DNA of 64,000 nt. Source: Serratia quinivorans (lineage in GTDB: Bacteria; Pseudomonadota; Gammaproteobacteria; Enterobacterales; Enterobacteriaceae). Shown here piece after piece: positions 1 through 64,000 of the stretch. The notes under the pieces were generated by a model, which saw only the letters and a list, made by a program, of their open reading frames with translations, was not told the origin of the DNA and made no database searches. The first letter of the stretch is position 1. Each line of letters opens with the position of its first letter. The position numbers and the translations under genes were made by a program. The stretch covers positions 124,001 to 188,000 of the forward strand of contig NZ_CAMKGL010000003.1 of NCBI RefSeq assembly GCF_946227985.1. The letters run 5' to 3'.

Positions 1-440
1 GCCCGGCGGTGAACAGGCTGTCTTTAACCGCCACATCATCATCCACCAGCACCGTCGCCACCTGGATACCGCTGTCATGCAGCAGCTCAGTGGCGGTTTC
101 AAAGTTCAGTACGTCGCCGGTGTAGTTTTTAATCAGCAACAACACCCCGGCACCGCCGTCGATCGCCTGGCCGCACTCGTACATTTTATCCGGCGTTGGC
201 GAGGTAAAAATTTCCCCCGGGCAGGCACCGTCGAGCATGCCTTCACCGACAAAACCGCAGTGCATCGGCTCGTGACCGCTGCCGCCGCCGGACAGGATTG
301 CCACCTTGCCCGCTACCGGCGCATCGGCGCGGGTGACAAACACCGGCTCCTGATGCACCAACAGCTCAGGATGAGCCTCTGCCAACCCCAGCAGTTGCTC
401 TTCCAGTACCGACTCAACCTTGTTAATCAGTTTTTTCACG
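1..440 (-). CDS. dhaK: Dihydroxyacetone kinase, DhaK subunit (N-terminal part, runs off the left edge)
   Basis: This is the dihydroxyacetone-binding subunit of the PTS-dependent dihydroxyacetone kinase, which makes dihydroxyacetone phosphate with DhaL and DhaM. About 146 residues are visible. The GGGSGHEP motif is at 51-58 and contains His56, and the segment [10 protein letters not shown] contains Asp109; both are active-site positions in E. coli DhaK. The His that binds the substrate covalently (near 218) lies outside the window. The start is a GTG at 438-440, preceded by AGGAA. It follows gldA on the same strand after about 50 bp, so the two probably form a glycerol/dihydroxyacetone operon. 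The family call is firm; the rest of the operon is not visible. Confidence 0.93.
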
Positions 441-491
441 GTTATTTCCTCGTTTGGCCAACGGGACGCAGCGTGCTGCGCCCCTGCTCTA

Positions 492-1598
492 TCAGCTTGA
501 GTGTTGTTGCAGCCAGGCATTGCCCAGCCGGTCTGCCGTCAGAATGGCCGCCTGTACGCTGGCAGGTGTGACCTCAAACGGCATATTGTGGATGGTTTCG
601 CCGACCGCGCAGCTGGCTTCGGCCACCGCCATGATTTTTTCTGCCGGGTCGCCGCTAACGCCCATCTGCGCCAGCGTGACAGGCAGGCCGAGACGCTGGC
701 AGAAATCCAGCACCGTTTCGATCTGCGCCATGCTGCTGTTTTGCAGCACCAACTGTGACAGCGTGCCAAACGCCACTTTTTCGCCGTGGTACAGGTGATG
801 GCACTCTTCCAGCACGGTAAAACCGTTATGAATGGCGTGTGCAGCCGCCAGGCCACTGCTTTCGAAACCGATGCCGCTCAAATAGGTATTGGCCTCGATA
901 ATGCGCTCGACCGCTTCCGTCACCACACCGGCCTCAACCGCCAGCTTGGCCTTAACGCCCTCCGCCAGCAGCGTCTCATAGCACAACCGTGCCAGGCTCA
1001 ATGCCGCCAGCGTGGATTTGCCGCCCGCCATGCTGGTCGCCTGGGCATCGAAACAGGCCTGCGCTTCAAAATAGGTTGAAAGCGCGTCGCCCATGCCTGC
1101 CACCAGCAACCGCACCGGCGCCCTGGCGATAATCGCGCTGTCCATTATCACCATGTCCGGATTACTGGTGTGGATCAGATATTCGTCAAATTCGCCCTGT
1201 TCGGTGTAGATCACCGATAGCGCACTGGTTGGCGCATCGGTGGAAGCAATGGTCGGGATCAGCACCACCGGCAGATGCTGGTAATGGGCGATAGCCTTGG
1301 CGGTGTCCAGCGTTTTACCGCCGCCGACGCCAATCACACCGCGACAGCCATGGGCCTTCAGTTCCTGGCCCAGTCGGTCGATTTCCTTATGGCAGCATTC
1401 GCCGTTGAACACACAGGCGTGATGCTTCACCCCGTGCTGGTGCAGGCTGCCCATCAGGGTATCGCCCGTCAGCTTCATCACGAAGTCGTCGGCGATCACG
1501 AAATAATGGTCGGCAAGGGCTTTCGCGTATTCGCCCACGGCGGCCAATGCGTTGGCACCCTGGATGTACTTGCCTGGGGACTGGATGATTCTCAACAT
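492..1598 (-). CDS. gldA: Glycerol dehydrogenase (NAD+, zinc-dependent)
   Basis: Oxidises glycerol to dihydroxyacetone with NAD+, in the cytoplasm. It is a 368-residue iron/zinc-type alcohol dehydrogenase of the GldA family, full length. The NAD-binding GGGK turn is at 92-95. The expected zinc ligands are Asp171 (in [12 protein letters not shown]), His254 (AAAHAIHNG) and His271 (HGEKVAFG). The start is an ATG with AAGGAT upstream. dhaK follows on the same strand, so the product can be phosphorylated at once. A pair of palindromes lies 135-180 bp upstream and may be its operator. Confidence 0.95.
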
Positions 1599-1950
1599 AA
1601 CCGGATCCTTGTAGGGAAATTGGCGATGGTAACGTTCAGATATCAGGTGATAGTGCGTCGGTCTTGTGCCGTCGCGTTGTTATGGACTGACTATAGGGCT
1701 TGCCGAAGGCTTTGCGACCTCCGGTATTTTCGTTTCATTATGGAACATTACTTTACCCATAACGTTTCATAATGAAACTCTGTCGAGGCTTTTTTAGCCG
1801 GTAAAGCGAACTGGCGCACAACCCAACGTATAGCTGCGTAAAGAGTGGATTCCGTAGGCATTTCAGCTTTAATTTTGACCATCTTTACCCTATCCTTACC
1901 GCCATTACTGGGAATGGGCGAATACAGCCCGACTGATGGGATGAATAACG
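1599..1950. promoter_or_regulatory. gldA-ygiB divergent intergenic region with two palindromes
   Basis: The 352-bp gap between the divergent genes gldA and ygiB holds two related 15-bp palindromes. GTTTCATAATGAAAC lies at 1764-1778 and is a perfect inverted repeat around a central A. GTTTCATTATGGAAC lies at 1732-1746 and differs by one arm base. Their starts are 32 bp apart, about three helical turns, which suits a dimer pair on one face of the DNA. They lie closer to gldA than to ygiB. The cognate regulator is not in the window. No other clear element was seen in the gap. Confidence 0.5.
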
Positions 1951-2613
1951 ATGAAACGGACAAAAAACATCAACCGAGAGACGTTCCGCAAATCCTGGCG
2001 CGACTACCGCGTTGCGCCCGTAGCCTTGGCGATCAGCGCCGTCTTTATGCTGGCCAGCTGCGAAAAGAGCGATGAAACGGTTTCTATGTATCAAAATGCC
2101 GACGACTGTTCGCGCACTAACCCCTCGATGAGCGAGCAGTGCACCACGGCCTATAACAACGCCCTGAAAGAAGCCGCAAAAACCGCACCAAAATACGCAA
2201 CTCGCGAAGACTGTGTCGCCGAGTTCGGTGAAGCACAGTGTACTCAGGCACCCGCCCCGGCACAGGCCGGCATGGCTGCAGAGTCACAGAGCAGCGGCAG
2301 CTTCTGGATGCCGCTGATGGCGGGCTACATGATGGGCCGTATGATGGGCGGCTCCGGCTTTGCTCAGCAACCGCTGTTCACCTCTAAAAACGCCGCCAGC
2401 CCGGCCAACGGCAAATTCGTTGATGCCTCCGGCAAGAGCTACGGTCCGGCCACCGCAGGCGGCCGTACCATGACGGTGCCAAAAACCGCCATGGCACCGA
2501 AACCGGCAGTGACCAATACCGTCACCCGTGGTGGCTTTGGCGAATCCGTCGCCAAGCAGACCAGCATGCAGCGCAGCAGCGCGACCTCCAGCTCACGCAG
2601 CATGGGCGGTTAA
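1951..2613 (+). CDS. ygiB: DUF1190 family lipoprotein YgiB
   Basis: This 220-residue protein matches E. coli YgiB (UPF0441/DUF1190) nearly end to end. After a basic N-terminus a hydrophobic segment ends in LASC at about 33-36, a plausible lipobox that would anchor it as a lipoprotein. The middle has a Met- and Gly-rich stretch ([12 protein letters not shown]), and the C-terminus is Ser/Gly rich. Biochemical function is unknown. ygiC starts 3 bp after the stop, so the two are co-transcribed, as in E. coli, where they are often linked to tolC; tolC is not visible here. Confidence 0.93.
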
Positions 2614-2616
2614 TGC

Positions 2617-3777
2617 ATGAAACGCGTTGCGATCACCGAGCGCCCGGACTGGCGCGAAAAGGCCACCGAATTCGGCTTCCGCTTCCACACCATGTATGGC
2701 GAACCCTACTGGTGTGAGGACGCCTATTACCAATTCACGCTGGCGCAGATTGAAGAAATTGAAAATGCCACCGCTGAGTTGCACCAGATGTGCCTGCAGG
2801 TGGTGGAGAAAGTGGTCGGCAGCGATGCGCTGATGACCAAGTTCCGCATCCCGAAACACACCTGGGAGTTCGTACGCAGCTCATGGCGTACCAGCCAGCC
2901 GTCGCTGTATTCACGTCTCGATCTGGCCTACGACGGTATCAATCCGCCCAAGCTGCTGGAAAACAACGCCGATACCCCGACCTCGCTGTATGAAGCGGCC
3001 TTTTTCCAATGGTTGTGGCTGGAAGACCAGATCAACGCCGGCAAGCTCAGCCCGGAGTCCGATCAGTACAACAGTCTGCAGGAAAAACTGATCGAGCGTT
3101 TCGCCGATCTGAAAGCACACCACGGTTTCGGCCTGCTGCACCTGGCCTGTTGCCAGGACAGCGAGGAAGATCGCGGTACCGTGCAATATCTGCAGGACTG
3201 CGCGCTGGAAGCCGGAGTCCCGACCGAGTTCCTGTTTATGGAAGAGATTGGTCTGGGCGAAAAGGGCCAGTTTACCGACCTGCAAAATCAGGTTATCGGT
3301 AATCTGTTCAAGCTATACCCGTGGGAATTCATGCTGCGCGAGATGTTTTCCACCAAGCTGGAAGATGCCGGCGTGCGCTGGCTGGAGCCGGCGTGGAAAA
3401 GCATTATCTCCAATAAGGCCCTGCTGCCGATGCTGTGGGAAATGTTCCCGGATCACCCGAATCTGCTGGCCTCTTACTTTGCAGAAGACGATCATCCACA
3501 GCTCGATCACTACGTCACCAAGCCGCTGTTCTCACGCGAAGGCGCCAATATCCAGATCGTGCAGAACGGTCAGGAAGTCGCGCGCGTTGACGGCCCTTAC
3601 GGCGAAGAAGGCATGATCGTGCAGCAGTTCCACCCGCTGCCACAGTTCGAAGGCAGCTATACGCTGATCGGCAGTTGGCTGGTTGACGATCAACCCTGCG
3701 GTATTGGTCTGCGTGAAGATCGTGAGCTGATCACCCAGGATCTGTCGCGTTTCTACCCGCACATCATCCTCGGCTAA
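2617..3777 (+). CDS. ygiC: Glutathionylspermidine synthase-like ATP-grasp protein YgiC
   Basis: 386 residues, the usual length for the YgiC/YjfC group. It belongs to the ATP-grasp family of the glutathionylspermidine synthetase C-terminal domain and lacks the amidase half of the bifunctional Gsp enzyme. Recognisable stretches are [16 protein letters not shown] near 112-127 and the C-terminal nucleotide-binding part with [12 protein letters not shown] near 335. The family predicts ATP-dependent ligation of a carboxylate to an amine, but the substrate of YgiC is not settled. It is translated right after ygiB and ends at a strong hairpin. The accessory sugar block starts just beyond. Confidence 0.92.
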
Positions 3778-3798
3778 CGATTAAATTGGTTGATATCA

Positions 3799-3824
3799 AG
3801 CGCGATTATATCGCGCTTTTTTTA
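3799..3824 (+). terminator. Intrinsic terminator of ygiBC
   Basis: A GCGCGAT/ATCGCGC stem (3801-3817) with a 3-nt loop is followed by seven T. It closes the ygiBC operon and marks the left boundary of the sugar block. Confidence 0.85.
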
Positions 3825-3835
3825 TGCTTTCCGGC

Positions 3836-3864
3836 TAGTGATTAATCGATTAACCTTTTATACT
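3836..3864 (+). promoter_or_regulatory. LacI-family operator and promoter of the cupin-isomerase genes
   Basis: GATTAATCGATTAACCTT at 3840-3857 contains the perfect palindrome TTAATCGATTAA (3842-3853). The same 18 bp occurs at 9675-9692, before the isomerase-PTS operon. A TATACT at 3859-3864 is a likely -10 box, which puts the operator in the -35/-10 spacer, a standard repressor position. The LacI-family regulator at 9855-10880 is the obvious candidate to bind it; that is inference. Confidence 0.75.
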
Positions 3865-3900
3865 CGAAGCGTCTGTTCTCCTCGGGCGGAGCAACCAGAT

Positions 3901-4464
3901 ATGAAACTGACTTCCATTATTCCACCGCAGGTCAACCTGGCCGACGGATGCTTTACCGCAGCTGATATTCAACGGAAATCTACAACCCTGGCCAGTCTGG
4001 CTGGGATCTTTGCCGATCCTGCCGCATGGCGGGCGATGCCGGCAGAACTTGCCGTGTATCAGGTAGAAATGCTGCCTTCCGTACAACAGGAGGGTGAGCT
4101 GTTTGTAGGCACCACTCACCTGCAACCTGGCCGGGTAGGCAACGAATTCTTTATGACCCGCGGGCATTTTCATCAACGCCCCGAACAGGCGGAATTCTAT
4201 TTTGGCCTGCGTGGCCAGGGTTTGCTGCTGCTGCAACACCGCGACGGTGCTTGCAGGCTGGAACAGGTCTCCCCCGGCAGCGTTCACCATATTCCTTCCT
4301 TTACCGCCCACCGCCTGATCAACACCGGTACTGAGGTGCTGTCCGCACTGGCGGTTTGGCCAACGGTGGCGGGACACAACTACGATGCACTCCAGCCACA
4401 GGGCTTCAAACTGCGGGTGTTTGCCGACGGCAGCGGTTGGAAAACGGAGGCGCAATATGAGTGA
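3901..4464 (+). CDS. Cupin-type glucose-6-phosphate isomerase-like protein
   Basis: 187 residues with the single-cupin fold of the archaeal-type phosphoglucose isomerases (GPI family). The signature is intact: TRGHFH with His89 and His91, Glu98 in QAEFYFGLRGQG, and His137 in PSFTAHRLI. These fall one residue from the metal ligands of the Pyrococcus furiosus enzyme (His88, His90, Glu97, His136), and the lengths agree. It probably interconverts an aldose and a ketose 6-phosphate. The start is the ATG at 3901; a longer reading from 3790 would run through the operator and promoter. The next gene overlaps its end by 8 bp. The true substrate may not be glucose 6-phosphate. Confidence 0.85.
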   Translation: MKLTSIIPPQVNLADGCFTAADIQRKSTTLASLAGIFADPAAWRAMPAELAVYQVEMLPSVQQEGELFVGTTHLQPGRVGNEFFMTRGHFHQRPEQAEFYFGLRGQGLLLLQHRDGACRLEQVSPGSVHHIPSFTAHRLINTGTEVLSALAVWPTVAGHNYDALQPQGFKLRVFADGSGWKTEAQYE

Positions 4465-5239
4465 TTCGATGCTTAGATTTGGCCTGGATGTCTCCATTAG
4501 CGAGCATCCGATGGGGTTTGCCTATGGCGAAGAGGTGATTGGCCCCTTGCCGGAGATTCGGACGTTGGAACAAATCCGCCTCTCACTACGCGATCCCGAC
4601 TGCAGCGGGCCAGAGCAGGTCTATGCCATCGCCATGGACGTCGCCAAACAGCGGCATTTGGCTGAATTGAAAAAACGCATGTTGTTGTTCGGCATTGTCA
4701 CCTATGCCAAAGGCCAGTTGGGTCAGGAGCCGATACGCAGTCAGGGTCATGTGCACCGCATCAGCGTACACAGTGGCTGGTCACCGCCGGAGCTGTACGA
4801 GATCTGGCGAGGGAAGGCCATTATTTACATGCAAGAACGGGTGGAACATGAGCCGGGCCGCTGCTTTGCCGTGCATGCCGGCCCGGGCGAAAAGGTATTG
4901 GTACCACCAGGATGGGCGCACGCCACCATTTCCGCCGATGCCAATCAGCCGCTGACCTTCGCCGCCTGGTGCGATCGTGAATATGGCTTCGAATATGATG
5001 CAGTACGTGAGTACAAAGGGCTGGCTTGGTACCCGCTATTGCAGGGCAACCATATTATCTGGCAACAGAATCCACGATATCAATCCGGCAGGCTGCACGC
5101 CATCGGACCACGCCAATACCACGAGTTCGGCCTGAGTGATGCCCCCTTATACTCGCAGTTTGAAGCTGACCCGGCGCGCTTCCAGTTCATTTCCAAACCC
5201 GGCAGCGTAGCGGAAAAATGGCAACGATTTGAGCCGTAA
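4457..5239 (+). CDS. Second, larger cupin isomerase-like protein
   Basis: 260 residues, distantly related to the preceding cupin. It keeps a GHVH metal motif (His98, His100), acidic residues in PPELYEIWRGKA (Glu112/Glu115) and a downstream His155 in PPGWAHA, so a metal site looks preserved. It carries about 75 extra residues at both the N- and C-termini relative to a minimal cupin isomerase. GGAGG precedes the ATG at 4457, which overlaps the previous gene by 8 bp and implies translational coupling. It could be a second sugar-phosphate isomerase or an epimerase. I do not recognise a characterised orthologue. Confidence 0.75.
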   Translation: MSDSMLRFGLDVSISEHPMGFAYGEEVIGPLPEIRTLEQIRLSLRDPDCSGPEQVYAIAMDVAKQRHLAELKKRMLLFGIVTYAKGQLGQEPIRSQGHVHRISVHSGWSPPELYEIWRGKAIIYMQERVEHEPGRCFAVHAGPGEKVLVPPGWAHATISADANQPLTFAAWCDREYGFEYDAVREYKGLAWYPLLQGNHIIWQQNPRYQSGRLHAIGPRQYHEFGLSDAPLYSQFEADPARFQFISKPGSVAEKWQRFEP

Positions 5240-5247
5240 AAAAGAAC

Positions 5248-5267
5248 GGGGCGAATATATTCGCCCC
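5248..5267. terminator. Bidirectional terminator between the convergent sugar operons
   Basis: A perfect 20-bp inverted repeat, GGGGCGAATA/TATTCGCCCC, sits in the 49-bp gap between the convergent cupin genes and the PTS operon. T-runs are short, with AAAAAA upstream serving the minus strand. Confidence 0.7.
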
Positions 5268-5288
5268 TACGTGTCACTCATTGATAGT

Positions 5289-6110
5289 TTATGAGAACAA
5301 ACCGCAGGCCACCCCTGCCGCGGCCAATACCAGCAGCCCGAGCATCGCTTTCACCGGTGAAAGTCCGCGTTTGGCCATCAGATACCAGGTCGCCAGCACC
5401 ACGATCAACGGCATCAGGTTAGGAAAAATACCGTCCAGCATTTGTTGCAGGTGGATATTCACCCCGTCTTTGGTAACAAACTCCAGCCCAGTCCCCAGTT
5501 TGACGTAGCTCGCCGCTACGCCGCCCATGACGAACACCCCCAGCAGGGAAAGTGCCTCACGCAGCCGTGAGGACTTGCTGCTGACCAGCATCTCCACCGA
5601 GCCGGAGCCCATATGGTAGCCTTTCATAAACAGCCAGTAAGACCCCGGAATGACGATCAGGCTAAACGCGATGATGTAAAACAGCGGGCCAATCACACTG
5701 CCACCGGCCGCCAGCGCCATACCGATACTCAACAAAATCGGGATCAACATGCCCGGCACCATAGAGTCACCAATGCCGGCCACTGGCCCCATCAACCCCA
5801 CTTTGAGCGTGTTGATGGTTTCCCCGTCGATCGGCTCGCCGTTGGCGCGTTTTTCTTCCAGCCCAATCACCATGCCGTTAACAATCGCACCCAGCTGTGG
5901 CTCGGTATTGTAGAAAGAGGTATGACGGCGAATGGCTTCAATACGCTGCTGTTTATCCTGATACAATTTTTTCAGCGCCGGCATCATGCTCAGGCAAAAA
6001 CCGTAAGATTCCAGGCGCTCGAAGCTCATCGATGACAGGTTGTACATCATCCAGCTGCGCCAGCAACGACGCAGATCCTGCTTATTCAATTTAGGTGTTG
6101 GCGTATCCAT
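5289..6110 (-). CDS. PTS mannose/fructose/sorbose-family EIID component
   Basis: 273 residues, the normal size for EIID of the mannose-family PTS. With EIIC it forms the membrane translocator. The N-terminal cytoplasmic part contains the family segment SSMSFERLESYGFCLSMMP and the motif NTEPQLGAIVNGMVIGLEE. Hydrophobic segments follow, including GDSMVPGMLIPILLSIGMALA and a C-terminal helix near 225-270. It is the last gene of the operon and overlaps the EIIC stop by one base. The start ATG is at 6110. Substrate specificity cannot be read from the sequence. Confidence 0.93.
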   Translation of the reverse strand: MDTPTPKLNKQDLRRCWRSWMMYNLSSMSFERLESYGFCLSMMPALKKLYQDKQQRIEAIRRHTSFYNTEPQLGAIVNGMVIGLEEKRANGEPIDGETINTLKVGLMGPVAGIGDSMVPGMLIPILLSIGMALAAGGSVIGPLFYIIAFSLIVIPGSYWLFMKGYHMGSGSVEMLVSSKSSRLREALSLLGVFVMGGVAASYVKLGTGLEFVTKDGVNIHLQQMLDGIFPNLMPLIVVLATWYLMAKRGLSPVKAMLGLLVLAAAGVACGLFS

Positions 6111-6910
6111 TAGAATTCATCCTCATCATCAGCCTGAGGCGCGGCCTGTGCGGCGGCCACCTGCGGCTCTGGCTTATAGTTGTAGTGAATCAGTGCCAGC
6201 AGCGCGCCGACAATCACCAGCGCCACCATATTCAGCTTGAGGAAAACAATGCAGATAAACCCCACCAGGAAGTAAATCAGCATGCTGTAGCTTTTAATAA
6301 TCTGTTTGAGAAGAATGGCGATGCCGACCGCAGGCAGAATGCCGCCCACCACGTTCATGGTGGTCAACACCAGCGCCGGCAGGCTATCCATAAAGGCGTT
6401 GATGTAGCGCGCCCCGAAAAACACCGCGATAAACGTCGGAATAAAACGCAGCAGGAAGTTGGTGACCTGCGGCCAGATGGCGCTATTGAGGTAAATACCT
6501 CGCTCATCGCCGCGCTCAACCGCCAAATCTGCACGGTGATTCCAGTAAGAATTGAGCACCATCATGGCGTTGAACAACACGGTCCCCATGATGCCGATAG
6601 TCGCCGCCAGCGCCACCGCCACCTCGGTTCCCTTACCGGAAAGAATGCCCAGCGCAATTGCCGGGAACGCCACAAAGTTGAGATCGGCCGGCATCGATCC
6701 GCCCGGTGTGACCATGGCGATATACACCGCCTGAACCGCAACACCGATGATAATGCCGGTCTGTACATCGCCGAGAATAGCCCCCACCAGCATGCCGGAA
6801 ACCAACGGGCGGCTGAGAATATACCAGCCTCCGGTCAGTCCCAGCAGCCAGGGGCTGCTCAGCGCACCGAGATAGCAAAGTATCCCGATAAGCGTCGCTT
6901 CAAACCACAT
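6110..6910 (-). CDS. PTS mannose/sorbose-family EIIC component
   Basis: 266 residues, an integral membrane permease of the mannose-family PTS. Several hydrophobic helices are visible, with the segments VSGMLVGAILGDVQTGIIIGVAVQ and TPGGSMPADLNFVAFPAIALGI typical of EIIC-Man/Sor, where small polar and Gly/Pro residues line the sugar path. The C-terminus is a short acidic tail. It lies between EIIB and EIID in the usual B-C-D order and would work only with EIID. Confidence 0.93.
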   Translation of the reverse strand: MWFEATLIGILCYLGALSSPWLLGLTGGWYILSRPLVSGMLVGAILGDVQTGIIIGVAVQAVYIAMVTPGGSMPADLNFVAFPAIALGILSGKGTEVAVALAATIGIMGTVLFNAMMVLNSYWNHRADLAVERGDERGIYLNSAIWPQVTNFLLRFIPTFIAVFFGARYINAFMDSLPALVLTTMNVVGGILPAVGIAILLKQIIKSYSMLIYFLVGFICIVFLKLNMVALVIVGALLALIHYNYKPEPQVAAAQAAPQADDEDEF

Positions 6911-6932
6911 AGTTCACTCCTGCCGTTCAGGC

Positions 6933-7427
6933 TTATTTGAGTTTCTTTTTAGCGTCCAGCCAGCTGAAATGACTGGCGTCAGGGACTAAACGGAATTCGA
7001 TGGCATGTCCCTGTTCAGTAAGGAAATCAAAGGCCTCCGCCTCTATCGTGCTTACCGATTGATTGGGGCCAATGGTCACCGTGTCCCTGCGGGCAGACAT
7101 CGGCCCGACGTTAATTTTCTTGTTACGATTACTCAGATCGATCCCTGCCTCTATCAACCTGCGCAGCGTGACCGGCGACTTGCCGATCACAAAGTACTGC
7201 TTGTCGCTGGCGATCACCTTAGGCAGCTTTTCTATCGCCTGCTGCACAGTAAACAGCCACACTTTAGTGTCCTGTACCGCCCCCTTCATCACCGATGACA
7301 GCAACGGATCTGCCGCCACCTCATCATCGATCGCCACAATACCGTCGCAAGGCAACTCCTTCGCCCAGCGGGTGACCAGCTGACCGTGAATGACCCGGTC
7401 GTCGATACGTACAAATGAAATGGCCAT
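6933..7427 (-). CDS. PTS mannose/sorbose-family EIIB component
   Basis: 164 residues, the cytoplasmic phosphocarrier that passes phosphate from EIIA to the incoming sugar. The N-terminus SFVRIDDRVIHGQLVTRW carries the phosphorylated His14 in the family motif R-[ILV]-D-x-R-x-[IV]-H-G-Q. Mannose-family EIIB proteins are phosphorylated on His, not Cys, in agreement. It is a separate polypeptide, unlike the EIIAB fusion ManX of E. coli. The start ATG is at 7427, 10 bp after the EIIA stop. Confidence 0.93.
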   Translation of the reverse strand: MAISFVRIDDRVIHGQLVTRWAKELPCDGIVAIDDEVAADPLLSSVMKGAVQDTKVWLFTVQQAIEKLPKVIASDKQYFVIGKSPVTLRRLIEAGIDLSNRNKKINVGPMSARRDTVTIGPNQSVSTIEAEAFDFLTEQGHAIEFRLVPDASHFSWLDAKKKLK

Positions 7428-7436
7428 CTTCTCTCC

Positions 7437-7865
7437 TCAGAAATCGTCCAATTGTGCCGTTACCGCCGGACGGGCAACGGCAATCGCCTCCCCCGCCAGC
7501 GCTACCAGCTCTTGAGCTGCCTGGTGAACGTCCTTTTCTTCCAGCAATTCGGCACTCATCAACAGCATCGGGAAATTCACGCCGGTCACCACGGCCATCG
7601 GCACCGGCGTTTGGGGATCAAAAGCGTGGCGACAGGCCACGTTATAGGGCGTGCCGCACAGCATGTCGCACAGCACCAGCACACCGTCCGCCCCTGCGCT
7701 CACCCGCTGCAATTCGTCAGCAAACGCCTGTTTAAAGGCTTCGATACCGGCACCTTCACTCAGGCCCACATGGCTGGTCCCCGGCAGATCACCGTAAACC
7801 ATACGTGCGCTGCTCATCAGCGCCTCGGCCAGCGGGCCATGGGAGGTCACTATCACTTTCAACAT
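7437..7865 (-). CDS. PTS mannose/sorbose-family EIIA component
   Basis: 142 residues, a stand-alone EIIA of the mannose family. The active-site His9 is in VIVTSHGPLAEALMSSA, equivalent to His10 of E. coli ManX. It receives phosphate from HPr and gives it to the EIIB encoded next. The segment LVLCDMLCGTPYNVA matches the conserved DLxGGTP region but has Cys in place of the first Gly. The gene lies five bases after the isomerase-domain gene. Confidence 0.92.
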   Translation of the reverse strand: MLKVIVTSHGPLAEALMSSARMVYGDLPGTSHVGLSEGAGIEAFKQAFADELQRVSAGADGVLVLCDMLCGTPYNVACRHAFDPQTPVPMAVVTGVNFPMLLMSAELLEEKDVHQAAQELVALAGEAIAVARPAVTAQLDDF

Positions 7866-7870
7866 AATGC

Positions 7871-9640
7871 TTATCCCCTTACCCAGGCTTTGATGGTGCC
7901 CAGGGTTTTGCCCAGGCTACGACCATGGGGGCTGATACGGTATGGCCCCACGGCGGCCGGTACGATAAAGGTTTCGGCGTAATGCACCACAAAGGGCGCG
8001 AAATGGCCTTCAGGGCTTTCAACCACCGCCTCTTCGCCTTCGACCAGATTCAACACGTTCACCCGGCCTTCGGTATGGTGCAGCACCGGTTCACTAAACC
8101 AGTGACGACGGGTTTCGATAAATTCGCGCTCGTGCAAACCGGTTCGCTCTTCCTGCCAGCCTGCCCCTTCGGCAACCTGTTCAATACGGTTCACCAGGTG
8201 CTCCTTCGCCCAGGTGGTGTCGCACTGCCAGTTGATCACCTGTTCGCCATGCTGCAGATGCACCGGGCGTGGCTGGCCATCTAACCCCAGGCGGCCCCAG
8301 TCCCACAGTTTGAAGGTGAAAATATAAGGTGTAGCGCTGATCTCCAGCACCATGGAGCCGGAGCCGGAACAATGCACCGTCCCTGCCGGGATCAGAAAAT
8401 GGTCGTGTTTACGCGCCGGGAAACGATTAACAAAACGCGGGTCATCGAAGGCCTTTTCACCTCTTTGGGCCGCGGCCAGGTCAGCCATCATCGCCTGCGG
8501 TTCGGTGCCGTTTTTCACGCCCAGGTACACCTCAGCCCCCGGCTCTGCCGCCAGAATGTAATAGCTTTCATCCTGGGTGTAATGCATACCGAAATGCTGC
8601 TGGATGTATTCCGTCAGCGGGTGCACCTGGAAGCTGAGATTTTGCCCACCGACGGTATCGAGCAGGTCAAAGCGGATCGGGAATTCGGCACCGAAACGGG
8701 CATGAACCCGCTCGCCCAGCAAGGGGCGGGGATATAACAACACCAAATCCTGTGAGGGGATCTCGACCCGGACGTCACCAAAACGCATTAGCAGGCTGTT
8801 TTCCTCGGGCACGCAGTCAAAACACCATGCATAGTTGGCTGCCGTCGGGTCGAGATCGAACTGTTGCTTCATCCACTGGCCGCCCCAAACGCCAGGGTCA
8901 AAAAAAGGCACTACGCGGAATGGGCGTTGGGTAGCCTGCTGCAACCCGGCATGGAAAGCCGCACCGCTCACCAGTTTGGGTTGGCCGGCCTGATTGGTGT
9001 CCAACACAAAATCGGCACGCTGCAGCAACGGGGTTTTATGACGATCGAAGACTCGCCATTCCACGAAGAAGGCTCGCTTGTAGCGGCGCAGCACATCTTC
9101 ATCCACATTATTCACCCCCCAGTTACCCAGTTCACCGCGGCGGAAACGCTGCTGGATTTCCCAGCGGGCCATATCGGCATACACCAAGATATCGGCTTCG
9201 ACGATCAGCGCCGCGCCCGGCCCATAAACCACCACCAGCCCACTGTCGACACGCGCAATTTGATCGCGCAATTGCTGGACGCGCTCAGCATCAAAAAACT
9301 CGGACATTTCATGGCACGACAGCACGCCAAACACGCGGTCATCCGTTAAATTGCGCTCAATCATCGCGTGAATGTGCGGCTCATCGTATTTGGCCGATTC
9401 GGCATTGACGCTACTGACCGGCTGCAGAGGATTAATAACATTCTCGACTAGCTCTGCCAGATTCACCCCATGGTAGCAATCAACGATCAACAGGGTTTTG
9501 CGCAGCTCTAAGGCGGCAATCTTACGGCTGACCGCCTCGGTCACTGCCTGCCACCCTTGCCAGGCGGCGTGGTCAAACCCCTGTACCGCCACTTCTGGAG
9601 ACTTGTCATAGCCGGTTGCTTTATGCTGTTGCTCTGTCAT
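7871..9640 (-). CDS. Two-domain protein: N-terminal P-loop-like domain plus type I mannose-6-phosphate isomerase
   Basis: 589 residues from the ATG at 9640, which has AGAAG upstream. An ATG at 9667 has no ribosome-binding site and lies next to the operator. The C-terminal half (about 245-589) is a class I phosphomannose isomerase: Gln338 and His340 in SFQVHP, Glu358 in DESYY and His423 in IPAGTVHCSGSGSMVLEIS supply the expected Q-H-E-H zinc set. The first 235 residues are not part of classical ManA. They look like a nucleotide-kinase-type alpha/beta domain (LLIVDCYHGVNLAEL; VVVYGPGAALIVEADILVYADMA) without a GxxxxGK[ST] P-loop. It leads the EIIA-B-C-D operon, so it probably converts the imported sugar phosphate. 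The N-terminal role is unknown. Confidence 0.85.
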   Translation of the reverse strand: MTEQQHKATGYDKSPEVAVQGFDHAAWQGWQAVTEAVSRKIAALELRKTLLIVDCYHGVNLAELVENVINPLQPVSSVNAESAKYDEPHIHAMIERNLTDDRVFGVLSCHEMSEFFDAERVQQLRDQIARVDSGLVVVYGPGAALIVEADILVYADMARWEIQQRFRRGELGNWGVNNVDEDVLRRYKRAFFVEWRVFDRHKTPLLQRADFVLDTNQAGQPKLVSGAAFHAGLQQATQRPFRVVPFFDPGVWGGQWMKQQFDLDPTAANYAWCFDCVPEENSLLMRFGDVRVEIPSQDLVLLYPRPLLGERVHARFGAEFPIRFDLLDTVGGQNLSFQVHPLTEYIQQHFGMHYTQDESYYILAAEPGAEVYLGVKNGTEPQAMMADLAAAQRGEKAFDDPRFVNRFPARKHDHFLIPAGTVHCSGSGSMVLEISATPYIFTFKLWDWGRLGLDGQPRPVHLQHGEQVINWQCDTTWAKEHLVNRIEQVAEGAGWQEERTGLHEREFIETRRHWFSEPVLHHTEGRVNVLNLVEGEEAVVESPEGHFAPFVVHYAETFIVPAAVGPYRISPHGRSLGKTLGTIKAWVRG

Positions 9641-9674
9641 ATTCTTCTGCCTATGAGCTGGATACATAGAAAAA

Positions 9675-9692
9675 GATTAATCGATTAACCTT
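9675..9692 (-). promoter_or_regulatory. LacI-family operator of the isomerase-PTS operon
   Basis: GATTAATCGATTAACCTT here is identical to the 18 bp at 3840-3857. It lies about 35 bp upstream of the isomerase-domain start. A related imperfect copy, GATTAACGAGATTAACCTC, follows at about 9706-9724. Confidence 0.75.
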
Positions 9693-9762
9693 GGGTTAAA
9701 TAGGCTGATTAACGAGATTAACCTCATACAATCGATAATAACCTCATAAAAAGCCGATATTT

Positions 9763-9778
9763 CGTGATGCCAATCACG
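9763..9778. promoter_or_regulatory. Candidate CRP site
   Basis: CGTGATGCCAATCACG is an inverted repeat that fits the CRP pattern TGTGA-N6-TCACA with one mismatch per half. It lies between the divergent PTS operon and regulator, where catabolite control of a PTS sugar system would be expected. Confidence 0.55.
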
Positions 9779-9803
9779 ATTTATTGGCGGAATTTTATGA
9801 AAT

Positions 9804-9823
9804 AAGGTTAATCGTTATACCTT
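9804..9823 (+). promoter_or_regulatory. Third, imperfect operator before the LacI-family gene
   Basis: AAGGTTAATCGTTATACCTT shares the AAGGTTAATCG half of the 18-bp operator and has AAGGT/ACCTT arms. It ends 31 bp before the regulator start, so it may mediate autoregulation. Confidence 0.5.
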
Positions 9824-9854
9824 GATGTGACAGTCGGTACCGACAGGAGATGAA

Positions 9855-10880
9855 ATGAGCACAATAACCTTGGCGGACGTCGCCGCGCACGCAAAAGTCT
9901 CCACCGCGACCGTATCGATGGTATTGCGCAATCGTGGCCGCATATCGGACGCCACCCGCAAGCGCGTGCTGAGCGCCATTGATGAGCTGGGCTATGTCTA
10001 CAATCAGACCGCCGCTAACCTGCGCAATCGCAGCAGCAATCAGGTCGGCCTGCTGCTGCACGACATCACCAATCCGTTTTATGCGGAGATGACCGCCGGG
10101 CTGAGCCAGGAAATGGAACGCCACCAGTTGATGCTGTTTCTGGCCAACAGCGAAGAGTCCGCCGACAGGCAGCAAAAATTTGTCGACTCCCTGCTGCAAA
10201 ATAATACCAGCGGCATGGTGCTGTGCGCCGCCCGGCAAACACCCCCGCTGTTTTTTGAAACGCTAAAGCGCCGCAAGATCCCGGCCATTATGGTGGTCCG
10301 GCCGGTAGCCGATGCGCACTTTGACTTTGTCGGCACCGATAACTTCCTGGGTACTCAATTAGCAACTCAGCATCTGCTGAGCCTGGGGCATCGTCATATC
10401 GCCTTTATCGGAGGATCGATTAGCTCGACTACCCGCGCACAGCGGCTGGGCGGCTACACCAGCAAGCTGGTAGAGCATGGTATCGCGGTCAACGGGGAGT
10501 GGATTGTGGGCAGTGAGGCCAGCCAGAGTTCCGGCGCCAAGAATGCGGAACAGCTGTTGAAAGCCCATCCGGAGATCACTGCGGCCTTATGCTATCAGGA
10601 CATTGTCGCGCTGGGGGTGATGCAGACATTGCGCAAACTCAACCGCCAGATTGGCCGTGATTTTGCGCTAATTGGTTTTGATGATATTACCGAAGCCTCG
10701 CTGGTACAGCCAGGCTTGACCACCGTATCGGTGGCTTCGCGCGAGATTGGCCGTAAAGCTGGAGAATTGTTGTACAGCCGTATTCAGGGCAATGATGAAC
10801 CACCCAAACGCATCATCCTGCCGCCTTCTTTGGTGATCCGCGAGTCCTGCGGTTTTGCCGATAAATCTACGCCGGCCTGA
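9855..10880 (+). CDS. LacI-family transcriptional regulator of the sugar block
   Basis: 341 residues. The LacI-type helix-turn-helix occupies about 4-50 (TLADVAAHAKVSTATVSMVLRN, then the hinge region ending in NRSSNQVGLLLHDITNPFYAE). The rest is a periplasmic-binding-protein-like effector domain, with the usual GFDDITEASLVQPGLTTV region near 267-284. It is divergent from the PTS operon. Three TTAATCG-type sites in the block, including the two identical operators, are the likely targets. The ligand is probably the sugar or its phosphate and is unknown. AGGAG precedes the ATG. Confidence 0.92.
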   Translation: MSTITLADVAAHAKVSTATVSMVLRNRGRISDATRKRVLSAIDELGYVYNQTAANLRNRSSNQVGLLLHDITNPFYAEMTAGLSQEMERHQLMLFLANSEESADRQQKFVDSLLQNNTSGMVLCAARQTPPLFFETLKRRKIPAIMVVRPVADAHFDFVGTDNFLGTQLATQHLLSLGHRHIAFIGGSISSTTRAQRLGGYTSKLVEHGIAVNGEWIVGSEASQSSGAKNAEQLLKAHPEITAALCYQDIVALGVMQTLRKLNRQIGRDFALIGFDDITEASLVQPGLTTVSVASREIGRKAGELLYSRIQGNDEPPKRIILPPSLVIRESCGFADKSTPA

Positions 10881-10891
10881 GACCGGCGTAG
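10867..10891. terminator. Hairpin between the regulator and ygiD
   Basis: CTACGCCGG/CCGGCGTAG, a 9-bp stem with a 7-nt loop, overlaps the regulator stop codon and serves the convergent pair. It closes the sugar block on the right. Confidence 0.65.
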
Positions 10892-10896
10892 AGCCT

Positions 10897-11679
10897 TTAA
10901 CCAACCTGTACCGACAGCATGCTCAATGAGCTCATCTCAATGCCATCAACCGGTACGGTTATCGCTTCCTTGCCGTCCCAGCCACCGAGCACGTACAACA
11001 GCGGCAGGTAGTGCTCCGGCGTCGGGTTCGACAATGCCGCGCCTTCATGCTGCATAAAGTTCACCAGCGGGTGGTTATCGCCCTGATAATTCAAGTTATC
11101 TCGCACGAATTTATCAAACGACGTGGCCCACGGATAAGGGCTGGCGTCGCCCTGCCATTGCACCATCCGCAGGTTATGTACCACGTTACCGCTGGCTACA
11201 ATCATAATTCCCCGATCGCGTAGCTCCGCCAGCTTGCGGCCCAGTTCATAGTGATATTCCGCCGGCTGAGTTCCGTCGATACTGAGCTGCACGACCGGAA
11301 TGTCCGCCTCAGGATACATTTTGATCAACACGCCCCAGGTACCGTGATCCAAACCCCATTCACTGACGTCGGCCTTGACGCGAACTGGCTCCAACACTTG
11401 CTGGATCTGCGCAGCCAATTCAGGAGAGCCTGGGGCCGGATACTGGGTATCAAACAGCGCCTGTGGGAAACCACCAAAGTCATGGATGGTTTTCGGCTTT
11501 TCCATCGCAGTGACTGCGGTGCCACGGGTATACCAGTGAGCGGAAACGGCAACGATGGCCTTCGGGCGTGGCAAGGTTTCGCCCAACGTACGCCATGCCC
11601 GGGTGTAGCGGTTTTCTTCCAGCGCGTTCATCGGGCTACCGTGGCCGAGGAAAAGTGCTGGCATACGAGGGGTGTTCAT
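10897..11679 (-). CDS. ygiD: 4,5-DOPA-extradiol-dioxygenase-like protein YgiD
   Basis: 260 residues, the length of E. coli YgiD. It is a class III extradiol ring-cleavage dioxygenase of the DODA family, cytoplasmic and metal-dependent. Family features are the N-terminal LFLGHGSPMNAL, the central VSAHWYTRGTAV, DHGTWGVLIKMYPEADIPVVQLS, and ASGNVVHNLRMVQW, which supply the metal-binding His residues. E. coli YgiD can cleave L-DOPA, but its natural substrate is unclear. In E. coli it stands next to ygiC with zupT on the other side; here the sugar block intervenes and zupT is absent between ygiD and ribB. Confidence 0.92.
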   Translation of the reverse strand: MNTPRMPALFLGHGSPMNALEENRYTRAWRTLGETLPRPKAIVAVSAHWYTRGTAVTAMEKPKTIHDFGGFPQALFDTQYPAPGSPELAAQIQQVLEPVRVKADVSEWGLDHGTWGVLIKMYPEADIPVVQLSIDGTQPAEYHYELGRKLAELRDRGIMIVASGNVVHNLRMVQWQGDASPYPWATSFDKFVRDNLNYQGDNHPLVNFMQHEGAALSNPTPEHYLPLLYVLGGWDGKEAITVPVDGIEMSSLSMLSVQVG

Positions 11680-11820
11680 ACAGGATCCTTGGTTGGTCGC
11701 AATACATTCTGTGGACCAGACTACGCCGTTTACCGGGGTAAAACAGCCGGATAACCATGATGATGATCTTCAATAAATTTGAATGGTTAAAACAAGGGAT
11801 GCGGCACCGTTTTCAGCCAC

Positions 11821-11847
11821 AAAAAAAGCCGCGTATGCGGCTTTTTT
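11821..11847 (-). terminator. Terminator of ribB
   Basis: AAAAAGCCGC, loop GTAT, GCGGCTTTTT, with a T-run on the minus strand, starts about 25 bp after the ribB stop. The A-tract on the other side would let it act in both directions. Confidence 0.85.
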
Positions 11848-11871
11848 CATATTCAGAAAATCAGTCTGATA

Positions 11872-12525
11872 TCAGCTGGCTTTCTGTTCGTGCGCCTGGC
11901 GGTAGGCCACCAGATCTTCGATGGTCAGCACGGTCATGTCATGCTGTTTCGCGAACAGGATAACTTCTGGCGCATGCGCCATGCTGCCGTCATCGTTGGT
12001 CAGTTCACACAGCACGCCGGCAGGTTTGAAACCGGCCATTGCCACCAGATCGATAGTCGCTTCGGTATGACCACGACGGCTCAGCACGCCACCCGGCTGC
12101 GCACGCAGCGGGAACACGTGACCAGGGCGGTTCAGATCGCTCGGCTTGGCGTTATCGGCAATTGCGGCGCGAATGGTGGTCAGACGATCGGACGCAGAAA
12201 CACCGGTCGTCACGCCCTGTGCCGCTTCGATAGTCACGGTGAAGGCCGTCTGGAACTGGCTGGAGTTGTTGGTCACCATCATCGGCAGTTCAAGCTGCTG
12301 ACGGCGTTCTTCGGTAAGACACAGGCACACAATACCGCTACCGTGGCGAATGGTCAGCGCCATCTGCTCAACGGTCATGGTTTCTGCGGCGAAGATCATA
12401 TCACCTTCGTTTTCACGATTTTCATCATCGAGTACCATCACACCGCGCCCATTGCGCAATGCTTCAAGAGCGCGTTCTACGCGTTCTACCGGCGTGCCGA
12501 AATCTGAAAGTAGGGTCTGATTCAT
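11872..12525 (-). CDS. ribB: 3,4-dihydroxy-2-butanone-4-phosphate synthase
   Basis: Converts ribulose 5-phosphate to 3,4-dihydroxy-2-butanone 4-phosphate and formate, the carbohydrate branch of riboflavin synthesis. The 217 residues from the MNQTLL start equal E. coli RibB in length. The acidic active-site loop [10 protein letters not shown] is at about 33-42, and the C-terminal [16 protein letters not shown] region is intact. No GTP cyclohydrolase II domain is fused. A five-codon longer start upstream is less likely because MNQTLL aligns with the E. coli start. It is controlled by the FMN riboswitch upstream. Confidence 0.97.
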
Positions 12526-12637
12526 GGTAAAAAACCTCATTAGAAAATTATGGATTACCAGAACCAGGGCGATCTTGAGGAGTAGCTAGCAATAGCTAAA
12601 AAAATAACGCAAGCGGGCGCAAACCCGGCAGATACCG

Positions 12638-12803
12638 TTACTCTCTCCCATCCGGACTATAACCGTCGGCCCCGGAATTACACCGGATCTGCTGACCTCT
12701 AACCAAACTGCAAAAGACTGGCTGAGCGCTCGCGGGCTTTCACCGTAGAAGGTGATTTACCGCCGGTGGGGACTTGCACCCCGCCCTGAGAATAAGCCTC
12801 TCG
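12638..12803 (-). ncRNA. FMN riboswitch (RFN element) in the ribB leader
   Basis: Read on the minus strand, the leader begins near GAGGCTTATTCTCAGGGCGG and contains the RFN core blocks GGGGTGCAAGTCCCCACCGG, GGTGAAAGCCCGCGAGCG and GGGCCGACGGTTATAGTCC, ending in GGATGGGAGAGAG. These are the conserved junction and P2-P6 elements of the FMN aptamer. FMN binding is expected to shut off ribB. A small CGGG/CCCG hairpin with a T7 tract further on (about 12591-12630) may be part of the expression platform. Confidence 0.95.
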
Positions 12804-12832
12804 ACTATAACGCTAATGATTAATCAGGGCAA
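12804..12832 (-). promoter_or_regulatory. sigma-70 promoter of the ribB leader
   Basis: On the minus strand TTGCCC (12827-12832), a 17-bp spacer and TATAGT (12804-12809) put the transcription start at the first base or so of the riboswitch. Confidence 0.7.
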
Positions 12833-12943
12833 TTGGCAAAAGCACAATTCGGCCAGCCGCAGGGAATGCGGTTAAATAGTTTATCCGGCGAGCAACTCGC
12901 ATTACACTAGGCGACAGCTATTAAACTCTGAAAGGGATACGCC

Positions 12944-13222
12944 ATGATTGACCCGAAAAAAATTGAACAGATCGCACGCCAGGTGCATGAGTCCATGCCT
13001 AAAGGCGTGCGTGAATTCGGGGAAGACGTTGAGAAGAAAATCCGTCAGGTGTTGCAGTCACAGCTCACCCGTCTGGATTTGGTCAACCGCGAAGAGTTCG
13101 ACGTGCAGACCCAGGTACTGCTGCGCACCCGTGAAAAACTGGCGTTGCTGGAGCTGCGTATGAGCGAGCTGGAAAGCAAGCTGAATGCCACGCCTGCTGC
13201 GCAACAGCCAGACGCCGAATAA
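12944..13222 (+). CDS. ubiK: Ubiquinone biosynthesis accessory factor UbiK
   Basis: 92-residue protein of the BMFP (YqiC) family, the same length class as E. coli UbiK. It is mostly alpha-helical, with a C-terminal coiled coil ([22 protein letters not shown]) that trimerises in homologues. UbiK works with UbiJ in the cytoplasmic ubiquinone-biosynthesis complex. It is a single gene between ribB and the accessory yjeH, in the E. coli position next to ribB. Confidence 0.93.
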
Positions 13223-13230
13223 GTTACCGT

Positions 13231-13254
13231 TAAGGGCGCGGCAACGCGCCCTTA
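13231..13254. terminator. Terminator between convergent ubiK and yjeH
   Basis: TAAGGGCGCG, loop GCAA, CGCGCCCTTA is a 10-bp perfect stem. It contains the yjeH stop codon on the minus strand. Confidence 0.7.
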
Positions 13255-14505
13255 TTGCGCTTTGAGTGCCGCCTGCGCCTTAAGCCGCAACACCAGCCAA
13301 ATTAGCGCGAACATTCCCAGCGCATACAGGCTTTTCCAACCGATAATCACCATCAACAACGCACACAGCCCTAATCCTGTCGCCGCCATGAGCCGCGAAC
13401 GCCCGTGCAAAATTCGACAACCCGCCAGCATGCACAGCAGATAGATCAGCACGAAGATGCCATTGGCATACACCAGCAGCGTATCCAGCGGTAATTTCAA
13501 CGTATAAATCAGCAAAGTGAACAGCAAACAGCTGCCTACCACCGCGCTTAATGCATTGACAGGTGCCTGTCCGGCAGACAGCCTGGCCAGCGCGCTGGAC
13601 GGACGATCCTGCGCCTGCGACCACACCAGTCTGGCGAAGCTTTGGGTATAGATATTCACGCTGGCAAAGCAGGCCAGATAGCCAATGATGCAGGCCACCC
13701 ACAGCGCATGCTGACCAAACAGTTGCACCACGATACCCGGCAACGACGCAGCCGCCGCCTGATGCTCACCGTAGGCGTGGAAATGCAGCACCGCCACGGT
13801 ACATCCCCAGTACACCGTCCCGGCGACCAACATGCCAAACAGCAGCGCACGCGGAAAATCGCGTTCAGGGTTACGGAACTCGGTCGCCAGATGGGCAAAT
13901 GCCTCCAAGCCCACAAAACACCAGAACATCACTGCCAGCGCGTGGAACAGATTGGGCGAGGAGATTTCGTTGATTGCCGGCCAGGGAATTTGGGACACTG
14001 AGATGTCACCACGCCACCAGATAGCGGCCACCAGCGCCACCACCAGAATGGCGATTAACGTTTGAATATTGGCACTGGAACCCGCGCTTCGCGTGCCTAA
14101 AAACCAAATCACCACCAGCGTGGCAATTTGCACCAACAGCAGGACATTGGCGCTCCAGCCGAAAGTGGCCTGCCAAAAACCGGCGGCAATCTGCAGCGCC
14201 GCAGGCAAGCCAACCGGAATAACCGATAAAAACAGCCAGCCGGTGACTTTCGCCATGCGCGGGCCAAAGGCCAGCCCGACAAAGTGCGCTGCGCCAGCCG
14301 CACTGGGGAAGTGGCGGCCCAAAGCCGCAAAGACAATGGCGATCGGGAACACCAGGATAATCAACAGCGGCCAGGCCCACAGACTATCGCCCTGTGCCAC
14401 CTGTGCCGCCAAAGCCGGAACGGCAAATACGCCGGTACCCAGCAGTGAAGTGGACAATAGTCCAACGCCCTGCGCCAAACTCAGCTCTTGCTTTAGTCCA
14501 CTCAC
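13252..14505 (-). CDS. yjeH: L-methionine/branched-chain amino acid exporter YjeH
   Basis: 417 residues, matching E. coli YjeH (418) in family and size. It is an APC-superfamily inner-membrane transporter with about 12 hydrophobic helices. The N-terminal GVGLLSTSLLGTGVFAVPALAAQ contains the unwound-helix motif GTGVFAVP of APC transporters. YjeH of E. coli exports methionine, leucine, isoleucine and valine. The start is a GTG at 14505 with GGTGGG upstream. In E. coli yjeH lies elsewhere (near groSL), so here it is an insertion into the ubiK-hldE backbone, flanked upstream by an ERIC copy. Confidence 0.88.
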   Translation of the reverse strand: MSGLKQELSLAQGVGLLSTSLLGTGVFAVPALAAQVAQGDSLWAWPLLIILVFPIAIVFAALGRHFPSAAGAAHFVGLAFGPRMAKVTGWLFLSVIPVGLPAALQIAAGFWQATFGWSANVLLLVQIATLVVIWFLGTRSAGSSANIQTLIAILVVALVAAIWWRGDISVSQIPWPAINEISSPNLFHALAVMFWCFVGLEAFAHLATEFRNPERDFPRALLFGMLVAGTVYWGCTVAVLHFHAYGEHQAAAASLPGIVVQLFGQHALWVACIIGYLACFASVNIYTQSFARLVWSQAQDRPSSALARLSAGQAPVNALSAVVGSCLLFTLLIYTLKLPLDTLLVYANGIFVLIYLLCMLAGCRILHGRSRLMAATGLGLCALLMVIIGWKSLYALGMFALIWLVLRLKAQAALKAQ

Positions 14506-14522
14506 TGCCCACCGCCGTTTTA

Positions 14523-14710
14523 TCCCTCATACGCCAAGCTGTATCCGCGTTGGCCGCTCAGTTATTCGGCCCATCCATGGGCCTCCCCTTCGGGCCGCTG
14601 CACACAGCGTTCAAATCTGCTCCCGGCAGATTTGTCACCCGAATCACTTACTCATGTAAGTTCATCGGTCTCCCTCGATTGCCGCCTTGATACAACTCGA
14701 ATTATTTAGG
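14523..14710 (-). repeat. ERIC element carrying a ~73-bp insertion
   Basis: On the minus strand the repeat has the ERIC core CTTACATGAGTAAGTGATTC followed by GGGTGAC, and the late block GCGGCCAACGCGGATACAGC, but the two are separated by about 73 bp (14561-14633). The insert has its own inverted repeats, AAATCTGC/GCAGATTT (14613-14633) and GCCCAT/ATGGGC (about 14569-14582). The element fills the gap between yjeH and hldE. Confidence 0.7.
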
Positions 14711-14724
14711 CTAAAAATAAAATG

Positions 14725-16155
14725 TTAACCACGCCCGTCTTTGATTGCCTTGATGATGTTGGTGGTCGACAGGCCGTCTTCAAAGTTCAGCACTTTGACG
14801 TCGCCGCCATTGGCCCATACTTCGGTACTACCGGCGATGTCTTCAGGCTTGTAGTCGCCCCCTTTCACCAGCAGATCTGGCAGGATATCGGCGATCAAGC
14901 GTTGTGGCGTGTCTTCTTCGAACGGCACCACCCAGTCCACCGCTTCCAACGCACCCAGTACAATCATGCGGTTTTCCAGCGCGTTGACCGGACGGGTTTC
15001 GCCTTTCAGGCGTTTAGTGGAAGCATCGCTGTTCACCGCCACAATCAGGCGATCGCCCAGCTTGCGGGCATTGGCCAGATAAGAGACGTGACCGGCATGC
15101 AGAATGTCGAAAATACCGTTGGTCATCACCACTTTTTCACCGCGCTGACGGGCTTGCGCCACGGCGGTTTTCAACTGGGCCTCGGTCATTACGCCAAAGC
15201 CGGTTTCGGCCCGGCCGCGTACCGCGTTTTCCAGTTCGATCGGAGAAACGGTCGAAGTCCCCAGTTTGCCTACCACCACGCCGGCAGCGGCATTGGCCAG
15301 GAAACAGGACTCTTCCAACGTGTTGCCGGCAGCCAGTGCCGCGGCCAACACGCCGATAACGGTATCGCCGGCACCGGTAACGTCAAACACTTCCTGCGCC
15401 AAAGTGGGTAAATGCAGCGGCGCGATGCCCGGCTGCAGCAGCGTCATGCCGTGCTCGGAACGGGTGACCAGCAGAGCGGAAAGCTCAAAGTCCGCCACCA
15501 GCTTCATGCCGCGTTCAACCAGTTCGGCTTCGTCTTTACAGTGGCCGACCACCGCTTCGAACTCGGACAGGTTTGGCGTCAGCAGTGTAGCACCGCGATA
15601 ACGCTCGAAATCAGATCCTTTAGGATCAATCAGCACCGGTACCTTGGCGGCACGCGCCAGTTGGATCATGCTCTGTACCTGACTCAGCGCGCCTTTGGCG
15701 TAATCTGACAGCACCAGTGCGCCAATCTGCGGCAGCGCCTGCTGAATACGTTCCAACAGCGGCTGTGGATCGACGTTTGAGAAGCCTTCTTCGAAATCGA
15801 GACGGATCAATTGCTGGTTACGCGACAGCACGCGCAGCTTGGTGATGGTCGGATGCGTCGGCACCGAGACAAAATCACAGCGCACGTTGACTTCATTGAG
15901 CTTGGCGCTCAGCGCTCGCGCGGCATCATCAATACCGGTCAGGCCGACCAGGCGTGAATTGGCGCCCAGCGAAGCAATGTTCATCGCCACGTTAGCCGCA
16001 CCGCCAGGACGCTCTTCAATGGTTTCAACCTTGACCACCGGCACCGGTGCTTCCGGTGAAATGCGGCTGGTCGGCCCATACCAATAGCGATCCAACATGA
16101 CGTCACCCACCACCAATACCCCGGCGCGGCGAAAATCAGGCAGTGTAACTTTCAT
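14725..16155 (-). CDS. hldE: Bifunctional heptose kinase/adenylyltransferase
   Basis: Makes ADP-glycero-manno-heptose for the LPS inner core, performing the 7-phosphate kinase and 1-phosphate adenylyltransferase steps. 476 residues, one shorter than E. coli HldE. The N-terminal ribokinase-like domain (1 to about 318) has [14 protein letters not shown] at 51-64 and the catalytic GAGD with Asp264. The C-terminal nucleotidyltransferase domain (about 344-476) has [12 protein letters not shown], with HxGH at 353-356. It is the last gene of the ygiF-glnE-hldE unit, 93 bp after glnE. Confidence 0.97.
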
Positions 16156-16248
16156 CCGATAACTCCAAAAAAGTACAAAATTTTAGTGGCGCAGATATTA
16201 CCACAGACGTCTGTAATAGCTGCAAAACGTATTGCGCAACCGGCCTGC

Positions 16249-19086
16249 TCAGCCCAGCCACTTCGCCCAACTGGCGCGGACTTGTTCACGTTCGGCGGCG
16301 AATTGCCCATTGCCAACCTTGCCGGAATGCTCCTGCAACGCCAGATGATGGATCTCGTCGCGCATGGTGACGTAAGCCTGGGTCAGTGCACGCGCTTCCT
16401 CTTCCGGCATGATGCCGTAATTGGCCATCAGTTCGAAAATTCGCACGTTATCAGACCAGCGCGTCAGGCGCGGTTCGGCCGCCGCATAGCCTAAGACCAG
16501 ATACTGGGCAATAAATTCGATATCGGTGATCCCGCCCTCGTCGGCTTTGATATCAAACAGTTCACGCTGCTTGTTACCAAGGTGATTGCGCATTTTCTCG
16601 CGCATCTCACGCACCTCGCGCTTCAACGTTTCCAGGTCACGCGGTTTGCACAGGATCTCCCGGCGGATAACATCAAACTGCTGATGCAACAACGGATCGC
16701 CATACACGATGCGTGCCCGCACCAGCGCCTGATGTTCCCAGGTCCAGGCTTCGCTCTGCTGATAATCGGCAAAGGCTTCGACGGTGCTGACCAACATGCC
16801 GGCCGCACCCGACGGCCGCAGGCGCGCGTCCACTTCATACAAAATACCGGACGAGGTACGGGTGCTGAACAGGTGCATGACCCGCTGTGCCAGACGCAGA
16901 TAAAACTGACGGCCGTCGATGCTGCGATCGCCGTCGGTCATCACCTCCGGCGGACAATCGAGGATAAACACCAGGTCAAGATCGGAACTGTAACCCAGTT
17001 CCCAACCGCCCAGCTTGCCGTAGCCAATCACCGCAAAACCGCGCCCTTCACGCTCCTGCAAATGGGTTGGCTGGCCATAGCGTGCGACCATATCGTTCCA
17101 CGCCTGCTGCACCACGGTGTCGATAATCGCCTCTGCCAGATAGGTGAGGTGATCGCTCACTTTCATTACCGGCAGTGCACCAGAGATATCCCCGGCGGCA
17201 ATACGCAGCTGCTGCGCCTGTTTGAATTGGCGTAGCGCTTCCAGCCTTTGCTCTTCGTCGTCCTCCGGCACCCGCAGCAGGTACTGGCGCAGCTCACTGC
17301 GGTAGGCATCCGGGGCCACCGGCTGATATAACGTCGCCGGCTCCAACAGCTCGTCGAGCAGCAGCGGATAACGCGACAGCTGGTTGGCTACCATCGGTGA
17401 AGCGGCACACAAACGAATCAGATGACTGAGCGCCGCATGGTATTCCACCAGCAGCTCAAGGTAGGTGGTACGGGTCACGATGCTCAGTAACAGCTGGGTC
17501 AGCCTGAGCAGTGCGGTCGGTGCATCCTGACGCGGACAGACTTCCGCCAGCAGGCGTGGCATCAATTGATCGAGCACATCACGACCGCGTGGGCCGATGG
17601 TGCGTTTGTCGACGTCATGACGAAACTCAGCGATGGTGCGCAGCATCTGCCTGCGCGCCTCTTCATCCAGATGTGGCGTCAACGGGGCCAGTTCATTCTC
17701 TTCCAGCGCGTCCTGCCACAGACTGTGATAGTGCTGATAATCGGGATCTTCACCAACATCCGGGCTATCGTCGCCAATCAGGTCGTTAAATACCGCCCTG
17801 ACCGCCTGCATATGGTTATCCAGCGCCAACAACAAGGCCGACCAATCGTCGAACCCCATACCCCAGGCCAGCCGCGCCTGGTCGAGTTCATCTTGCGGCA
17901 GCGTTTGCGTTTGTTGATCGGCAATCGCCTGCAGCAGGTTTTCCAGCCGGCGCAGGAACAGGTAGCTGGCACTCATCGCCTGTACCTGTTGCGGTTCCAG
18001 CAGCCCCAGTTCCCCCACCGCCTGTAGCGTCGGCAGCAGGGAACGCCCTTGCAACGCCGGCTCACGCCCACCGCGGATCAGTTGGAACACCTGGGTGATA
18101 AATTCAATTTCGCGGATGCCACCGGCACCCAGTTTGATATTGTCTTTTAGCCCGCGCCGCCGGACTTCACGAGCGATCATGCCTTTCATATTGCGCAATG
18201 ACTGGATCACGCTGAAATCGATATAGCGACGAAAGACAAAGGGCCGCAGGGTTTTGCGCAGCTCTTCGCTGTAGGCATCTTCCGACCCGCCCATCAGCCG
18301 CGCCTTGACCATCGCATAACGTTCCCAGTCACGGCCCTGCTCCTGATAATAATCCTCCAGCGCAGCGAAGCTCATCACCAGTGGGCCGCTGTCGCCGAAC
18401 GGCCGCAACCGCATGTCTACACGGTAGACAAAGCCGTCGATGGTTTGCTGATCCAGCGCTTTGATCAGCCGCTGCCCCAGACGGGTGAAGAACTGGGCGT
18501 TATCCAGCTCACGCCGCCCGCCCTGGGTCTGGCCGTTTTCAGGGTAGGCAAAGATCAGATCGATATCGGACGAGAAGTTCAGCTCACCACCGCCCAATTT
18601 CCCCATACCGAGGATCAGCAACGGCTGCGGCACGCCCTGAGCATTGCATGGGGTGCCCCACTCACGGCAGCAGGTTTGGTACAGCCAGTCGCGGGCACTG
18701 ACAATCAGCGTTTCCGCCAGCCCACTCAGCTGCAACAGCGTATCTTGCGTGCTGCATTGGCCCAGCGCCTGCGCCCAGGCGATCCTTACCAGCGTCTCGC
18801 GGCGAAACAGGCGCAGTGCACGCATCAGTTGCGCTTCGTCACGCACCTCTTCCAAATCATCCTGCAGCCAGGCGGCATAATGTTGCCACTCGTCCGCCAC
18901 CGGCGGTTGCTTGCGCAGCGTCGCCAGCCATTCCGGCTGGCTCTGCAACATGTCGCAGACAAAGTCGCTCGACGCCAAAACCCACTGTTCCTGACTGCTG
19001 AGCGCGCAGTCCGCGCCCTGAGTTTCCTGAAAACGCTGCACGATGTTCTGTGCCTGAGTCTGTAACGCTGCTGAAAGTGGCAACAT
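16249..19086 (-). CDS. glnE: Glutamine synthetase adenylyltransferase/deadenylylase
   Basis: Adds and removes AMP on glutamine synthetase according to nitrogen status, with the PII protein. 945 residues against 946 in E. coli. Two nucleotidyltransferase domains are evident: the N-terminal (deadenylylase) [18 protein letters not shown] near 165-182 and the C-terminal (adenylylase) [18 protein letters not shown] near 690-707, each with an intact G-S-x9-D-x-D pattern. It lies between ygiF (45 bp upstream) and hldE. Confidence 0.97.
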
Positions 19087-19131
19087 AGTGAATGATCCAA
19101 TCGAAGGTCTGCGCCTGGCAGGCCAGCTTAA

Positions 19132-20439
19132 TTAACGGAGCGCGCCGTTTAACCAGAAAGGCGCATGCGATAAGGCCTGCTTGCGGCTGCCTTCGTACCA
19201 GCCCTGGCGCCGTTCGGCCACCGCCAGCTGCAGCTCGCGCCAGCCATCAATGTAGGGGCCGGTTTCGTCGTCAGGGTAAGCCCCCGACAGCAGGATAAAT
19301 GCCGAGACCTGACGCGTCAGACGCGGCAGCTGTTCCTCGTATTCGTCATCATTCAGCGTGCGGGTGAAGGCTTCTTTCAACTCGGCGGCGCTGCGCCCCA
19401 GCATAATGTCGCTGAAACGTTTGAAGGAACCGTCAAGCTTGGCCTGTGCCTTAGCATCGATAAAGGGCTTCCAGGCGCCGGTCACCAACCATGATGTGAG
19501 CGCCAACTTACATTGCAGATATTCCGCGCTGTAGCACAACGCCTGTGGCTGAGTGGTTTTATCAACCAGCAGCGGCTCCAGTGCGGTCAGCCGGGCGCGC
19601 AGATCGGCGCTGGCCTTGCGTGGGACCAGCCCGCCGAAAATCACCAGTGCCTGGCGGATCAGCGCAATCGCCTCCATCACGGAACGACGGGCCTGAGTAT
19701 CACCACGCAACCACAGTTCTTCGTGATATTGCCAGTGGCTCAAACCCAGTTCGAAACTGGCGATCATCCCTTGCTCAACGGTGGATTTAGCGGCCGGTTT
19801 CAATACTGCCAATGGATGACGCTCGCGCGGGGCGTTGCCCTGCGCCAAATGATACCCCCGCGCCGCCTTGCTCAGGCTGCCCTGACGCAGGCCGCCGTGC
19901 TCCGCCAGTACATTGGCCAACGCCAGCAAATCAGCGGTATTGCCTTCTTTCAGCTCCAGTTCGATCTCGCACAGCGCTTCGCTCAGCTCACCGGCACTCA
20001 CTTCACCCTGGTCAAGACCAACCTCAATCTCGCTCTTACCGTAAGTGACCACCCACTTCTCACGCACGAAGTCGGTGCGAAACAGCGGTTGTAACGCCTG
20101 CTGTAATGCCGGGATATCACAACCCTGCGGCCAGATATCTGCCGGGAACCGATCCAGCGCCAGTTCCGGCGTGGCGATCGCCACATTATATTCCGGACGC
20201 TGATGCAAGCCCGCGACCACCTTGCCGGCGGTTTTGATGGTCATTTCATAACTGTCGTCGAACCCGCGGATACGTAGCCCCATATCCTGACCACGCAGGA
20301 AATTGTCGGCGGTTTCGAAATAAATATTGGTCAGTTTTTGCGGTGCGGAATGCTGATTCGGCCAGGCGGCCAGTTGCTGCGGCAAGGCGGCAACCGCATC
20401 CGGGGTGGCAATAAATTTCAGTTCTATTTCAACGGTCAT
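19132..20439 (-). CDS. ygiF: Inorganic triphosphatase (CYTH-CHAD protein)
   Basis: 435 residues, close to E. coli YgiF (433), which hydrolyses inorganic triphosphate. The N-terminal CYTH domain starts with EIELKF (residues 4-9), the metal-binding ExExK tunnel motif, and continues to about 200. The C-terminal CHAD domain, histidine-rich and linked to polyphosphate binding, covers roughly 220-420. It is the first gene of a unit with glnE and hldE, divergent from ygiM. Confidence 0.95.
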   Translation of the reverse strand: MTVEIELKFIATPDAVAALPQQLAAWPNQHSAPQKLTNIYFETADNFLRGQDMGLRIRGFDDSYEMTIKTAGKVVAGLHQRPEYNVAIATPELALDRFPADIWPQGCDIPALQQALQPLFRTDFVREKWVVTYGKSEIEVGLDQGEVSAGELSEALCEIELELKEGNTADLLALANVLAEHGGLRQGSLSKAARGYHLAQGNAPRERHPLAVLKPAAKSTVEQGMIASFELGLSHWQYHEELWLRGDTQARRSVMEAIALIRQALVIFGGLVPRKASADLRARLTALEPLLVDKTTQPQALCYSAEYLQCKLALTSWLVTGAWKPFIDAKAQAKLDGSFKRFSDIMLGRSAAELKEAFTRTLNDDEYEEQLPRLTRQVSAFILLSGAYPDDETGPYIDGWRELQLAVAERRQGWYEGSRKQALSHAPFWLNGALR

Positions 20440-20719
20440 AAGTCTTTTACACCAATAAGTTACGCATTCGCGTCAGCCTTCACGGCGGCGGGCCTGGCCT
20501 GCCACGTTCTGCCCGGTGACGCACAGTTGCCGTTATCTTACCGCGATTCCCGGCGCCTTAACCCTGCTAACTGCAGAAAAAACCTGTTACGTTATAAAAC
20601 GCTGCGCAACTCACAGAATCTGCCACAGTAAGATAGTTCTCATTCCGGTTTTTGCGTTGCGTCGTCAGACTGAACGCTCTACTATCGTTCCCATAAATTC
20701 ACACAGAAACGATGAACTA

Positions 20720-21340
20720 ATGCAGAAATTACGCCTGATTTGCCTTGCCGTGCTGAGCTTCAGCATCACTTGGGGCGCCCATGCCGAAGATAAGCGCTAT
20801 ATCTCCGATGAATTGAATACTTACGTCCACAGCGGCCCGGGTAATCAGTACCGTATTGTCGGCACTTTGAACGCCGGTGAAGAAGTGACCCTGTTGAGCG
20901 TAAATGACAGCACCAACTATGGCCAGATCCGCGATGCCAAGGGCCGCAATACCTGGATCCCATTGGATCAGCTGAGCCAGACACCAAGCCTGCGCACTCA
21001 GGTGCCCGCGCTGGAGCAGCAGGTAAAAACCCTGACCGATAAACTGGCCAATATCGACAACAGCTGGAACCAGCGTACCGCTGAAATGCAGCAAAAAGTG
21101 GCCGGCAGCGACAGCACCATCAGCGGCCTGCAGCAGGAAAACCAGGATCTGAAAAACCAGCTGGTCGTGGCGCAGAAAAAGGTTAACGCCGTTAACCTGC
21201 AGCTCGACGACAAACAGCGCACTATTATCCTGCAGTGGTTTATGTACGGCGGCGGCGTGGCCGGGGTAGGCCTGCTGTTGGGTCTGCTGTTACCACACCT
21301 GATCCCGCGTCGCAAAAGCAATAACCGCTGGATGAACTGA
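20720..21340 (+). CDS. ygiM: SH3b-domain inner-membrane protein YgiM
   Basis: 206 residues, identical in length to E. coli YgiM (TIGR04211 family). A signal peptide of about 22 residues ends in AHAE, then a bacterial SH3 domain (about 24-90, YVHSGPGNQYRIVGTLNAGEEV), a coiled coil (about 95-165, LEQQVKTLTDKLANIDNSW) and one transmembrane helix (about 172-192) followed by RRKSNNR. The SH3b part should face the periplasm. The start is at 20720; an upstream extension covers the promoter region and has no signal sequence. Function is unknown. Confidence 0.93.
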   Translation: MQKLRLICLAVLSFSITWGAHAEDKRYISDELNTYVHSGPGNQYRIVGTLNAGEEVTLLSVNDSTNYGQIRDAKGRNTWIPLDQLSQTPSLRTQVPALEQQVKTLTDKLANIDNSWNQRTAEMQQKVAGSDSTISGLQQENQDLKNQLVVAQKKVNAVNLQLDDKQRTIILQWFMYGGGVAGVGLLLGLLLPHLIPRRKSNNRWMN

Positions 21341-21365
21341 GTAAAGTATCGTTCGGTTTTAGATT

Positions 21366-21389
21366 GGGCGCCTGCGGGGCGCCCTTTTT
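21366..21389 (+). terminator. Terminator of ygiM
   Basis: GGGCGCC/GGCGCCC with a 5-nt loop and five T. Confidence 0.85.
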
Positions 21390-21463
21390 ATTGGTTTCGG
21401 CAGCGCCCCGCTAATTGAGGTAATCTGGTCAACAGAGCCTTAGGATAAATTCAGGAGTTAACA

Positions 21464-22708
21464 GTGAAGACTTACCTGGTCGGCGGTGCCGTCCGCGACA
21501 GCTTGCTTGAGATACCGGTAGTCGACCGTGACTGGGTGGTGGTTGGCGCTGCGCCTTCCGAGCTGACAGCCCTGGGCTATCAACAGGTCGGTAAAGACTT
21601 CCCGGTGTTTCTCAACCCCAAGACACATGAAGAATATGCGTTGGCACGCACCGAGCGGAAATCCGGCCAGGGATATACCGGTTTTACCTGCTACGCCGCG
21701 CCAGACGTAACGCTGGAAGAGGATCTGCAACGTCGCGATTTAACCATCAACGCCATTGCCCGCAGCGCCGACGGTGAGCTGATCGACCCTTTCAACGGCG
21801 TGGCCGACCTGCAAGCGCGAGTACTGCGCCACGTGTCCGATGCCTTTGGTGAAGATCCGTTGCGTGTACTGCGCGTGGCGCGTTTCGCCGCCCGCTTCGC
21901 CCATTTGGGTTTTAGCATCGCCCCGGAAACTGCCGAGTTGATGCGCCAGATGGCACGCAGTGGTGAACTGGTAGCGCTGACGGCCGAACGGGTATGGAAA
22001 GAAACCGAGAAGGCGCTGCAAAGCCAGAGCCCACAGGTCTATTTTCAGGTGCTGCGTGACTGCGAGGCGCTTGGCGTGCTGTTCCCGGAGATCGACGCGC
22101 TGTTCGGCGTACCGGCCCCCGCCAAATGGCACCCGGAGATCGACACCGGTATTCATACCCTGATGACGCTGGCCATCGCTGCCGAGCTCAGCCCTGAAGT
22201 GGACGTACGCTTCTCCGCACTCTGTCATGACCTCGGCAAGGGGCAGACGCCAAAAGAACTCTGGCCACATCACCACGGCCATGGACCTGCGGGCGTTCTG
22301 CTGGTCGAAGCACTGTGCCAACGGCTGCGAGTCCCCAACCCGGTACGCGATCTGGCCAAGCTGGTTGCCGAATATCACGACCTGATCCATACGGTAAACA
22401 AGCTGCGCCCTGAGACCTTACTGAAACTGTTTGATGCGGTCGATGTTTGGCGCAAACCACAGCGGCTGGAACAGATGATCCTCACCAGCGAAGCCGACGC
22501 TCGCGGCCGTACCGGCTTTGAAAATAACCCTTATCCGCAGGGCGACTATTTGCGCCAGGCGTTTCAAGTGGCGAATGCAGTATCGGCCAAAGAGGTGGTG
22601 GCCAGCGGCCTGCAAGGGCTGGCTGTCCGCGACGAGCTAAAGCGCCGCCGTCAACAAGCACTGGCCGAGTGGAAACAAACCCAGGATATCCCTCTCGATC
22701 AGGCATAA
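21464..22708 (+). CDS. cca: CCA tRNA nucleotidyltransferase with HD phosphohydrolase domain
   Basis: Builds and repairs the 3' CCA end of tRNAs. 414 residues against 412 in E. coli. The class II polymerase head has GGAVRD (5-10) and the catalytic DRDW, with Asp21 and Asp23. RRDLTINA and the ERVWKE neck helix follow. The C-terminal HD domain, with HDLGKG near 255, carries the phosphatase and phosphodiesterase activity found in enterobacterial Cca. The start here is GTG at 21464. Confidence 0.97.
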
Positions 22709-22736
22709 AAAAAACCCCGCGCTGCGGGGTTTTTTA
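22708..22736. terminator. Bidirectional terminator between cca and uppP
   Basis: AAAACCCCGC, loop GCT, GCGGGGTTTT, with A- and T-runs on both sides, separates the convergent genes. Confidence 0.88.
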
Positions 22737-22748
22737 TTGCCGCTCAGC

Positions 22749-23573
22749 TTACATGAAGACCATGTAAACCACACCGGCCACGATAAAGCGATAGATGGCA
22801 AACGGCACAAACGAGATGCGTTTGATCAGCGTCAGGAAGGTCTTGATCGCGATCAGCGCTACCACGAAAGCAGTGGCAAAGCCGACGGCAAACATCGGTA
22901 AATCACCCATCGTCAGGAAGTGCAGACTCTTGTACAAATCCAGCGCACTGGCACCAATCATCATCGGCACCGCCAGAATGAAAGAGAACTCCGCAGCCGC
23001 GTAACGATTCACGCCCACCAGCATGCCACCGGCAATGGTGGAACCTGAGCGGGAGAAGCCCGGCCACAGTGCCAAACATTGGAAGCAACCAATCATAAAC
23101 GCCTGGCGGTAGGTAATATCATCAAGCCCTTCTGCACTCGGCTTCTTCGGCTTAAACCATTCCGCTGCCAGCAGCAGGAAACCACCCACCACCAGTGCAT
23201 ACATTACGTTTTTCGGTGCAAACAGCGACTTGATAAAGTCATGGAGCAGCAGCCCCAGCACCACCGCCGGGATCATCGCCAGCAGAATATGGCCCAGTTT
23301 CAAATGGCCCGTCGTTTTGCCTTCATGCTCAACCGGCTTACCACCGAAATGAATGCCGATCAGCCCAAACAAGCGACGCCAGAACATCACCACCACCGCC
23401 AGAATCGACCCCAGCTGGATGATCACCTCAAAAGTTTTGGCCTTATCGCCAGTGAAGCCCAGCCACTCGCCGACAATAATCATGTGCCCGGTTGAAGACA
23501 CCGGTAAAAATTCAGTTAACCCTTCGACCACCCCAAGAACAAACGCAATAAACAGTGAATGCATGTCCGCCAT
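22749..23573 (-). CDS. uppP: Undecaprenyl-diphosphate phosphatase
   Basis: Recycles undecaprenyl pyrophosphate to the monophosphate carrier for peptidoglycan and other envelope polymers, and confers basal bacitracin resistance. 274 residues, an integral membrane protein with about eight helices. Both catalytic motifs are intact: [14 protein letters not shown] near 16-29 (the E-x3-E region) and PGFSRSGST near 171-179. Formerly called bacA. It is convergent with cca and next to folB, as in E. coli. Confidence 0.97.
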
Positions 23574-23616
23574 GTGCTTCGATCACCCTATAAAGTTACG
23601 GCTATAAACATAAAAA

Positions 23617-23644
23617 AGCGGCAGTGTGCAAATACATTGCCGCT
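23617..23644 (-). terminator. Terminator of folB
   Basis: AGCGGCA/TGCCGCT stem with a long loop, followed on the minus strand by TTTTTTA. Confidence 0.7.
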
Positions 23645-23705
23645 AAAACAATTCTCAGGTTCAGACCAGATTAACGGTCTTAAGTTGCACAGGTATGACA
23701 GAACG

Positions 23706-24065
23706 TCACACCGGTCGGGTACCACGTTCAATGATCACCCCAACCCGGCTGGCATGTGCAACAGCGCCCGGTTTGCTGACCTTAATACGGACCCATGGGG
23801 AATTGAAGCGCTGGAGTAATATTTCAGATATTTCCTCCGCAACCCGCTCCACCAACGCAAAGCGATTGGGCTCCACGTGCTGGATAATGGCTTCACTGAT
23901 ATCGGCATAGCTCAGGCAGTCATTCACATCGTCACTGGCGGCCGCCTGGCGATTGTCCCAGCCCATTTCGATATCGAACACCAGCTTCTGGCGAATGTTT
24001 TGTTCCCAGTCATAAACGCCAATGGTAGTAATTACGGTAAGCTCTTCTATAAATACGATATCCAT
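23706..24065 (-). CDS. folB: Dihydroneopterin aldolase
   Basis: Splits 7,8-dihydroneopterin to 6-hydroxymethyl-dihydropterin and glycolaldehyde in folate synthesis. 119 residues. The Glu and Tyr of the N-terminal GVYDWEQ segment and the Lys of SKPGAVAHA (near residue 100) are the conserved active-site residues. The ATG at 24065 is chosen because MDIVFIEEL matches the E. coli N-terminus; a GTG lies one codon before. It is divergent from plsY. Confidence 0.96.
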
Positions 24066-24172
24066 CACGTCATTCTCTGTTTTTGGCCTTGCCGGATACC
24101 ACTTCCAGCGGAATATGGGTATTATCCATATATGTTGCGAGTAAAACGACCCTTATTAAACGGAACCGCGTT

Positions 24173-24811
24173 ATGAGTGCTACCGCGCTTGGCATGATTA
24201 TCTTCGCGTATCTGTGTGGCTCAGTTTCCAGTGCGATCCTGGTTTGCCGGATCGCCAGGCTGCCGGATCCGCGTGAAAATGGCTCAGGGAATCCAGGAGC
24301 GACCAACGTCCTGCGTATCGGCGGGCGCGTAGCTGCAGCGGCGGTGCTGGTATTCGATATTCTCAAAGGGATGCTGCCGGTCTGGTTGGCATACAAACTT
24401 GATGTCCCGCCGCTGTATCTGGGCCTGACGGCGATCGCCGCCTGTCTGGGGCATATCTATCCGGTGTTCTTCCACTTCCGTGGCGGTAAGGGCGTGGCAA
24501 CCGCGTTTGGTGCCATAGCGCCGATCGGCTGGGATCTTACCGGCCTGATGACCGGCACCTGGCTGCTGACTGTGTTGCTCAGCGGCTATTCTTCTCTGGG
24601 TGCGATTATCAGCGCGCTGATTGCTCCGTTCTACGTCTGGTGGTTCAAACCACAGTTCACCTTCCCGGTAGCGATGCTGTCGTGTTTGATCCTGATGCGG
24701 CACCACGACAACATTCAGCGCCTGTGGCGTGGCCAGGAAGGGAAAATCTGGGGTGTCTTCCGCAAGAAGAAAACCGACGCGGCAGAGCAGGAAGAGAAGA
24801 AGGAAGAGTAA
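24173..24811 (+). CDS. plsY: Glycerol-3-phosphate acyltransferase PlsY
   Basis: Acylates glycerol 3-phosphate from acyl-phosphate in the inner membrane, the first step of phospholipid synthesis. 212 residues (E. coli 205). The three conserved motifs are present: [29 protein letters not shown] and the C-terminal [13 protein letters not shown]. The charged tail is slightly longer than in E. coli ([15 protein letters not shown]). The start is the ATG at 24173, where [17 protein letters not shown] fits the family; an upstream extension would enter the divergent promoter region. Confidence 0.96.
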
Positions 24812-24815
24812 TCAA

Positions 24816-24839
24816 AAAGGCCGGAGCTCTCCGGCCTTT
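24816..24839. terminator. Bidirectional terminator between plsY and tsaD
   Basis: AAAGGCCGGAG/CTCCGGCCTTT, an almost loopless 11-bp inverted repeat between convergent genes. Confidence 0.85.
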
Positions 24840-24846
24840 CAACTAT

Positions 24847-25860
24847 TTATACTGCAGGCAATTCAGCCAGCGGCCAACGCGGTCGCACCGAAACGCTCAG
24901 TTCCGGATTGGCACCGCTCTGCAACCGTACCAGACCCGCATAAGCGATCATGGCGCCGTTATCCGTGCAGAATTCCGGACGGGCATAGAACACCTCACCG
25001 CCGCGTTTGTGCAGCATTTCCGCCATTTTGGTCCGTAGCGTGCGGTTGGCACTGACGCCACCGGCCATAACCAGCCGTTTGAAACCGGTTTGCTCCAGCG
25101 CACGTTTGCATTTGATCGCCAACGTATCTACCACCGCATCTTCAAACGCCCGGGCAATGTCCGCACGCGTCTGATCGTCATTACCGTTGGAACGGATGGT
25201 GTTGGCGGCAAAGGTCTTCAACCCGGAAAAACTGAAATCCAGCCCCGGCCGATCGGTCATTGGCCGTGGGAAGGTGAAACGGCCTGCGGCACCCTGCTGC
25301 GCCATTTTCGACAGCATTGGCCCGCCGGGATAGTCCAGCCCCAACAGCTTGGCCGTTTTGTCGAAGGCTTCACCCGCCGCATCGTCGACCGATTCGCCCA
25401 GCAGTTCGTATTGACCAATACCGGTCACGCTGATCAACTGGGTATGACCGCCGGAAACCAGCAGCGCGACAAACGGGAACGCCGGTGGATTGTCTTCCAG
25501 CATCGGAGCCAGCAGGTGGCCTTCCATGTGATGCACCGGCACTGCCGGCACGCCCCAGGCAAATGCCAGCGCACGACCAATGGTCGCGCCAACCAGCAGC
25601 GCACCCACCAGGCCTGGCCCGGCGGTATAGGCAACGCCGTCGATATCGGCCGCGGTCAGGTTCGCTTCCTTCAATGCCGCCTGAATCAAGGGCACGGTTT
25701 TACGCACATGATCGCGGGAAGCCAGTTCCGGCACCACACCGCCGTAGTCGGCGTGCAGCTTCACCTGGCTGTACAATTGATTCGCTAATAAACCGGCCTG
25801 ATCGTCATACACTGCAATTCCGGTTTCATCGCAGGAGGTTTCTATACCCAGTACTCGCAT
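24847..25860 (-). CDS. tsaD: tRNA threonylcarbamoyladenosine transferase subunit TsaD
   Basis: Catalytic subunit that, with TsaB and TsaE, transfers threonylcarbamoyl to A37 of ANN-decoding tRNAs. From the [14 protein letters not shown] start it is 337 residues, the same as E. coli. Metal ligands His111 and His115 are in HHMEGHLLA, and the ASKHA-fold phosphate loops ([26 protein letters not shown]) are present. A start five codons upstream is possible but not conserved. It is divergent from the rpsU operon, the universal arrangement in enterobacteria. Confidence 0.97.
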
Positions 25861-26402
<542 letters not shown>

Positions 26403-26538
26403 TTCTTCGGGGGCAACCCCGCCGCGTGAATTTCTGATTTTAAAAATCGCGCAGACCGAGTAGTTGCATACGAAGGCCGTGCTTTCCGAAAGGAATGCGC
26501 GGCTTGTTCTCGTTTATAGGCTAGTAAAGTAAGGGCTT
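26403..26538 (+). promoter_or_regulatory. rpsU-dnaG intercistronic region with hairpins
   Basis: 136 bp holding GGGGGCAACCCC just after the rpsU stop and a longer imperfect stem AAGGCCGTGC...GCGCGGCTT at about 26477-26507. In E. coli a partial terminator and RNA processing here keep primase expression below S21 and sigma-70. The same role is inferred. Confidence 0.5.
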
Positions 26539-28287
26539 ATGGCTGGACGAATTCCGCGTGTATTTATCAATGACTTGCTGGCTCGCACCGACATCGTCGA
26601 TCTGATCGACGCCCGGGTAAAGCTCAAGAAGCAGGGCAAGAACTATCACGCGTGCTGTCCGTTCCACCACGAAAAAACGCCTTCATTTACCGTTAATGGT
26701 GAAAAGCAGTTTTATCACTGTTTTGGTTGTGGTGCGCACGGTAACGCCGTCGACTTTCTGATGAATTACGACCGACTTGAGTTTGTCGAAACCATCGAAG
26801 AGCTGGCAACCATGCACGGACTGGAAGTGCCTTACGAGGCAGGTTCCGGGCCGACCCAAATCGAACGTCATCAGCGTCAAAGCCTGTATCAACTGATGGA
26901 ACAGCTCAGTTCGTTCTATCAACAGTCACTACATCAACCCTCCGGTACGCCGGCGCGTAATTATCTGCAACAGCGCGGGTTGAGTGACGATGTTATCCGC
27001 CATTTTGCCATCGGCTTTGCACCTGCCGGTTGGGATAATGCCTTAAAGCGTTTTGGTCGAGACGCCGACAGCCGTAGTGCATTGAACGATGCCGGCATGC
27101 TGGTGACTAACGATCAAGGACGCTCGTACGATCGTTTCCGTGAACGCGTAATGTTCCCTATTCGCGACAAACGCGGGCGAGTGATCGCCTTTGGCGGGCG
27201 CGTGTTGGGTGACGGCATGCCGAAATACCTGAACTCGCCGGAAACCGAAGTATTCCACAAGGGTCGTCAACTGTACGGCCTGTATGAAGCGCAGCAGAAC
27301 CACCCTACCCCGCAGCGTTTGCTGGTAGTAGAAGGCTATATGGACGTGGTGGCGTTGGCGCAATACGGCATTGATTATGCCGTCGCCTCGCTCGGAACCT
27401 CAACGACGGCTGAACATATTCAGCTGCTGTTCCGCGCCACCGACAACGTGGTCTGTTGCTATGACGGTGACCGGGCCGGTCGTGAAGCGGCCTGGCGCGC
27501 ACTGGAAACCGCACTGCCCTATCTGAATGACGGGCGTCAGCTGCGGTTTATGTTTTTGCCTGATGGCGAAGACCCGGACACATTGGTACGCAAAGAAGGC
27601 AAAGAGGCCTTCGAACAACGGATGGAGCTGGCGCAGCCGCTTTCCACTTTCCTGTTCGAAACCCTGATGCCACAGGTAGATCTGAGCAGCCCGGACGGCC
27701 GCGCCAAGCTGAGCACGCTGGCACTGCCGCTGATTACTCAGGTGCCGGGCGAAACGTTGCGCTTGTACCTGCGTCAACAGCTCGGCAGCAAGCTTGGCCT
27801 GCTCGATGACAGCCAGCTAGACAAGCTGATGCCCAAACAGGCTGAAAATGCGAATACCTATCAGGCGCCCCAGCTAAAACGCACAACCATGCGTATACTA
27901 ATAGGGCTACTGGTACAAAATCCGCAGTTGGCTACACTTATCCCTTCACTCGAGGGATTGGAGCAGACCAAACAGGCCGGTTTACCGCTGTTTGTCGAGT
28001 TGGTGCAGACCTGTTTAGCTCAGCCAGGCCTGACTACCGGCCAGTTGTTGGAGCAGTATCGCGACAACAAATTGAGCCAGCAACTTGAAACCTTGGCGAC
28101 ATGGAACCATATGATCGTTGAGGAAAGGGTCGAACAGACCTTTTTGGACACCTTGGCCAGCCTATATGACTCGGTACTGGAGCAACGGCTGGAGACATTG
28201 ATCGCGCAGGCCAGAACACATGGCCTCAGCCCGGAAGAACGTGAAGAAGTCCGTTCTCTTAACCAAGTGCTAGCGAAGAAAAACTGA
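26539..28287 (+). CDS. dnaG: DNA primase
   Basis: Synthesises RNA primers at the replication fork with DnaB. 582 residues (E. coli 581). The N-terminal zinc-binding domain has Cys40, His43, Cys61 and Cys64 (CCPFHHEKTPSF, CFGCGAHGN). The TOPRIM catalytic core has EGYMDVVAL with Glu265 and the acidic DGDRAG near 309-314. The C-terminal helicase-binding domain covers roughly 435-582. Middle gene of the rpsU-dnaG-rpoD operon. Confidence 0.98.
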   Translation: MAGRIPRVFINDLLARTDIVDLIDARVKLKKQGKNYHACCPFHHEKTPSFTVNGEKQFYHCFGCGAHGNAVDFLMNYDRLEFVETIEELATMHGLEVPYEAGSGPTQIERHQRQSLYQLMEQLSSFYQQSLHQPSGTPARNYLQQRGLSDDVIRHFAIGFAPAGWDNALKRFGRDADSRSALNDAGMLVTNDQGRSYDRFRERVMFPIRDKRGRVIAFGGRVLGDGMPKYLNSPETEVFHKGRQLYGLYEAQQNHPTPQRLLVVEGYMDVVALAQYGIDYAVASLGTSTTAEHIQLLFRATDNVVCCYDGDRAGREAAWRALETALPYLNDGRQLRFMFLPDGEDPDTLVRKEGKEAFEQRMELAQPLSTFLFETLMPQVDLSSPDGRAKLSTLALPLITQVPGETLRLYLRQQLGSKLGLLDDSQLDKLMPKQAENANTYQAPQLKRTTMRILIGLLVQNPQLATLIPSLEGLEQTKQAGLPLFVELVQTCLAQPGLTTGQLLEQYRDNKLSQQLETLATWNHMIVEERVEQTFLDTLASLYDSVLEQRLETLIAQARTHGLSPEEREEVRSLNQVLAKKN

Positions 28288-28445
28288 ATACCTAAACGGC
28301 TTAAGTGCCGATAAATGCGAGGGCAGAGCCCTGCAATATGCCGCCACAGTGGGCCGCGGCAACAACAAAAACGCCCCAAATGCTATTGTTGGCGGTTTCG
28401 CCGACCGACACCAACCCCAATACTCTGAAGTGTGGATACCGTCTT

Positions 28446-30281
28446 ATGGAGCAAAACCCGCAGTCACAGCTAAAGCTACTTGTCACCCGTGGTAAGGAGC
28501 AAGGCTATCTGACCTATGCTGAGGTCAATGACCATCTGCCGGAAGATATCGTCGACTCCGACCAGATCGAAGACATCATCCAGATGATTAACGACATGGG
28601 CATCCAGGTGCTGGAAGAAGCACCGGACGCCGATGACCTGATGCTGGCCGAGAACACCACCGACACCGATGATGATGCGGCGGAAGCGGCTGCTCAAGTG
28701 TTGTCCAGCGTTGAGTCTGAAATTGGCCGTACCACCGACCCGGTGCGCATGTACATGCGTGAAATGGGGACCGTTGAACTGCTGACGCGCGAAGGCGAAA
28801 TCGACATCGCCAAACGCATTGAAGACGGCATCAACCAGGTTCAGTGCTCGGTTGCCGAGTACCCGGAAGCCATTACCTATTTGCTGGAGCAGTACGATCG
28901 CGTCGAAGCAGGCGAAGCTCGCCTGTCCGATCTGATCACCGGCTTCGTCGATCCTAACGCGGAAGAAGACATCGCTCCTACCGCAACGCACGTCGGTTCT
29001 GAGCTGTCGACCGAAGAGCAAAAAGATGACGAAGAAGACGACGACGAAGACGAAGAAGAAGATGACAACAGCATCGATCCAGAGCTGGCTCGTCAGAAAT
29101 TCGCCGATCTGCGCGATCAGTATGAAGCAACTCGTGTAGTCATCAAAAAGAACGGCCGCAGCCACGCCAGCGCAGCAGAAGAAATTCTGAAGCTGTCTGA
29201 AGTGTTCAAGCAGTTCCGCCTGGTGCCAAAACAGTTCGACTTCCTGGTCAACAGCATGCGCATCATGATGGATCGCGTTCGCACTCAAGAACGTATCATC
29301 ATGAAGCTGTGCGTTGAGCAGTGCAAAATGCCGAAGAAAAACTTCGTTACCCTGTTCTCCAGCAACGAAACCAGTGATACCTGGTTCGCCGCAGCGCTGG
29401 CAATGGCCAAGCCATGGTCAGAAAAGCTGAAAGACGTTGCGGATGACGTGCAGCGCAGCCTGCAGAAACTGCGTCAGATTGAAGAAGAGACCGGCCTGAC
29501 CATCGAGCAGGTGAAGGACATTAACCGTCGCATGTCTATCGGTGAAGCGAAAGCCCGCCGTGCGAAGAAAGAGATGGTTGAAGCCAACTTGCGTCTGGTT
29601 ATTTCTATCGCCAAGAAATACACCAACCGCGGTCTGCAGTTCCTGGATCTGATCCAGGAAGGCAACATCGGTTTGATGAAAGCGGTAGACAAGTTTGAAT
29701 ACCGTCGTGGTTATAAGTTCTCAACTTACGCCACCTGGTGGATCCGTCAGGCTATCACCCGCTCTATCGCCGACCAGGCGCGTACCATCCGTATTCCGGT
29801 GCATATGATTGAGACCATCAACAAACTCAACCGTATTTCGCGCCAGATGCTGCAAGAGATGGGCCGCGAGCCGACGCCGGAAGAGCTGGCTGAACGCATG
29901 CTGATGCCGGAAGACAAAATCCGCAAAGTGCTGAAGATCGCCAAAGAGCCGATCTCCATGGAAACGCCGATCGGTGATGATGAAGATTCACATCTGGGCG
30001 ATTTCATCGAGGATACCACCCTCGAGCTGCCGCTGGATTCTGCTACTTCGGAGAGCCTGCGCTCTGCCACGCACGACGTTCTGGCCGGCCTAACCGCCCG
30101 TGAAGCGAAAGTGCTACGTATGCGTTTCGGTATCGATATGAACACTGACCACACGCTGGAAGAAGTGGGCAAACAGTTCGACGTAACCCGTGAGCGTATT
30201 CGTCAGATCGAAGCCAAAGCGCTGCGTAAACTGCGTCACCCAAGCCGTTCCGAAGTGCTGCGTAGCTTCCTGGACGACTAA
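28446..30281 (+). CDS. rpoD: RNA polymerase sigma-70 factor
   Basis: Primary sigma factor. 611 residues from [10 protein letters not shown] (E. coli 613). Region 1.1 is N-terminal. A very acidic stretch, [14 protein letters not shown], lies near 190-205 within the non-conserved region. Region 2 has the core-binding and -10 elements ([38 protein letters not shown]), and the region 4.2 helix-turn-helix is [20 protein letters not shown] near the end. An in-frame upstream extension of 47 codons is not conserved and is rejected. Last gene of the operon, 158 bp after dnaG. Confidence 0.98.
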
Positions 30282-30320
30282 GGTTTGGTTCGATTGATCG
30301 AACTTTAAGCTTCGACAATA

Positions 30321-30351
30321 AACGGCTTCTTTAACAGGAAGCCGTTTTTTT
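30321..30351 (+). terminator. Terminator of the rpsU-dnaG-rpoD operon
   Basis: AACGGCTTC/GAAGCCGTT stem with an 8-nt loop and a T-run, about 40 bp after the rpoD stop. Confidence 0.9.
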
Positions 30352-30504
30352 ATGCCTCAAAACACCAGTAACCACACAATAAAAATGTCTTGAGCAGCGG
30401 TCAAAAAAACACCATATTAATAGCGTTTTACGGTTTCCGTTAAAACACGAGGTAATTGTCTTAAGAACATGACTGAGAGATATCAAATAAAAGGAATGAT
30501 TTTG

Positions 30505-30660
30505 ATGAATGATAAATGGGAATTTTATCAAGACAATCGCAATGAATGGCGTTGGCGCCGGACTGCGCCTAACGGTAAGATTGTCGGCGCATCTACGGAG
30601 GGTTATAAGAACCGTTCCGATTGCATGACCAATGCCAAACGTAACGGCTATCCAGGGTAG
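30505..30660 (+). CDS. Small DUF1508 (UPF0339/YegP-like) protein
   Basis: 51 residues from the ATG at 30505, with AAGGA nine bases upstream; an in-frame ATG at 30496 is too close to that site. The sequence MNDKWEFYQDNRNEWRWRRT followed by APNGKIVGASTEGYKNRSDC is one DUF1508 unit (pattern WEFYxDxxGEWRWRxxAxNGxIVxxSxEGYxxxxDC), normally present twice in YegP. The role is unknown; single-unit versions are common small proteins. It lies alone between rpoD and mug, where E. coli K-12 has no such gene. Confidence 0.82.
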   Translation: MNDKWEFYQDNRNEWRWRRTAPNGKIVGASTEGYKNRSDCMTNAKRNGYPG

Positions 30661-30779
30661 TCGCTGATCTATTAGTTTGGTTTGAATTAAGTCAGTATAA
30701 GCTGCTCGCGGCAAATGCCGGGTGCAGCTCTTTGACAGACCCCACAGCCTTATTATCGATCTCACGTCCTCAATAAAAA

Positions 30780-31268
30780 TTATTTCAATGCCAGGAACAG
30801 CTCGCGATAGCTCTCCGTAAGCTGCTCCAGCGTGGCACGGTTCAATCCACTGGGGTTCGGCAATACCCATACTTGGGTTTTACCGATCGTCATTTCCTGA
30901 CGTCCCCAGGACGCATTACGCACTCCAAAAGCACTGCTAAACGCCTGCTTACCCAAAATCGCCAGCGCACGCGGCTGGTAACGCAGAATTTTTTCCTTTA
31001 ACGCCCCTCCGCCGCTGAGCAGCTCCTCACGCGTCACCTCACTGGCCGCCACCGTGGGCCGCGCCACCAACGCAGTGATGCCACAACCGGTATCCCGCAG
31101 CTGTTGCCACTGCTCAGGCGCTAACTGCGTATCGGTAAAACCGGCCTGATGCACTACCTTCCAGAAGCGGTTACTGCCATTAGCAAAGGGGTAGCCTTGG
31201 TGGGCCGAGGACAGGCCAGGGTTGATGCCGCAAAACACGACCCGCAGGTTGGGTGCCAGGAGTTCCAT
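30780..31268 (-). CDS. mug: G/U mismatch-specific DNA glycosylase
   Basis: Removes uracil and ethenocytosine opposite guanine. 162 residues from [10 protein letters not shown], comparable to 168 in E. coli; it lacks the short C-terminal extension. The catalytic GINPGLSS loop (Asn in position) is near residues 14-21, and the wedge motif NPSGLNR is near the C-terminus (about 140-146). A longer N-terminus to 31325 is open but not conserved. It lies between rpoD and the tRNA-Ile2 gene, as in E. coli. Confidence 0.95.
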
Positions 31269-31399
31269 AGGTTTCGAGAGTCCATTAAAGGGATTTACAG
31301 CGGTTATCGCAAAATCCGCCAGCAATTACAACAGGCTAGAACTGCGCAGAAAAGCAACATACAGATGGTTAACAGTAGACCTGCGCCGGAGGATTACCG

Positions 31400-31405
31400 T
31401 ATAAT
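31400..31405 (+). promoter_or_regulatory. -10 element of the tRNA-Ile2 gene
   Basis: TATAAT at 31400-31405, 10 bp before the mature tRNA 5' end, followed by a GC-rich discriminator (CTCGCCGC) as in stringently controlled stable-RNA promoters. The only -35 candidate is weak (TAGACC at about 31376). Confidence 0.65.
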
Positions 31406-31415
31406 CTCGCCGCTT

Positions 31416-31492
31416 GGCCCCTTAGCTCAGTTGGTTAGAGCACGCGACTCATAATCGCTTGGTCACTGGTTCAAGTCCAGTAGGGGCCACCA
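31416..31492 (+). tRNA. ileX: tRNA-Ile2 (anticodon CAU, lysidine-modified)
   Basis: 77-nt cloverleaf with encoded CCA. The acceptor stem GGCCCCT pairs with AGGGGCC, the D-arm is AGCTCAGTTGGTTAGAGC, the anticodon loop is CTCATAA (CAU), and the T-loop is TTCAAGT. The body is nearly that of E. coli ileX, which lies in the same place beside mug. The CAU anticodon with this body marks the tRNA whose C34 is changed to lysidine by TilS to read AUA, not methionine tRNA. Confidence 0.95.
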
Positions 31493-31518
31493 AATTTCTG
31501 CTGATATAACAGCACATT

Positions 31519-31546
31519 AAGCCACTTCCTCAGAAGTGGCTTTTTT
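31519..31546 (+). terminator. Terminator of the tRNA-Ile2 gene
   Basis: AAGCCACTTC, loop CTCA, GAAGTGGCTT and a T-run, 27 bp after the tRNA. Confidence 0.92.
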
Positions 31547-31680
31547 GTTTTTTGCCCGTAATGGCGACAAAATGGCGGCGTTCGCACTTTTCGGTGCCTT
31601 AGGATACGATCCAGTAGTCAAATTCAACATACCGCTACATAATTTGTCCTGACAAGGATTCTATTTTTCCAGGAGGGATC

Positions 31681-32178
31681 ATGACAACCTGCATTCAATG
31701 CAACAACCAAGCACTGCAAGACAGTGATTTTTGTGCGAATTGCGAGAGCAAAGAATTTAAGAAAATCCGTGGCTGGCTTTTTGTCCCGGCATTCGGGTTA
31801 CTCATTAGCATCATTGTTAATATTGTCGCGCTCACCAATACGCTCAAGATAGCACTTAACAATTACGATGTTCTGCAAGCAGCGCTCAAAGGGATTTTGT
31901 TTTTCGAACTATTCAGCTTTATCGGGCTGTTTCTATTGTCTGTCTATACCAGCAGCCTCTTCTTCCGTAAAAAACGCCAACTACCGAGGTCCTATATTGG
32001 TCTGCTGCTGGCTAATATTCTTTTCTTGGCGATCGATCTTTACCTCGGCAATCGCTATCTGGACGTTGTACTAAATTATGAAGAGTCCCGTTCATTGATC
32101 CGAAGTATTATCGGAGCCTGCATCTGGATACCTTATTTCTGCGTCTCAGTACGAGTTAAACGCACTTTTGTGCACTGA
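31681..32178 (+). CDS. DUF2569-type membrane protein with N-terminal zinc ribbon
   Basis: 165 residues. The N-terminus has CIQCNNQALQDSDFCANC, a Cys4 zinc-ribbon (Cys4, Cys7, Cys18, Cys21), followed by KKIRGWLFVPAFGLLIS, the start typical of DUF2569 membrane proteins. Four hydrophobic helices follow (about 31-50, 70-92, 104-123, 137-155). GGAGG precedes the ATG. No function is known for the family. It is the first gene of the accessory block after the tRNA and has no visible operon partner. Confidence 0.75.
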   Translation: MTTCIQCNNQALQDSDFCANCESKEFKKIRGWLFVPAFGLLISIIVNIVALTNTLKIALNNYDVLQAALKGILFFELFSFIGLFLLSVYTSSLFFRKKRQLPRSYIGLLLANILFLAIDLYLGNRYLDVVLNYEESRSLIRSIIGACIWIPYFCVSVRVKRTFVH

Positions 32179-32190
32179 GTCAAAATATTG

Positions 32191-32349
32191 ACGCCAACCC
32201 AACATGAGGCCTTTATGCTTCAATAATCCACGGACGGCGCCTTTACCGCCTTAGCCGATATCGCCAATCTTGATTCCCAGCGCCTGCATAGGGCGCTGGG
32301 TTTTAGCGAAACGGAGCGAGTGGTATTTTATCGAAAAACACTCGCTTAA
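32191..32349 (+). pseudogene. Remnant of an AAC(6')-Ic-type aminoglycoside acetyltransferase gene
   Basis: One reading frame gives AFMLQ, a stop (TAA at 32224-32226), STDGAFTALA and then DIANLDSQRLHRALGF followed by SETERVVFYRKTLA and a stop at 32347. The last 31 residues match the C-terminus of the Serratia aminoglycoside 6'-N-acetyltransferase AAC(6')-Ic as I remember it (GNAT family, LHxALGFxETERVVFYRKTL). The front part resembles its TAFMARGLDGAFVAFA region. About 60 residues between them, including the acetyl-CoA-binding segment, and the first 40 or so residues are gone. No functional protein can be made. The CCCAGCGCC/GGGCGCTGGG repeat at 32273-32300 is coding-derived and may act as a hairpin. 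Confidence 0.75.
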
Positions 32350-33066
32350 TCAGACACCACCGTTCTGCCGCTGGTGCGCCAGCTGTTCGGCACGCAGCAG
32401 GATTTCCTGCAGGTCATCTTCGTCGATATCAAACAGTTCACCCTGCATTAGTGCCTCATGCAGATCGGCGCGGGTGATAGACACCGCATCAATCGGCAGA
32501 TTGGCTGGCTTGACCTCGGCTGTGGCCAGGGGGTGCGGGTAGCGTCGTCCGGCCAGGTTATTGAAGATAATCGCCAGCAGCGCCAATAACACCGAGTTAA
32601 GCAACACCGGGTACAGCACAAAGCTATAGCCCAATTGATGAATGCCCGGCCCACCGAGGATCGCAGTCAGTGCGACTGCGCCGCCGGGAGGATGCAGGCA
32701 ACGCAGTTTGAACATTAACCCAATCGCCAATGCCGCCGCCACCCCACAGGCCAGGCCGGGATCGGCTATCAGCAGGCTGGTGCTGACCCCCACCGCTGCG
32801 GCCGACATATTGCCACCGACAATGGACCATGGCTGCGCCAGCGGACTGTTCGGCACGCCAAACAGCAACACGGCGGAAGCTCCCATCGGCGCAATAAACC
32901 ACAGGTTCACTTCGCCCAGAACAAAATGGCTGATCCAGCCGGAAATCATCAGCCCCAACCCGGCGCCAACGCTAGAAAGAAATATCTCTTTTTTGCCTAC
33001 GGCCAAGGGGTGCGGCCACAAACGCGCACACCCTAGTTTCAAACTCTCTATCCACTGCTTCTTCAT
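32350..33066 (-). CDS. HPP-family membrane protein
   Basis: 238 residues from the ATG at 33066. Four to five transmembrane helices lie between about 30 and 170. The family signature HPPGGAVALTAI is near 128-139; it gives the HPP family its name and is thought to take part in anion (nitrite-type) transport in plants, though bacterial roles are unclear. After the membrane part a soluble tail of about 60 residues is acidic (FDIDEDDLQEILLRAEQLA), where other members have CBS domains. Its stop codon abuts the aac(6') remnant on the other strand. Confidence 0.82.
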   Translation of the reverse strand: MKKQWIESLKLGCARLWPHPLAVGKKEIFLSSVGAGLGLMISGWISHFVLGEVNLWFIAPMGASAVLLFGVPNSPLAQPWSIVGGNMSAAAVGVSTSLLIADPGLACGVAAALAIGLMFKLRCLHPPGGAVALTAILGGPGIHQLGYSFVLYPVLLNSVLLALLAIIFNNLAGRRYPHPLATAEVKPANLPIDAVSITRADLHEALMQGELFDIDEDDLQEILLRAEQLAHQRQNGGV

Positions 33067-33236
33067 GTTACTTCGCACTGCCAAAATCTACTTAATGGCA
33101 ACAAATATATCACAACGTCGGCAACCCTCGCCCGCAGCACGGCTACCGTTGAAATAACTTTCTGCTAACAGATTGATTTTTAGCCACTGCTCGTCAATTA
33201 TCAAAGTTCGCATCCCTTTGCCTTGAGGAAAACCCA

Positions 33237-33872
33237 ATGTCTCAGCCGATTGTCGAACTCTATACCGATGCCAACTTTTTCAGCCCCTATGCCATGTCGG
33301 CGTTTATTACCCTGACGGAGAAAGGCATTCCCTTCACCGTTAAACCGGTCGACTTGTCACAGGGGGAAAACAAAACGGCAACCTATGCAGCGCTGTCATT
33401 GACACGCAGAGTCCCTACGCTGGTGGTCGGTGAGTTTCAACTCTCGGAGTCCTCGGCCATTGATGAATATCTCGATGAGATCCATCCGGCCCATCCGGTG
33501 TATCCGCGCGACGTTAAACAACGCGCCAAGGCCCGGGAAGTCCAGGCGTGGCTACGCAGCGATCTGCAGGACCTTCGCGCCGAACGCTCGACCGAGGCCG
33601 TTTTCTGCCAGGGCAAGTTTCCCCCGCTGTCCGCCGCCGCACAGGCTGACGCCAACAAGCTGATCGCCGCCGTCGAAAAAATGCTGAGCCACGGCCAGGA
33701 TAATTTGTTCAGGGAATGGTGCATTGCCGATACCGATCTGGCATTGATGCTCAATCGGCTGGTGATACACGGTGATGCGGTGCCGGAAAACATTCGCCAC
33801 TATGCGCAGAAACAGTGGCAACGTCCTTCGGTACAGGCCTGGTTGGCACTGCCGGAGAAAATGCGCGGGTAA
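33237..33872 (+). CDS. yfcF: YfcF-type glutathione transferase
   Basis: 211 residues, the size of E. coli YfcF (214), a glutathione S-transferase with thiol/disulfide and peroxidase activity. The N-terminal thioredoxin-like domain (1 to about 80) has DANFFSPYAMSAFITL and the glutathione-binding cis-Pro and SES segment RVPTLVVGEFQLSESSAI. The C-terminal half is the all-helical GST domain. It is monocistronic and ends at a hairpin shared with the convergent permease gene. In E. coli yfcF lies elsewhere. Confidence 0.88.
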   Translation: MSQPIVELYTDANFFSPYAMSAFITLTEKGIPFTVKPVDLSQGENKTATYAALSLTRRVPTLVVGEFQLSESSAIDEYLDEIHPAHPVYPRDVKQRAKAREVQAWLRSDLQDLRAERSTEAVFCQGKFPPLSAAAQADANKLIAAVEKMLSHGQDNLFREWCIADTDLALMLNRLVIHGDAVPENIRHYAQKQWQRPSVQAWLALPEKMRG

Positions 33873-33878
33873 AAAAAC

Positions 33879-33898
33879 CGGCGGCCACGACGCCGCCG
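33879..33898. terminator. Hairpin between yfcF and the permease gene
   Basis: CGGCGGC, loop, GCCGCCG just after the yfcF stop, between convergent genes. The minus-strand side has a T-run (from AAAAAAA). Confidence 0.7.
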
Positions 33899-33943
33899 TT
33901 CTCAATTATCGAGAAACAACATCACTTCTTGAGGGAAGGCAAT

Positions 33944-35188
33944 TCACCATCCAGAGGGCAGATAGCCAAACAGCGACGCAATGGCATACACCGCGCTGCC
34001 CAGGTACAGCAATATGATGCTTACCTGCAACAGCGGGTGAGTGATCCAGCTGCACTGCCAGCGTGGCGTCTGGTCACCGTGCTTGCGCGCTCCGCGCAGG
34101 ATCAGCATCGGCATAATCGACAGGATCACCCCGCTGAATACCCCGGCGAAATAGAGTGCATTAACGAATGACACCAGCCCGCTGTAAGCCAGCACGAAGG
34201 GGGGCACCACCACCAGCATCAATACGCCGAAACGGCGCAGCGGCTGCTCGTCATTACCCAGTCTGAACTGGTCGAAAATATTGGTCAGGAAGCTGCCGCC
34301 CAGCCCCCAATAAGAAGTCAGCATCGCGCACAGGGCAAAAATGTTGGCGGAGAAGAACGCCCATTGCCCCAAGGCCTGGCCCCAAGAGATGGTCGCCACG
34401 TCAGAAATGCCATTCAGCCCGCTGAGCGCAATGACCGACATCGGTACCGCCGCCAGCAACACAAAGGTCACCGCCATACCGACCATAATCGCCTTGGGCA
34501 GCTGCTCCGGTTTGTCCGAGAAACCACGCGCCATTTCCGGCACGATATATTGTGCCGAGAAGCAGAACACCACCACGTTGAAGACCGGCACCATAAAGCG
34601 CCAGTCACCGTCCAGCAGGTTGCGCATCTGGCTGGTATCTTTTAGCAGTGTGGCCGCCACCAATGCGGTCAGCATCACTACCATGCCGATACTGATAAAC
34701 TTTTCGCCGCGGCCAATCGCCTTCAGCCCCAGGTACAACACCCCCGCCGCCGGTACGAAAAACAGCAGGCTACCGATCGCCGGTGAGATACCAAACAGGG
34801 ATTGCAGCAGTTTGCCGCTGCCGGTCATATAGGCGGTCAGCGCCCCGACGCTGTTAACGCAAACCGAGGCAAACATCAGCCAGGCACCGATACTGCCGAC
34901 ATAACGTTTCGCCAGCCCGCTTAATTGCAGGTGAGCGCGGGTGCGCAAAGTGGATTCGGCAACATACAGCATGGTGATGGTCGTCAGGCTACCGACCAGT
35001 ACCAGCCAGAACAACAAGGGTAAAAAACCGGCCTTGCTTGAGGCATAGGCGATAGACAGCACACCGGCACCAATGTTGGTGCCGACAATCATCGCCACAC
35101 CTTCGAGGAAACTCAGTGATTTGGTGGGTGCAGGTGCTCGCACCCCGGCGGCAAACGCCGGAGAAATAGAGGTATTTTCAGCAGACAT
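33944..35188 (-). CDS. Amino acid permease of the aromatic/HAAAP type, linked to GABA-catabolism genes
   Basis: 414 residues with about 11 transmembrane helices. The N-terminal SFLEGVAMIVGTNIGAGVLSIAYASSKAGF is the family signature of hydroxy/aromatic amino acid permeases (TyrP/Mtr/TnaB/SdaC group). The gene follows the gabD-like and puuE-like genes on the same strand after 58 bp, so it is probably the last gene of their operon and imports the substrate, perhaps GABA or a related omega-amino acid. This is unusual, as GabP and PuuP belong to the APC family proper. Substrate is inferred from context only. Confidence 0.8.
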   Translation of the reverse strand: MSAENTSISPAFAAGVRAPAPTKSLSFLEGVAMIVGTNIGAGVLSIAYASSKAGFLPLLFWLVLVGSLTTITMLYVAESTLRTRAHLQLSGLAKRYVGSIGAWLMFASVCVNSVGALTAYMTGSGKLLQSLFGISPAIGSLLFFVPAAGVLYLGLKAIGRGEKFISIGMVVMLTALVAATLLKDTSQMRNLLDGDWRFMVPVFNVVVFCFSAQYIVPEMARGFSDKPEQLPKAIMVGMAVTFVLLAAVPMSVIALSGLNGISDVATISWGQALGQWAFFSANIFALCAMLTSYWGLGGSFLTNIFDQFRLGNDEQPLRRFGVLMLVVVPPFVLAYSGLVSFVNALYFAGVFSGVILSIMPMLILRGARKHGDQTPRWQCSWITHPLLQVSIILLYLGSAVYAIASLFGYLPSGW

Positions 35189-35246
35189 ACAGCATCCTTT
35201 GTCCCCCGGCGGCCCAGGCCACCGGGATCGGTTAATTTCCCGGTGG

Positions 35247-36701
35247 TTAACAGCTCACGTCGATACACAGGTATTTCAACTCCAGATATTCTTCAATCCC
35301 GTAACGCGATCCTTCACGTCCGAGTCCTGACTGCTTCACGCCGCCAAAGGGGGCGACTTCATTGGAAATCAGTCCGGTATTGATGCCGACCATGCCGTAC
35401 TCCAGCGCTTCCGGCACACGCCACTGGCGCGAGGCGTTCTGCGTAAACAGATAGGCAGCCAGGCCGAATTCAGTATCGTTGGCCATGGCGATGGCTTCCG
35501 CCTCATCATGGAAACGGAACAGCGGCGCTACCGGGCCAAAGGTTTCTTCTTTGGCGAAACGCATTTTCTGCGTCACGCCGGTCACGACCGTGGGCTGGAA
35601 GAAGGTACGTCCCAGCGAGTGTGGCTGACCGCCAATAGCAATCTGCGCCCCTTTGATCAATGCATCGTCGATATGGCTCTGCACTTTTTCCACCGCGTCC
35701 TGGTCGATCAGCGGCCCCTGAGTGGTGCCCTCTTTGCTGCCGTCACCGACTTTAAGCTGCTCGACCGCTGCCACCAGTTTGTCCACCAGTCGGTCATAGA
35801 TACCGTCTTGCACGTAGATCCGATTGGCACAGACGCAGGTCTGGCCGCTGTTGCGGAATTTGGAGGCCATAATGCCTGCTACCGCCGCGTCCAGGTTGGC
35901 GTCATCGAAGACGATCACCGGCGCATTGCCGCCCAGTTCCAGCGACAGTTTTTTGATGGTTGGCGCGCACTGCGCCATCAGTATCCGGCCGACCTCGGTC
36001 GAACCGGTAAAGCTCAACTTGCGCACCACCGGGCTATCACACAGCACCTTGCCCACCTGAGCGGCATCACCGGTGACAATCTGCAATACGCCCGCCGGAA
36101 TGCCGGCATCCTGCGCCAGCTTGCCTAACGCCAGCGCGGTCAGCGGCGTTTGTTCGGCCGGTTTAACGATAATCGCGCAGCCGGCTGCCAGCGCCGGTGC
36201 GACCTTGCGGGTGATCATCGCCGCCGGGAAGTTCCAGGGGGTGATCGCCGCACACACGCCAATCGGTTGCTTGACCACTACCAGGCGCTGTGAGGCCAGT
36301 GGCGCCTGCAATACCGCACCGTCAACCCGTTTGGCCTCTTCGGCAAACCAGGTGATAAACGAAGCGGCATAGGCCACTTCACCACGCGCTTCCGCCAATG
36401 ACTTGCCCTGTTCTGCGGTCATCAACTGCGCCAAATCTTCCTGCGCCGCCATTATCTTATCGGCCCAGGCCAACAGCAGTGCGGAACGTTGTTTGGCGGT
36501 CAGTTGCTTCCAGCCTTGCTGCGCCACCTGCGCCGCATTGATCGCCTGTTGGGTTTCTTCGCCGCTGACCAGCGGAATACTGGCCAGTTCGACGCCGGTC
36601 GCCGGGTTGATCACCGCTTCACGCTTGCCGCTCAGCGCATCGCACCACTCACCGTTAATCAGACACTGGCTGCGCAGCAGCTCGGGATTATTCAATTTCA
36701 T
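35247..36701 (-). CDS. gabD: Succinate-semialdehyde dehydrogenase (GabD-like)
   Basis: Oxidises succinate semialdehyde to succinate with NAD(P)+, the second step of GABA breakdown. 484 residues from the ATG at 36701, which has AAGGAG nine bases upstream; a GTG two codons earlier is too close to it. The aldehyde-dehydrogenase catalytic Glu255 is in LSLELGGNAP and Cys289 in NSGQTCVCANR, with FTGSTEVG as the cofactor loop. The vicinal Cys289/Cys291 pair is typical of GabD. It lies 13 bp after the transaminase gene. GabD, YneI-like and other dehydrogenases are hard to separate by eye. Confidence 0.9.
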   Translation of the reverse strand: MKLNNPELLRSQCLINGEWCDALSGKREAVINPATGVELASIPLVSGEETQQAINAAQVAQQGWKQLTAKQRSALLLAWADKIMAAQEDLAQLMTAEQGKSLAEARGEVAYAASFITWFAEEAKRVDGAVLQAPLASQRLVVVKQPIGVCAAITPWNFPAAMITRKVAPALAAGCAIIVKPAEQTPLTALALGKLAQDAGIPAGVLQIVTGDAAQVGKVLCDSPVVRKLSFTGSTEVGRILMAQCAPTIKKLSLELGGNAPVIVFDDANLDAAVAGIMASKFRNSGQTCVCANRIYVQDGIYDRLVDKLVAAVEQLKVGDGSKEGTTQGPLIDQDAVEKVQSHIDDALIKGAQIAIGGQPHSLGRTFFQPTVVTGVTQKMRFAKEETFGPVAPLFRFHDEAEAIAMANDTEFGLAAYLFTQNASRQWRVPEALEYGMVGINTGLISNEVAPFGGVKQSGLGREGSRYGIEEYLELKYLCIDVSC

Positions 36702-36714
36702 TGCCACGCACTCC

Positions 36715-37980
36715 TTATTGGGCCAGCGCGCGGGAAAGAATACCCAGCGCCTTGGTGAACTGGTCTTCAGGAATGGTCAGCGGGTACAGGAAGCGGATCA
36801 CGTTGCCATTGACGCCGCAGCTCAGCAGCAACAGGCCTTCGGCCAACGCTTTCTGCTGCACCTGACGGGTAATCTCCGCCGAAGGCTTGCCGGTGGCGGG
36901 ATCGTTGAACTCCACGGCGACCATCGAACCCTGCGCGCGAATATCCACGATCGCCTTGCTGGTCTGGCGCGCCTGCTGCAACACCTCCACCAGATGCTGG
37001 CCCAGGCGCTGCGAACGCTGACACAGCTGCTCTTCTTCAATCACTTCCAACACCGCCAACGCTGCCGCCACCGCCAGTGGGTTACCGGCATAGGTACCGC
37101 CCAGCCCACCCGGTGCCGGAGCATCCATCACCTCGCTACGCCCTGCCACCGCCGACAGCGGCATACCGCCTGCCAGGCTTTTCGCCATGGTGATCAGATC
37201 GGGTTTCACGCTGTAATGATCCATAGCAAACAGCTTACCGGTACGGGCAAAACCGGTCTGCACTTCGTCGGCAATCAGCAGAATGCCGTGTTCGTCACAC
37301 AGCGTGCGCAGCGCTTGCATAAACTCGGCCGGTGCGATGTTGAAACCGCCCTCGCCCTGCACCGGCTCCAGCACGATAGCCGCAACCTGCTTGGGATCGA
37401 TATCCGCTTTAAAAATGCGTTCCAGGCTGTTCATCGCGTCTTCGGTGGTCACGCCGTACAGCGCATTCGGGTACTGGCCATGGAACACCGAACCAGGGAA
37501 TGGCCCGAAGCCCAGCTTGTAAGGAGCCACTTTGCCGGTCAGCGCCATGGTCATATAGGTACGGCCGTGGAAACCACCGCCAAAGGTGATAAGACCTGGA
37601 CGACCGGTATGAGCACGGGCAATTTTGACCGCGTTTTCTACCGCTTCGGCACCGGTGGTGAAGAATGCGGTTTTACATGGGCCTTCAATTGGCGCGCGCT
37701 GATTGATGCGTTCCGCCAGCGTAACGTAGCTTTCGTAAGGAACAATTTGGTAAGCGGTGTGGGTGAAGGCCTTCAGTTGCTTTTCAATCGCGGCGATCAC
37801 TTTCGGGTGACGGTGGCCGGTATTCAATACGGCAATACCCGAGGCGAAATCAATGACTTCATTGCCTTCGACATCCCACAGCGTGGCGTTCTCTGCACGC
37901 TCGGCGTAAAAACCGCACATGACACCCACCCCACGTGGGGTAGCATCCTGACGACGTTGGTTCAATTCTGCGTTTTTCAT
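36715..37980 (-). CDS. 4-aminobutyrate transaminase, PuuE/GabT type
   Basis: 421 residues from MKNAELNQRR (37980), preceded by GGAGAG. Class III PLP aminotransferase: LADEV-type motif IADEVQTGF with Asp238, and the PLP Lys267 in TMAKSLAGGMPL. By recollected comparison it resembles E. coli PuuE (ATPRGVGVMC, THTAYQIVPYESYVTLAE, FGGGFHGRTYMTMALTGK) more than GabT. It would convert GABA and 2-oxoglutarate to succinate semialdehyde and glutamate. First gene of the unit with the dehydrogenase and permease, and divergent from a MocR-type regulator. No symbol is given because PuuE and GabT cannot be assigned with certainty. Confidence 0.9.
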   Translation of the reverse strand: MKNAELNQRRQDATPRGVGVMCGFYAERAENATLWDVEGNEVIDFASGIAVLNTGHRHPKVIAAIEKQLKAFTHTAYQIVPYESYVTLAERINQRAPIEGPCKTAFFTTGAEAVENAVKIARAHTGRPGLITFGGGFHGRTYMTMALTGKVAPYKLGFGPFPGSVFHGQYPNALYGVTTEDAMNSLERIFKADIDPKQVAAIVLEPVQGEGGFNIAPAEFMQALRTLCDEHGILLIADEVQTGFARTGKLFAMDHYSVKPDLITMAKSLAGGMPLSAVAGRSEVMDAPAPGGLGGTYAGNPLAVAAALAVLEVIEEEQLCQRSQRLGQHLVEVLQQARQTSKAIVDIRAQGSMVAVEFNDPATGKPSAEITRQVQQKALAEGLLLLSCGVNGNVIRFLYPLTIPEDQFTKALGILSRALAQ

Positions 37981-38101
37981 GTTGCTCTCTCCGGTCGGTG
38001 CCATCTGTACGTTTCGTTCACATTTGTGAAACAATGACGTTTATTTACACAGGATGTGGCCCTATAATCGAGAGCCAGTTACGATTAATTGAGGGATCCA
38101 A
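37981..38101. promoter_or_regulatory. Divergent promoter region of the GABA-type cluster
   Basis: 121 bp between the transaminase and the MocR-type regulator. It contains the inverted repeat TTCACATTTGTGAA (38017-38030) and a TATAAT (38063-38068) oriented toward the regulator. MocR/GabR proteins usually bind in such gaps. The binding site is not proven. Confidence 0.5.
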
Positions 38102-39568
38102 TTGCGCTCACTGAGTGGTGACCTGTTATTGCAACGTCTCGGTGAACAGCCTGAGGATAAGCTGCATAAGCGGCTCTATAATGCGATCCGCACCAGCATT
38201 CTGGACGGTAGCCTGCCGCCCTCGAGCCGCCTGCCTGCCTCACGCGATTTAGCTCAGGAGCTAAGCCTTTCACGTAACACAGTTTTAACCGTTTATGAAC
38301 AATTACTGGCAGAAGGATATGTTTTAGCACGTGCCGGAAGTGGCACATTCGTCGCCGAAACCGTGCCGGACAGTTGTTTATCCACTGCCAGCGCCCCTGC
38401 CGGCAGTGACGGGGAGCAACGACGTATTGAGCTGTCGGAACGCGGCGCTGCTTTGTTGCACCACGCCAGCGCCAGCCCCAAACAATGGGGCGCGTTTATC
38501 CCCGGCGTACCCGATGTAAATGCCTTCCCTCATCAGTTATTCAGCAAGATCCAGGCACGCATTAGCCGTCGCCCAGCCCCGCAGAAACTGACCTACAGCA
38601 ACCAGGGCGGCAGCCCGGAATTGCAACATGCGCTGGTGGATTATCTGCGCGTGGCGCGCTCGGTACGCTGTTCGCCGGAGCAAATTCTGATTACCGAGGG
38701 CATCCATCAGGCAATAGATCTGGTGACGCGGCTGCTGTGCAATCCGGGCGACGACGCGTGGATTGAAGAGCCGGGGTATTGGGGGATCCGCAATATCCTG
38801 CGGATGAACGACGTGAATATCTGCCCGCTGGAGGTTGATGAGGCCGGTATGGTGCCACCGGAGCAACCCAGCGGCGCACCTCGGTTGATATTTGTCACCC
38901 CGTCGCACCAATATCCGCTGGGATCGGTGATGAGCCTGGCGCGGCGACAACGCTTGCTGGCACTGGCACGCAACGGCGGCAGTTGGATCGTTGAGGATGA
39001 CTACGACAGTGAATTCCGTTTTTCCGGCCAGCCGATCCCGGCATTGCAAGGGCTGGAAGCCGACGCGCCGGTGATCTATATCGGCACTTTCAGTAAAACG
39101 CTGTACCCGGCGTTGCGGCTGGGTTACGTGGTGTTGCCAAAACCGCTGGTCGCAGCGTTAAAAACCGCCCATGCCGAGCTGTACCGCGGTGGTCATCTGC
39201 TGATCCAGACCGCATTGGCGCAGTTTATTCAGGAAGGCCATTACACCGCGCATATTCGCCGCATGCGGTTGCTGTATGCCCGCCGCCGGGCATTTCTGAC
39301 CGCATTGATCGAACAGCATCTGGGCAAACAGGCGTTGAGCGAGTTCAACAATAACGCCGGCCTGCACCTGATCCTTAACCTGCCGGACGAGGCGGACGAC
39401 GTGGCGATCGCCGCCGCCGCCAACCAACGCGGCGTGCTGGTGCGGCCACTGTCGCGCTACTACATGTTGCCGAACCATCGCCGTGGCCTGCTGATGGGGT
39501 TTGCCTGCGTGCCGGAAGAACAAATGGCCGCCGCCTTTACCCTGCTGTTGGAATGCATCCGCCCCTGA
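38102..39568 (+). CDS. MocR/GabR-type PLP-dependent transcriptional regulator
   Basis: 488 residues. A GntR-type winged helix-turn-helix (about 15-78, LHKRLYNAIRTSILDGSLPPSSRLPASRDLA) is joined to a class I aminotransferase-like domain. The PLP-binding Lys332 is in GTFSKTLYPALRLGY and the Asp-Tyr pair is in VEDDYDSEF. In GabR, PLP and GABA binding switches on gabTD. Here the gene is divergent from a GABA-type transaminase operon, so the same logic is likely. The start appears to be TTG (38102) with GAGGGA upstream. Confidence 0.9.
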   Translation: MRSLSGDLLLQRLGEQPEDKLHKRLYNAIRTSILDGSLPPSSRLPASRDLAQELSLSRNTVLTVYEQLLAEGYVLARAGSGTFVAETVPDSCLSTASAPAGSDGEQRRIELSERGAALLHHASASPKQWGAFIPGVPDVNAFPHQLFSKIQARISRRPAPQKLTYSNQGGSPELQHALVDYLRVARSVRCSPEQILITEGIHQAIDLVTRLLCNPGDDAWIEEPGYWGIRNILRMNDVNICPLEVDEAGMVPPEQPSGAPRLIFVTPSHQYPLGSVMSLARRQRLLALARNGGSWIVEDDYDSEFRFSGQPIPALQGLEADAPVIYIGTFSKTLYPALRLGYVVLPKPLVAALKTAHAELYRGGHLLIQTALAQFIQEGHYTAHIRRMRLLYARRRAFLTALIEQHLGKQALSEFNNNAGLHLILNLPDEADDVAIAAAANQRGVLVRPLSRYYMLPNHRRGLLMGFACVPEEQMAAAFTLLLECIRP

Positions 39569-39581
39569 ACGCAGTCTTCCA

Positions 39582-41201
39582 TCAAAGGCTCTGCAATTGC
39601 CACCCTTCCTGCCGCCATTGCAAACGGTGAGTTAATTTCAGCGCCTGCAAAAACGCCTCATCATGGGAGACCACCAGCATCGCGCCGGGAAAACTGGCCA
39701 ATGCGGCCTCGATCGCCAGTGACGATGCCAGATCCAGATGGTTGGTCGGTTCATCCAGCAGCAGCAACTGCGCCGGTTCCTGCCGCCACAACATGCAGGC
39801 CAGCGCCGCTTTCAGCCGTTCACCCCCACTCAGCGCCGCCAGGGGCAACAGTACGCGTTCGGCGTTTAGCTGCAACTGTGCCAACTGGCTGCGCATCCTG
39901 CCCTCATTTAGCGGCGAATCCTGCAGACCAAGGTGTTCAACCACCGAGAATGACAGATTGAGCTGCGAAAGGTTTTGATCGAGATAAGCCGTCGGTAGCG
40001 AGCAATGGCAACAACCGGCTTTGGCGGCCAACTGCCCGAGGATCACCTTCAGCAGGGTCGTTTTACCGCAGCCGTTCGGGCCGGTTAACGCCACGCGCAT
40101 CGGGCCATCAATGCGTAAATCCAGCGGCGGCATAGTGATAAAGGGCAATTGCAGCTGTTCCAGCACCAGTACCTGTTTGCTCGCCGCTACTGCGCTGCCC
40201 GGCAAGGCCAGCATCACCGGGCTGTCTTCCTCCACCCGCTGCCAGGCTTCATGTACTGCGGCATCGAGGGAGCCTTTCTGCTCCTGGTGCTGCTTGCGCA
40301 GCGTACCCAGGCTCTCTTTGGCCGCCGCCTTGTAGGCCACCCGCTCAAAAGAGGCGATGTTCAGCGTATCGACGACTTTTAGCGTCTGCGCGGAACGCCG
40401 CTGGCTGATGTCATGCTCTTTCTGTTGTCGAGCACGGGTGCGCCGACGCTCCTGACGCACATGTTCCAACCCGGCACGCGCAGCCTGCTGCTCCAGGTCA
40501 CGCTGACGGCGATAATCATGGTAGTTTCCGCCGTAGCTGTGCAGTGCGCCGGGCGTCAGCTCGACAATACGCTGCATGCGCGCCAGTAATTGCCGATCGT
40601 GGCTGGCAACCAGCAAGCCGCCACGCCAGCTTTCCAACTGCTGATACAGCCAGTCGCGGGCGCGGGTATCAAGGTGGTTAGTCGGTTCGTCCAGTAGCAG
40701 GAAGTCCGCGCCACTGAGCATCACCCCGCACAAGGCGGCACGCATTCGTTCACCACCGCTTAGATCGCTCGCCGGCCGCTGCGGATCAAATACCGGCAGC
40801 CCGGCAGCGCTAAAAGCCGCCTGCAGACGATCGCTGAGATCCCACTGCCCTTCCAGACGATCAATATCTTCCGCTTGCGGTCGTCCCTGCTCAAGACGGG
40901 CAAACGCGGCAAAGGTCTCGCCGTAGCCGAGCAACTGCGCCAGCGTGGTCTGCGGAATGATATCCGGCTGCTGCGCCACGTAGGCCAGCGAAGCATGAGA
41001 CTCAACGTGGCCGTTACCCGGCAAATCCAGCCCGGCAATCAGCCGTAACAGACGCGTTTTGCCGACGCCGTTGCGTCCAACCAGGCCACAGTGGTGTTGA
41101 TCGAAAGTCAGATCCAGCGGACCGAACAGCGTTTCGCCGTCAGCAAACTGGCAGGTCAGTTGATGTAAAACAAGATGAGGGGACTGCGCAAAATGAGCCA
41201 T
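39582..41201 (-). CDS. ABC-F family ATPase
   Basis: 539 residues with two ABC ATPase domains and no membrane segments, so it is a soluble, ribosome-linked type ABC-F protein. Walker A motifs are GRNGVGKTR (about 42-50) and GPNGCGKTT (about 365-373). Both signature motifs (LSGGER) and both LLLDEPTNHLD Walker B motifs are intact. The linker (about 230-330) is basic at first (RQERRRTRARQQKEHDISQRR). ABC-F proteins act as translation factors or antibiotic-protection factors; which one applies here cannot be told. It is transcribed alone, convergent with the MocR-type gene. Confidence 0.85.
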   Translation of the reverse strand: MAHFAQSPHLVLHQLTCQFADGETLFGPLDLTFDQHHCGLVGRNGVGKTRLLRLIAGLDLPGNGHVESHASLAYVAQQPDIIPQTTLAQLLGYGETFAAFARLEQGRPQAEDIDRLEGQWDLSDRLQAAFSAAGLPVFDPQRPASDLSGGERMRAALCGVMLSGADFLLLDEPTNHLDTRARDWLYQQLESWRGGLLVASHDRQLLARMQRIVELTPGALHSYGGNYHDYRRQRDLEQQAARAGLEHVRQERRRTRARQQKEHDISQRRSAQTLKVVDTLNIASFERVAYKAAAKESLGTLRKQHQEQKGSLDAAVHEAWQRVEEDSPVMLALPGSAVAASKQVLVLEQLQLPFITMPPLDLRIDGPMRVALTGPNGCGKTTLLKVILGQLAAKAGCCHCSLPTAYLDQNLSQLNLSFSVVEHLGLQDSPLNEGRMRSQLAQLQLNAERVLLPLAALSGGERLKAALACMLWRQEPAQLLLLDEPTNHLDLASSLAIEAALASFPGAMLVVSHDEAFLQALKLTHRLQWRQEGWQLQSL

Positions 41202-43649
<2,448 letters not shown>

Positions 43650-43657
43650 TCACAATC

Positions 43658-43680
43658 AGGGGCGCATTCCCTGCGCCCCT
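43658..43680. terminator. Terminator between convergent fadH and rlmG
   Basis: AGGGGCGCA, loop TTCCC, TGCGCCCCT; a 9-bp stem in a 38-bp gap. Confidence 0.75.
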
Positions 43681-43687
43681 TGACCAA

Positions 43688-44827
43688 TCAGTAACGTGCG
43701 CCGGATTTCACCGCTTTGAGGATCACGAACTTCTTGTTGGATGCGATCAGGGTGCAGTTGCCAAACAAACGCTTCAGCTTCTGGTGGTAATCCAGATGGC
43801 GGTTGCCGACAATGCGCAGCTCGCCGCCCACCTGCAGGCAACGCTTGGCGTCACAGAACATCTGCCAGGCGGTGTGATCGGTGATGGCATGCTGCTGGTG
43901 GAACGGTGGGTTACACAGTACCGCCTGCACGCTTTCCCGCTCAATCCCCGCCAGCGAGTTATTCACTTCAAACTGGCAACGATCCAGATCCTGCGGCAGG
44001 TTGTGTTCCACGTTCAGTTCGCTGGAGGCCACCGCCATATAGGACTCATCAACAAAGCTCACCTGCGCTTGCGGGTTCTGCATCAATGCGGCCATGCCGA
44101 TGACACCGTTACCGCAGCCCAGATCGATGATGTGGCCTTCAATGTCATGCGGCAGATGGTCCAGGAACAGGCGTGCGCCGATATCCAGGTTGCTGCGTGA
44201 GAACACGTTGGCATGGTTGTGGATCACCCAATCGGTGCCGTCCAGTACCCAGTTGGTGGTTACCGGCGCTGCTGGTGGCACGATGTCTGCGACTTCACAG
44301 TGGATCAACCGCGCTTTCTTCCATGCCAGGCTGGTGCGAGTGGGGCCGAGCACCTTTTCAAACAGCTGCATGGTTGAGGTATGCACGTCACGCGCTTTGG
44401 CTCCGGCGATGATAACCGTGTCCGGTGCCACTACATCGCGCAGCGCACGCAGTTGCTGTTCCAGCAGTGCCAGCGCTTTAGGAATGCGGATCAGTACCAC
44501 CGCCGGTGACGCAGGCAATTCGGCCAGGGTGTCCAGCAGCGTTACCTGCTGCGGATCCAATTCATTGAGCTTCAGATTATGGCGCGTGGCCAACTGGCTC
44601 ATATAGGAATCGCTGATGCTGTAAGGCTGATGAGCGTGCAGCGCACAGGCCAGCGTACCGAAGTTGTCGTTGAAAATCAGCACCGGACGATCGCCAATGC
44701 TTACATTTTCAAGCTGTTGCAGCAGATATTCGTCCGCCGCTTCCCACGCCTGTAGTTGGGTGGATTCTTCCTGTTGGGGATAACGCTCCAGCTCAAGTTG
44801 CTGTGTTCCCAGATCGAGTTGGCTCAT
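43688..44827 (-). CDS. rlmG: 23S rRNA (guanine(1835)-N2)-methyltransferase
   Basis: Methylates G1835 of 23S rRNA using S-adenosylmethionine. 379 residues from [11 protein letters not shown] (E. coli 378), with GGAGG upstream; a 37-codon longer reading is not conserved and would cover the ygjP promoter. The N-terminal half is a degenerate methyltransferase domain. The C-terminal half has the SAM motif [12 protein letters not shown] and the catalytic NPPFHQQ (Asn-Pro-Pro-Phe). Confidence 0.95.
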
Positions 44828-44976
44828 TGCCCCTCCTGACTGATAAAATTTGGGCTGTTTATCCCCTAAAAACGTCCGCCAGTAAAATGTTTTTTCGGAT
44901 AAATTGCCCTTTGCGGGCTTTGCGCGAAAAAACATCATACAATGACCCGCTGAATTATGGCCAATACGGGAAGACG

Positions 44977-45483
44977 ATGTCCGAACTGACTTACCTGCAG
45001 GGTTACTCTGAACATCTGCAAAGCCAGGTGCAGCAGTTGATCGACCAGCAACGTCTGGGTGAGGTGCTGTTACAGCGCTATCCGCAGGTGCACGACTGCA
45101 CCACCGACAAGTCGCTTTATCAGTTTACCGTCGATCTGAAAAACCAGTACCTGCGCAACGCCCAGCCGCTGAGCAAAGTGGCCTACGACGGAAAAATCCA
45201 GGTAATGAAACACGCGCTCGGCATGCATACCGCCATTTCCCGCGTGCAGGGCGGCAAGTTGAAGGCCAAGGCGGAAATCCGCGTGGCGACGGTATTCAAG
45301 CTGGCACCGGAGCCGTTTCTACGCATGATCGTAGTGCATGAGCTGGCGCACCTGAAAGAAAAAGACCATAACAAGGCTTTCTACAGCCTATGCTGCCACA
45401 TGGAGCCCAACTACCACCAACTGGAGTTCGATACCCGACTGTATCTGACCCACCTGTCGGTGTTTGGCAATCTGTATACCTGA
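44977..45483 (+). CDS. ygjP: YgjP-like metallopeptidase-domain protein
   Basis: 168 residues from [10 protein letters not shown], equal in size to E. coli YgjP (167). It belongs to the YgjP/SprT-like (DUF45) metallopeptidase family. The zinc motif [15 protein letters not shown] is near 121-135, with HExxH and a downstream His. The protease activity of this group has not been shown in E. coli to my knowledge. It is followed after 50 bp by ygjR. Confidence 0.93.
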
Positions 45484-45533
45484 CGATTCCCTGTGATACT
45501 CTGATTTCTAACGTCTGGGAACCGGAGATATCT

Positions 45534-46514
45534 ATGATTCGCTTTGCCGTTGTTGGTACCAACTGGATTACGGAGCGCTTTATCGACGCCGCACACGAAA
45601 GCGGCAAATTGAAGCTGACCGCCGTCTATTCGCGCAAGCTGGAACAGGCGCAGGCATTTGGTGCCAACTACCCCGTCAGTCTGTTTTTCGATTCCCTGGA
45701 AGCACTGGCCCAATCAGATGCCATCGACGCAGTTTACATCGCCAGCCCCAATAGCCTGCACTGCCAGCAGTCGTTGTTGTTCCTCAGCCATAAAAAACAC
45801 GTAATATGCGAGAAACCGCTGGTGTCCAACCTGCGCGAAGCCGAAAAGCTGGTGGCCTGCGCACGTGAAAATCAGGTGGTGCTGTTCGAAGCCTTTAAAA
45901 GCGCCCACCTGCCGAATTTCCTGGCCTTGCAGCAAACGCTGCCGAAAATCGGCCGGTTGCGTAAAGCCTTTATCAACTACTGCCAATACTCCTCGCGCTA
46001 CCCACGCTATCTGGCCGGTGAAAATCCAAACACCTTCAACCCGCAGTTTTCCAACGGTTCGATCATGGACATTGGTTATTACTGCCTGGCCAGTGCCGTG
46101 GCGCTGTTCGGTGAGCCTGAATCGGTGATCGCCAGCGCCAGCTTGCTGGATACCGGCGTTGATGCGCACGGCACCGCCTGCCTCAACTACGGCGACTTCG
46201 ACGTGACCATCTCCCACTCCAAGGTCAGCAACTCGGACATTCCGAGCGAGATCCAGGGCGAAGAAGGCACGCTGGTAATTGAGAAAATCTCGGAGTGTCA
46301 GGGCGTAGTGCTGACACCACGCGGTGGACAACGCCAGGATCTGTCCCAGCCGCAGCATATCAATACCATGCTGTACGAAGCGCAAGTCTTCGCCGAACGG
46401 GTGGAGAAACGGCAGGTAGAACATCCGGGGTTGGAAAACTCGCTGATTATCGCCCGCCTGCTGACCGAAATCCGCCGCCAGACCGGCGTAGTGTTTCCTG
46501 CCGACGGAGAATGA
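45534..46514 (+). CDS. ygjR: Gfo/Idh/MocA-family oxidoreductase YgjR
   Basis: 326 residues. The N-terminal NAD(P)-binding fold begins AVVGTNWITERFIDAA and contains the family motif CEKPL near 92-96. The C-terminal alpha/beta domain of Gfo/Idh/MocA dehydrogenases follows. The substrate, presumably a sugar or inositol-like compound, is unknown. The start is the ATG at 45534 with CCGGAGA upstream. A glutamine-amidotransferase gene starts one base after its stop, so they are co-transcribed. Confidence 0.93.
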   Translation: MIRFAVVGTNWITERFIDAAHESGKLKLTAVYSRKLEQAQAFGANYPVSLFFDSLEALAQSDAIDAVYIASPNSLHCQQSLLFLSHKKHVICEKPLVSNLREAEKLVACARENQVVLFEAFKSAHLPNFLALQQTLPKIGRLRKAFINYCQYSSRYPRYLAGENPNTFNPQFSNGSIMDIGYYCLASAVALFGEPESVIASASLLDTGVDAHGTACLNYGDFDVTISHSKVSNSDIPSEIQGEEGTLVIEKISECQGVVLTPRGGQRQDLSQPQHINTMLYEAQVFAERVEKRQVEHPGLENSLIIARLLTEIRRQTGVVFPADGE

Positions 46515-46515
46515 C

Positions 46516-47247
46516 ATGAAGCCGTTATTACTGATGCAAACCGGCGACGCACCGGAAGTTATCCGCAACGAAAAAGCCAATTTCGACGGTATGTTCCTGC
46601 AACAGGGGAATATCGACGCCGATCGCGTACAGATCCTGCACCTACCCACAGGCCAACGGCCACTGCCACCGCAACACTACTCTGGCGTGGTGATCACCGG
46701 TTCACCGGCGATGGTCACCGAGCAACTGCCGTGGAGCGAACAGGCCGCAGAATGGCTGCGTCAGGCCATGCTTCTCAAACTGCCGATTTTTGGCGCCTGT
46801 TATGGCCACCAGCTGCTGGCCTATGCCCTTGGCGGGGAAGTTGGCTATCACCCGCAGGGCATGGAGGTCGGCACACTGGATATTGAGCTGTTGCCCGCCG
46901 CCGCCCATGACCGGCGGATGGCGATGCTGCCGCCGCGTTTCAAGGCAAATCTGATCCACTCGCAGAGTGTATTAACGCCCCCTGCCGGTGCCGTAGTGCT
47001 GGCGCGTTCGCAGCAGGATGCTTATCAGATCCTCAGTTATGGCGATAACGTGCTGACCACCCAGTTCCACCCTGAGTTTAACGGCGCGGTGATGCACCAG
47101 TATCTGAGCTGGCTCGGCGAGCTGTATCCGCAGCAACGGGAGGAGTATCAGCTTAAGCAACAGCAGGTTAGCGATACGCCGTTCAGCCGACTGCTGTTGC
47201 AAGGGTTTGTCGTCAGCCTGGGTGCACAAAAAGCCCTGGCCGGGTAA
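46516..47247 (+). CDS. Class I glutamine amidotransferase-like protein
   Basis: 243 residues with a complete GATase1 triad: Cys95 in FGACYGHQL, His185 and Glu187 in TQFHPEF. These stand-alone proteins resemble the amidotransferase half of GMP synthase; relatives include enzymes that remove gamma-glutamyl groups (PuuD-like) and ones of unknown role. It is tightly coupled to ygjR (1-bp gap). E. coli K-12 has no such gene between ygjR and alx. Which reaction it catalyses is open. Confidence 0.85.
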   Translation: MKPLLLMQTGDAPEVIRNEKANFDGMFLQQGNIDADRVQILHLPTGQRPLPPQHYSGVVITGSPAMVTEQLPWSEQAAEWLRQAMLLKLPIFGACYGHQLLAYALGGEVGYHPQGMEVGTLDIELLPAAAHDRRMAMLPPRFKANLIHSQSVLTPPAGAVVLARSQQDAYQILSYGDNVLTTQFHPEFNGAVMHQYLSWLGELYPQQREEYQLKQQQVSDTPFSRLLLQGFVVSLGAQKALAG

Positions 47248-47313
47248 CGCAATAAACGTTGACCGCTGACACATTTTGCATTACTTTCTGCCGTGCAAAG
47301 GGGAGTAACTTTT

Positions 47314-47438
47314 ATACCCAATAGATTTCAAGGTGCGGCAAGGCGGCAACCGAAGGTGTCCTCAGGAGCTTACTGAAGTAAGTGACTGGGGTGACAGAGG
47401 GAAGTCAACGCAGCAGCGGCTTGAAAGATGTAGGGTAT
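47314..47438 (+). repeat. ERIC (IRU) repeat upstream of alx
   Basis: About 125 bp bounded by ATACCC and GGGTAT, with inner arms CAATAGATTTCAAGGTGC and GCGGCTTGAAAGATG. The core is CAGGAGCTTACTGAAGTAAG followed by TGACTGGGGTGA. It lies directly before the riboswitch. Confidence 0.92.
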
Positions 47439-47467
47439 CTTGCCGGTTAATCGTCATTACGGTGCGC

Positions 47468-47575
47468 AAGCACCCGGTTACCGGGCAACCTGATGTCAGG
47501 GAGCACCAAGGTGCACCTTCATCAACGTTGTAAGTGAGACCTTGCCGGAAGGCGAGGTTTGCTTGCAGCGTTCAT
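47468..47575 (+). ncRNA. yybP-ykoY manganese riboswitch in the alx leader
   Basis: The aptamer blocks CACCCGGTTACCGGGCAACC, GATGTCAGGGAGCACCAAGG and GTGAGACCTTGCCGGAAGGC followed by GAGGTTTGC match the E. coli alx leader (the pH- and Mn2+-responsive PRE element) from memory. The ACCTTGCC and CAGGGAGCACC-type segments form the metal-binding internal loops. Mn2+ or alkaline pH is expected to favour the antiterminated, translatable form. Confidence 0.9.
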
Positions 47576-47580
47576 AAGAG

Positions 47581-47617
47581 CGGCTAGCGTCTTCCGACGT
47601 TGGCCGTTTTTGTTTTT
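47581..47617 (+). terminator. Riboswitch-controlled terminator before alx
   Basis: An 11-bp stem with two G-U pairs, CGGCTAGCGTC/GACGTTGGCCG, with loop TTCC, is followed by TTTTTGTTTTTG. It lies between the aptamer and the alx start and is the probable expression platform. Confidence 0.85.
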
Positions 47618-47631
47618 GAAGGATACCTCTG

Positions 47632-48609
47632 ATGATGAATTCCGTTGGCACACCTTGGTTATGGGGCAGCTTTGCCGCCATCATAGTTGTGATGCTCGCC
47701 ATCGACCTGCTGCTGCAGGGCCGTAAAGGCGCACATACCATGACGTTGAAACAGGCCGCCAGTTGGTCGCTGGTATGGGTCAGCCTTTCTTTGCTGTTCA
47801 ACCTGGGTTTCTGGTACTACCTGAACCAAACCGCCGGGCGTGCCGTTGCCGATACCCAGGCGCTGGCCTTCCTCACCGGCTACCTGATCGAAAAAGCGCT
47901 GGCGGTTGATAACGTCTTTGTCTGGCTGATGCTGTTCAGCTACTTTGCCGTTCCGGCTAACCTGCAGCGGCGGGTGCTGATTTTTGGCGTATTGGGCGCG
48001 ATCGTGCTGCGTACTATCATGATCTTCGCCGGTAGCTGGCTGGTGACCCAGTTCCAATGGTTGCTGTACCTGTTCGGCGCTTTCCTGCTGTTCACCGGTA
48101 TCAAGATGGCGCTGGCGAAAGAAGATGGCGCGGCGATTGGCGACAAGCCGCTGGTGAAATGGCTGCGTAGCCATCTGCGCATGACCGATAATCTGGAAGG
48201 TGAGCGCTTCTTCGTACGCCGCAACGGCCTGCTGTTTGCTACGCCGCTGGTACTGGTACTGATCCTGGTAGAACTGAGCGATGTGATCTTTGCGGTCGAC
48301 AGCATCCCCGCGATCTTTGCCGTGACCACCGACCCGTTTATCGTCCTGACCTCTAACCTGTTTGCCATCATGGGCCTGCGCGCCATGTACTTCTTGCTGG
48401 CTAACGTGGCAGAACGCTTCTCGATGCTGAAATATGGTCTGTCGCTGATCCTGATGTTTATCGGCGTCAAAATGCTGATTATCGATTTGTTCCACATCCC
48501 GATTGGTGTTTCGCTCGGTGTAGTCGCCAGTATTCTGACGCTGACGCTGTTGATCAACGCTTGGGTTAACCGCCGGAATGACCGCTTGGCTAATAATAAA
48601 GCACCATAA
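47632..48609 (+). CDS. alx: TerC-family manganese exporter Alx
   Basis: 325 residues, inner-membrane TerC-family protein with about nine helices. Conserved acidic residues lie in the helices ([18 protein letters not shown] near 79-96; [21 protein letters not shown] near 207-227), as expected for a divalent-metal site. E. coli Alx is induced at high pH and by Mn2+ and takes part in manganese export. Start is the first of two tandem ATGs, eight bases after AAGGA. Expression is set by the riboswitch upstream. Confidence 0.95.
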
Positions 48610-48618
48610 TCTGTTATC

Positions 48619-48637
48619 CGGGGCGCTAGTCGCCCCG
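48619..48637 (+). terminator. Hairpin after alx
   Basis: CGGGGCG, loop CTAGT, CGCCCCG, with only a weak T-run (GATTGTTT). Confidence 0.55.
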
Positions 48638-48874
48638 TGATTGTTTGGCAATTCGCCTAAAATGCCAAACGTTATTGCGATCACACAAATGTAACCAATA
48701 TGTTATCAAGAGTTGATCCGCCCTCAGAATTTCACCGCTGGTCCTTTCCAACCCCCCTGGTTTACTGAATACTGATTTGGCAAACACACCTGGTTACAGA
48801 ATCAAATAAAGTTGTCCGGCGAGGTTCCCGCCGAGATAAAGCTGTAAGCAACATCATCGGGAAAAAAAAGCACT

Positions 48875-50110
48875 ATGCAAAAACTATTACAGAAGATCAC
48901 TCAGGGCAGTCTGGTCAAACAAATCATGGTCGGCCTGGTGGCCGGTATTATCGTTGCGCTGGTCTCACCGGCAACGGCTTCGGCGATAGGCTTGCTGGGT
49001 GCGCTGTTCGTTGGCGCACTGAAAGCAGTGGCGCCGGTACTGGTGCTGGTGCTGGTAATGGCCTCAATCGCCAATCACAAACACGGGCAGAAAACCAATA
49101 TCCGGCCGATCCTGTTCCTCTATCTGCTGGGAACCTTCGCTGCGGCGCTGGTGGCGGTCGTGGTCAGCTTTATGTTCCCGTCCAACCTGGCGCTGGTGGC
49201 TGGCAATGCCGACATCAACCCGCCGGGCGGTATTATTGAGGTGCTGAAAGGCCTGTTGATGAGCGTGGTGGCCAACCCGTTCCAGGCGCTGATTAGCGCT
49301 AACTATATTGGTATTCTGGCCTGGGCTGTGGGTCTGGGGCTGGCGCTGCGTCACTCCTCTGACACCACCAAATCGCTGATTAACGATCTGTCACATGCAG
49401 TCACCATGGTGGTACGTGCGGTGATCCGCTGCGCCCCGCTTGGCATCTTCGGCCTGGTTGCTTCGACGCTGGCCGAAACCGGCTTCGGCGCGCTGTGGGG
49501 TTATGCGCAACTGCTGGTGGTGCTGATCGGCTGTATGCTGCTGGTCGCACTGGTGCTGAACCCGCTGATCGTGTTCTGGAAAATCCGCCGCAACCCTTAT
49601 CCGCTGGTGTTCGCTTGCCTGCGTGAAAGCGGCGTGACCGCGTTCTTCACCCGCAGCTCGGCCGCCAATATTCCGGTAAATATGGAGCTGTGCAAAAAGC
49701 TGAATTTGAGTGAAGACACCTATTCGGTTTCTATCCCGCTGGGTGCGACCATCAATATGGCCGGTGCGGCGATCACCATTACCGTACTGACGCTGGCGGC
49801 GGTGCATACTCTGGGGATCCCGGTTGACGTGCCGACCGCGCTGCTGCTGAGCATCGTGGCTGCCGTCTGCGCCTGTGGCGCTTCAGGTGTGGCCGGGGGT
49901 TCACTGTTGCTGATCCCATTGGCGTGTAACATGTTCGGCATCCCGAACGACGTGGCCATGCAGGTGGTCGCCGTCGGCTTTATCATCGGCGTACTGCAAG
50001 ACTCCGCCGAAACCGCACTGAACTCTTCTACCGACGTCCTGTTCACCGCCGCAGCCTGTCAGGCGGAAGACCAGCGTTTGGCAGATGAAGATCCGCTAAA
50101 GGTGCGTTAA
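48875..50110 (+). CDS. sstT: Na+/serine-threonine symporter SstT
   Basis: 411 residues, dicarboxylate/amino acid:cation symporter family (DAACS), with eight helices and two re-entrant loops in the family model. Characteristic segments are [18 protein letters not shown], then [15 protein letters not shown] and the C-terminal [19 protein letters not shown]. It imports serine and threonine with sodium. The gene is monocistronic with a strong terminator and lies between alx and the hexuronate genes, as in E. coli. Confidence 0.96.
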
Positions 50111-50129
50111 TTTCCGAGCTTATTCAACA

Positions 50130-50157
50130 AGGCGCTCATTATCGGGCGCCTTTTTTT
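50130..50157 (+). terminator. Terminator of sstT
   Basis: AGGCGC/GCGCCT stem followed by seven T, 20 bp after the sstT stop and before the convergent uxaA. Confidence 0.88.
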
Positions 50158-50175
50158 GACCTCAATATCACAACC

Positions 50176-51666
50176 CTACAAGGTTACTCCGCTTTTAAAA
50201 ATCGCTAACTCACGGAAATCATTCACTTCGTTACGTGTCGCCTGACCATTGGCAATCGCCACGATCAGGTCGACAAACTGCCCCAGCAGACTCTCCATTG
50301 AGGTGCCATGGATCAGCCTACCGGCGTCAAAATCAATCCAGTGGGGCTTCTTCGCCGCCAGTTCGCTGTTGGTGGCCAGTTTCACCGTCGGCACAAAGCC
50401 GCCATAAGGCGTGCCGCGTCCGGTGCTGAACAGCACCATATGACAACCGGCACCGGCCAACGCGCTGGTCGCTACCGCATCATTGCCAGGCGCACTGAGC
50501 AGGTTTAAGCCGGGCTGCCGCAGACGTTCGCCATACTTGAGCACGTCCACCACCTGACTCTGCCCGGCTTTCTGCGTGCAGCCGAGGGATTTCTCCTCCA
50601 GCGTGGTAATGCCGCCGGCTTTGTTGCCGGGTGAAGGGTTTTCATAAATCGGCTGATTATGGGCGATAAAGTACTGTTTGAAGTCGTTGACCATGCTGAC
50701 GGTCTTCTCGAAGGTCTCCCGATCGCGACAGCGGCTCATCAGGATACGTTCGGCACCAAACATCTCCGGCACTTCGGTCAACACCGTGGTGCCGCCGTTG
50801 GCGATCAGGTAATCAGAAAAACGCCCCAGCAGTGGGTTGGCGGTTATCCCGGACAGTCCGTCCGATCCACCACACTCCAGTCCGAACTTCAACTCGCTCA
50901 GCTTACCCGGCTGACGGCGATCGTCGCGCATCACCTGATACAGCGCATGCAACTGCTCCAGTCCGGCTTCGACCTCATCGTCCTGCTGCTGGCACACCAT
51001 AAAGCGCACCCGCTGCTCATCGACCCTGCCCAGCGTACTGCGGAATACATCCACCTGATTGTTCTCGCACCCGAGTCCAATCACCAGCACCGCCCCGGCG
51101 TTCGGGTGGCGCACCATATTTTGCAGCATGGTGCGGGTGTTCTCGTGATCCTGACCCAGTTGCGAACAACCAAATGGATGACTGAACAGATGCACACCGT
51201 CGATCCCCTGCGCATCCTGAGTTTCCTTCAGAAAACGCTGCTGGATCTGCCGGGCAATGCCGTTGACGCAGCCAACGGTCGGCACGATCCACAGCTCGTT
51301 GCGGATCCCCACCTCTCCGCTGGCACGGCGATAAAGCTGTACCTCACGGTCCGCAGCCTGTGGTGGCAGCGCACAAAAAGCGGGTTGATACTGATAGCTG
51401 TCGAGATCGCTCAGGTTGGTTTTGGCATTTTGCGAGTGAATATGTTCACCCGGCGCTATGGCGTCCAGCGCATGACCAATCGGCAAGCCGTATTTGGTGA
51501 TGGCCTCACCGGCGGCGATCGGCTGCAGCGCAAACTTGTGCCCACGCGCCACCGGTTGCGCCAGCCGAATCGTCTGTGCTTCCAACGCCAACATTTCGCC
51601 GACAGCCAGATCGCGCAGCGCTACCGCGACATTATCCAGCGAATGAATTTTTACCATGCTTTGCAT
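50176..51666 (-). CDS. uxaA: Altronate dehydratase
   Basis: Dehydrates D-altronate to 2-keto-3-deoxygluconate in galacturonate breakdown. 496 residues (E. coli 495). The N-terminal SAF domain (about 1-95) precedes the catalytic UxaA/GarD-type domain with conserved Cys, His and Asp in FGCSQLGQD, GLGCENNQ and LECGGSDGLSG, likely the iron site. GAGGTGGG precedes the first ATG. It is the second gene of the uxaCA operon, 20 bp after uxaC. Confidence 0.96.
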   Translation of the reverse strand: MQSMVKIHSLDNVAVALRDLAVGEMLALEAQTIRLAQPVARGHKFALQPIAAGEAITKYGLPIGHALDAIAPGEHIHSQNAKTNLSDLDSYQYQPAFCALPPQAADREVQLYRRASGEVGIRNELWIVPTVGCVNGIARQIQQRFLKETQDAQGIDGVHLFSHPFGCSQLGQDHENTRTMLQNMVRHPNAGAVLVIGLGCENNQVDVFRSTLGRVDEQRVRFMVCQQQDDEVEAGLEQLHALYQVMRDDRRQPGKLSELKFGLECGGSDGLSGITANPLLGRFSDYLIANGGTTVLTEVPEMFGAERILMSRCRDRETFEKTVSMVNDFKQYFIAHNQPIYENPSPGNKAGGITTLEEKSLGCTQKAGQSQVVDVLKYGERLRQPGLNLLSAPGNDAVATSALAGAGCHMVLFSTGRGTPYGGFVPTVKLATNSELAAKKPHWIDFDAGRLIHGTSMESLLGQFVDLIVAIANGQATRNEVNDFRELAIFKSGVTL

Positions 51667-51686
51667 AAACCCACCTCGGGCAACGG

Positions 51687-53099
51687 CTACGCCAGTTCAA
51701 TGGCGAAATAGTTTTTGGCATTGTCGAAGCAGATGTTTTTCACCATCTCGCCCAGTAACGTGATATCCGCCGGCGCTTCCCCGTTCTCCACCCAGCGGCC
51801 AATCATCTGGCAAAGGATGCGGCGGAAGTATTCATGACGGGTATAAGACAAGAAACTGCGGCTGTCGGTCAGCATGCCGACAAAGCGGCTCAGCAGGCCC
51901 AGTTGCGCCAACTGCGTCATTTGCCGCTGCATACCGTCTTTTTGATCGTTGAACCACCAGCCGGAACCAAACTGCATCTTGCCCGGCGTGCCCTCCCCCT
52001 GGAAGTTGCCGACCATGGTGCCGATCACTTCGTTGTCGCGCGGGTTCAGGCAGTACAGAATAGTTTTCGGCAGGCCGCCCTGGCGCGACTGGGCGTCCAG
52101 CAGGCGAGAAAGCGCCTCCGCCAGCGGCCGGTCGTTAATCGAGTCGAAGCCGATGTCCGGGCCCACACTTGCCAGCATGCGGCTGTTATTATTGCGCAGC
52201 GCGCCGATGTGATACTGCTGTACCCATTCGCGACGTTGATATTCGGCGGCCAGAAACAGCAGCACCGCACTTTTGAACTGGGCGCTTTGCTCCGGCGTCG
52301 GCAGCTTGCCACTCAGGCGCGCCGCTAAAATCGCGTCCAATGTGCTTTCGTCCGCTTCGCCATACACCACCACGTCCAGCGCATGGTCAGCCACCTTGCA
52401 GCCATGAGCGGCAAAATGATCCATTCGTTTTTTCAACGCGTCACACAGCGCACTAAAACGGCCAATATTGATATCCGCTGCTGCTTCCAGCTTTTGCAGG
52501 TAATCAGTGAAACCTGGCGCGTCGATATTGAACGCCTTGTCCGGTCGCCAGCTTGGCAACACCTTGATATCGAAGCTACTGTCAGCCGCAATCGCTTTAT
52601 GGTGGCGCAAATCGTCGATCGGATCGTCGGTAGTACCAACCATCTTCACATTCATTTGCTGCATGATGCCCCGCGCCCTGAAATCGTCCTGCGCCAGCAG
52701 GGCGTTTCCGCGCTGCCAGATATCGTCCGCAGTCGTCGGGGAAAGCAGCGTACCGGTAATCCCGAACGGGCGACGCAGCTCCAGATGGGTCCAGTGGTAA
52801 AGCGGGTTACCTATGGTATGCGGCACGGTAGCGGCCCAGGCATCAAACTTTTCGCGGTCACCGGCATCCCCGGTACACAACCGCTCAGCCACACCGTTGG
52901 TGCGCATCGCCCGCCATTTATAGTGATCGCCCTTTAGCCAAATCTCATATAAATTTTTGAAGCGGGTGTTTTCGGCGATCTGCTCCGGCGGTAAATGACA
53001 GTGGTAGTCAAAGATCGGCTGGTCTGCCGCATAGTCATGATACAAACGCCGGGCAAATTCGCTGCCCAACAGAAAATCTTCGCTTAAAAACGTCGCCAT
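51687..53099 (-). CDS. uxaC: Uronate isomerase
   Basis: Converts galacturonate to tagaturonate and glucuronate to fructuronate. From [12 protein letters not shown] it is 470 residues, the same as E. coli. It belongs to the amidohydrolase superfamily: the metal-binding HxH appears as [10 protein letters not shown] near 28-37, and the WNYH-like [14 protein letters not shown] region is near 375-390. A longer start 15 codons upstream is not conserved. First gene of uxaCA, divergent from exuT. Confidence 0.97.
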
Positions 53100-53489
53100 C
53101 TTTTTTGGTTCCTCGCCTTGCTTGCCGTTCGATACTTTGTCCAATGCGACAAAGTTATCACACCAATTTTATTGAGCGTCCAGCAAAATATCACCCTCTG
53201 CTTTGGCACCATCAGCCATAAAAGGCCATTAACCGGCATTTTTACGGCAAAAAACCGCCTGTAACGCATAATTATCCAGCAATCAGTATTGCCCAATTGA
53301 AAAATGGCTTTTGTGATATCACTCAACTTTTAAATCTGTATGACAAGTTATTGTCTCGCCACCCAGTCGTTCATGCGGCGGGAAAACGTCGGTGACGGAC
53401 AGGCCGGCGCAAATCAACGAAGAGGGGGAGCCCCCTAAAACGCTGCCGCCATCTCGGCGTCACCTATTGAAGACTGGGAGATATTTTGG
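53100..53489. promoter_or_regulatory. uxaC-exuT divergent control region
   Basis: 390 bp between divergent hexuronate genes. On the uxaC side, AAAGTTATCACACCAATTTT (about 53150-53170) contains ACCAATTT, half of the ExuR/UxuR consensus AAATTGGTATACCAATTT. GACAAGTTATTGTC (53342-53355) is a second inverted repeat. TGTGATATCACTCAAC (53312-53327) fits a CRP site in its first half. This fits substrate and catabolite control of the pair. The exact operators are inferred. Confidence 0.5.
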
Positions 53490-54788
53490 ATGCGTAAAAT
53501 TAAAGGGTTACGCTGGTACATGATCGGGCTGGTGACCATCGGCACCGTGCTGGGCTACCTGACCCGCAATGCTATGGCCGTGGCGGCACCGACGCTGGAA
53601 GGCACCTTACATATCACCACGCAACAGTACTCGTACATTGTCGCGGCCTATTCTGCCTGCTACACCCTGATGCAGCCGGTGGCGGGATACGTGTTGGACG
53701 TACTGGGTACCAAGGTGGGTTACGCCATGTTCGCCATTCTGTGGGCGCTGTTTTGTATGGGCACAGCACTCGCCAACAGTTGGGGCGGTCTGGCACTGGC
53801 ACGCGGTGCCGTTGGCATGGCAGAGGCGGCGATGATCCCCGCCGGGCTCAAGGCCAGCAGCGAGTGGTTCCCGGCCAAAGAACGTTCGATAGCCGTTGGC
53901 TACTTCAACGTCGGCTCGTCGATCGGCGGCATGATCGCCCCACCGCTGGTGGTCTGGGCCATAGTGGCACACAGTTGGGAAATGGCGTTTATCATCACCG
54001 GCGTGCTGAGCCTGATTTGGGCCATCTGCTGGCTGATTTTCTATAAGCACCCGAAAGACCAGAAGAAACTCAGCAGTGAAGAGCGCGAGTACATTTTGGA
54101 GGGCCAGGAAGCGCAGCACCAAACCGACAACGCCAAGAAAATGTCCGCCTGGCAGATTGTGCGCAACCGCCAGTTCTGGGGCATAGCGCTGCCGCGTTTT
54201 CTGGCGGAGCCTGCCTGGGGCACCTTCAACGCCTGGATCCCATTATTCATGTTTAAAGCCTATGGTTTTAATCTGAAAGAGATCGCCATGTTCGCCTGGA
54301 TGCCGATGCTGTTCGCCGATCTCGGCTGCATCGTGGGTGGCTACCTGCCACCGTTTTTCCAAAAACACTTTAAGGTGAACCTGATCGTTTCACGCAAACT
54401 GGTGGTCACTATGGGCGCGGTGCTAATGATTGGCCCTGGCATGATCGGTTTGTTTACCAGCCCTTATGCGGCTATCGCGCTGCTGTGCGTCGGTGGTTTT
54501 GCCCATCAGGCGCTGTCTGGTGCGCTGATTACCCTGTCTTCAGACGTGTTCGGTCGCAACGAAGTGGCCACCGCTAACGGCCTGACCGGCATGGCAGCCT
54601 GGACCGCCAGCACCATGTTTGCCCTGGTGGTCGGCGCATTGGCCGATACTCTGGGCTTTAGCCCGCTGTTCGCCGCGCTGTCGGTATTCGATATTCTTGG
54701 TGCTATCGCCATCTGGACCATCCTGCAAAATCGACCGGCCTCCCAGCCGCAGGAAGATCCGCTGCAGCCGGCCTCGGCGCGCAGTTAA
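53490..54788 (+). CDS. exuT: Hexuronate transporter
   Basis: Imports galacturonate and glucuronate with protons. 432 residues, major facilitator superfamily (ACS family) with 12 transmembrane helices. Family segments are YLTRNAMAVAAPTL in helix 1 and RGAVGMAEAAMIPAGLKASSEWFPAKERSIAVG after helix 3. The start MRKIKGLRWYMIGLV matches E. coli. GGGAGA precedes the ATG. exuR follows on the same strand after about 116 bp. Confidence 0.96.
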   Translation: MRKIKGLRWYMIGLVTIGTVLGYLTRNAMAVAAPTLEGTLHITTQQYSYIVAAYSACYTLMQPVAGYVLDVLGTKVGYAMFAILWALFCMGTALANSWGGLALARGAVGMAEAAMIPAGLKASSEWFPAKERSIAVGYFNVGSSIGGMIAPPLVVWAIVAHSWEMAFIITGVLSLIWAICWLIFYKHPKDQKKLSSEEREYILEGQEAQHQTDNAKKMSAWQIVRNRQFWGIALPRFLAEPAWGTFNAWIPLFMFKAYGFNLKEIAMFAWMPMLFADLGCIVGGYLPPFFQKHFKVNLIVSRKLVVTMGAVLMIGPGMIGLFTSPYAAIALLCVGGFAHQALSGALITLSSDVFGRNEVATANGLTGMAAWTASTMFALVVGALADTLGFSPLFAALSVFDILGAIAIWTILQNRPASQPQEDPLQPASARS

Positions 54789-54848
54789 CCCCACCGCCCG
54801 GCGACCGTGCCGGGCGTTACCCCGCAGCCACTGGTAGCTCTGCCGGAT

Positions 54849-54862
54849 AAGTGGTATAACAA
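54849..54862 (+). promoter_or_regulatory. Candidate ExuR operator before exuR
   Basis: TGGTATAACA (about 54852-54861) matches eight of ten bases of the ExuR/UxuR core TGGTATACCA and lies 43 bp before the exuR start, consistent with autoregulation. Confidence 0.5.
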
Positions 54863-54904
54863 ATCTATGGTTATGCGCCCCTCCCTACCCTAAGAGCATT
54901 CACT

Positions 54905-55681
54905 ATGGAATTCACTGAAACCAGACGCCTGTATCAGCAACTGGCCGCCGAGCTTAAGCAGCGTATTGAAAGCGGCCGGTATCCGGTTGGCGATAAACTG
55001 CCGGCCGAACGCTATATTGCCGAAGAGATGAACGTCAGCCGCACCGTCGTGCGGGAGGCGATCATCATGCTGGAAGTGGAAGGCTACGTTGACGTGCGCA
55101 AAGGCTCCGGGATCCATGTGATGTCCAACCAGCAGAAAAACCTGGTGATTCCGGGCGACAGCATCGAGTTTGCCACCGCCGGGCCATTTGAACTGCTGCA
55201 GGCGCGCCAATTGATTGAAAGCAACATTGCCGAATTCGCCGCCACCCAGGTCACCAAACAGGACATCGTTCTGCTGATGGAGATCCAGGAACAGGCACGC
55301 AAGGAAGATCGCTTCCGCGACTCGCAGTGGGATCTGAAATTCCACGTTCAGGTCGCGCTGGCCACTCAGAACACGGCGATGGCCACCATCGTGGAAAAAA
55401 TGTGGGTACAGCGCGTGAATAACCCATATTGGATCAAGCTGCATGAGCATATTGACGACCGCTCGATCGCCAGCTGGTGTGACGATCACGATCAGATCCT
55501 CAAAGCATTGATACGTAAAGATCCTTACGCCGCCAAACTGGCCATGTGGCAGCATCTTGAAAATACCAAGCAAATGCTGTTCAACGCCACCAGCGACGAT
55601 TTTGAATATAACGCCGACCGCTATCTGTTCGCCGATAACCCGGTGGTTCATCTGGACGGCGTGGCCGCAGAAAATAAATAG
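54905..55681 (+). CDS. exuR: Hexuronate regulon repressor ExuR
   Basis: 258 residues, the same length as E. coli ExuR, of the FadR subfamily of GntR regulators. The winged helix-turn-helix is at about 8-75 ([47 protein letters not shown]). The FCD effector domain follows and has the metal-binding His/Asp set. It represses exuT and uxaCA until galacturonate or glucuronate derivatives appear. All expected target genes are in this window. Confidence 0.96.
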
Positions 55682-55865
55682 CGCGAGCAGTCAGAAACCG
55701 TAGTGTTATGTCAGGTATTGTAAAATCCGCTGAATCGATGCCTGAACGGCGATTTGCCGTGTAGTATTTCACCGCTGGCAACGTAGATTTCCCTGTTGCC
55801 AATCGTGCTATTTTGGTAGAGTTGAGCCACTTTTTACCCTCTGCTACGGGGCGGGACGCGAATAC

Positions 55866-56312
55866 ATGCGCTGGTTGTTTGCCATGCTTATTGCTCTTTT
55901 TTGCTGGACCGGTTCGGTCTCCGGCCAAAAGCTATGCGTGGCGCCTTCCAAAGCTATTCCCACGGCTCTGAACGGTCAGCCATCGCTTGCCGGGTCGGTG
56001 TTTTCTCCTGATGACCCGGTTTACCGGTCACCGGCAGAACTGCGACGTAAAGCGCCAGGTAAAATGCCGTTGCTGCTGCCGCGGGTACATTCTTACCCCG
56101 GTTCGCTACCCGCCCCCGCCCAACTGCTGCCGGTTTATTCGTTAGCCACAGAGTTGGGTCACAGCACTCGACTCCCGCGCCAGAAATCACCTGCGCCAAA
56201 CCGGCTTGCCCAGATGAACTGGACGCTGCATGCCCCGCAGCAGCAAAACAGGCTGGGTGGCTGGAAAGAAAGTAATATGCTTTATCGTGGCACGCTGACT
56301 TACCACTCTTGA
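55866..56312 (+). CDS. Hypothetical exported protein
   Basis: 148 residues. The N-terminus MRWLFAMLIALFCWTGSVSG is a good Sec signal peptide, with cleavage near residue 20. The mature part is Pro- and Leu-rich (LPRVHSYPGSLPAPAQLLPV) and basic, with one Cys (24) near its start, and has no domain I recognise. It lies between exuR and yqjA, where E. coli has no gene. The ribosome-binding site is weak (GCGGGA), so it could be non-coding. The signal sequence and same-strand setting are the only support. Confidence 0.5.
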   Translation: MRWLFAMLIALFCWTGSVSGQKLCVAPSKAIPTALNGQPSLAGSVFSPDDPVYRSPAELRRKAPGKMPLLLPRVHSYPGSLPAPAQLLPVYSLATELGHSTRLPRQKSPAPNRLAQMNWTLHAPQQQNRLGGWKESNMLYRGTLTYHS

Positions 56313-56449
56313 CCGGTGTCGCACCGATTAGAATTCACTAAAAGCAACGCCGTTTCATCATTATCAGCAGCCAGGATCGCCCGCGCTCAGCGCCCACTCC
56401 CGATCCGCCGCTGAGACAAAAACAAACAATGACGTTTTAGGAACACCGG

Positions 56450-57130
56450 ATGGACATCATTAAAGAACTGTTACATGCCTTATGGCAGCAGGATTTTGAG
56501 ACGCTGGCAAACCCTTCGCTGGTCTGGACGCTCTACGCCCTGCTGTTTCTGATTCTGTTCCTGGAAAATGGCCTGTTGCCGGCGGCGTTTCTGCCGGGTG
56601 ACAGTCTGCTGATCCTGGTTGGCGTACTGATCGCCAAAGGCACCATGAATTTCCCGCTCACCATTTTTATCCTTACCGTCGCCGCCAGTCTGGGGTGCTG
56701 GGTCAGTTACATACAGGGCAAGTGGCTCGGTAATACCCGAACCGTGCAGGGCTGGCTATCCCATCTGCCGGCTCACTATCATCAGCGAGCCCATCAGTTG
56801 TTCCACCGCCACGGGCTTTCCGCTCTGCTGGTCGGTCGTTTCCTGGCGTTTGTCCGCACCCTATTGCCGACCATTGCCGGCCTCTCCGGTCTGAGCAACG
56901 CACGTTTCCAGTTCTTCAACTGGATGAGCGGTCTGCTGTGGGTGGTGATCCTGACCTCGCTGGGCTTTGCCTTGGGCAAAACTCCGGTGTTCCGCAAATA
57001 TGAAGACCAACTGATGTTCTGCCTGATGTTACTGCCATTGGTGTTGCTGGTCGTCGGGTTGGTCGGCTCGTTGATCGTACTGTGGCGCAAGAAACGTGCC
57101 GATAGCCAAGATCAGGGGAAAGGGGCGTGA
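56450..57130 (+). CDS. yqjA: DedA-family inner-membrane protein YqjA
   Basis: 226 residues (E. coli 220), DedA/SNARE-associated family. Residues shown to be essential in E. coli YqjA are present at the same positions: Glu39 and Asp51 ([15 protein letters not shown]), and Arg130 and Arg136 ([12 protein letters not shown]). The family is tied to membrane-potential homeostasis, alkaline pH tolerance and undecaprenyl-phosphate or lipid flipping. Its last base overlaps the mzrA start region (TGATG), as in the E. coli yqjA-mzrA operon. Confidence 0.95.
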
Positions 57131-57501
57131 TGTCCAAGCGCCCGCGCTGGCAGTACGTGTTGTTGATTGCGCTAGCTTTGCTGGCGCTCGCCACGCTGTT
57201 GGTGCCCTGCATGGTGCGTACCGAAAGCGAACTGCGCATCCGTGCCGGCCAGCAAGGCCTTTCGTTGCCTGACGGTTTTTATGTCTACCAAAGGCTGGAT
57301 CAGCGAGGCATTCGCATCAAAAGCATCACCCCGGAAGGCGATGGCCTGGTGATCCGTCTGGACTCGCCGGAACAACAGTTGCTGGCGCGCGAAGCATTGC
57401 AAAACATTTTGCCGCCGGGCTACATCATTGCCCTCAGCGAATCCCCTGTTCCTACCCATTGGGTGCGTGAATTTGCACGCGCCCCACTCAATCTGGGATA
57501 A
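57130..57501 (+). CDS. mzrA: EnvZ/OmpR modulator MzrA
   Basis: 123 residues (E. coli 127). It has a short cytoplasmic N-terminus, one transmembrane helix (about 9-28) and a periplasmic part containing LPDGFYVYQRLDQRGIRIKS, conserved with E. coli MzrA. In E. coli it links the Cpx response to EnvZ-OmpR by contacting EnvZ. The start is the ATG at 57130 with AAAGGGG upstream; a GTG one codon earlier is possible. The sequence between helix and conserved block differs from E. coli. Confidence 0.93.
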   Translation: MSKRPRWQYVLLIALALLALATLLVPCMVRTESELRIRAGQQGLSLPDGFYVYQRLDQRGIRIKSITPEGDGLVIRLDSPEQQLLAREALQNILPPGYIIALSESPVPTHWVREFARAPLNLG

Positions 57502-57722
57502 TACCCACTTCAAATGAAAGGTTTTCCTTTCATTTAGCCTCTCTGTTCAATTAATCACCAATCACCATCGAACTAGGGCGGATTCTTTGGGGGTCTACGC
57601 TTTCCATGACTATGCTAAAGGTTAGCGTCAGTCAGCTGCGTAGACTTCTGTCGCACTGCCCTATTGGCAGTCAGGAACACAGGATGCATGCCAATGCATC
57701 CCATTAATAAGGAACTGTTAGT

Positions 57723-58094
57723 ATGAAATTACGCCCAGCAATTTTAGTGGCTCTCCCATTATTCTCCTTACCGGCACTGTCGTTCGCAGCAGAAAACGGC
57801 TGTGTGACCAAGGCACAAGAAATTCAAAAGCAGATCGATTACGCCACCCAGCACGGCAATACTCAACGTGTGGCCGGGCTGAAAACGGCATTGAGCGAAG
57901 TGCAGACCCATTGCACACCAGCCAGCCTGCAGGCCGATCGTCAGAAAAAAATCGATGAAAAACAAGCAAAGGTGACCGAGCGTCAGCAGGAGCTGAAAGA
58001 AGCCCAGCAGACCGGCAACCTGGATAAAGTGGCCAAGAAACAGAAAAAACTGGCTGAAGCTCAAGCCGAGTTGAAACAAGCCCAAGCGGAATAA
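57723..58094 (+). CDS. yqjC: DUF1090 periplasmic protein YqjC
   Basis: 123 residues. A signal peptide ends in SFAA near 22. The mature protein is almost all helical coiled coil with Lys/Gln/Glu repeats (QKKIDEKQAKVTERQQELKEAQ; KKQKKLAEAQAELKQAQAE) and two Cys (27 and about 59), which could form a disulfide. It belongs to DUF1090, like E. coli YqjC. Function is unknown. It has its own promoter region after mzrA (221 bp, with no other feature seen). Confidence 0.93.
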   Translation: MKLRPAILVALPLFSLPALSFAAENGCVTKAQEIQKQIDYATQHGNTQRVAGLKTALSEVQTHCTPASLQADRQKKIDEKQAKVTERQQELKEAQQTGNLDKVAKKQKKLAEAQAELKQAQAE

Positions 58095-58258
58095 TTTTTT
58101 TACACCAGCGGATTTATCGCTGAGAGCCACGCCACACGGGATTTTTATTGCATATAAAATGGATGCTTAGTGATATCAGCTACCCATCTGCCCTTTGCTC
58201 CGGCGAAAAAATCCGCTATGTTGAAAGTCTGTCGAAGTTAACGTTAAGGAATAATCAC

Positions 58259-58564
58259 ATGGCACATGATTCAAATGCAGAAAACTTACGCGCTGAACTT
58301 AAATCCTTAGCCGATACGCTGGAAGAAGTGTTGAACTCTTCCACCGATAAGCCAAAAGCTGAACTGGAAAAGCTGCGCTCCAAAGCCGAAAGCGCGTTGA
58401 AAGATACCCGCGTACGTCTGAGCGATGCCGGGGACAAGATTGCCTCCCACACCAAAGAATTCGCCGGTCAGGCAGATGATTATGTTCGTGATAATCCGTG
58501 GACCGGTATCGGGATTGGCGCTGCGGTCGGCGTAGTGCTGGGCGTTCTGCTAGCGCGCCGCTAA
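58259..58564 (+). CDS. yqjD: ElaB/YqjD-type membrane-anchored ribosome-binding protein
   Basis: 101 residues, equal in size to E. coli YqjD. Helical N-terminal part (LRAELKSLADTLEEVL), DUF883 pattern with YVRDNPWTGIGIGAAVGVVLGVLLARR at the end, a C-terminal transmembrane anchor. E. coli YqjD binds stationary-phase ribosomes at the inner membrane. The start is the ATG at 58259 after AAGGAATAATCAC. First gene of yqjDEK, where the next gene starts two bases after its stop. Confidence 0.95.
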   Translation: MAHDSNAENLRAELKSLADTLEEVLNSSTDKPKAELEKLRSKAESALKDTRVRLSDAGDKIASHTKEFAGQADDYVRDNPWTGIGIGAAVGVVLGVLLARR

Positions 58565-58566
58565 TT

Positions 58567-58968
58567 ATGGCAGAACAACCGCAAGTTCGTGCACAGGGCC
58601 CCGCTAAAGGGGTCCTGGATGTCGCCCAGCGCATCATCACTATTCTGGTCGGTATGGTGGAAACCCGGGTTCGCCTGGCCGTGGTCGAGCTGGAAGAGGA
58701 GAAAGCCAACCTCATTCAGTTACTGATTATGGCCGGCATGACCCTGCTATTCACCGCATTTGGCCTGATGAGTCTGCTGATCCTGATTTTCTGGGCTATT
58801 GACCCTATTTACCGTTTGATGGCATTAGGCGCGACGACCGGTGTGCTGTTGTTCCTGGCCGTGGTTGGGGCTATCTGGACGCTGGTCAAAGCCCGCCGCT
58901 CCACGCTGCTGGGCACGACGCGCAAGCAGTTGGAAATCGACCGTTCCGAGCTGGAAGGTGAAAAATGA
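58567..58968 (+). CDS. yqjE: Inner-membrane protein YqjE (phage holin superfamily III)
   Basis: 133 residues with two transmembrane helices (about 50-75 and 84-106) framed by amphipathic ends. It belongs to the YqjE/holin superfamily III group. The role is unknown; it is co-transcribed with yqjD and yqjK (4-bp overlap ATGA with yqjK). Confidence 0.94.
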   Translation: MAEQPQVRAQGPAKGVLDVAQRIITILVGMVETRVRLAVVELEEEKANLIQLLIMAGMTLLFTAFGLMSLLILIFWAIDPIYRLMALGATTGVLLFLAVVGAIWTLVKARRSTLLGTTRKQLEIDRSELEGEK

Positions 58969-59252
58969 ATCGCCGCCGCTATCTGGAATGGAGAAAAGAG
59001 AAGCTCGTTCGCAAGATCCAGCAGCAAAGGCTGGATCTTGCCGAGAACAAAACCCTGTGGCTGGAAAAGACCGAGCGCATCGATCGCGGCTGGCAAACCC
59101 TTTTCGGCCTGCGTAAATATCTGGTGGTCGGCTCCAGCGTGATGGCGTTGTATGGCATCCGTCACCCCAGCAAGCTGATTCGCTGGTCACGCCGTGCCTT
59201 TGGTGCCTTTGGCACTATCCGCTTGATCCAGAAAACGTTTTCCAGCAAGTAA
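58965..59252 (+). CDS. yqjK: YqjK-family protein
   Basis: 95 residues. A very basic N-terminal helix (NRRRYLEWRKEKLVRKIQQQR) is followed by a short hydrophobic segment (YLVVGSSVMALYGI, about 47-60) and a basic tail. It matches E. coli YqjK in place and type; function is unknown. It overlaps yqjE by four bases. After it comes a 296-bp gap before the DoxX gene, in which I see no gene or strong structure. Confidence 0.92.
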   Translation: MNRRRYLEWRKEKLVRKIQQQRLDLAENKTLWLEKTERIDRGWQTLFGLRKYLVVGSSVMALYGIRHPSKLIRWSRRAFGAFGTIRLIQKTFSSK

Positions 59253-59548
59253 CCGTCCACCACTCCATCAATACTTCCGATGTTTTGCCCGCCTTTTCAC
59301 AGAGACTTTACGTTTCTGCCGGTGAAGGCTGGGCAACTTTCTGATTCCCCACGATTTGTTAGCAGGCTAAAGATTCAGTTTTTTTGAAAAAATACGACAG
59401 TTTTACTTGCTAACAAAGCGTACTCATCCCGATTAACATTCACTCCATCAAGACGAAACGGGCAGGACAGGGTCAGAGATCCGGCATACCGCTCACTAAA
59501 CATGACAAACGCCAAGACTGGCAAACAAAAATCACTTTGGAGTAAATG

Positions 59549-59944
59549 ATGAAAAAATTAGAAGATGCAGGTTTGCTGGTTGCTCGTATTCTGATGCCAA
59601 TCCTGTTTATCGTGGCAGGCTACGGCAAAATGGGTGATGCCTATGCCGGCACCCAACAGTATATGCAATCGATGGGCGTACCTGGCTTCTTGCTGCCACT
59701 GACCATCCTGCTGGAATTTGGCGGCGGCCTGGCAATTTTGTTCGGTTTCCTGACCCGCACCGTGGCACTGTTTACCGCCGGTTTTACCATCCTGACCGCG
59801 TTACTGTTCCATACTAACTTTGCGGATGGCGTAAACCAGCTGATGTTCATGAAGAACCTGACCATCGCCGGTGGCTTCATCGTACTGGCCGTTGCCGGCC
59901 CGGGCGGTTTCAGCATCGACCGTATTTTGAACAAAAAGTGGTAA
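59549..59944 (+). CDS. yqjF: DoxX-family membrane protein YqjF
   Basis: 131 residues with four transmembrane helices. DoxX-like signature ARILMPILFIVAGYGK near 11-26 and EFGGGLAILFGFLTRTVALFTAGFTILTA in the middle. The second of two tandem ATGs is chosen because it has GGAG at the right distance and matches E. coli MKKLEDVG. Members act with oxidoreductases and thiol stress systems; the gene next to it encodes a glutathionyl-hydroquinone reductase, as in E. coli. Confidence 0.95.
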   Translation: MKKLEDAGLLVARILMPILFIVAGYGKMGDAYAGTQQYMQSMGVPGFLLPLTILLEFGGGLAILFGFLTRTVALFTAGFTILTALLFHTNFADGVNQLMFMKNLTIAGGFIVLAVAGPGGFSIDRILNKKW

Positions 59945-59964
59945 GGTTTTAACACCGACTCAGG

Positions 59965-59986
59965 GGCCCGCATGTCGGGCCTTTTT
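59965..59986 (+). terminator. Hairpin between yqjF and yqjG
   Basis: GGCCCG, loop CATGT, CGGGCC and five T. It may partly terminate yqjF transcripts, since yqjG begins 30 bp later with its own AAGGAG. Confidence 0.75.
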
Positions 59987-60016
59987 GCTTTTTACTCGGA
60001 CACGAAGGAGATTCCC

Positions 60017-61003
60017 ATGGGACAACTCGTCGATGGCGTTTGGCAAGACATCTGGTATGACACTTCATCCACCGGGGGCCGTTTCAAACGCTCAACCTCT
60101 CAGTTCCGCAACTGGGTGACCGCTGACGGTCAACCGGGCGAACACGGAGTCGGGGGTTTTAAAGCGGAGCAAGATCGTTATCACCTGTACGTTTCACTCG
60201 CCTGCCCCTGGGCACATCGCACCCTGCTGATGCGCAAATTGAAAGGGCTCGAATCACTTATTCCTGTTTCCGTGGTGCATCCACTGATGCTGGAAAATGG
60301 CTGGACCTTTGGCACCGATTTCCCTGAAGCGACTGGCGACGATCTGTATCACTCAGATTTTCTCTACCAGCTCTACCTGCGCGCCGACCCACACTATACC
60401 GGCCGCGTGACGGTACCGGTGCTGTGGGATAAGCAACGGCAAACCATCGTCAGTAACGAATCCGCCGATATCATCCGCATGTTCAACAGCGCATTTGATG
60501 GCGTTGGCGCACGCGCCGGCGACTATTACCCCACCGAGCTGCGCGGAAAAATTGATGAGTTAAACGGTTGGATTTACGATCAGGTAAATAACGGGGTGTA
60601 CAAGGCCGGTTTCGCCACCAGCCAGGAAGCCTATGACGAAGCAGTGAACGGGGTATTTGACGCTCTGGCGCGGCTGGAGCAGATCCTGGGGCAACAGCGT
60701 TACCTGACGGGCGATCGCCTGACTGAGGCCGACCTGCGCCTGTGGACCACGCTGATACGCTTCGACCCGGTGTATGTCACCCACTTTAAATGCGACAAAC
60801 ACCGCATCAGCGATTATCTCAACCTGTATGGCTTCCTGCGGGACATTTACCAGATGCCGGGCATTGCCGAAACGGTCAGCCTGCCGCACATCCGCCATCA
60901 CTATTACCGCAGCCACGCCACCATCAATCCGCACGGTATTATTTCCATCGGGCCGGCACAAGATTTGGATGAGCCACACGGCCGCGACCGGCGTTTTGGT
61001 TAA
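60017..61003 (+). CDS. yqjG: Glutathionyl-hydroquinone reductase
   Basis: Reduces glutathionyl-(hydro)quinones with glutathione. 328 residues, the same as E. coli YqjG. It is a Xi-class GST: the catalytic Cys63 is in YVSLACPWAHRTL and the C-terminal helical domain follows from about 170. The start is the ATG at 60017, nine bases after AAGGAG. Confidence 0.96.
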   Translation: MGQLVDGVWQDIWYDTSSTGGRFKRSTSQFRNWVTADGQPGEHGVGGFKAEQDRYHLYVSLACPWAHRTLLMRKLKGLESLIPVSVVHPLMLENGWTFGTDFPEATGDDLYHSDFLYQLYLRADPHYTGRVTVPVLWDKQRQTIVSNESADIIRMFNSAFDGVGARAGDYYPTELRGKIDELNGWIYDQVNNGVYKAGFATSQEAYDEAVNGVFDALARLEQILGQQRYLTGDRLTEADLRLWTTLIRFDPVYVTHFKCDKHRISDYLNLYGFLRDIYQMPGIAETVSLPHIRHHYYRSHATINPHGIISIGPAQDLDEPHGRDRRFG

Positions 61004-61010
61004 CGCACGC

Positions 61011-61038
61011 CTCCCTTTTGCTTAACGGCAAGAGGGAG
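61011..61038. terminator. Bidirectional hairpin between yqjG and yhaJ
   Basis: CTCCCTTTTGC, loop TTAACG, GCAAGAGGGAG, with one G-T pair, in the 37-bp gap between convergent genes; TTTT follows on the plus strand. Confidence 0.7.
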
Positions 61039-61040
61039 TT

Positions 61041-61946
61041 TTACTGGCGTTCCAGTTGGGCGAACAGTCGTGGAATTTCGCGCAGGAACCAGGCTTTCGC
61101 CTCCCCCATGCTGTCGCGTCGCCAGGCCATGATAATGTCGGCCTCACGGCTGTATTCTGGCCCCACAACGCGTAAGCGCCCTTCTTCGATGTCTTTCTCG
61201 ACCATCGGGTAAGGCATGGTCGCCACACCCAGCCCTGCCAGCAAAGCCAGGCGCTTGTCTTCAATGGTGCTGACCGTTAGCCGCTGCTGTTTATCCAGTA
61301 ATTGCACCGTCAGTACCGGGCGTTCCCGGGCGGTATCCGCGACCGCAATGCCGCGGTACTTCACGCGCGTCATTTCAGACAGCGGCTCCGGTTCCAGATG
61401 TATCGGATGGTTCGGTGCGGCCACATACACGCTCATTACCTTGTACAGCTTACGGGTATTTATTTCCGACGACGCGCGGAAATGCATATCCGGAGCGATA
61501 ACAATATCGGCGCGCCCCTGCTCTAGCCTTTCCCAGGCACCGGCCAGCACTTCGGTCAAGATCGACACCTGGGTATTGGCCTTCAGCGCCAATTTGTCGA
61601 CCAGCGGAAACAGCTTACTCGGCGGCGACAACGCTTCGCTGACAATCGTCAGGTGGGTTTCCCAGCCGCGTGCCAGCGCTTCCGCATCGGTGGTCAGCTT
61701 GTCTGCCGCCTCCAACAGCACCCGTCCACGCTCCAGCAGCATACGCCCGACGTTGGTGAACTTGGTACGGTGACCGGAGCGGTCGAACAGCACCACGTCC
61801 AATTCTTCTTCCAATTTTTGCATGGTATAGCTGAGCGCCGACGGCACGCGCCCCAGCTCATCGGCTGCCGCAGCGAAGCTGCCACGTCGGTCGATCGCAT
61901 CCATAACCCTTAACGCTTCAAGCGTTAACGCCCGATCTCTGGCCAT
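61041..61946 (-). CDS. yhaJ: LysR-family regulator YhaJ
   Basis: 301 residues (E. coli 298). The first 100 residues, with the helix-turn-helix GSFAAAADELGRVPSALSYTMQKLEEEL, are nearly the same as in E. coli. The remainder is the LysR substrate-binding domain. E. coli YhaJ responds to dinitrotoluene derivatives and activates yqjF, and it also controls virulence genes in pathogens. Here its proposed target yqjF lies 1.1 kb away. It is divergent from yhaK. Confidence 0.96.
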   Translation of the reverse strand: MARDRALTLEALRVMDAIDRRGSFAAAADELGRVPSALSYTMQKLEEELDVVLFDRSGHRTKFTNVGRMLLERGRVLLEAADKLTTDAEALARGWETHLTIVSEALSPPSKLFPLVDKLALKANTQVSILTEVLAGAWERLEQGRADIVIAPDMHFRASSEINTRKLYKVMSVYVAAPNHPIHLEPEPLSEMTRVKYRGIAVADTARERPVLTVQLLDKQQRLTVSTIEDKRLALLAGLGVATMPYPMVEKDIEEGRLRVVGPEYSREADIIMAWRRDSMGEAKAWFLREIPRLFAQLERQ

Positions 61947-62053
61947 CGAATCTCTCTGTCAGGAAATTTGAATATACCGACCAGATTAACTGGCTAACAA
62001 TCCGTCGTCCAGATGCTTACCATCTAGATAATGAATTTAGAGAGCCGATTGCC

Positions 62054-62755
62054 ATGATTACATGCAGAACAGCACAACAATGCGGGCAAGCTGACTTTGG
62101 TTGGCTGCAGGCTCGTTACACCTTTTCTTTTGGACACTACTTCGATCCCAAGCTGATGGGCTATGCCTCATTGCGGGTGTTAAATCAAGAAGTGCTGGCA
62201 CCGGGCGCATCGTTCCAGCCACGTACCTACCCCAGCGTGGATATCCTGAATTTAATCCTGCAGGGTAAAGCGGAATACCGCGACAGCGAAGGCAACACGG
62301 TGAGCGCCAAGGCCGGTGAGGCTTTGCTGCTGGCCACTCAACCAGGGCTGAGCTACAGCGAGCAGAACATCAGCAGTGATACGCCGTTAACCCGCTTGCA
62401 ACTGTGGCTGGATGCCTGCCCAGAGCGCACCAACGAACGCGTACAGCGTCTGATGCTGCCAGAGGCCGGTCTGACCCTGCTGGCCTCGCCAGACGGTGCT
62501 CAGGGCAGCCTGCAACTGCGTCAACAGGTGTGGATCCACCATCTGGATTTACAGCCCGGTGAGCAACAAACGCTGGCGTTGAACGGACCCCGTGCCTATT
62601 TACAGTCGATCCACGGCACCATTGAAGCCCATGGCGAACGTCACGACGGCCAACGGCTAACCTGCGGTGATGGGGCGTTTATCCATGAGGAGAACCGTCT
62701 GACTGTCCGCGCCGAAACACCACTGCGCGCGCTGCTGATCGATTTGCCGGTGTAA
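62054..62755 (+). CDS. yhaK: Pirin-like bicupin protein YhaK
   Basis: 233 residues, exactly the length of E. coli YhaK. It has a bicupin (pirin) fold with N-terminal cupin about 45-120 and C-terminal about 150-230. E. coli YhaK is cytoplasmic, sensitive to oxidation and induced by nitrosative stress, but lacks the usual pirin metal set. It is divergent from yhaJ, with about 107 bp between them, and ends at the terminator it shares with rnpB. Confidence 0.94.
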   Translation: MITCRTAQQCGQADFGWLQARYTFSFGHYFDPKLMGYASLRVLNQEVLAPGASFQPRTYPSVDILNLILQGKAEYRDSEGNTVSAKAGEALLLATQPGLSYSEQNISSDTPLTRLQLWLDACPERTNERVQRLMLPEAGLTLLASPDGAQGSLQLRQQVWIHHLDLQPGEQQTLALNGPRAYLQSIHGTIEAHGERHDGQRLTCGDGAFIHEENRLTVRAETPLRALLIDLPV

Positions 62756-62777
62756 TGGGCATCCAGAAAGGAAAAAA

Positions 62778-62803
62778 CCCCGCGTAACTTGCGTTACGCG
62801 GGG
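62778..62803. terminator. Bidirectional terminator of yhaK and rnpB
   Basis: CCCCGCGTAAC/GTTACGCGGGG, an 11-bp stem with a 4-nt loop, has A6 on its left and T4 on its right. It lies just beyond the 3' end of rnpB on the minus strand. Confidence 0.9.
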
Positions 62804-62813
62804 TTTTCTTTAT

Positions 62814-63192
<379 letters not shown>

Positions 63193-63233
63193 GGCGCGGA
63201 TAGTAGCGTTGCGCTCACTGCAGGTCAACCGCT

Positions 63234-64000
63234 TTACTGTTCTTGTTGCTCTAAAGCATATTTATACAACGCATTTTTCTTCACGCCGTGGATCTCCGCC
63301 GCCAGTGCCGCCGCCTTTTTCAACGGCAGTTCTTTTTGCAGCAACGCCAGGGTTCGCAGCGCCTCCAGCGGCAATGCGTCCTCCTGCGCCTTGTGGCCTT
63401 CAACGATCAGTACCATTTCGCCACGGCGTCGGACTTCGTCTTCCTGCACCCAGGCCAGCAGTTCGCCAACCGGCGCGCCGGTAATGGACTCCCAGGTTTT
63501 GGTCAGCTCGCGCGCCAGCACCACATAACGCTGCGGCCCCCAGACGGTGACCATGTCCTGCAAACTTTCCAGCAAACGGTGGGTAGATTCGTAGAAAATC
63601 AACGTGCGCGGTTCCTCTGCCAGCGCCATCAGCGTATCCTTACGCCCCTTGGTTTTCGCCGGCAGGAACCCTTCGTAACAGAAGCGGTCTGAAGCCAAAC
63701 CGGCGGCACAGAGTGCGGTAGTTGCCGCACAGGCACCTGGCAGCGGCACCACGCGGATGCCGGCTTCGCGGCAACGGCGCACCAGGTGATAACCCGGATC
63801 GTTGATCAACGGCGTACCCGCATCGGAAACCAGCGCAATGCTCTGGCCTTCCTGCAGTTTCGCCAACAGTTGATCGGCCTTTTGTTGTTCGTTATGGTCA
63901 TGCAGCGCAAACAACCGCGCGCTAATCGCAAAGTGTTGCAACAGCAACCCGGTATGGCGCGTGTCTTCGGCCGCAATCAGATCAACGCTTTTCAGTACCT
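63234..64000 (-). CDS. rsmI: 16S rRNA (cytidine(1402)-2'-O)-methyltransferase RsmI (C-terminal part)
   Basis: Methylates the 2'-O of C1402 of 16S rRNA. About 255 C-terminal residues of roughly 287 are visible; the start and the GTPIGN motif lie past the right edge. It is a tetrapyrrole-methylase-fold enzyme, with [29 protein letters not shown] and RELTKTWE all present. The C-terminal [26 protein letters not shown] is a small DNA/RNA-binding-like helical tail. It is followed by rnpB on the same strand, with about 40 bp between them. Confidence 0.95.

Follow-up and report, generated by a model that had tools for sequence, protein, structure and literature searches.

An eight-gene block of Serratia quinivorans is read here as a LacI-controlled, horizontally movable regulon for hexose catabolism, with a mannose-type core and two cupin proteins that may widen it to a second hexose 6-phosphate. 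This reading is tentative (probability roughly 0.45). Mannose, or a sugar closely related to it, is probably what the block imports. The sequences themselves give the gene content, its conservation and co-location, the shared operators and the intact metal ligands; the folds are predicted ones.

Composition of the block

The window is the whole stretch of DNA that was analysed, 64,000 nucleotides in length. All eight genes were confirmed at the positions in Table 1: cupA and cupB on one strand, the PMI, EIIA, EIIB, EIIC and EIID genes on the other, and lacI. cupA and cupB overlap by 8 nt. All four mannose-family PTS components (IIA, IIB, IIC and IID) score above the profile cut-offs of PF03610, PF03830, PF03609 and PF03613, and none of the four reaches the cut-off of an NCBIfam model. 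This content and layout agree with the earlier note, which also placed terminators at both borders. The left one, directly behind ygiC, has a hairpin and a T-run. The right one, near 10867, is an inverted repeat overlapping the lacI stop and is absent from the 12 terminator-like sites of the scan. As 8.7 such sites are expected in shuffles, they are weak evidence in general.

Table 1. Features of the eight-gene block in the window.
Feature	Position	Strand	Evidence
Left border: terminator-like hairpin following ygiC	3798..3818	+	9-pair stem and T-run
Operator palindrome TTAATCGATTAA before cupA	3842..3853	.	Exact; at most 1 mismatch in 53/56 enterobacterial loci
cupA, 187 aa, cupin glucose-6-phosphate isomerase family	3901..4464	+	PF06560 1.3e-21; archaeal PGI structures, best 6.3e-37
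cupB, 260 aa, divergent PF06560 cupin with C-terminal extension	4457..5239	+	PF06560 5.6e-17; model pLDDT 89.8
Terminator-like hairpin, gap between convergent units	5248..5267	-	8-pair stem and T-run
EIID, mannose-family PTS	5289..6110	-	PF03613 1.3e-88
EIIC, mannose-family PTS	6110..6910	-	PF03609 1.5e-64
EIIB, mannose-family PTS	6933..7427	-	PF03830 4.1e-38
EIIA, mannose-family PTS	7437..7865	-	PF03610 5.5e-18
PMI fusion, N-terminal domain (about 235 aa) and type I PMI domain	7871..9640	-	
Operator palindrome TTAATCGATTAA before the PMI gene	9677..9688	.	Exact; at most 1 mismatch in 53/54 loci
Degenerate third operator-like site before lacI	9806..9821	.	3 mismatches to 14-mer
LacI-family regulator, 341 aa	9855..10880	+	PF00356 and PF00532

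Conservation and shared operators

The complete block is found in 51 of 56 enterobacterial loci, which excludes a chance arrangement. The same block lies in two chromosomal settings, as expected of the self-contained regulon proposed earlier. This tightly regulated sugar module is present in many genera of Enterobacterales, and its distribution is patchy. In an even draw of Enterobacterales, cupB was detected in 4 of 148 genomes, the S. quinivorans genome included. When the PMI gene was searched in distant mode against 5,426 complete E. coli genomes, no match appeared; the block is nevertheless present in L035, a GTDB record that bears the title E. coli. A family search gave at least 7,999 PMI relatives, and among the best 120 of these, those with a source name are from Enterobacterales. 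In a draw of Pseudomonadota, 5 of 150 matched, with a full-length match in the S. quinivorans genome only. Locus L017 has the cupins without the rest of the block, and its flanking proteins, read by eye, look like ordinary genes. Viral contigs gave 3 and 54 pattern matches, among which no relative was confirmed.

Two exact copies of the 12-bp palindrome are present, one ahead of each transcription unit. Across 1.02 Mb the exact palindrome occurs 91 times, and none of 20 Markov controls contains it. In 42 of the 51 relatives having pmi and lacI, two sites with at most one mismatch each lie between these genes, 121-131 bp apart. L036 and L055 have a further site in the intergenic gap that separates the block from a divergent EII-GH38 operon. 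In the S. quinivorans genome, the only exact copies are those of the block. One site with a single mismatch (C1:1350899) lies inside a Mlc/NagC-like coding stretch, as read by eye, and was taken as chance. At the sequence level, an operator shared by both units is consistent with LacI acting on the block. The co-regulation claimed in the earlier note is likewise supported as far as shared operators go, because the palindrome precedes each unit in nearly all loci. The presence of all eight genes in most loci, the two chromosomal settings and the shared palindrome together indicate one co-regulated, movable regulon.

The PMI fusion and its family

The fusion shows the type I PMI fold, and Q339, H341, E359 and H424 are conserved in 79 of 79 sequences. 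They correspond to Gln, His, Glu and His, which we take to be the metal-ligand set of type I PMI. Type I PMIs such as the B. subtilis enzyme also have an active-site Arg and a Lys placed two positions ahead of the metal-binding Glu. In the fusion, Gln357 replaces this Lys and Lys445 the Arg. This difference counts against the preferred reading, although Gln357 is found in 12 of 12 and Lys445 in 11 of 12 members of a PMI set that includes mannan-associated ones, so nearly all of the wider family has them. Structure comparison of the fusion gave matches mainly to the PMI part. A search with seven PMI N-terminal domains gave no matches for four and weak ones (E 0.09 to 0.27) for three; the eighth protein of that set was a ROK domain.

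Without cupins, the family often occurs in alpha-mannan loci with GH92, GH76, GH125 and a ROK kinase, and the PMI gene often adjoins GH92, GH38, GH76 or GH125 and ROK or MFS genes. For the plasmid contexts, 9 of 78 records were looked at. Some cupin-free loci, such as L150, L154, L156 and L165, are unlike mannan loci, which also counts against the preferred reading. A Photobacterium locus encodes a LacI protein 63% alike, with operator-like sites, a PMI and an EIIABC-like PTS protein; no cupB was found in that record, nor any cupins nearby. The core of the block is best read as mannose-type catabolism.

Proposed pathway

We infer the substrates, the order of reactions, repression, the inducer and all enzyme activities. 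The mannose-family EII complex would import a hexose and phosphorylate it at C6. The PMI fusion would convert the aldose 6-phosphate, either mannose 6-phosphate or that of a close epimer, into a ketose 6-phosphate, which would enter glycolysis as fructose 6-phosphate. CupA and CupB are putative metal-dependent aldose/ketose isomerases of the cupin-GPI family, which may act on a second hexose 6-phosphate from the same glycosides. CupA would most likely be a glucose-6-phosphate isomerase, with CupB acting on another sugar. LacI would bind the shared palindrome and repress both units as long as neither the sugar nor its phosphate is present. Should CupB have a new activity, some members of a family whose only annotation is glucose-6-phosphate isomerase family would gain a function, and a PMI annotation hiding a second sugar would be corrected.

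Besides the block, the S. quinivorans genome encodes a further type I PMI, an ordinary PGI and two additional mannose-family IICs. The block would thus be redundant if its sugar were plain mannose or glucose, a point against the preferred reading.

The two cupins

CupA and CupB score 77.2 and 62 bits against PF06560 (cut-off 20.7). The metal site of HxH, E and H is kept in 71-72 of 72 CupA and 80 of 80 CupB sequences. Together with the ligands of the PMI, this supports reading the three isomerase-like proteins of the earlier note as metal cupins. The resemblance of CupA to archaeal PGI counts for the preferred reading, and the Trp that replaces an archaeal Tyr in 72 of 72 CupA sequences counts against it. 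The CupB model is closest to P. furiosus PGI, at about 21% over the fold.

Among 395 sampled Bacteroidota genomes, all five with cupB have a close PMI within about 2.1 kb, and 9 of the 14 with a close PMI are without cupB. A close PMI was defined by a 1e-200 line, set after viewing the matches, which jump from 6e-262 to 1.4e-153. Around PMI places without cupB nearby, stretches were fetched for 16 of 26. In 22 of 24 Bacteroidota loci, cupB and PMI are in one locus. From the sampled genomes, the cupins are read as an add-on to the PMI core. In the 24 loci, an MFS porter (19 loci) and a ROK kinase (15 loci) go with the isomerases and EII was not found in any, apparently keeping the logic of uptake and phosphorylation.

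The strict tie between cupB and PMI is more easily explained by a series route than by a parallel route and counts against the preferred reading. The earlier note took the three isomerases as a sign that an unusual aldose or ketose enters as its 6-phosphate and undergoes at least two isomerisations. In a rather unlikely version for a C3-epimer hexose (such as altrose or allose), the PMI would convert the aldose 6-phosphate to psicose 6-phosphate, CupB would convert this to a 3-hexulose 6-phosphate, and CupA would yield fructose 6-phosphate, as AlsE-type epimerases do elsewhere. One pathway would need such a tie. The cupin label requires at least two changes on the PMI tree (55 of 88 sequences), which also favours the series route; this tree is unevenly sampled, as its cupin-bearing rows are mostly from the cupB search and its cupin-free rows from plasmids. 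A distant relative of cupB adjoins a gene annotated as 6-phospho-3-hexuloisomerase, but that cupin is only about 25% alike. However, cupA was not found in two of the five sampled genomes having cupB, the PMI family often serves mannan-type loci alone, and such chemistry is not known for the enzyme family. It is doubtful that the three cupins form a series of carbonyl migration (aldose, 2-ketose, 3-ketose and 2-ketose 6-phosphates), by which a rare hexose would be epimerised at C3 with no epimerase involved; such a series may have arisen repeatedly with this PMI family. Of the earlier reading, the self-contained, co-regulated regulon with three isomerase-like proteins is supported, and the exotic hexose in series is not supported in that form. 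The ROK glucokinase model outscored the allose-kinase model for all five cupin-locus kinases and one further kinase, but no score was near the cut-off, so the subfamily was not used as a clue to allose. Routes through 3-ketoglucose were dropped, since a set of enzymes made up of isomerases leaves the oxidation level of a sugar unaltered.

Glycosidases beside the block

The lack of a dedicated hydrolase, pointed out earlier, holds for the block in the window but not for the wider regulon, since 7 of 56 relatives add a glycosidase together with a PTS component. GH38 is beside the block in six loci, five of which have a fructose-type EII frame; two of these frames are cut by the end of the stretch, and in L033 there are two frames, a split EII as read by eye. 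The called GH38 and PMI frames overlap in L033. GH1 and a cellobiose-type IIC are inside the block in two loci. In 49 of the 56 loci, and likewise in the block of the window, no such GH38 or GH1 was seen. The GH38-EII and GH1-IIC pairs are possible sources of manno- and gluco-type 6-phosphates.

These genes lend themselves to another explanation, to which we give a low probability: the block would serve the use of mannosides or glucosides, with GH38 or GH1 phosphoglycosidases yielding hexose 6-phosphates, the EII for free sugar secondary and the isomerases an insulated duplicate of central enzymes. The GH38 and GH1 loci, the frame overlap in L033 and the operators in the divergent gaps of L036 and L055 are consistent with it. 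The absence of such hydrolases from most loci and from the window block argues against it, as does the S. quinivorans genome, in which operators beyond the block are limited to the single mismatched site described above.

Hydrolases differ between loci with and without cupins. The former have GH2 and GH38, and the latter GH92. GH92 accounts for 2 of 73 neighbour proteins in cupin loci versus 11 of 54 in cupin-free loci. The first count covers 73 of 79 proteins (a ClpB-like protein of L079, two proteins of L087 and three of L088 were dropped) and the second 54 of 58 (two of L107 and two of the cupA-bearing L153 were dropped). L151, without an anchor, is in neither. This difference makes a second sugar likely and also suits the series route. 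The scarcity of GH92 suggests that the sugar in cupin loci may not be plain mannose.

It is improbable that either cupin, or the pair, serves as a sensor or mutarotase of sugar phosphates and not as a catalyst of the pathway: the divergence of CupB and the occasional absence of CupA would suit such roles, but the metal ligands, invariant in CupB and nearly so in CupA, fit catalysis.

Comparison with known systems

No characterised locus with the same gene set was found among the openly licensed papers listed, in line with the earlier note, and the substrate of the block is not named in them. Rhizobial cupin GPI loci were considered as a guide; they are polyol or other ABC-type clusters and gave no hint for the block.

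The B. subtilis-type mannose operon, which we take to be manPA with a fructose-family EII, shares PTS uptake of a hexose as the 6-phosphate followed by a type I PMI, and B. subtilis 1qwr is the closest PMI structure. Unlike that operon, the block has a mannose-family EII, LacI, an extra N-terminal PMI domain and two cupins. The cupin PGIs of P. furiosus and T. litoralis share the fold and the metal ligands; they differ from CupA at the Tyr position, and CupB exceeds them in length and carries an insertion that separates the HxH motif from E.

E. coli mngAB encodes a 2-O-alpha-mannosylglycerate PTS and a GH38 hydrolase. Some relatives carry GH38 and a fructose-type EII beside the block, but in L036, the one locus scanned, the proteins fall below the curated cut-offs for MngA and MngB equivalogs (641 of 1138 and 445 of 763 bits), and the window block has none. 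The ptsG-like/cupin/hxlB/hxlA cluster on Salmonella and E. coli plasmids similarly combines a PTS, the cupB-like cupin and the annotated hexulose phosphate isomerase gene; its EII is glucose-type by annotation, and the stretch contains no PMI. The PMI-fusion family also occurs, together with a ROK kinase or an importer, in alpha-mannan-type loci of Bacteroidota and Streptomyces; the stretches concerned have no annotated cupins and contain GH92, GH76 or GH125.

Candidate operator sites and probable co-regulation

The palindrome TTAATCGATTAA, a candidate operator for the LacI-family regulator, is located upstream of cupA (exact in 44/56 loci, at most one mismatch in 53/56) and upstream of pmi (46/54 and 53/54, respectively). 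There are 91 exact copies in 1.02 Mb (56 loci) and none in 20 first-order Markov controls. The pmi-lacI gap has two sites 121-131 bp apart in 42 of the 51 loci having both frames. The earlier note made its reading depend on the co-regulation of the two units, and these putative control elements, common to both, are in line with it. The regulon looks closed within the genome of the window, since the sites found there are the two exact ones of the window plus a single 1-mismatch site at another place. In the stretches L036 and L055, a second palindrome site lies in the gap common to a divergent EII and GH38 operon, which probably belongs to the regulon in those species.

Distribution of the block

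GTDB genomes were searched with cupB. Among the best 80 of 105 relative-encoding loci, sorted by gene content, 56 have the enterobacterial form and the other 24 belong to Bacteroidota. All eight genes are present in 51 of the 56. lacI is absent within the stretch examined in L012, L033, L048 and L051, and L017 keeps the cupins only. Both ygiC and ygiD flank the block, as in the window, in 9/56 loci; L012, with ygiC, is a tenth. Many other loci have genes read as ispH (38/56), dapB (30/56) and rihC (29/56) on the same stretch. The block moves as a unit, as shown by its identical gene order in both settings. Its occurrence is patchy: of 148 evenly drawn genomes of the order, 4 have cupB. Two assemblies are probably mislabelled: L039, titled Chryseobacterium, has the enterobacterial block and flanks and was counted with that form, and L035, titled E. 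coli, has the block, which is absent from every complete E. coli genome searched.

Predicted sugar pathway

The block is classed as a variant of the PTS hexose operon, itself a known type. Cupin PGIs of Salmonella and Ensifer have probably been characterized, a point that the literature matches listed do not confirm. No paper on this gene set was among the literature matches listed, which cover openly licensed papers; one could exist. The best reading, with a probability of roughly 0.45, is a mannose-type PTS and PMI core, in which the two cupin isomerases would admit another hexose 6-phosphate in parallel. L036 and L045 have GH1 and a cellobiose-type IIC within the block. GH38 adjoins the block in 6/56 loci, five of which also have an EII frame (two of these are cut by the stretch end); in L033, it lies beside two frames read as a split EII. 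These genes may supply gluco- and manno-type 6-phosphates; of the GH1, GH38 and EII proteins in relatives, only those of L036 were scanned. Plain mannose or glucose is doubted as the substrate mainly because the genome of the window also encodes another PMI, a PGI and two additional mannose-family IICs.

The action of the isomerases in series, as proposed in the earlier note, is retained as an unlikely alternative. It is favored by the strict tie of cupB to PMI and by a distant cupB relative adjoining a gene annotated as 6-phospho-3-hexuloisomerase in Salmonella and E. coli records. That cupin is ~25% alike to CupB, and its gene row (L090 and L089 in the table) may represent a separate sugar pathway via 3-hexulose phosphate.

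Features in the window and in related stretches
Stretch	Coordinates	Feature
Window	8939-9643	PMI fusion N-terminal domain (~235 aa); no significant match in Pfam search
L036 (Superficieibacter)	1774-3519; 15222-16970	two PMI-fusion copies in one locus
L079 (Bacteroidota)	10206-11573	3-keto-disaccharide hydrolase family protein behind cupin trio
L089 (E. coli record, no annotation)	6319-9906	same row as L090, judged by alike frames
L090 (Salmonella plasmid, annotated)	6171-9906	PTS glucose-type EIIBC, cupB-like cupin, hxlB, hxlA
L107 (Flammeovirga)	7984-10644	single 886-aa frame, ROK kinase and PMI

Association of the cupins with PMI

Among 395 evenly drawn Bacteroidota genomes, 5 (centre included) have cupB, 14 have a close PMI (E <1e-200) and 29 have any PMI-fusion relative (E <1e-60). 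All 5 genomes with cupB are among the 14 with close PMI; thus, cupB accompanies PMI, and PMI also occurs without cupB. In these five, the matched stretches are on the same contig, <20 bp to ~2.1 kb apart. Of the three isomerases, CupA, found in 3 of the 5, is the most variable in occurrence, as expected if it is redundant with a housekeeping PGI. One Parabacteroides cluster contains cupA, ROK, cupB, MFS, a cellulase-like protein and GH2 with no adjoining PMI; the PMI of that strain is in a separate mannan-like cluster.

Among neighbor proteins, in which related lineages recur and events are not independent, cupin loci show GH2 (10/73), GH38 (6/73) and GH92 (2/73). Cupin-free PMI loci show GH92 (11/54), and GH2 is not among the 25 families listed. 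Further cupin loci contain GH31, GH27, GH51, GH127 or a sulfatase. The enterobacterial cupin clade has Photobacterium, Listeria, Deinococcus and one Hymenobacter as its neighbors on the PMI tree. The cupin label requires at least two changes, which fits cupins gained more than once, or gained and lost, within the limits set by long branches and uneven sampling. In L153, from a genome where cupB was not found, a 788-aa PMI frame is followed by a cupA-like gene.

Context and residues of the PMI fusion

The isomerases in the 24 Bacteroidota loci are accompanied by an MFS sugar porter (19), ROK kinase (15), GntR-type regulator (11), GH2 (10) and GH38 (6), with labels taken from representatives; no EII was found in these loci. 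Outside cupin loci, a PMI match occurs in 78 plasmid records, of which 9 were examined. Four have a mannan-like setting: Parabacteroides (ROK, GH92, GH38), Streptomyces (GH38, GH76, GH125, ROK), Hymenobacter (MFS, GH92) and Flammeovirga (a fused ROK-PMI frame, MFS, GH92). Several open frames of 886-905 aa enclose PMI in Bacteroidota genomes, which suggests that the ROK-PMI fusion recurs. In four others the mannan setting is not clear. Deinococcus and Arthrobacter have ROK and an ABC importer, with no mannosidase annotated, Listeria has an adjoining GntR gene and a fructose-type PTS ~5 kb away, and another Hymenobacter has ROK, MFS, Sus genes, DUF4185 and an esterase. In the ninth, Photobacterium, PMI occurs with operator-like sites. 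Its LacI and one from Serratia are 63% alike, and another of its proteins is 31% alike to the L036 EIIABC of fructose type. The record covers part of a genome, and cupB was not found there. By BLAST, a GH92-like frame is present in 11/15 cupin-free PMI stretches of Bacteroidota (all except L150, L154, L156 and L165) and in 0/4 cupin-bearing ones. From these settings, the predicted substrate of PMI is read as mannose 6-phosphate or a close epimer.

The PMI metal ligands are invariant in 79/79 sequences. B. subtilis PMI has Lys and Arg instead of Gln357 and Lys445 of the block PMI. A wider set including mannan-associated members has Gln357 in 12/12 and Lys445 in 11/12, so these residues fail to distinguish cupin loci from others. 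Of the two PMI-fusion copies in Superficieibacter, one is within an EII-GH38-PMI run and the other within the main block.
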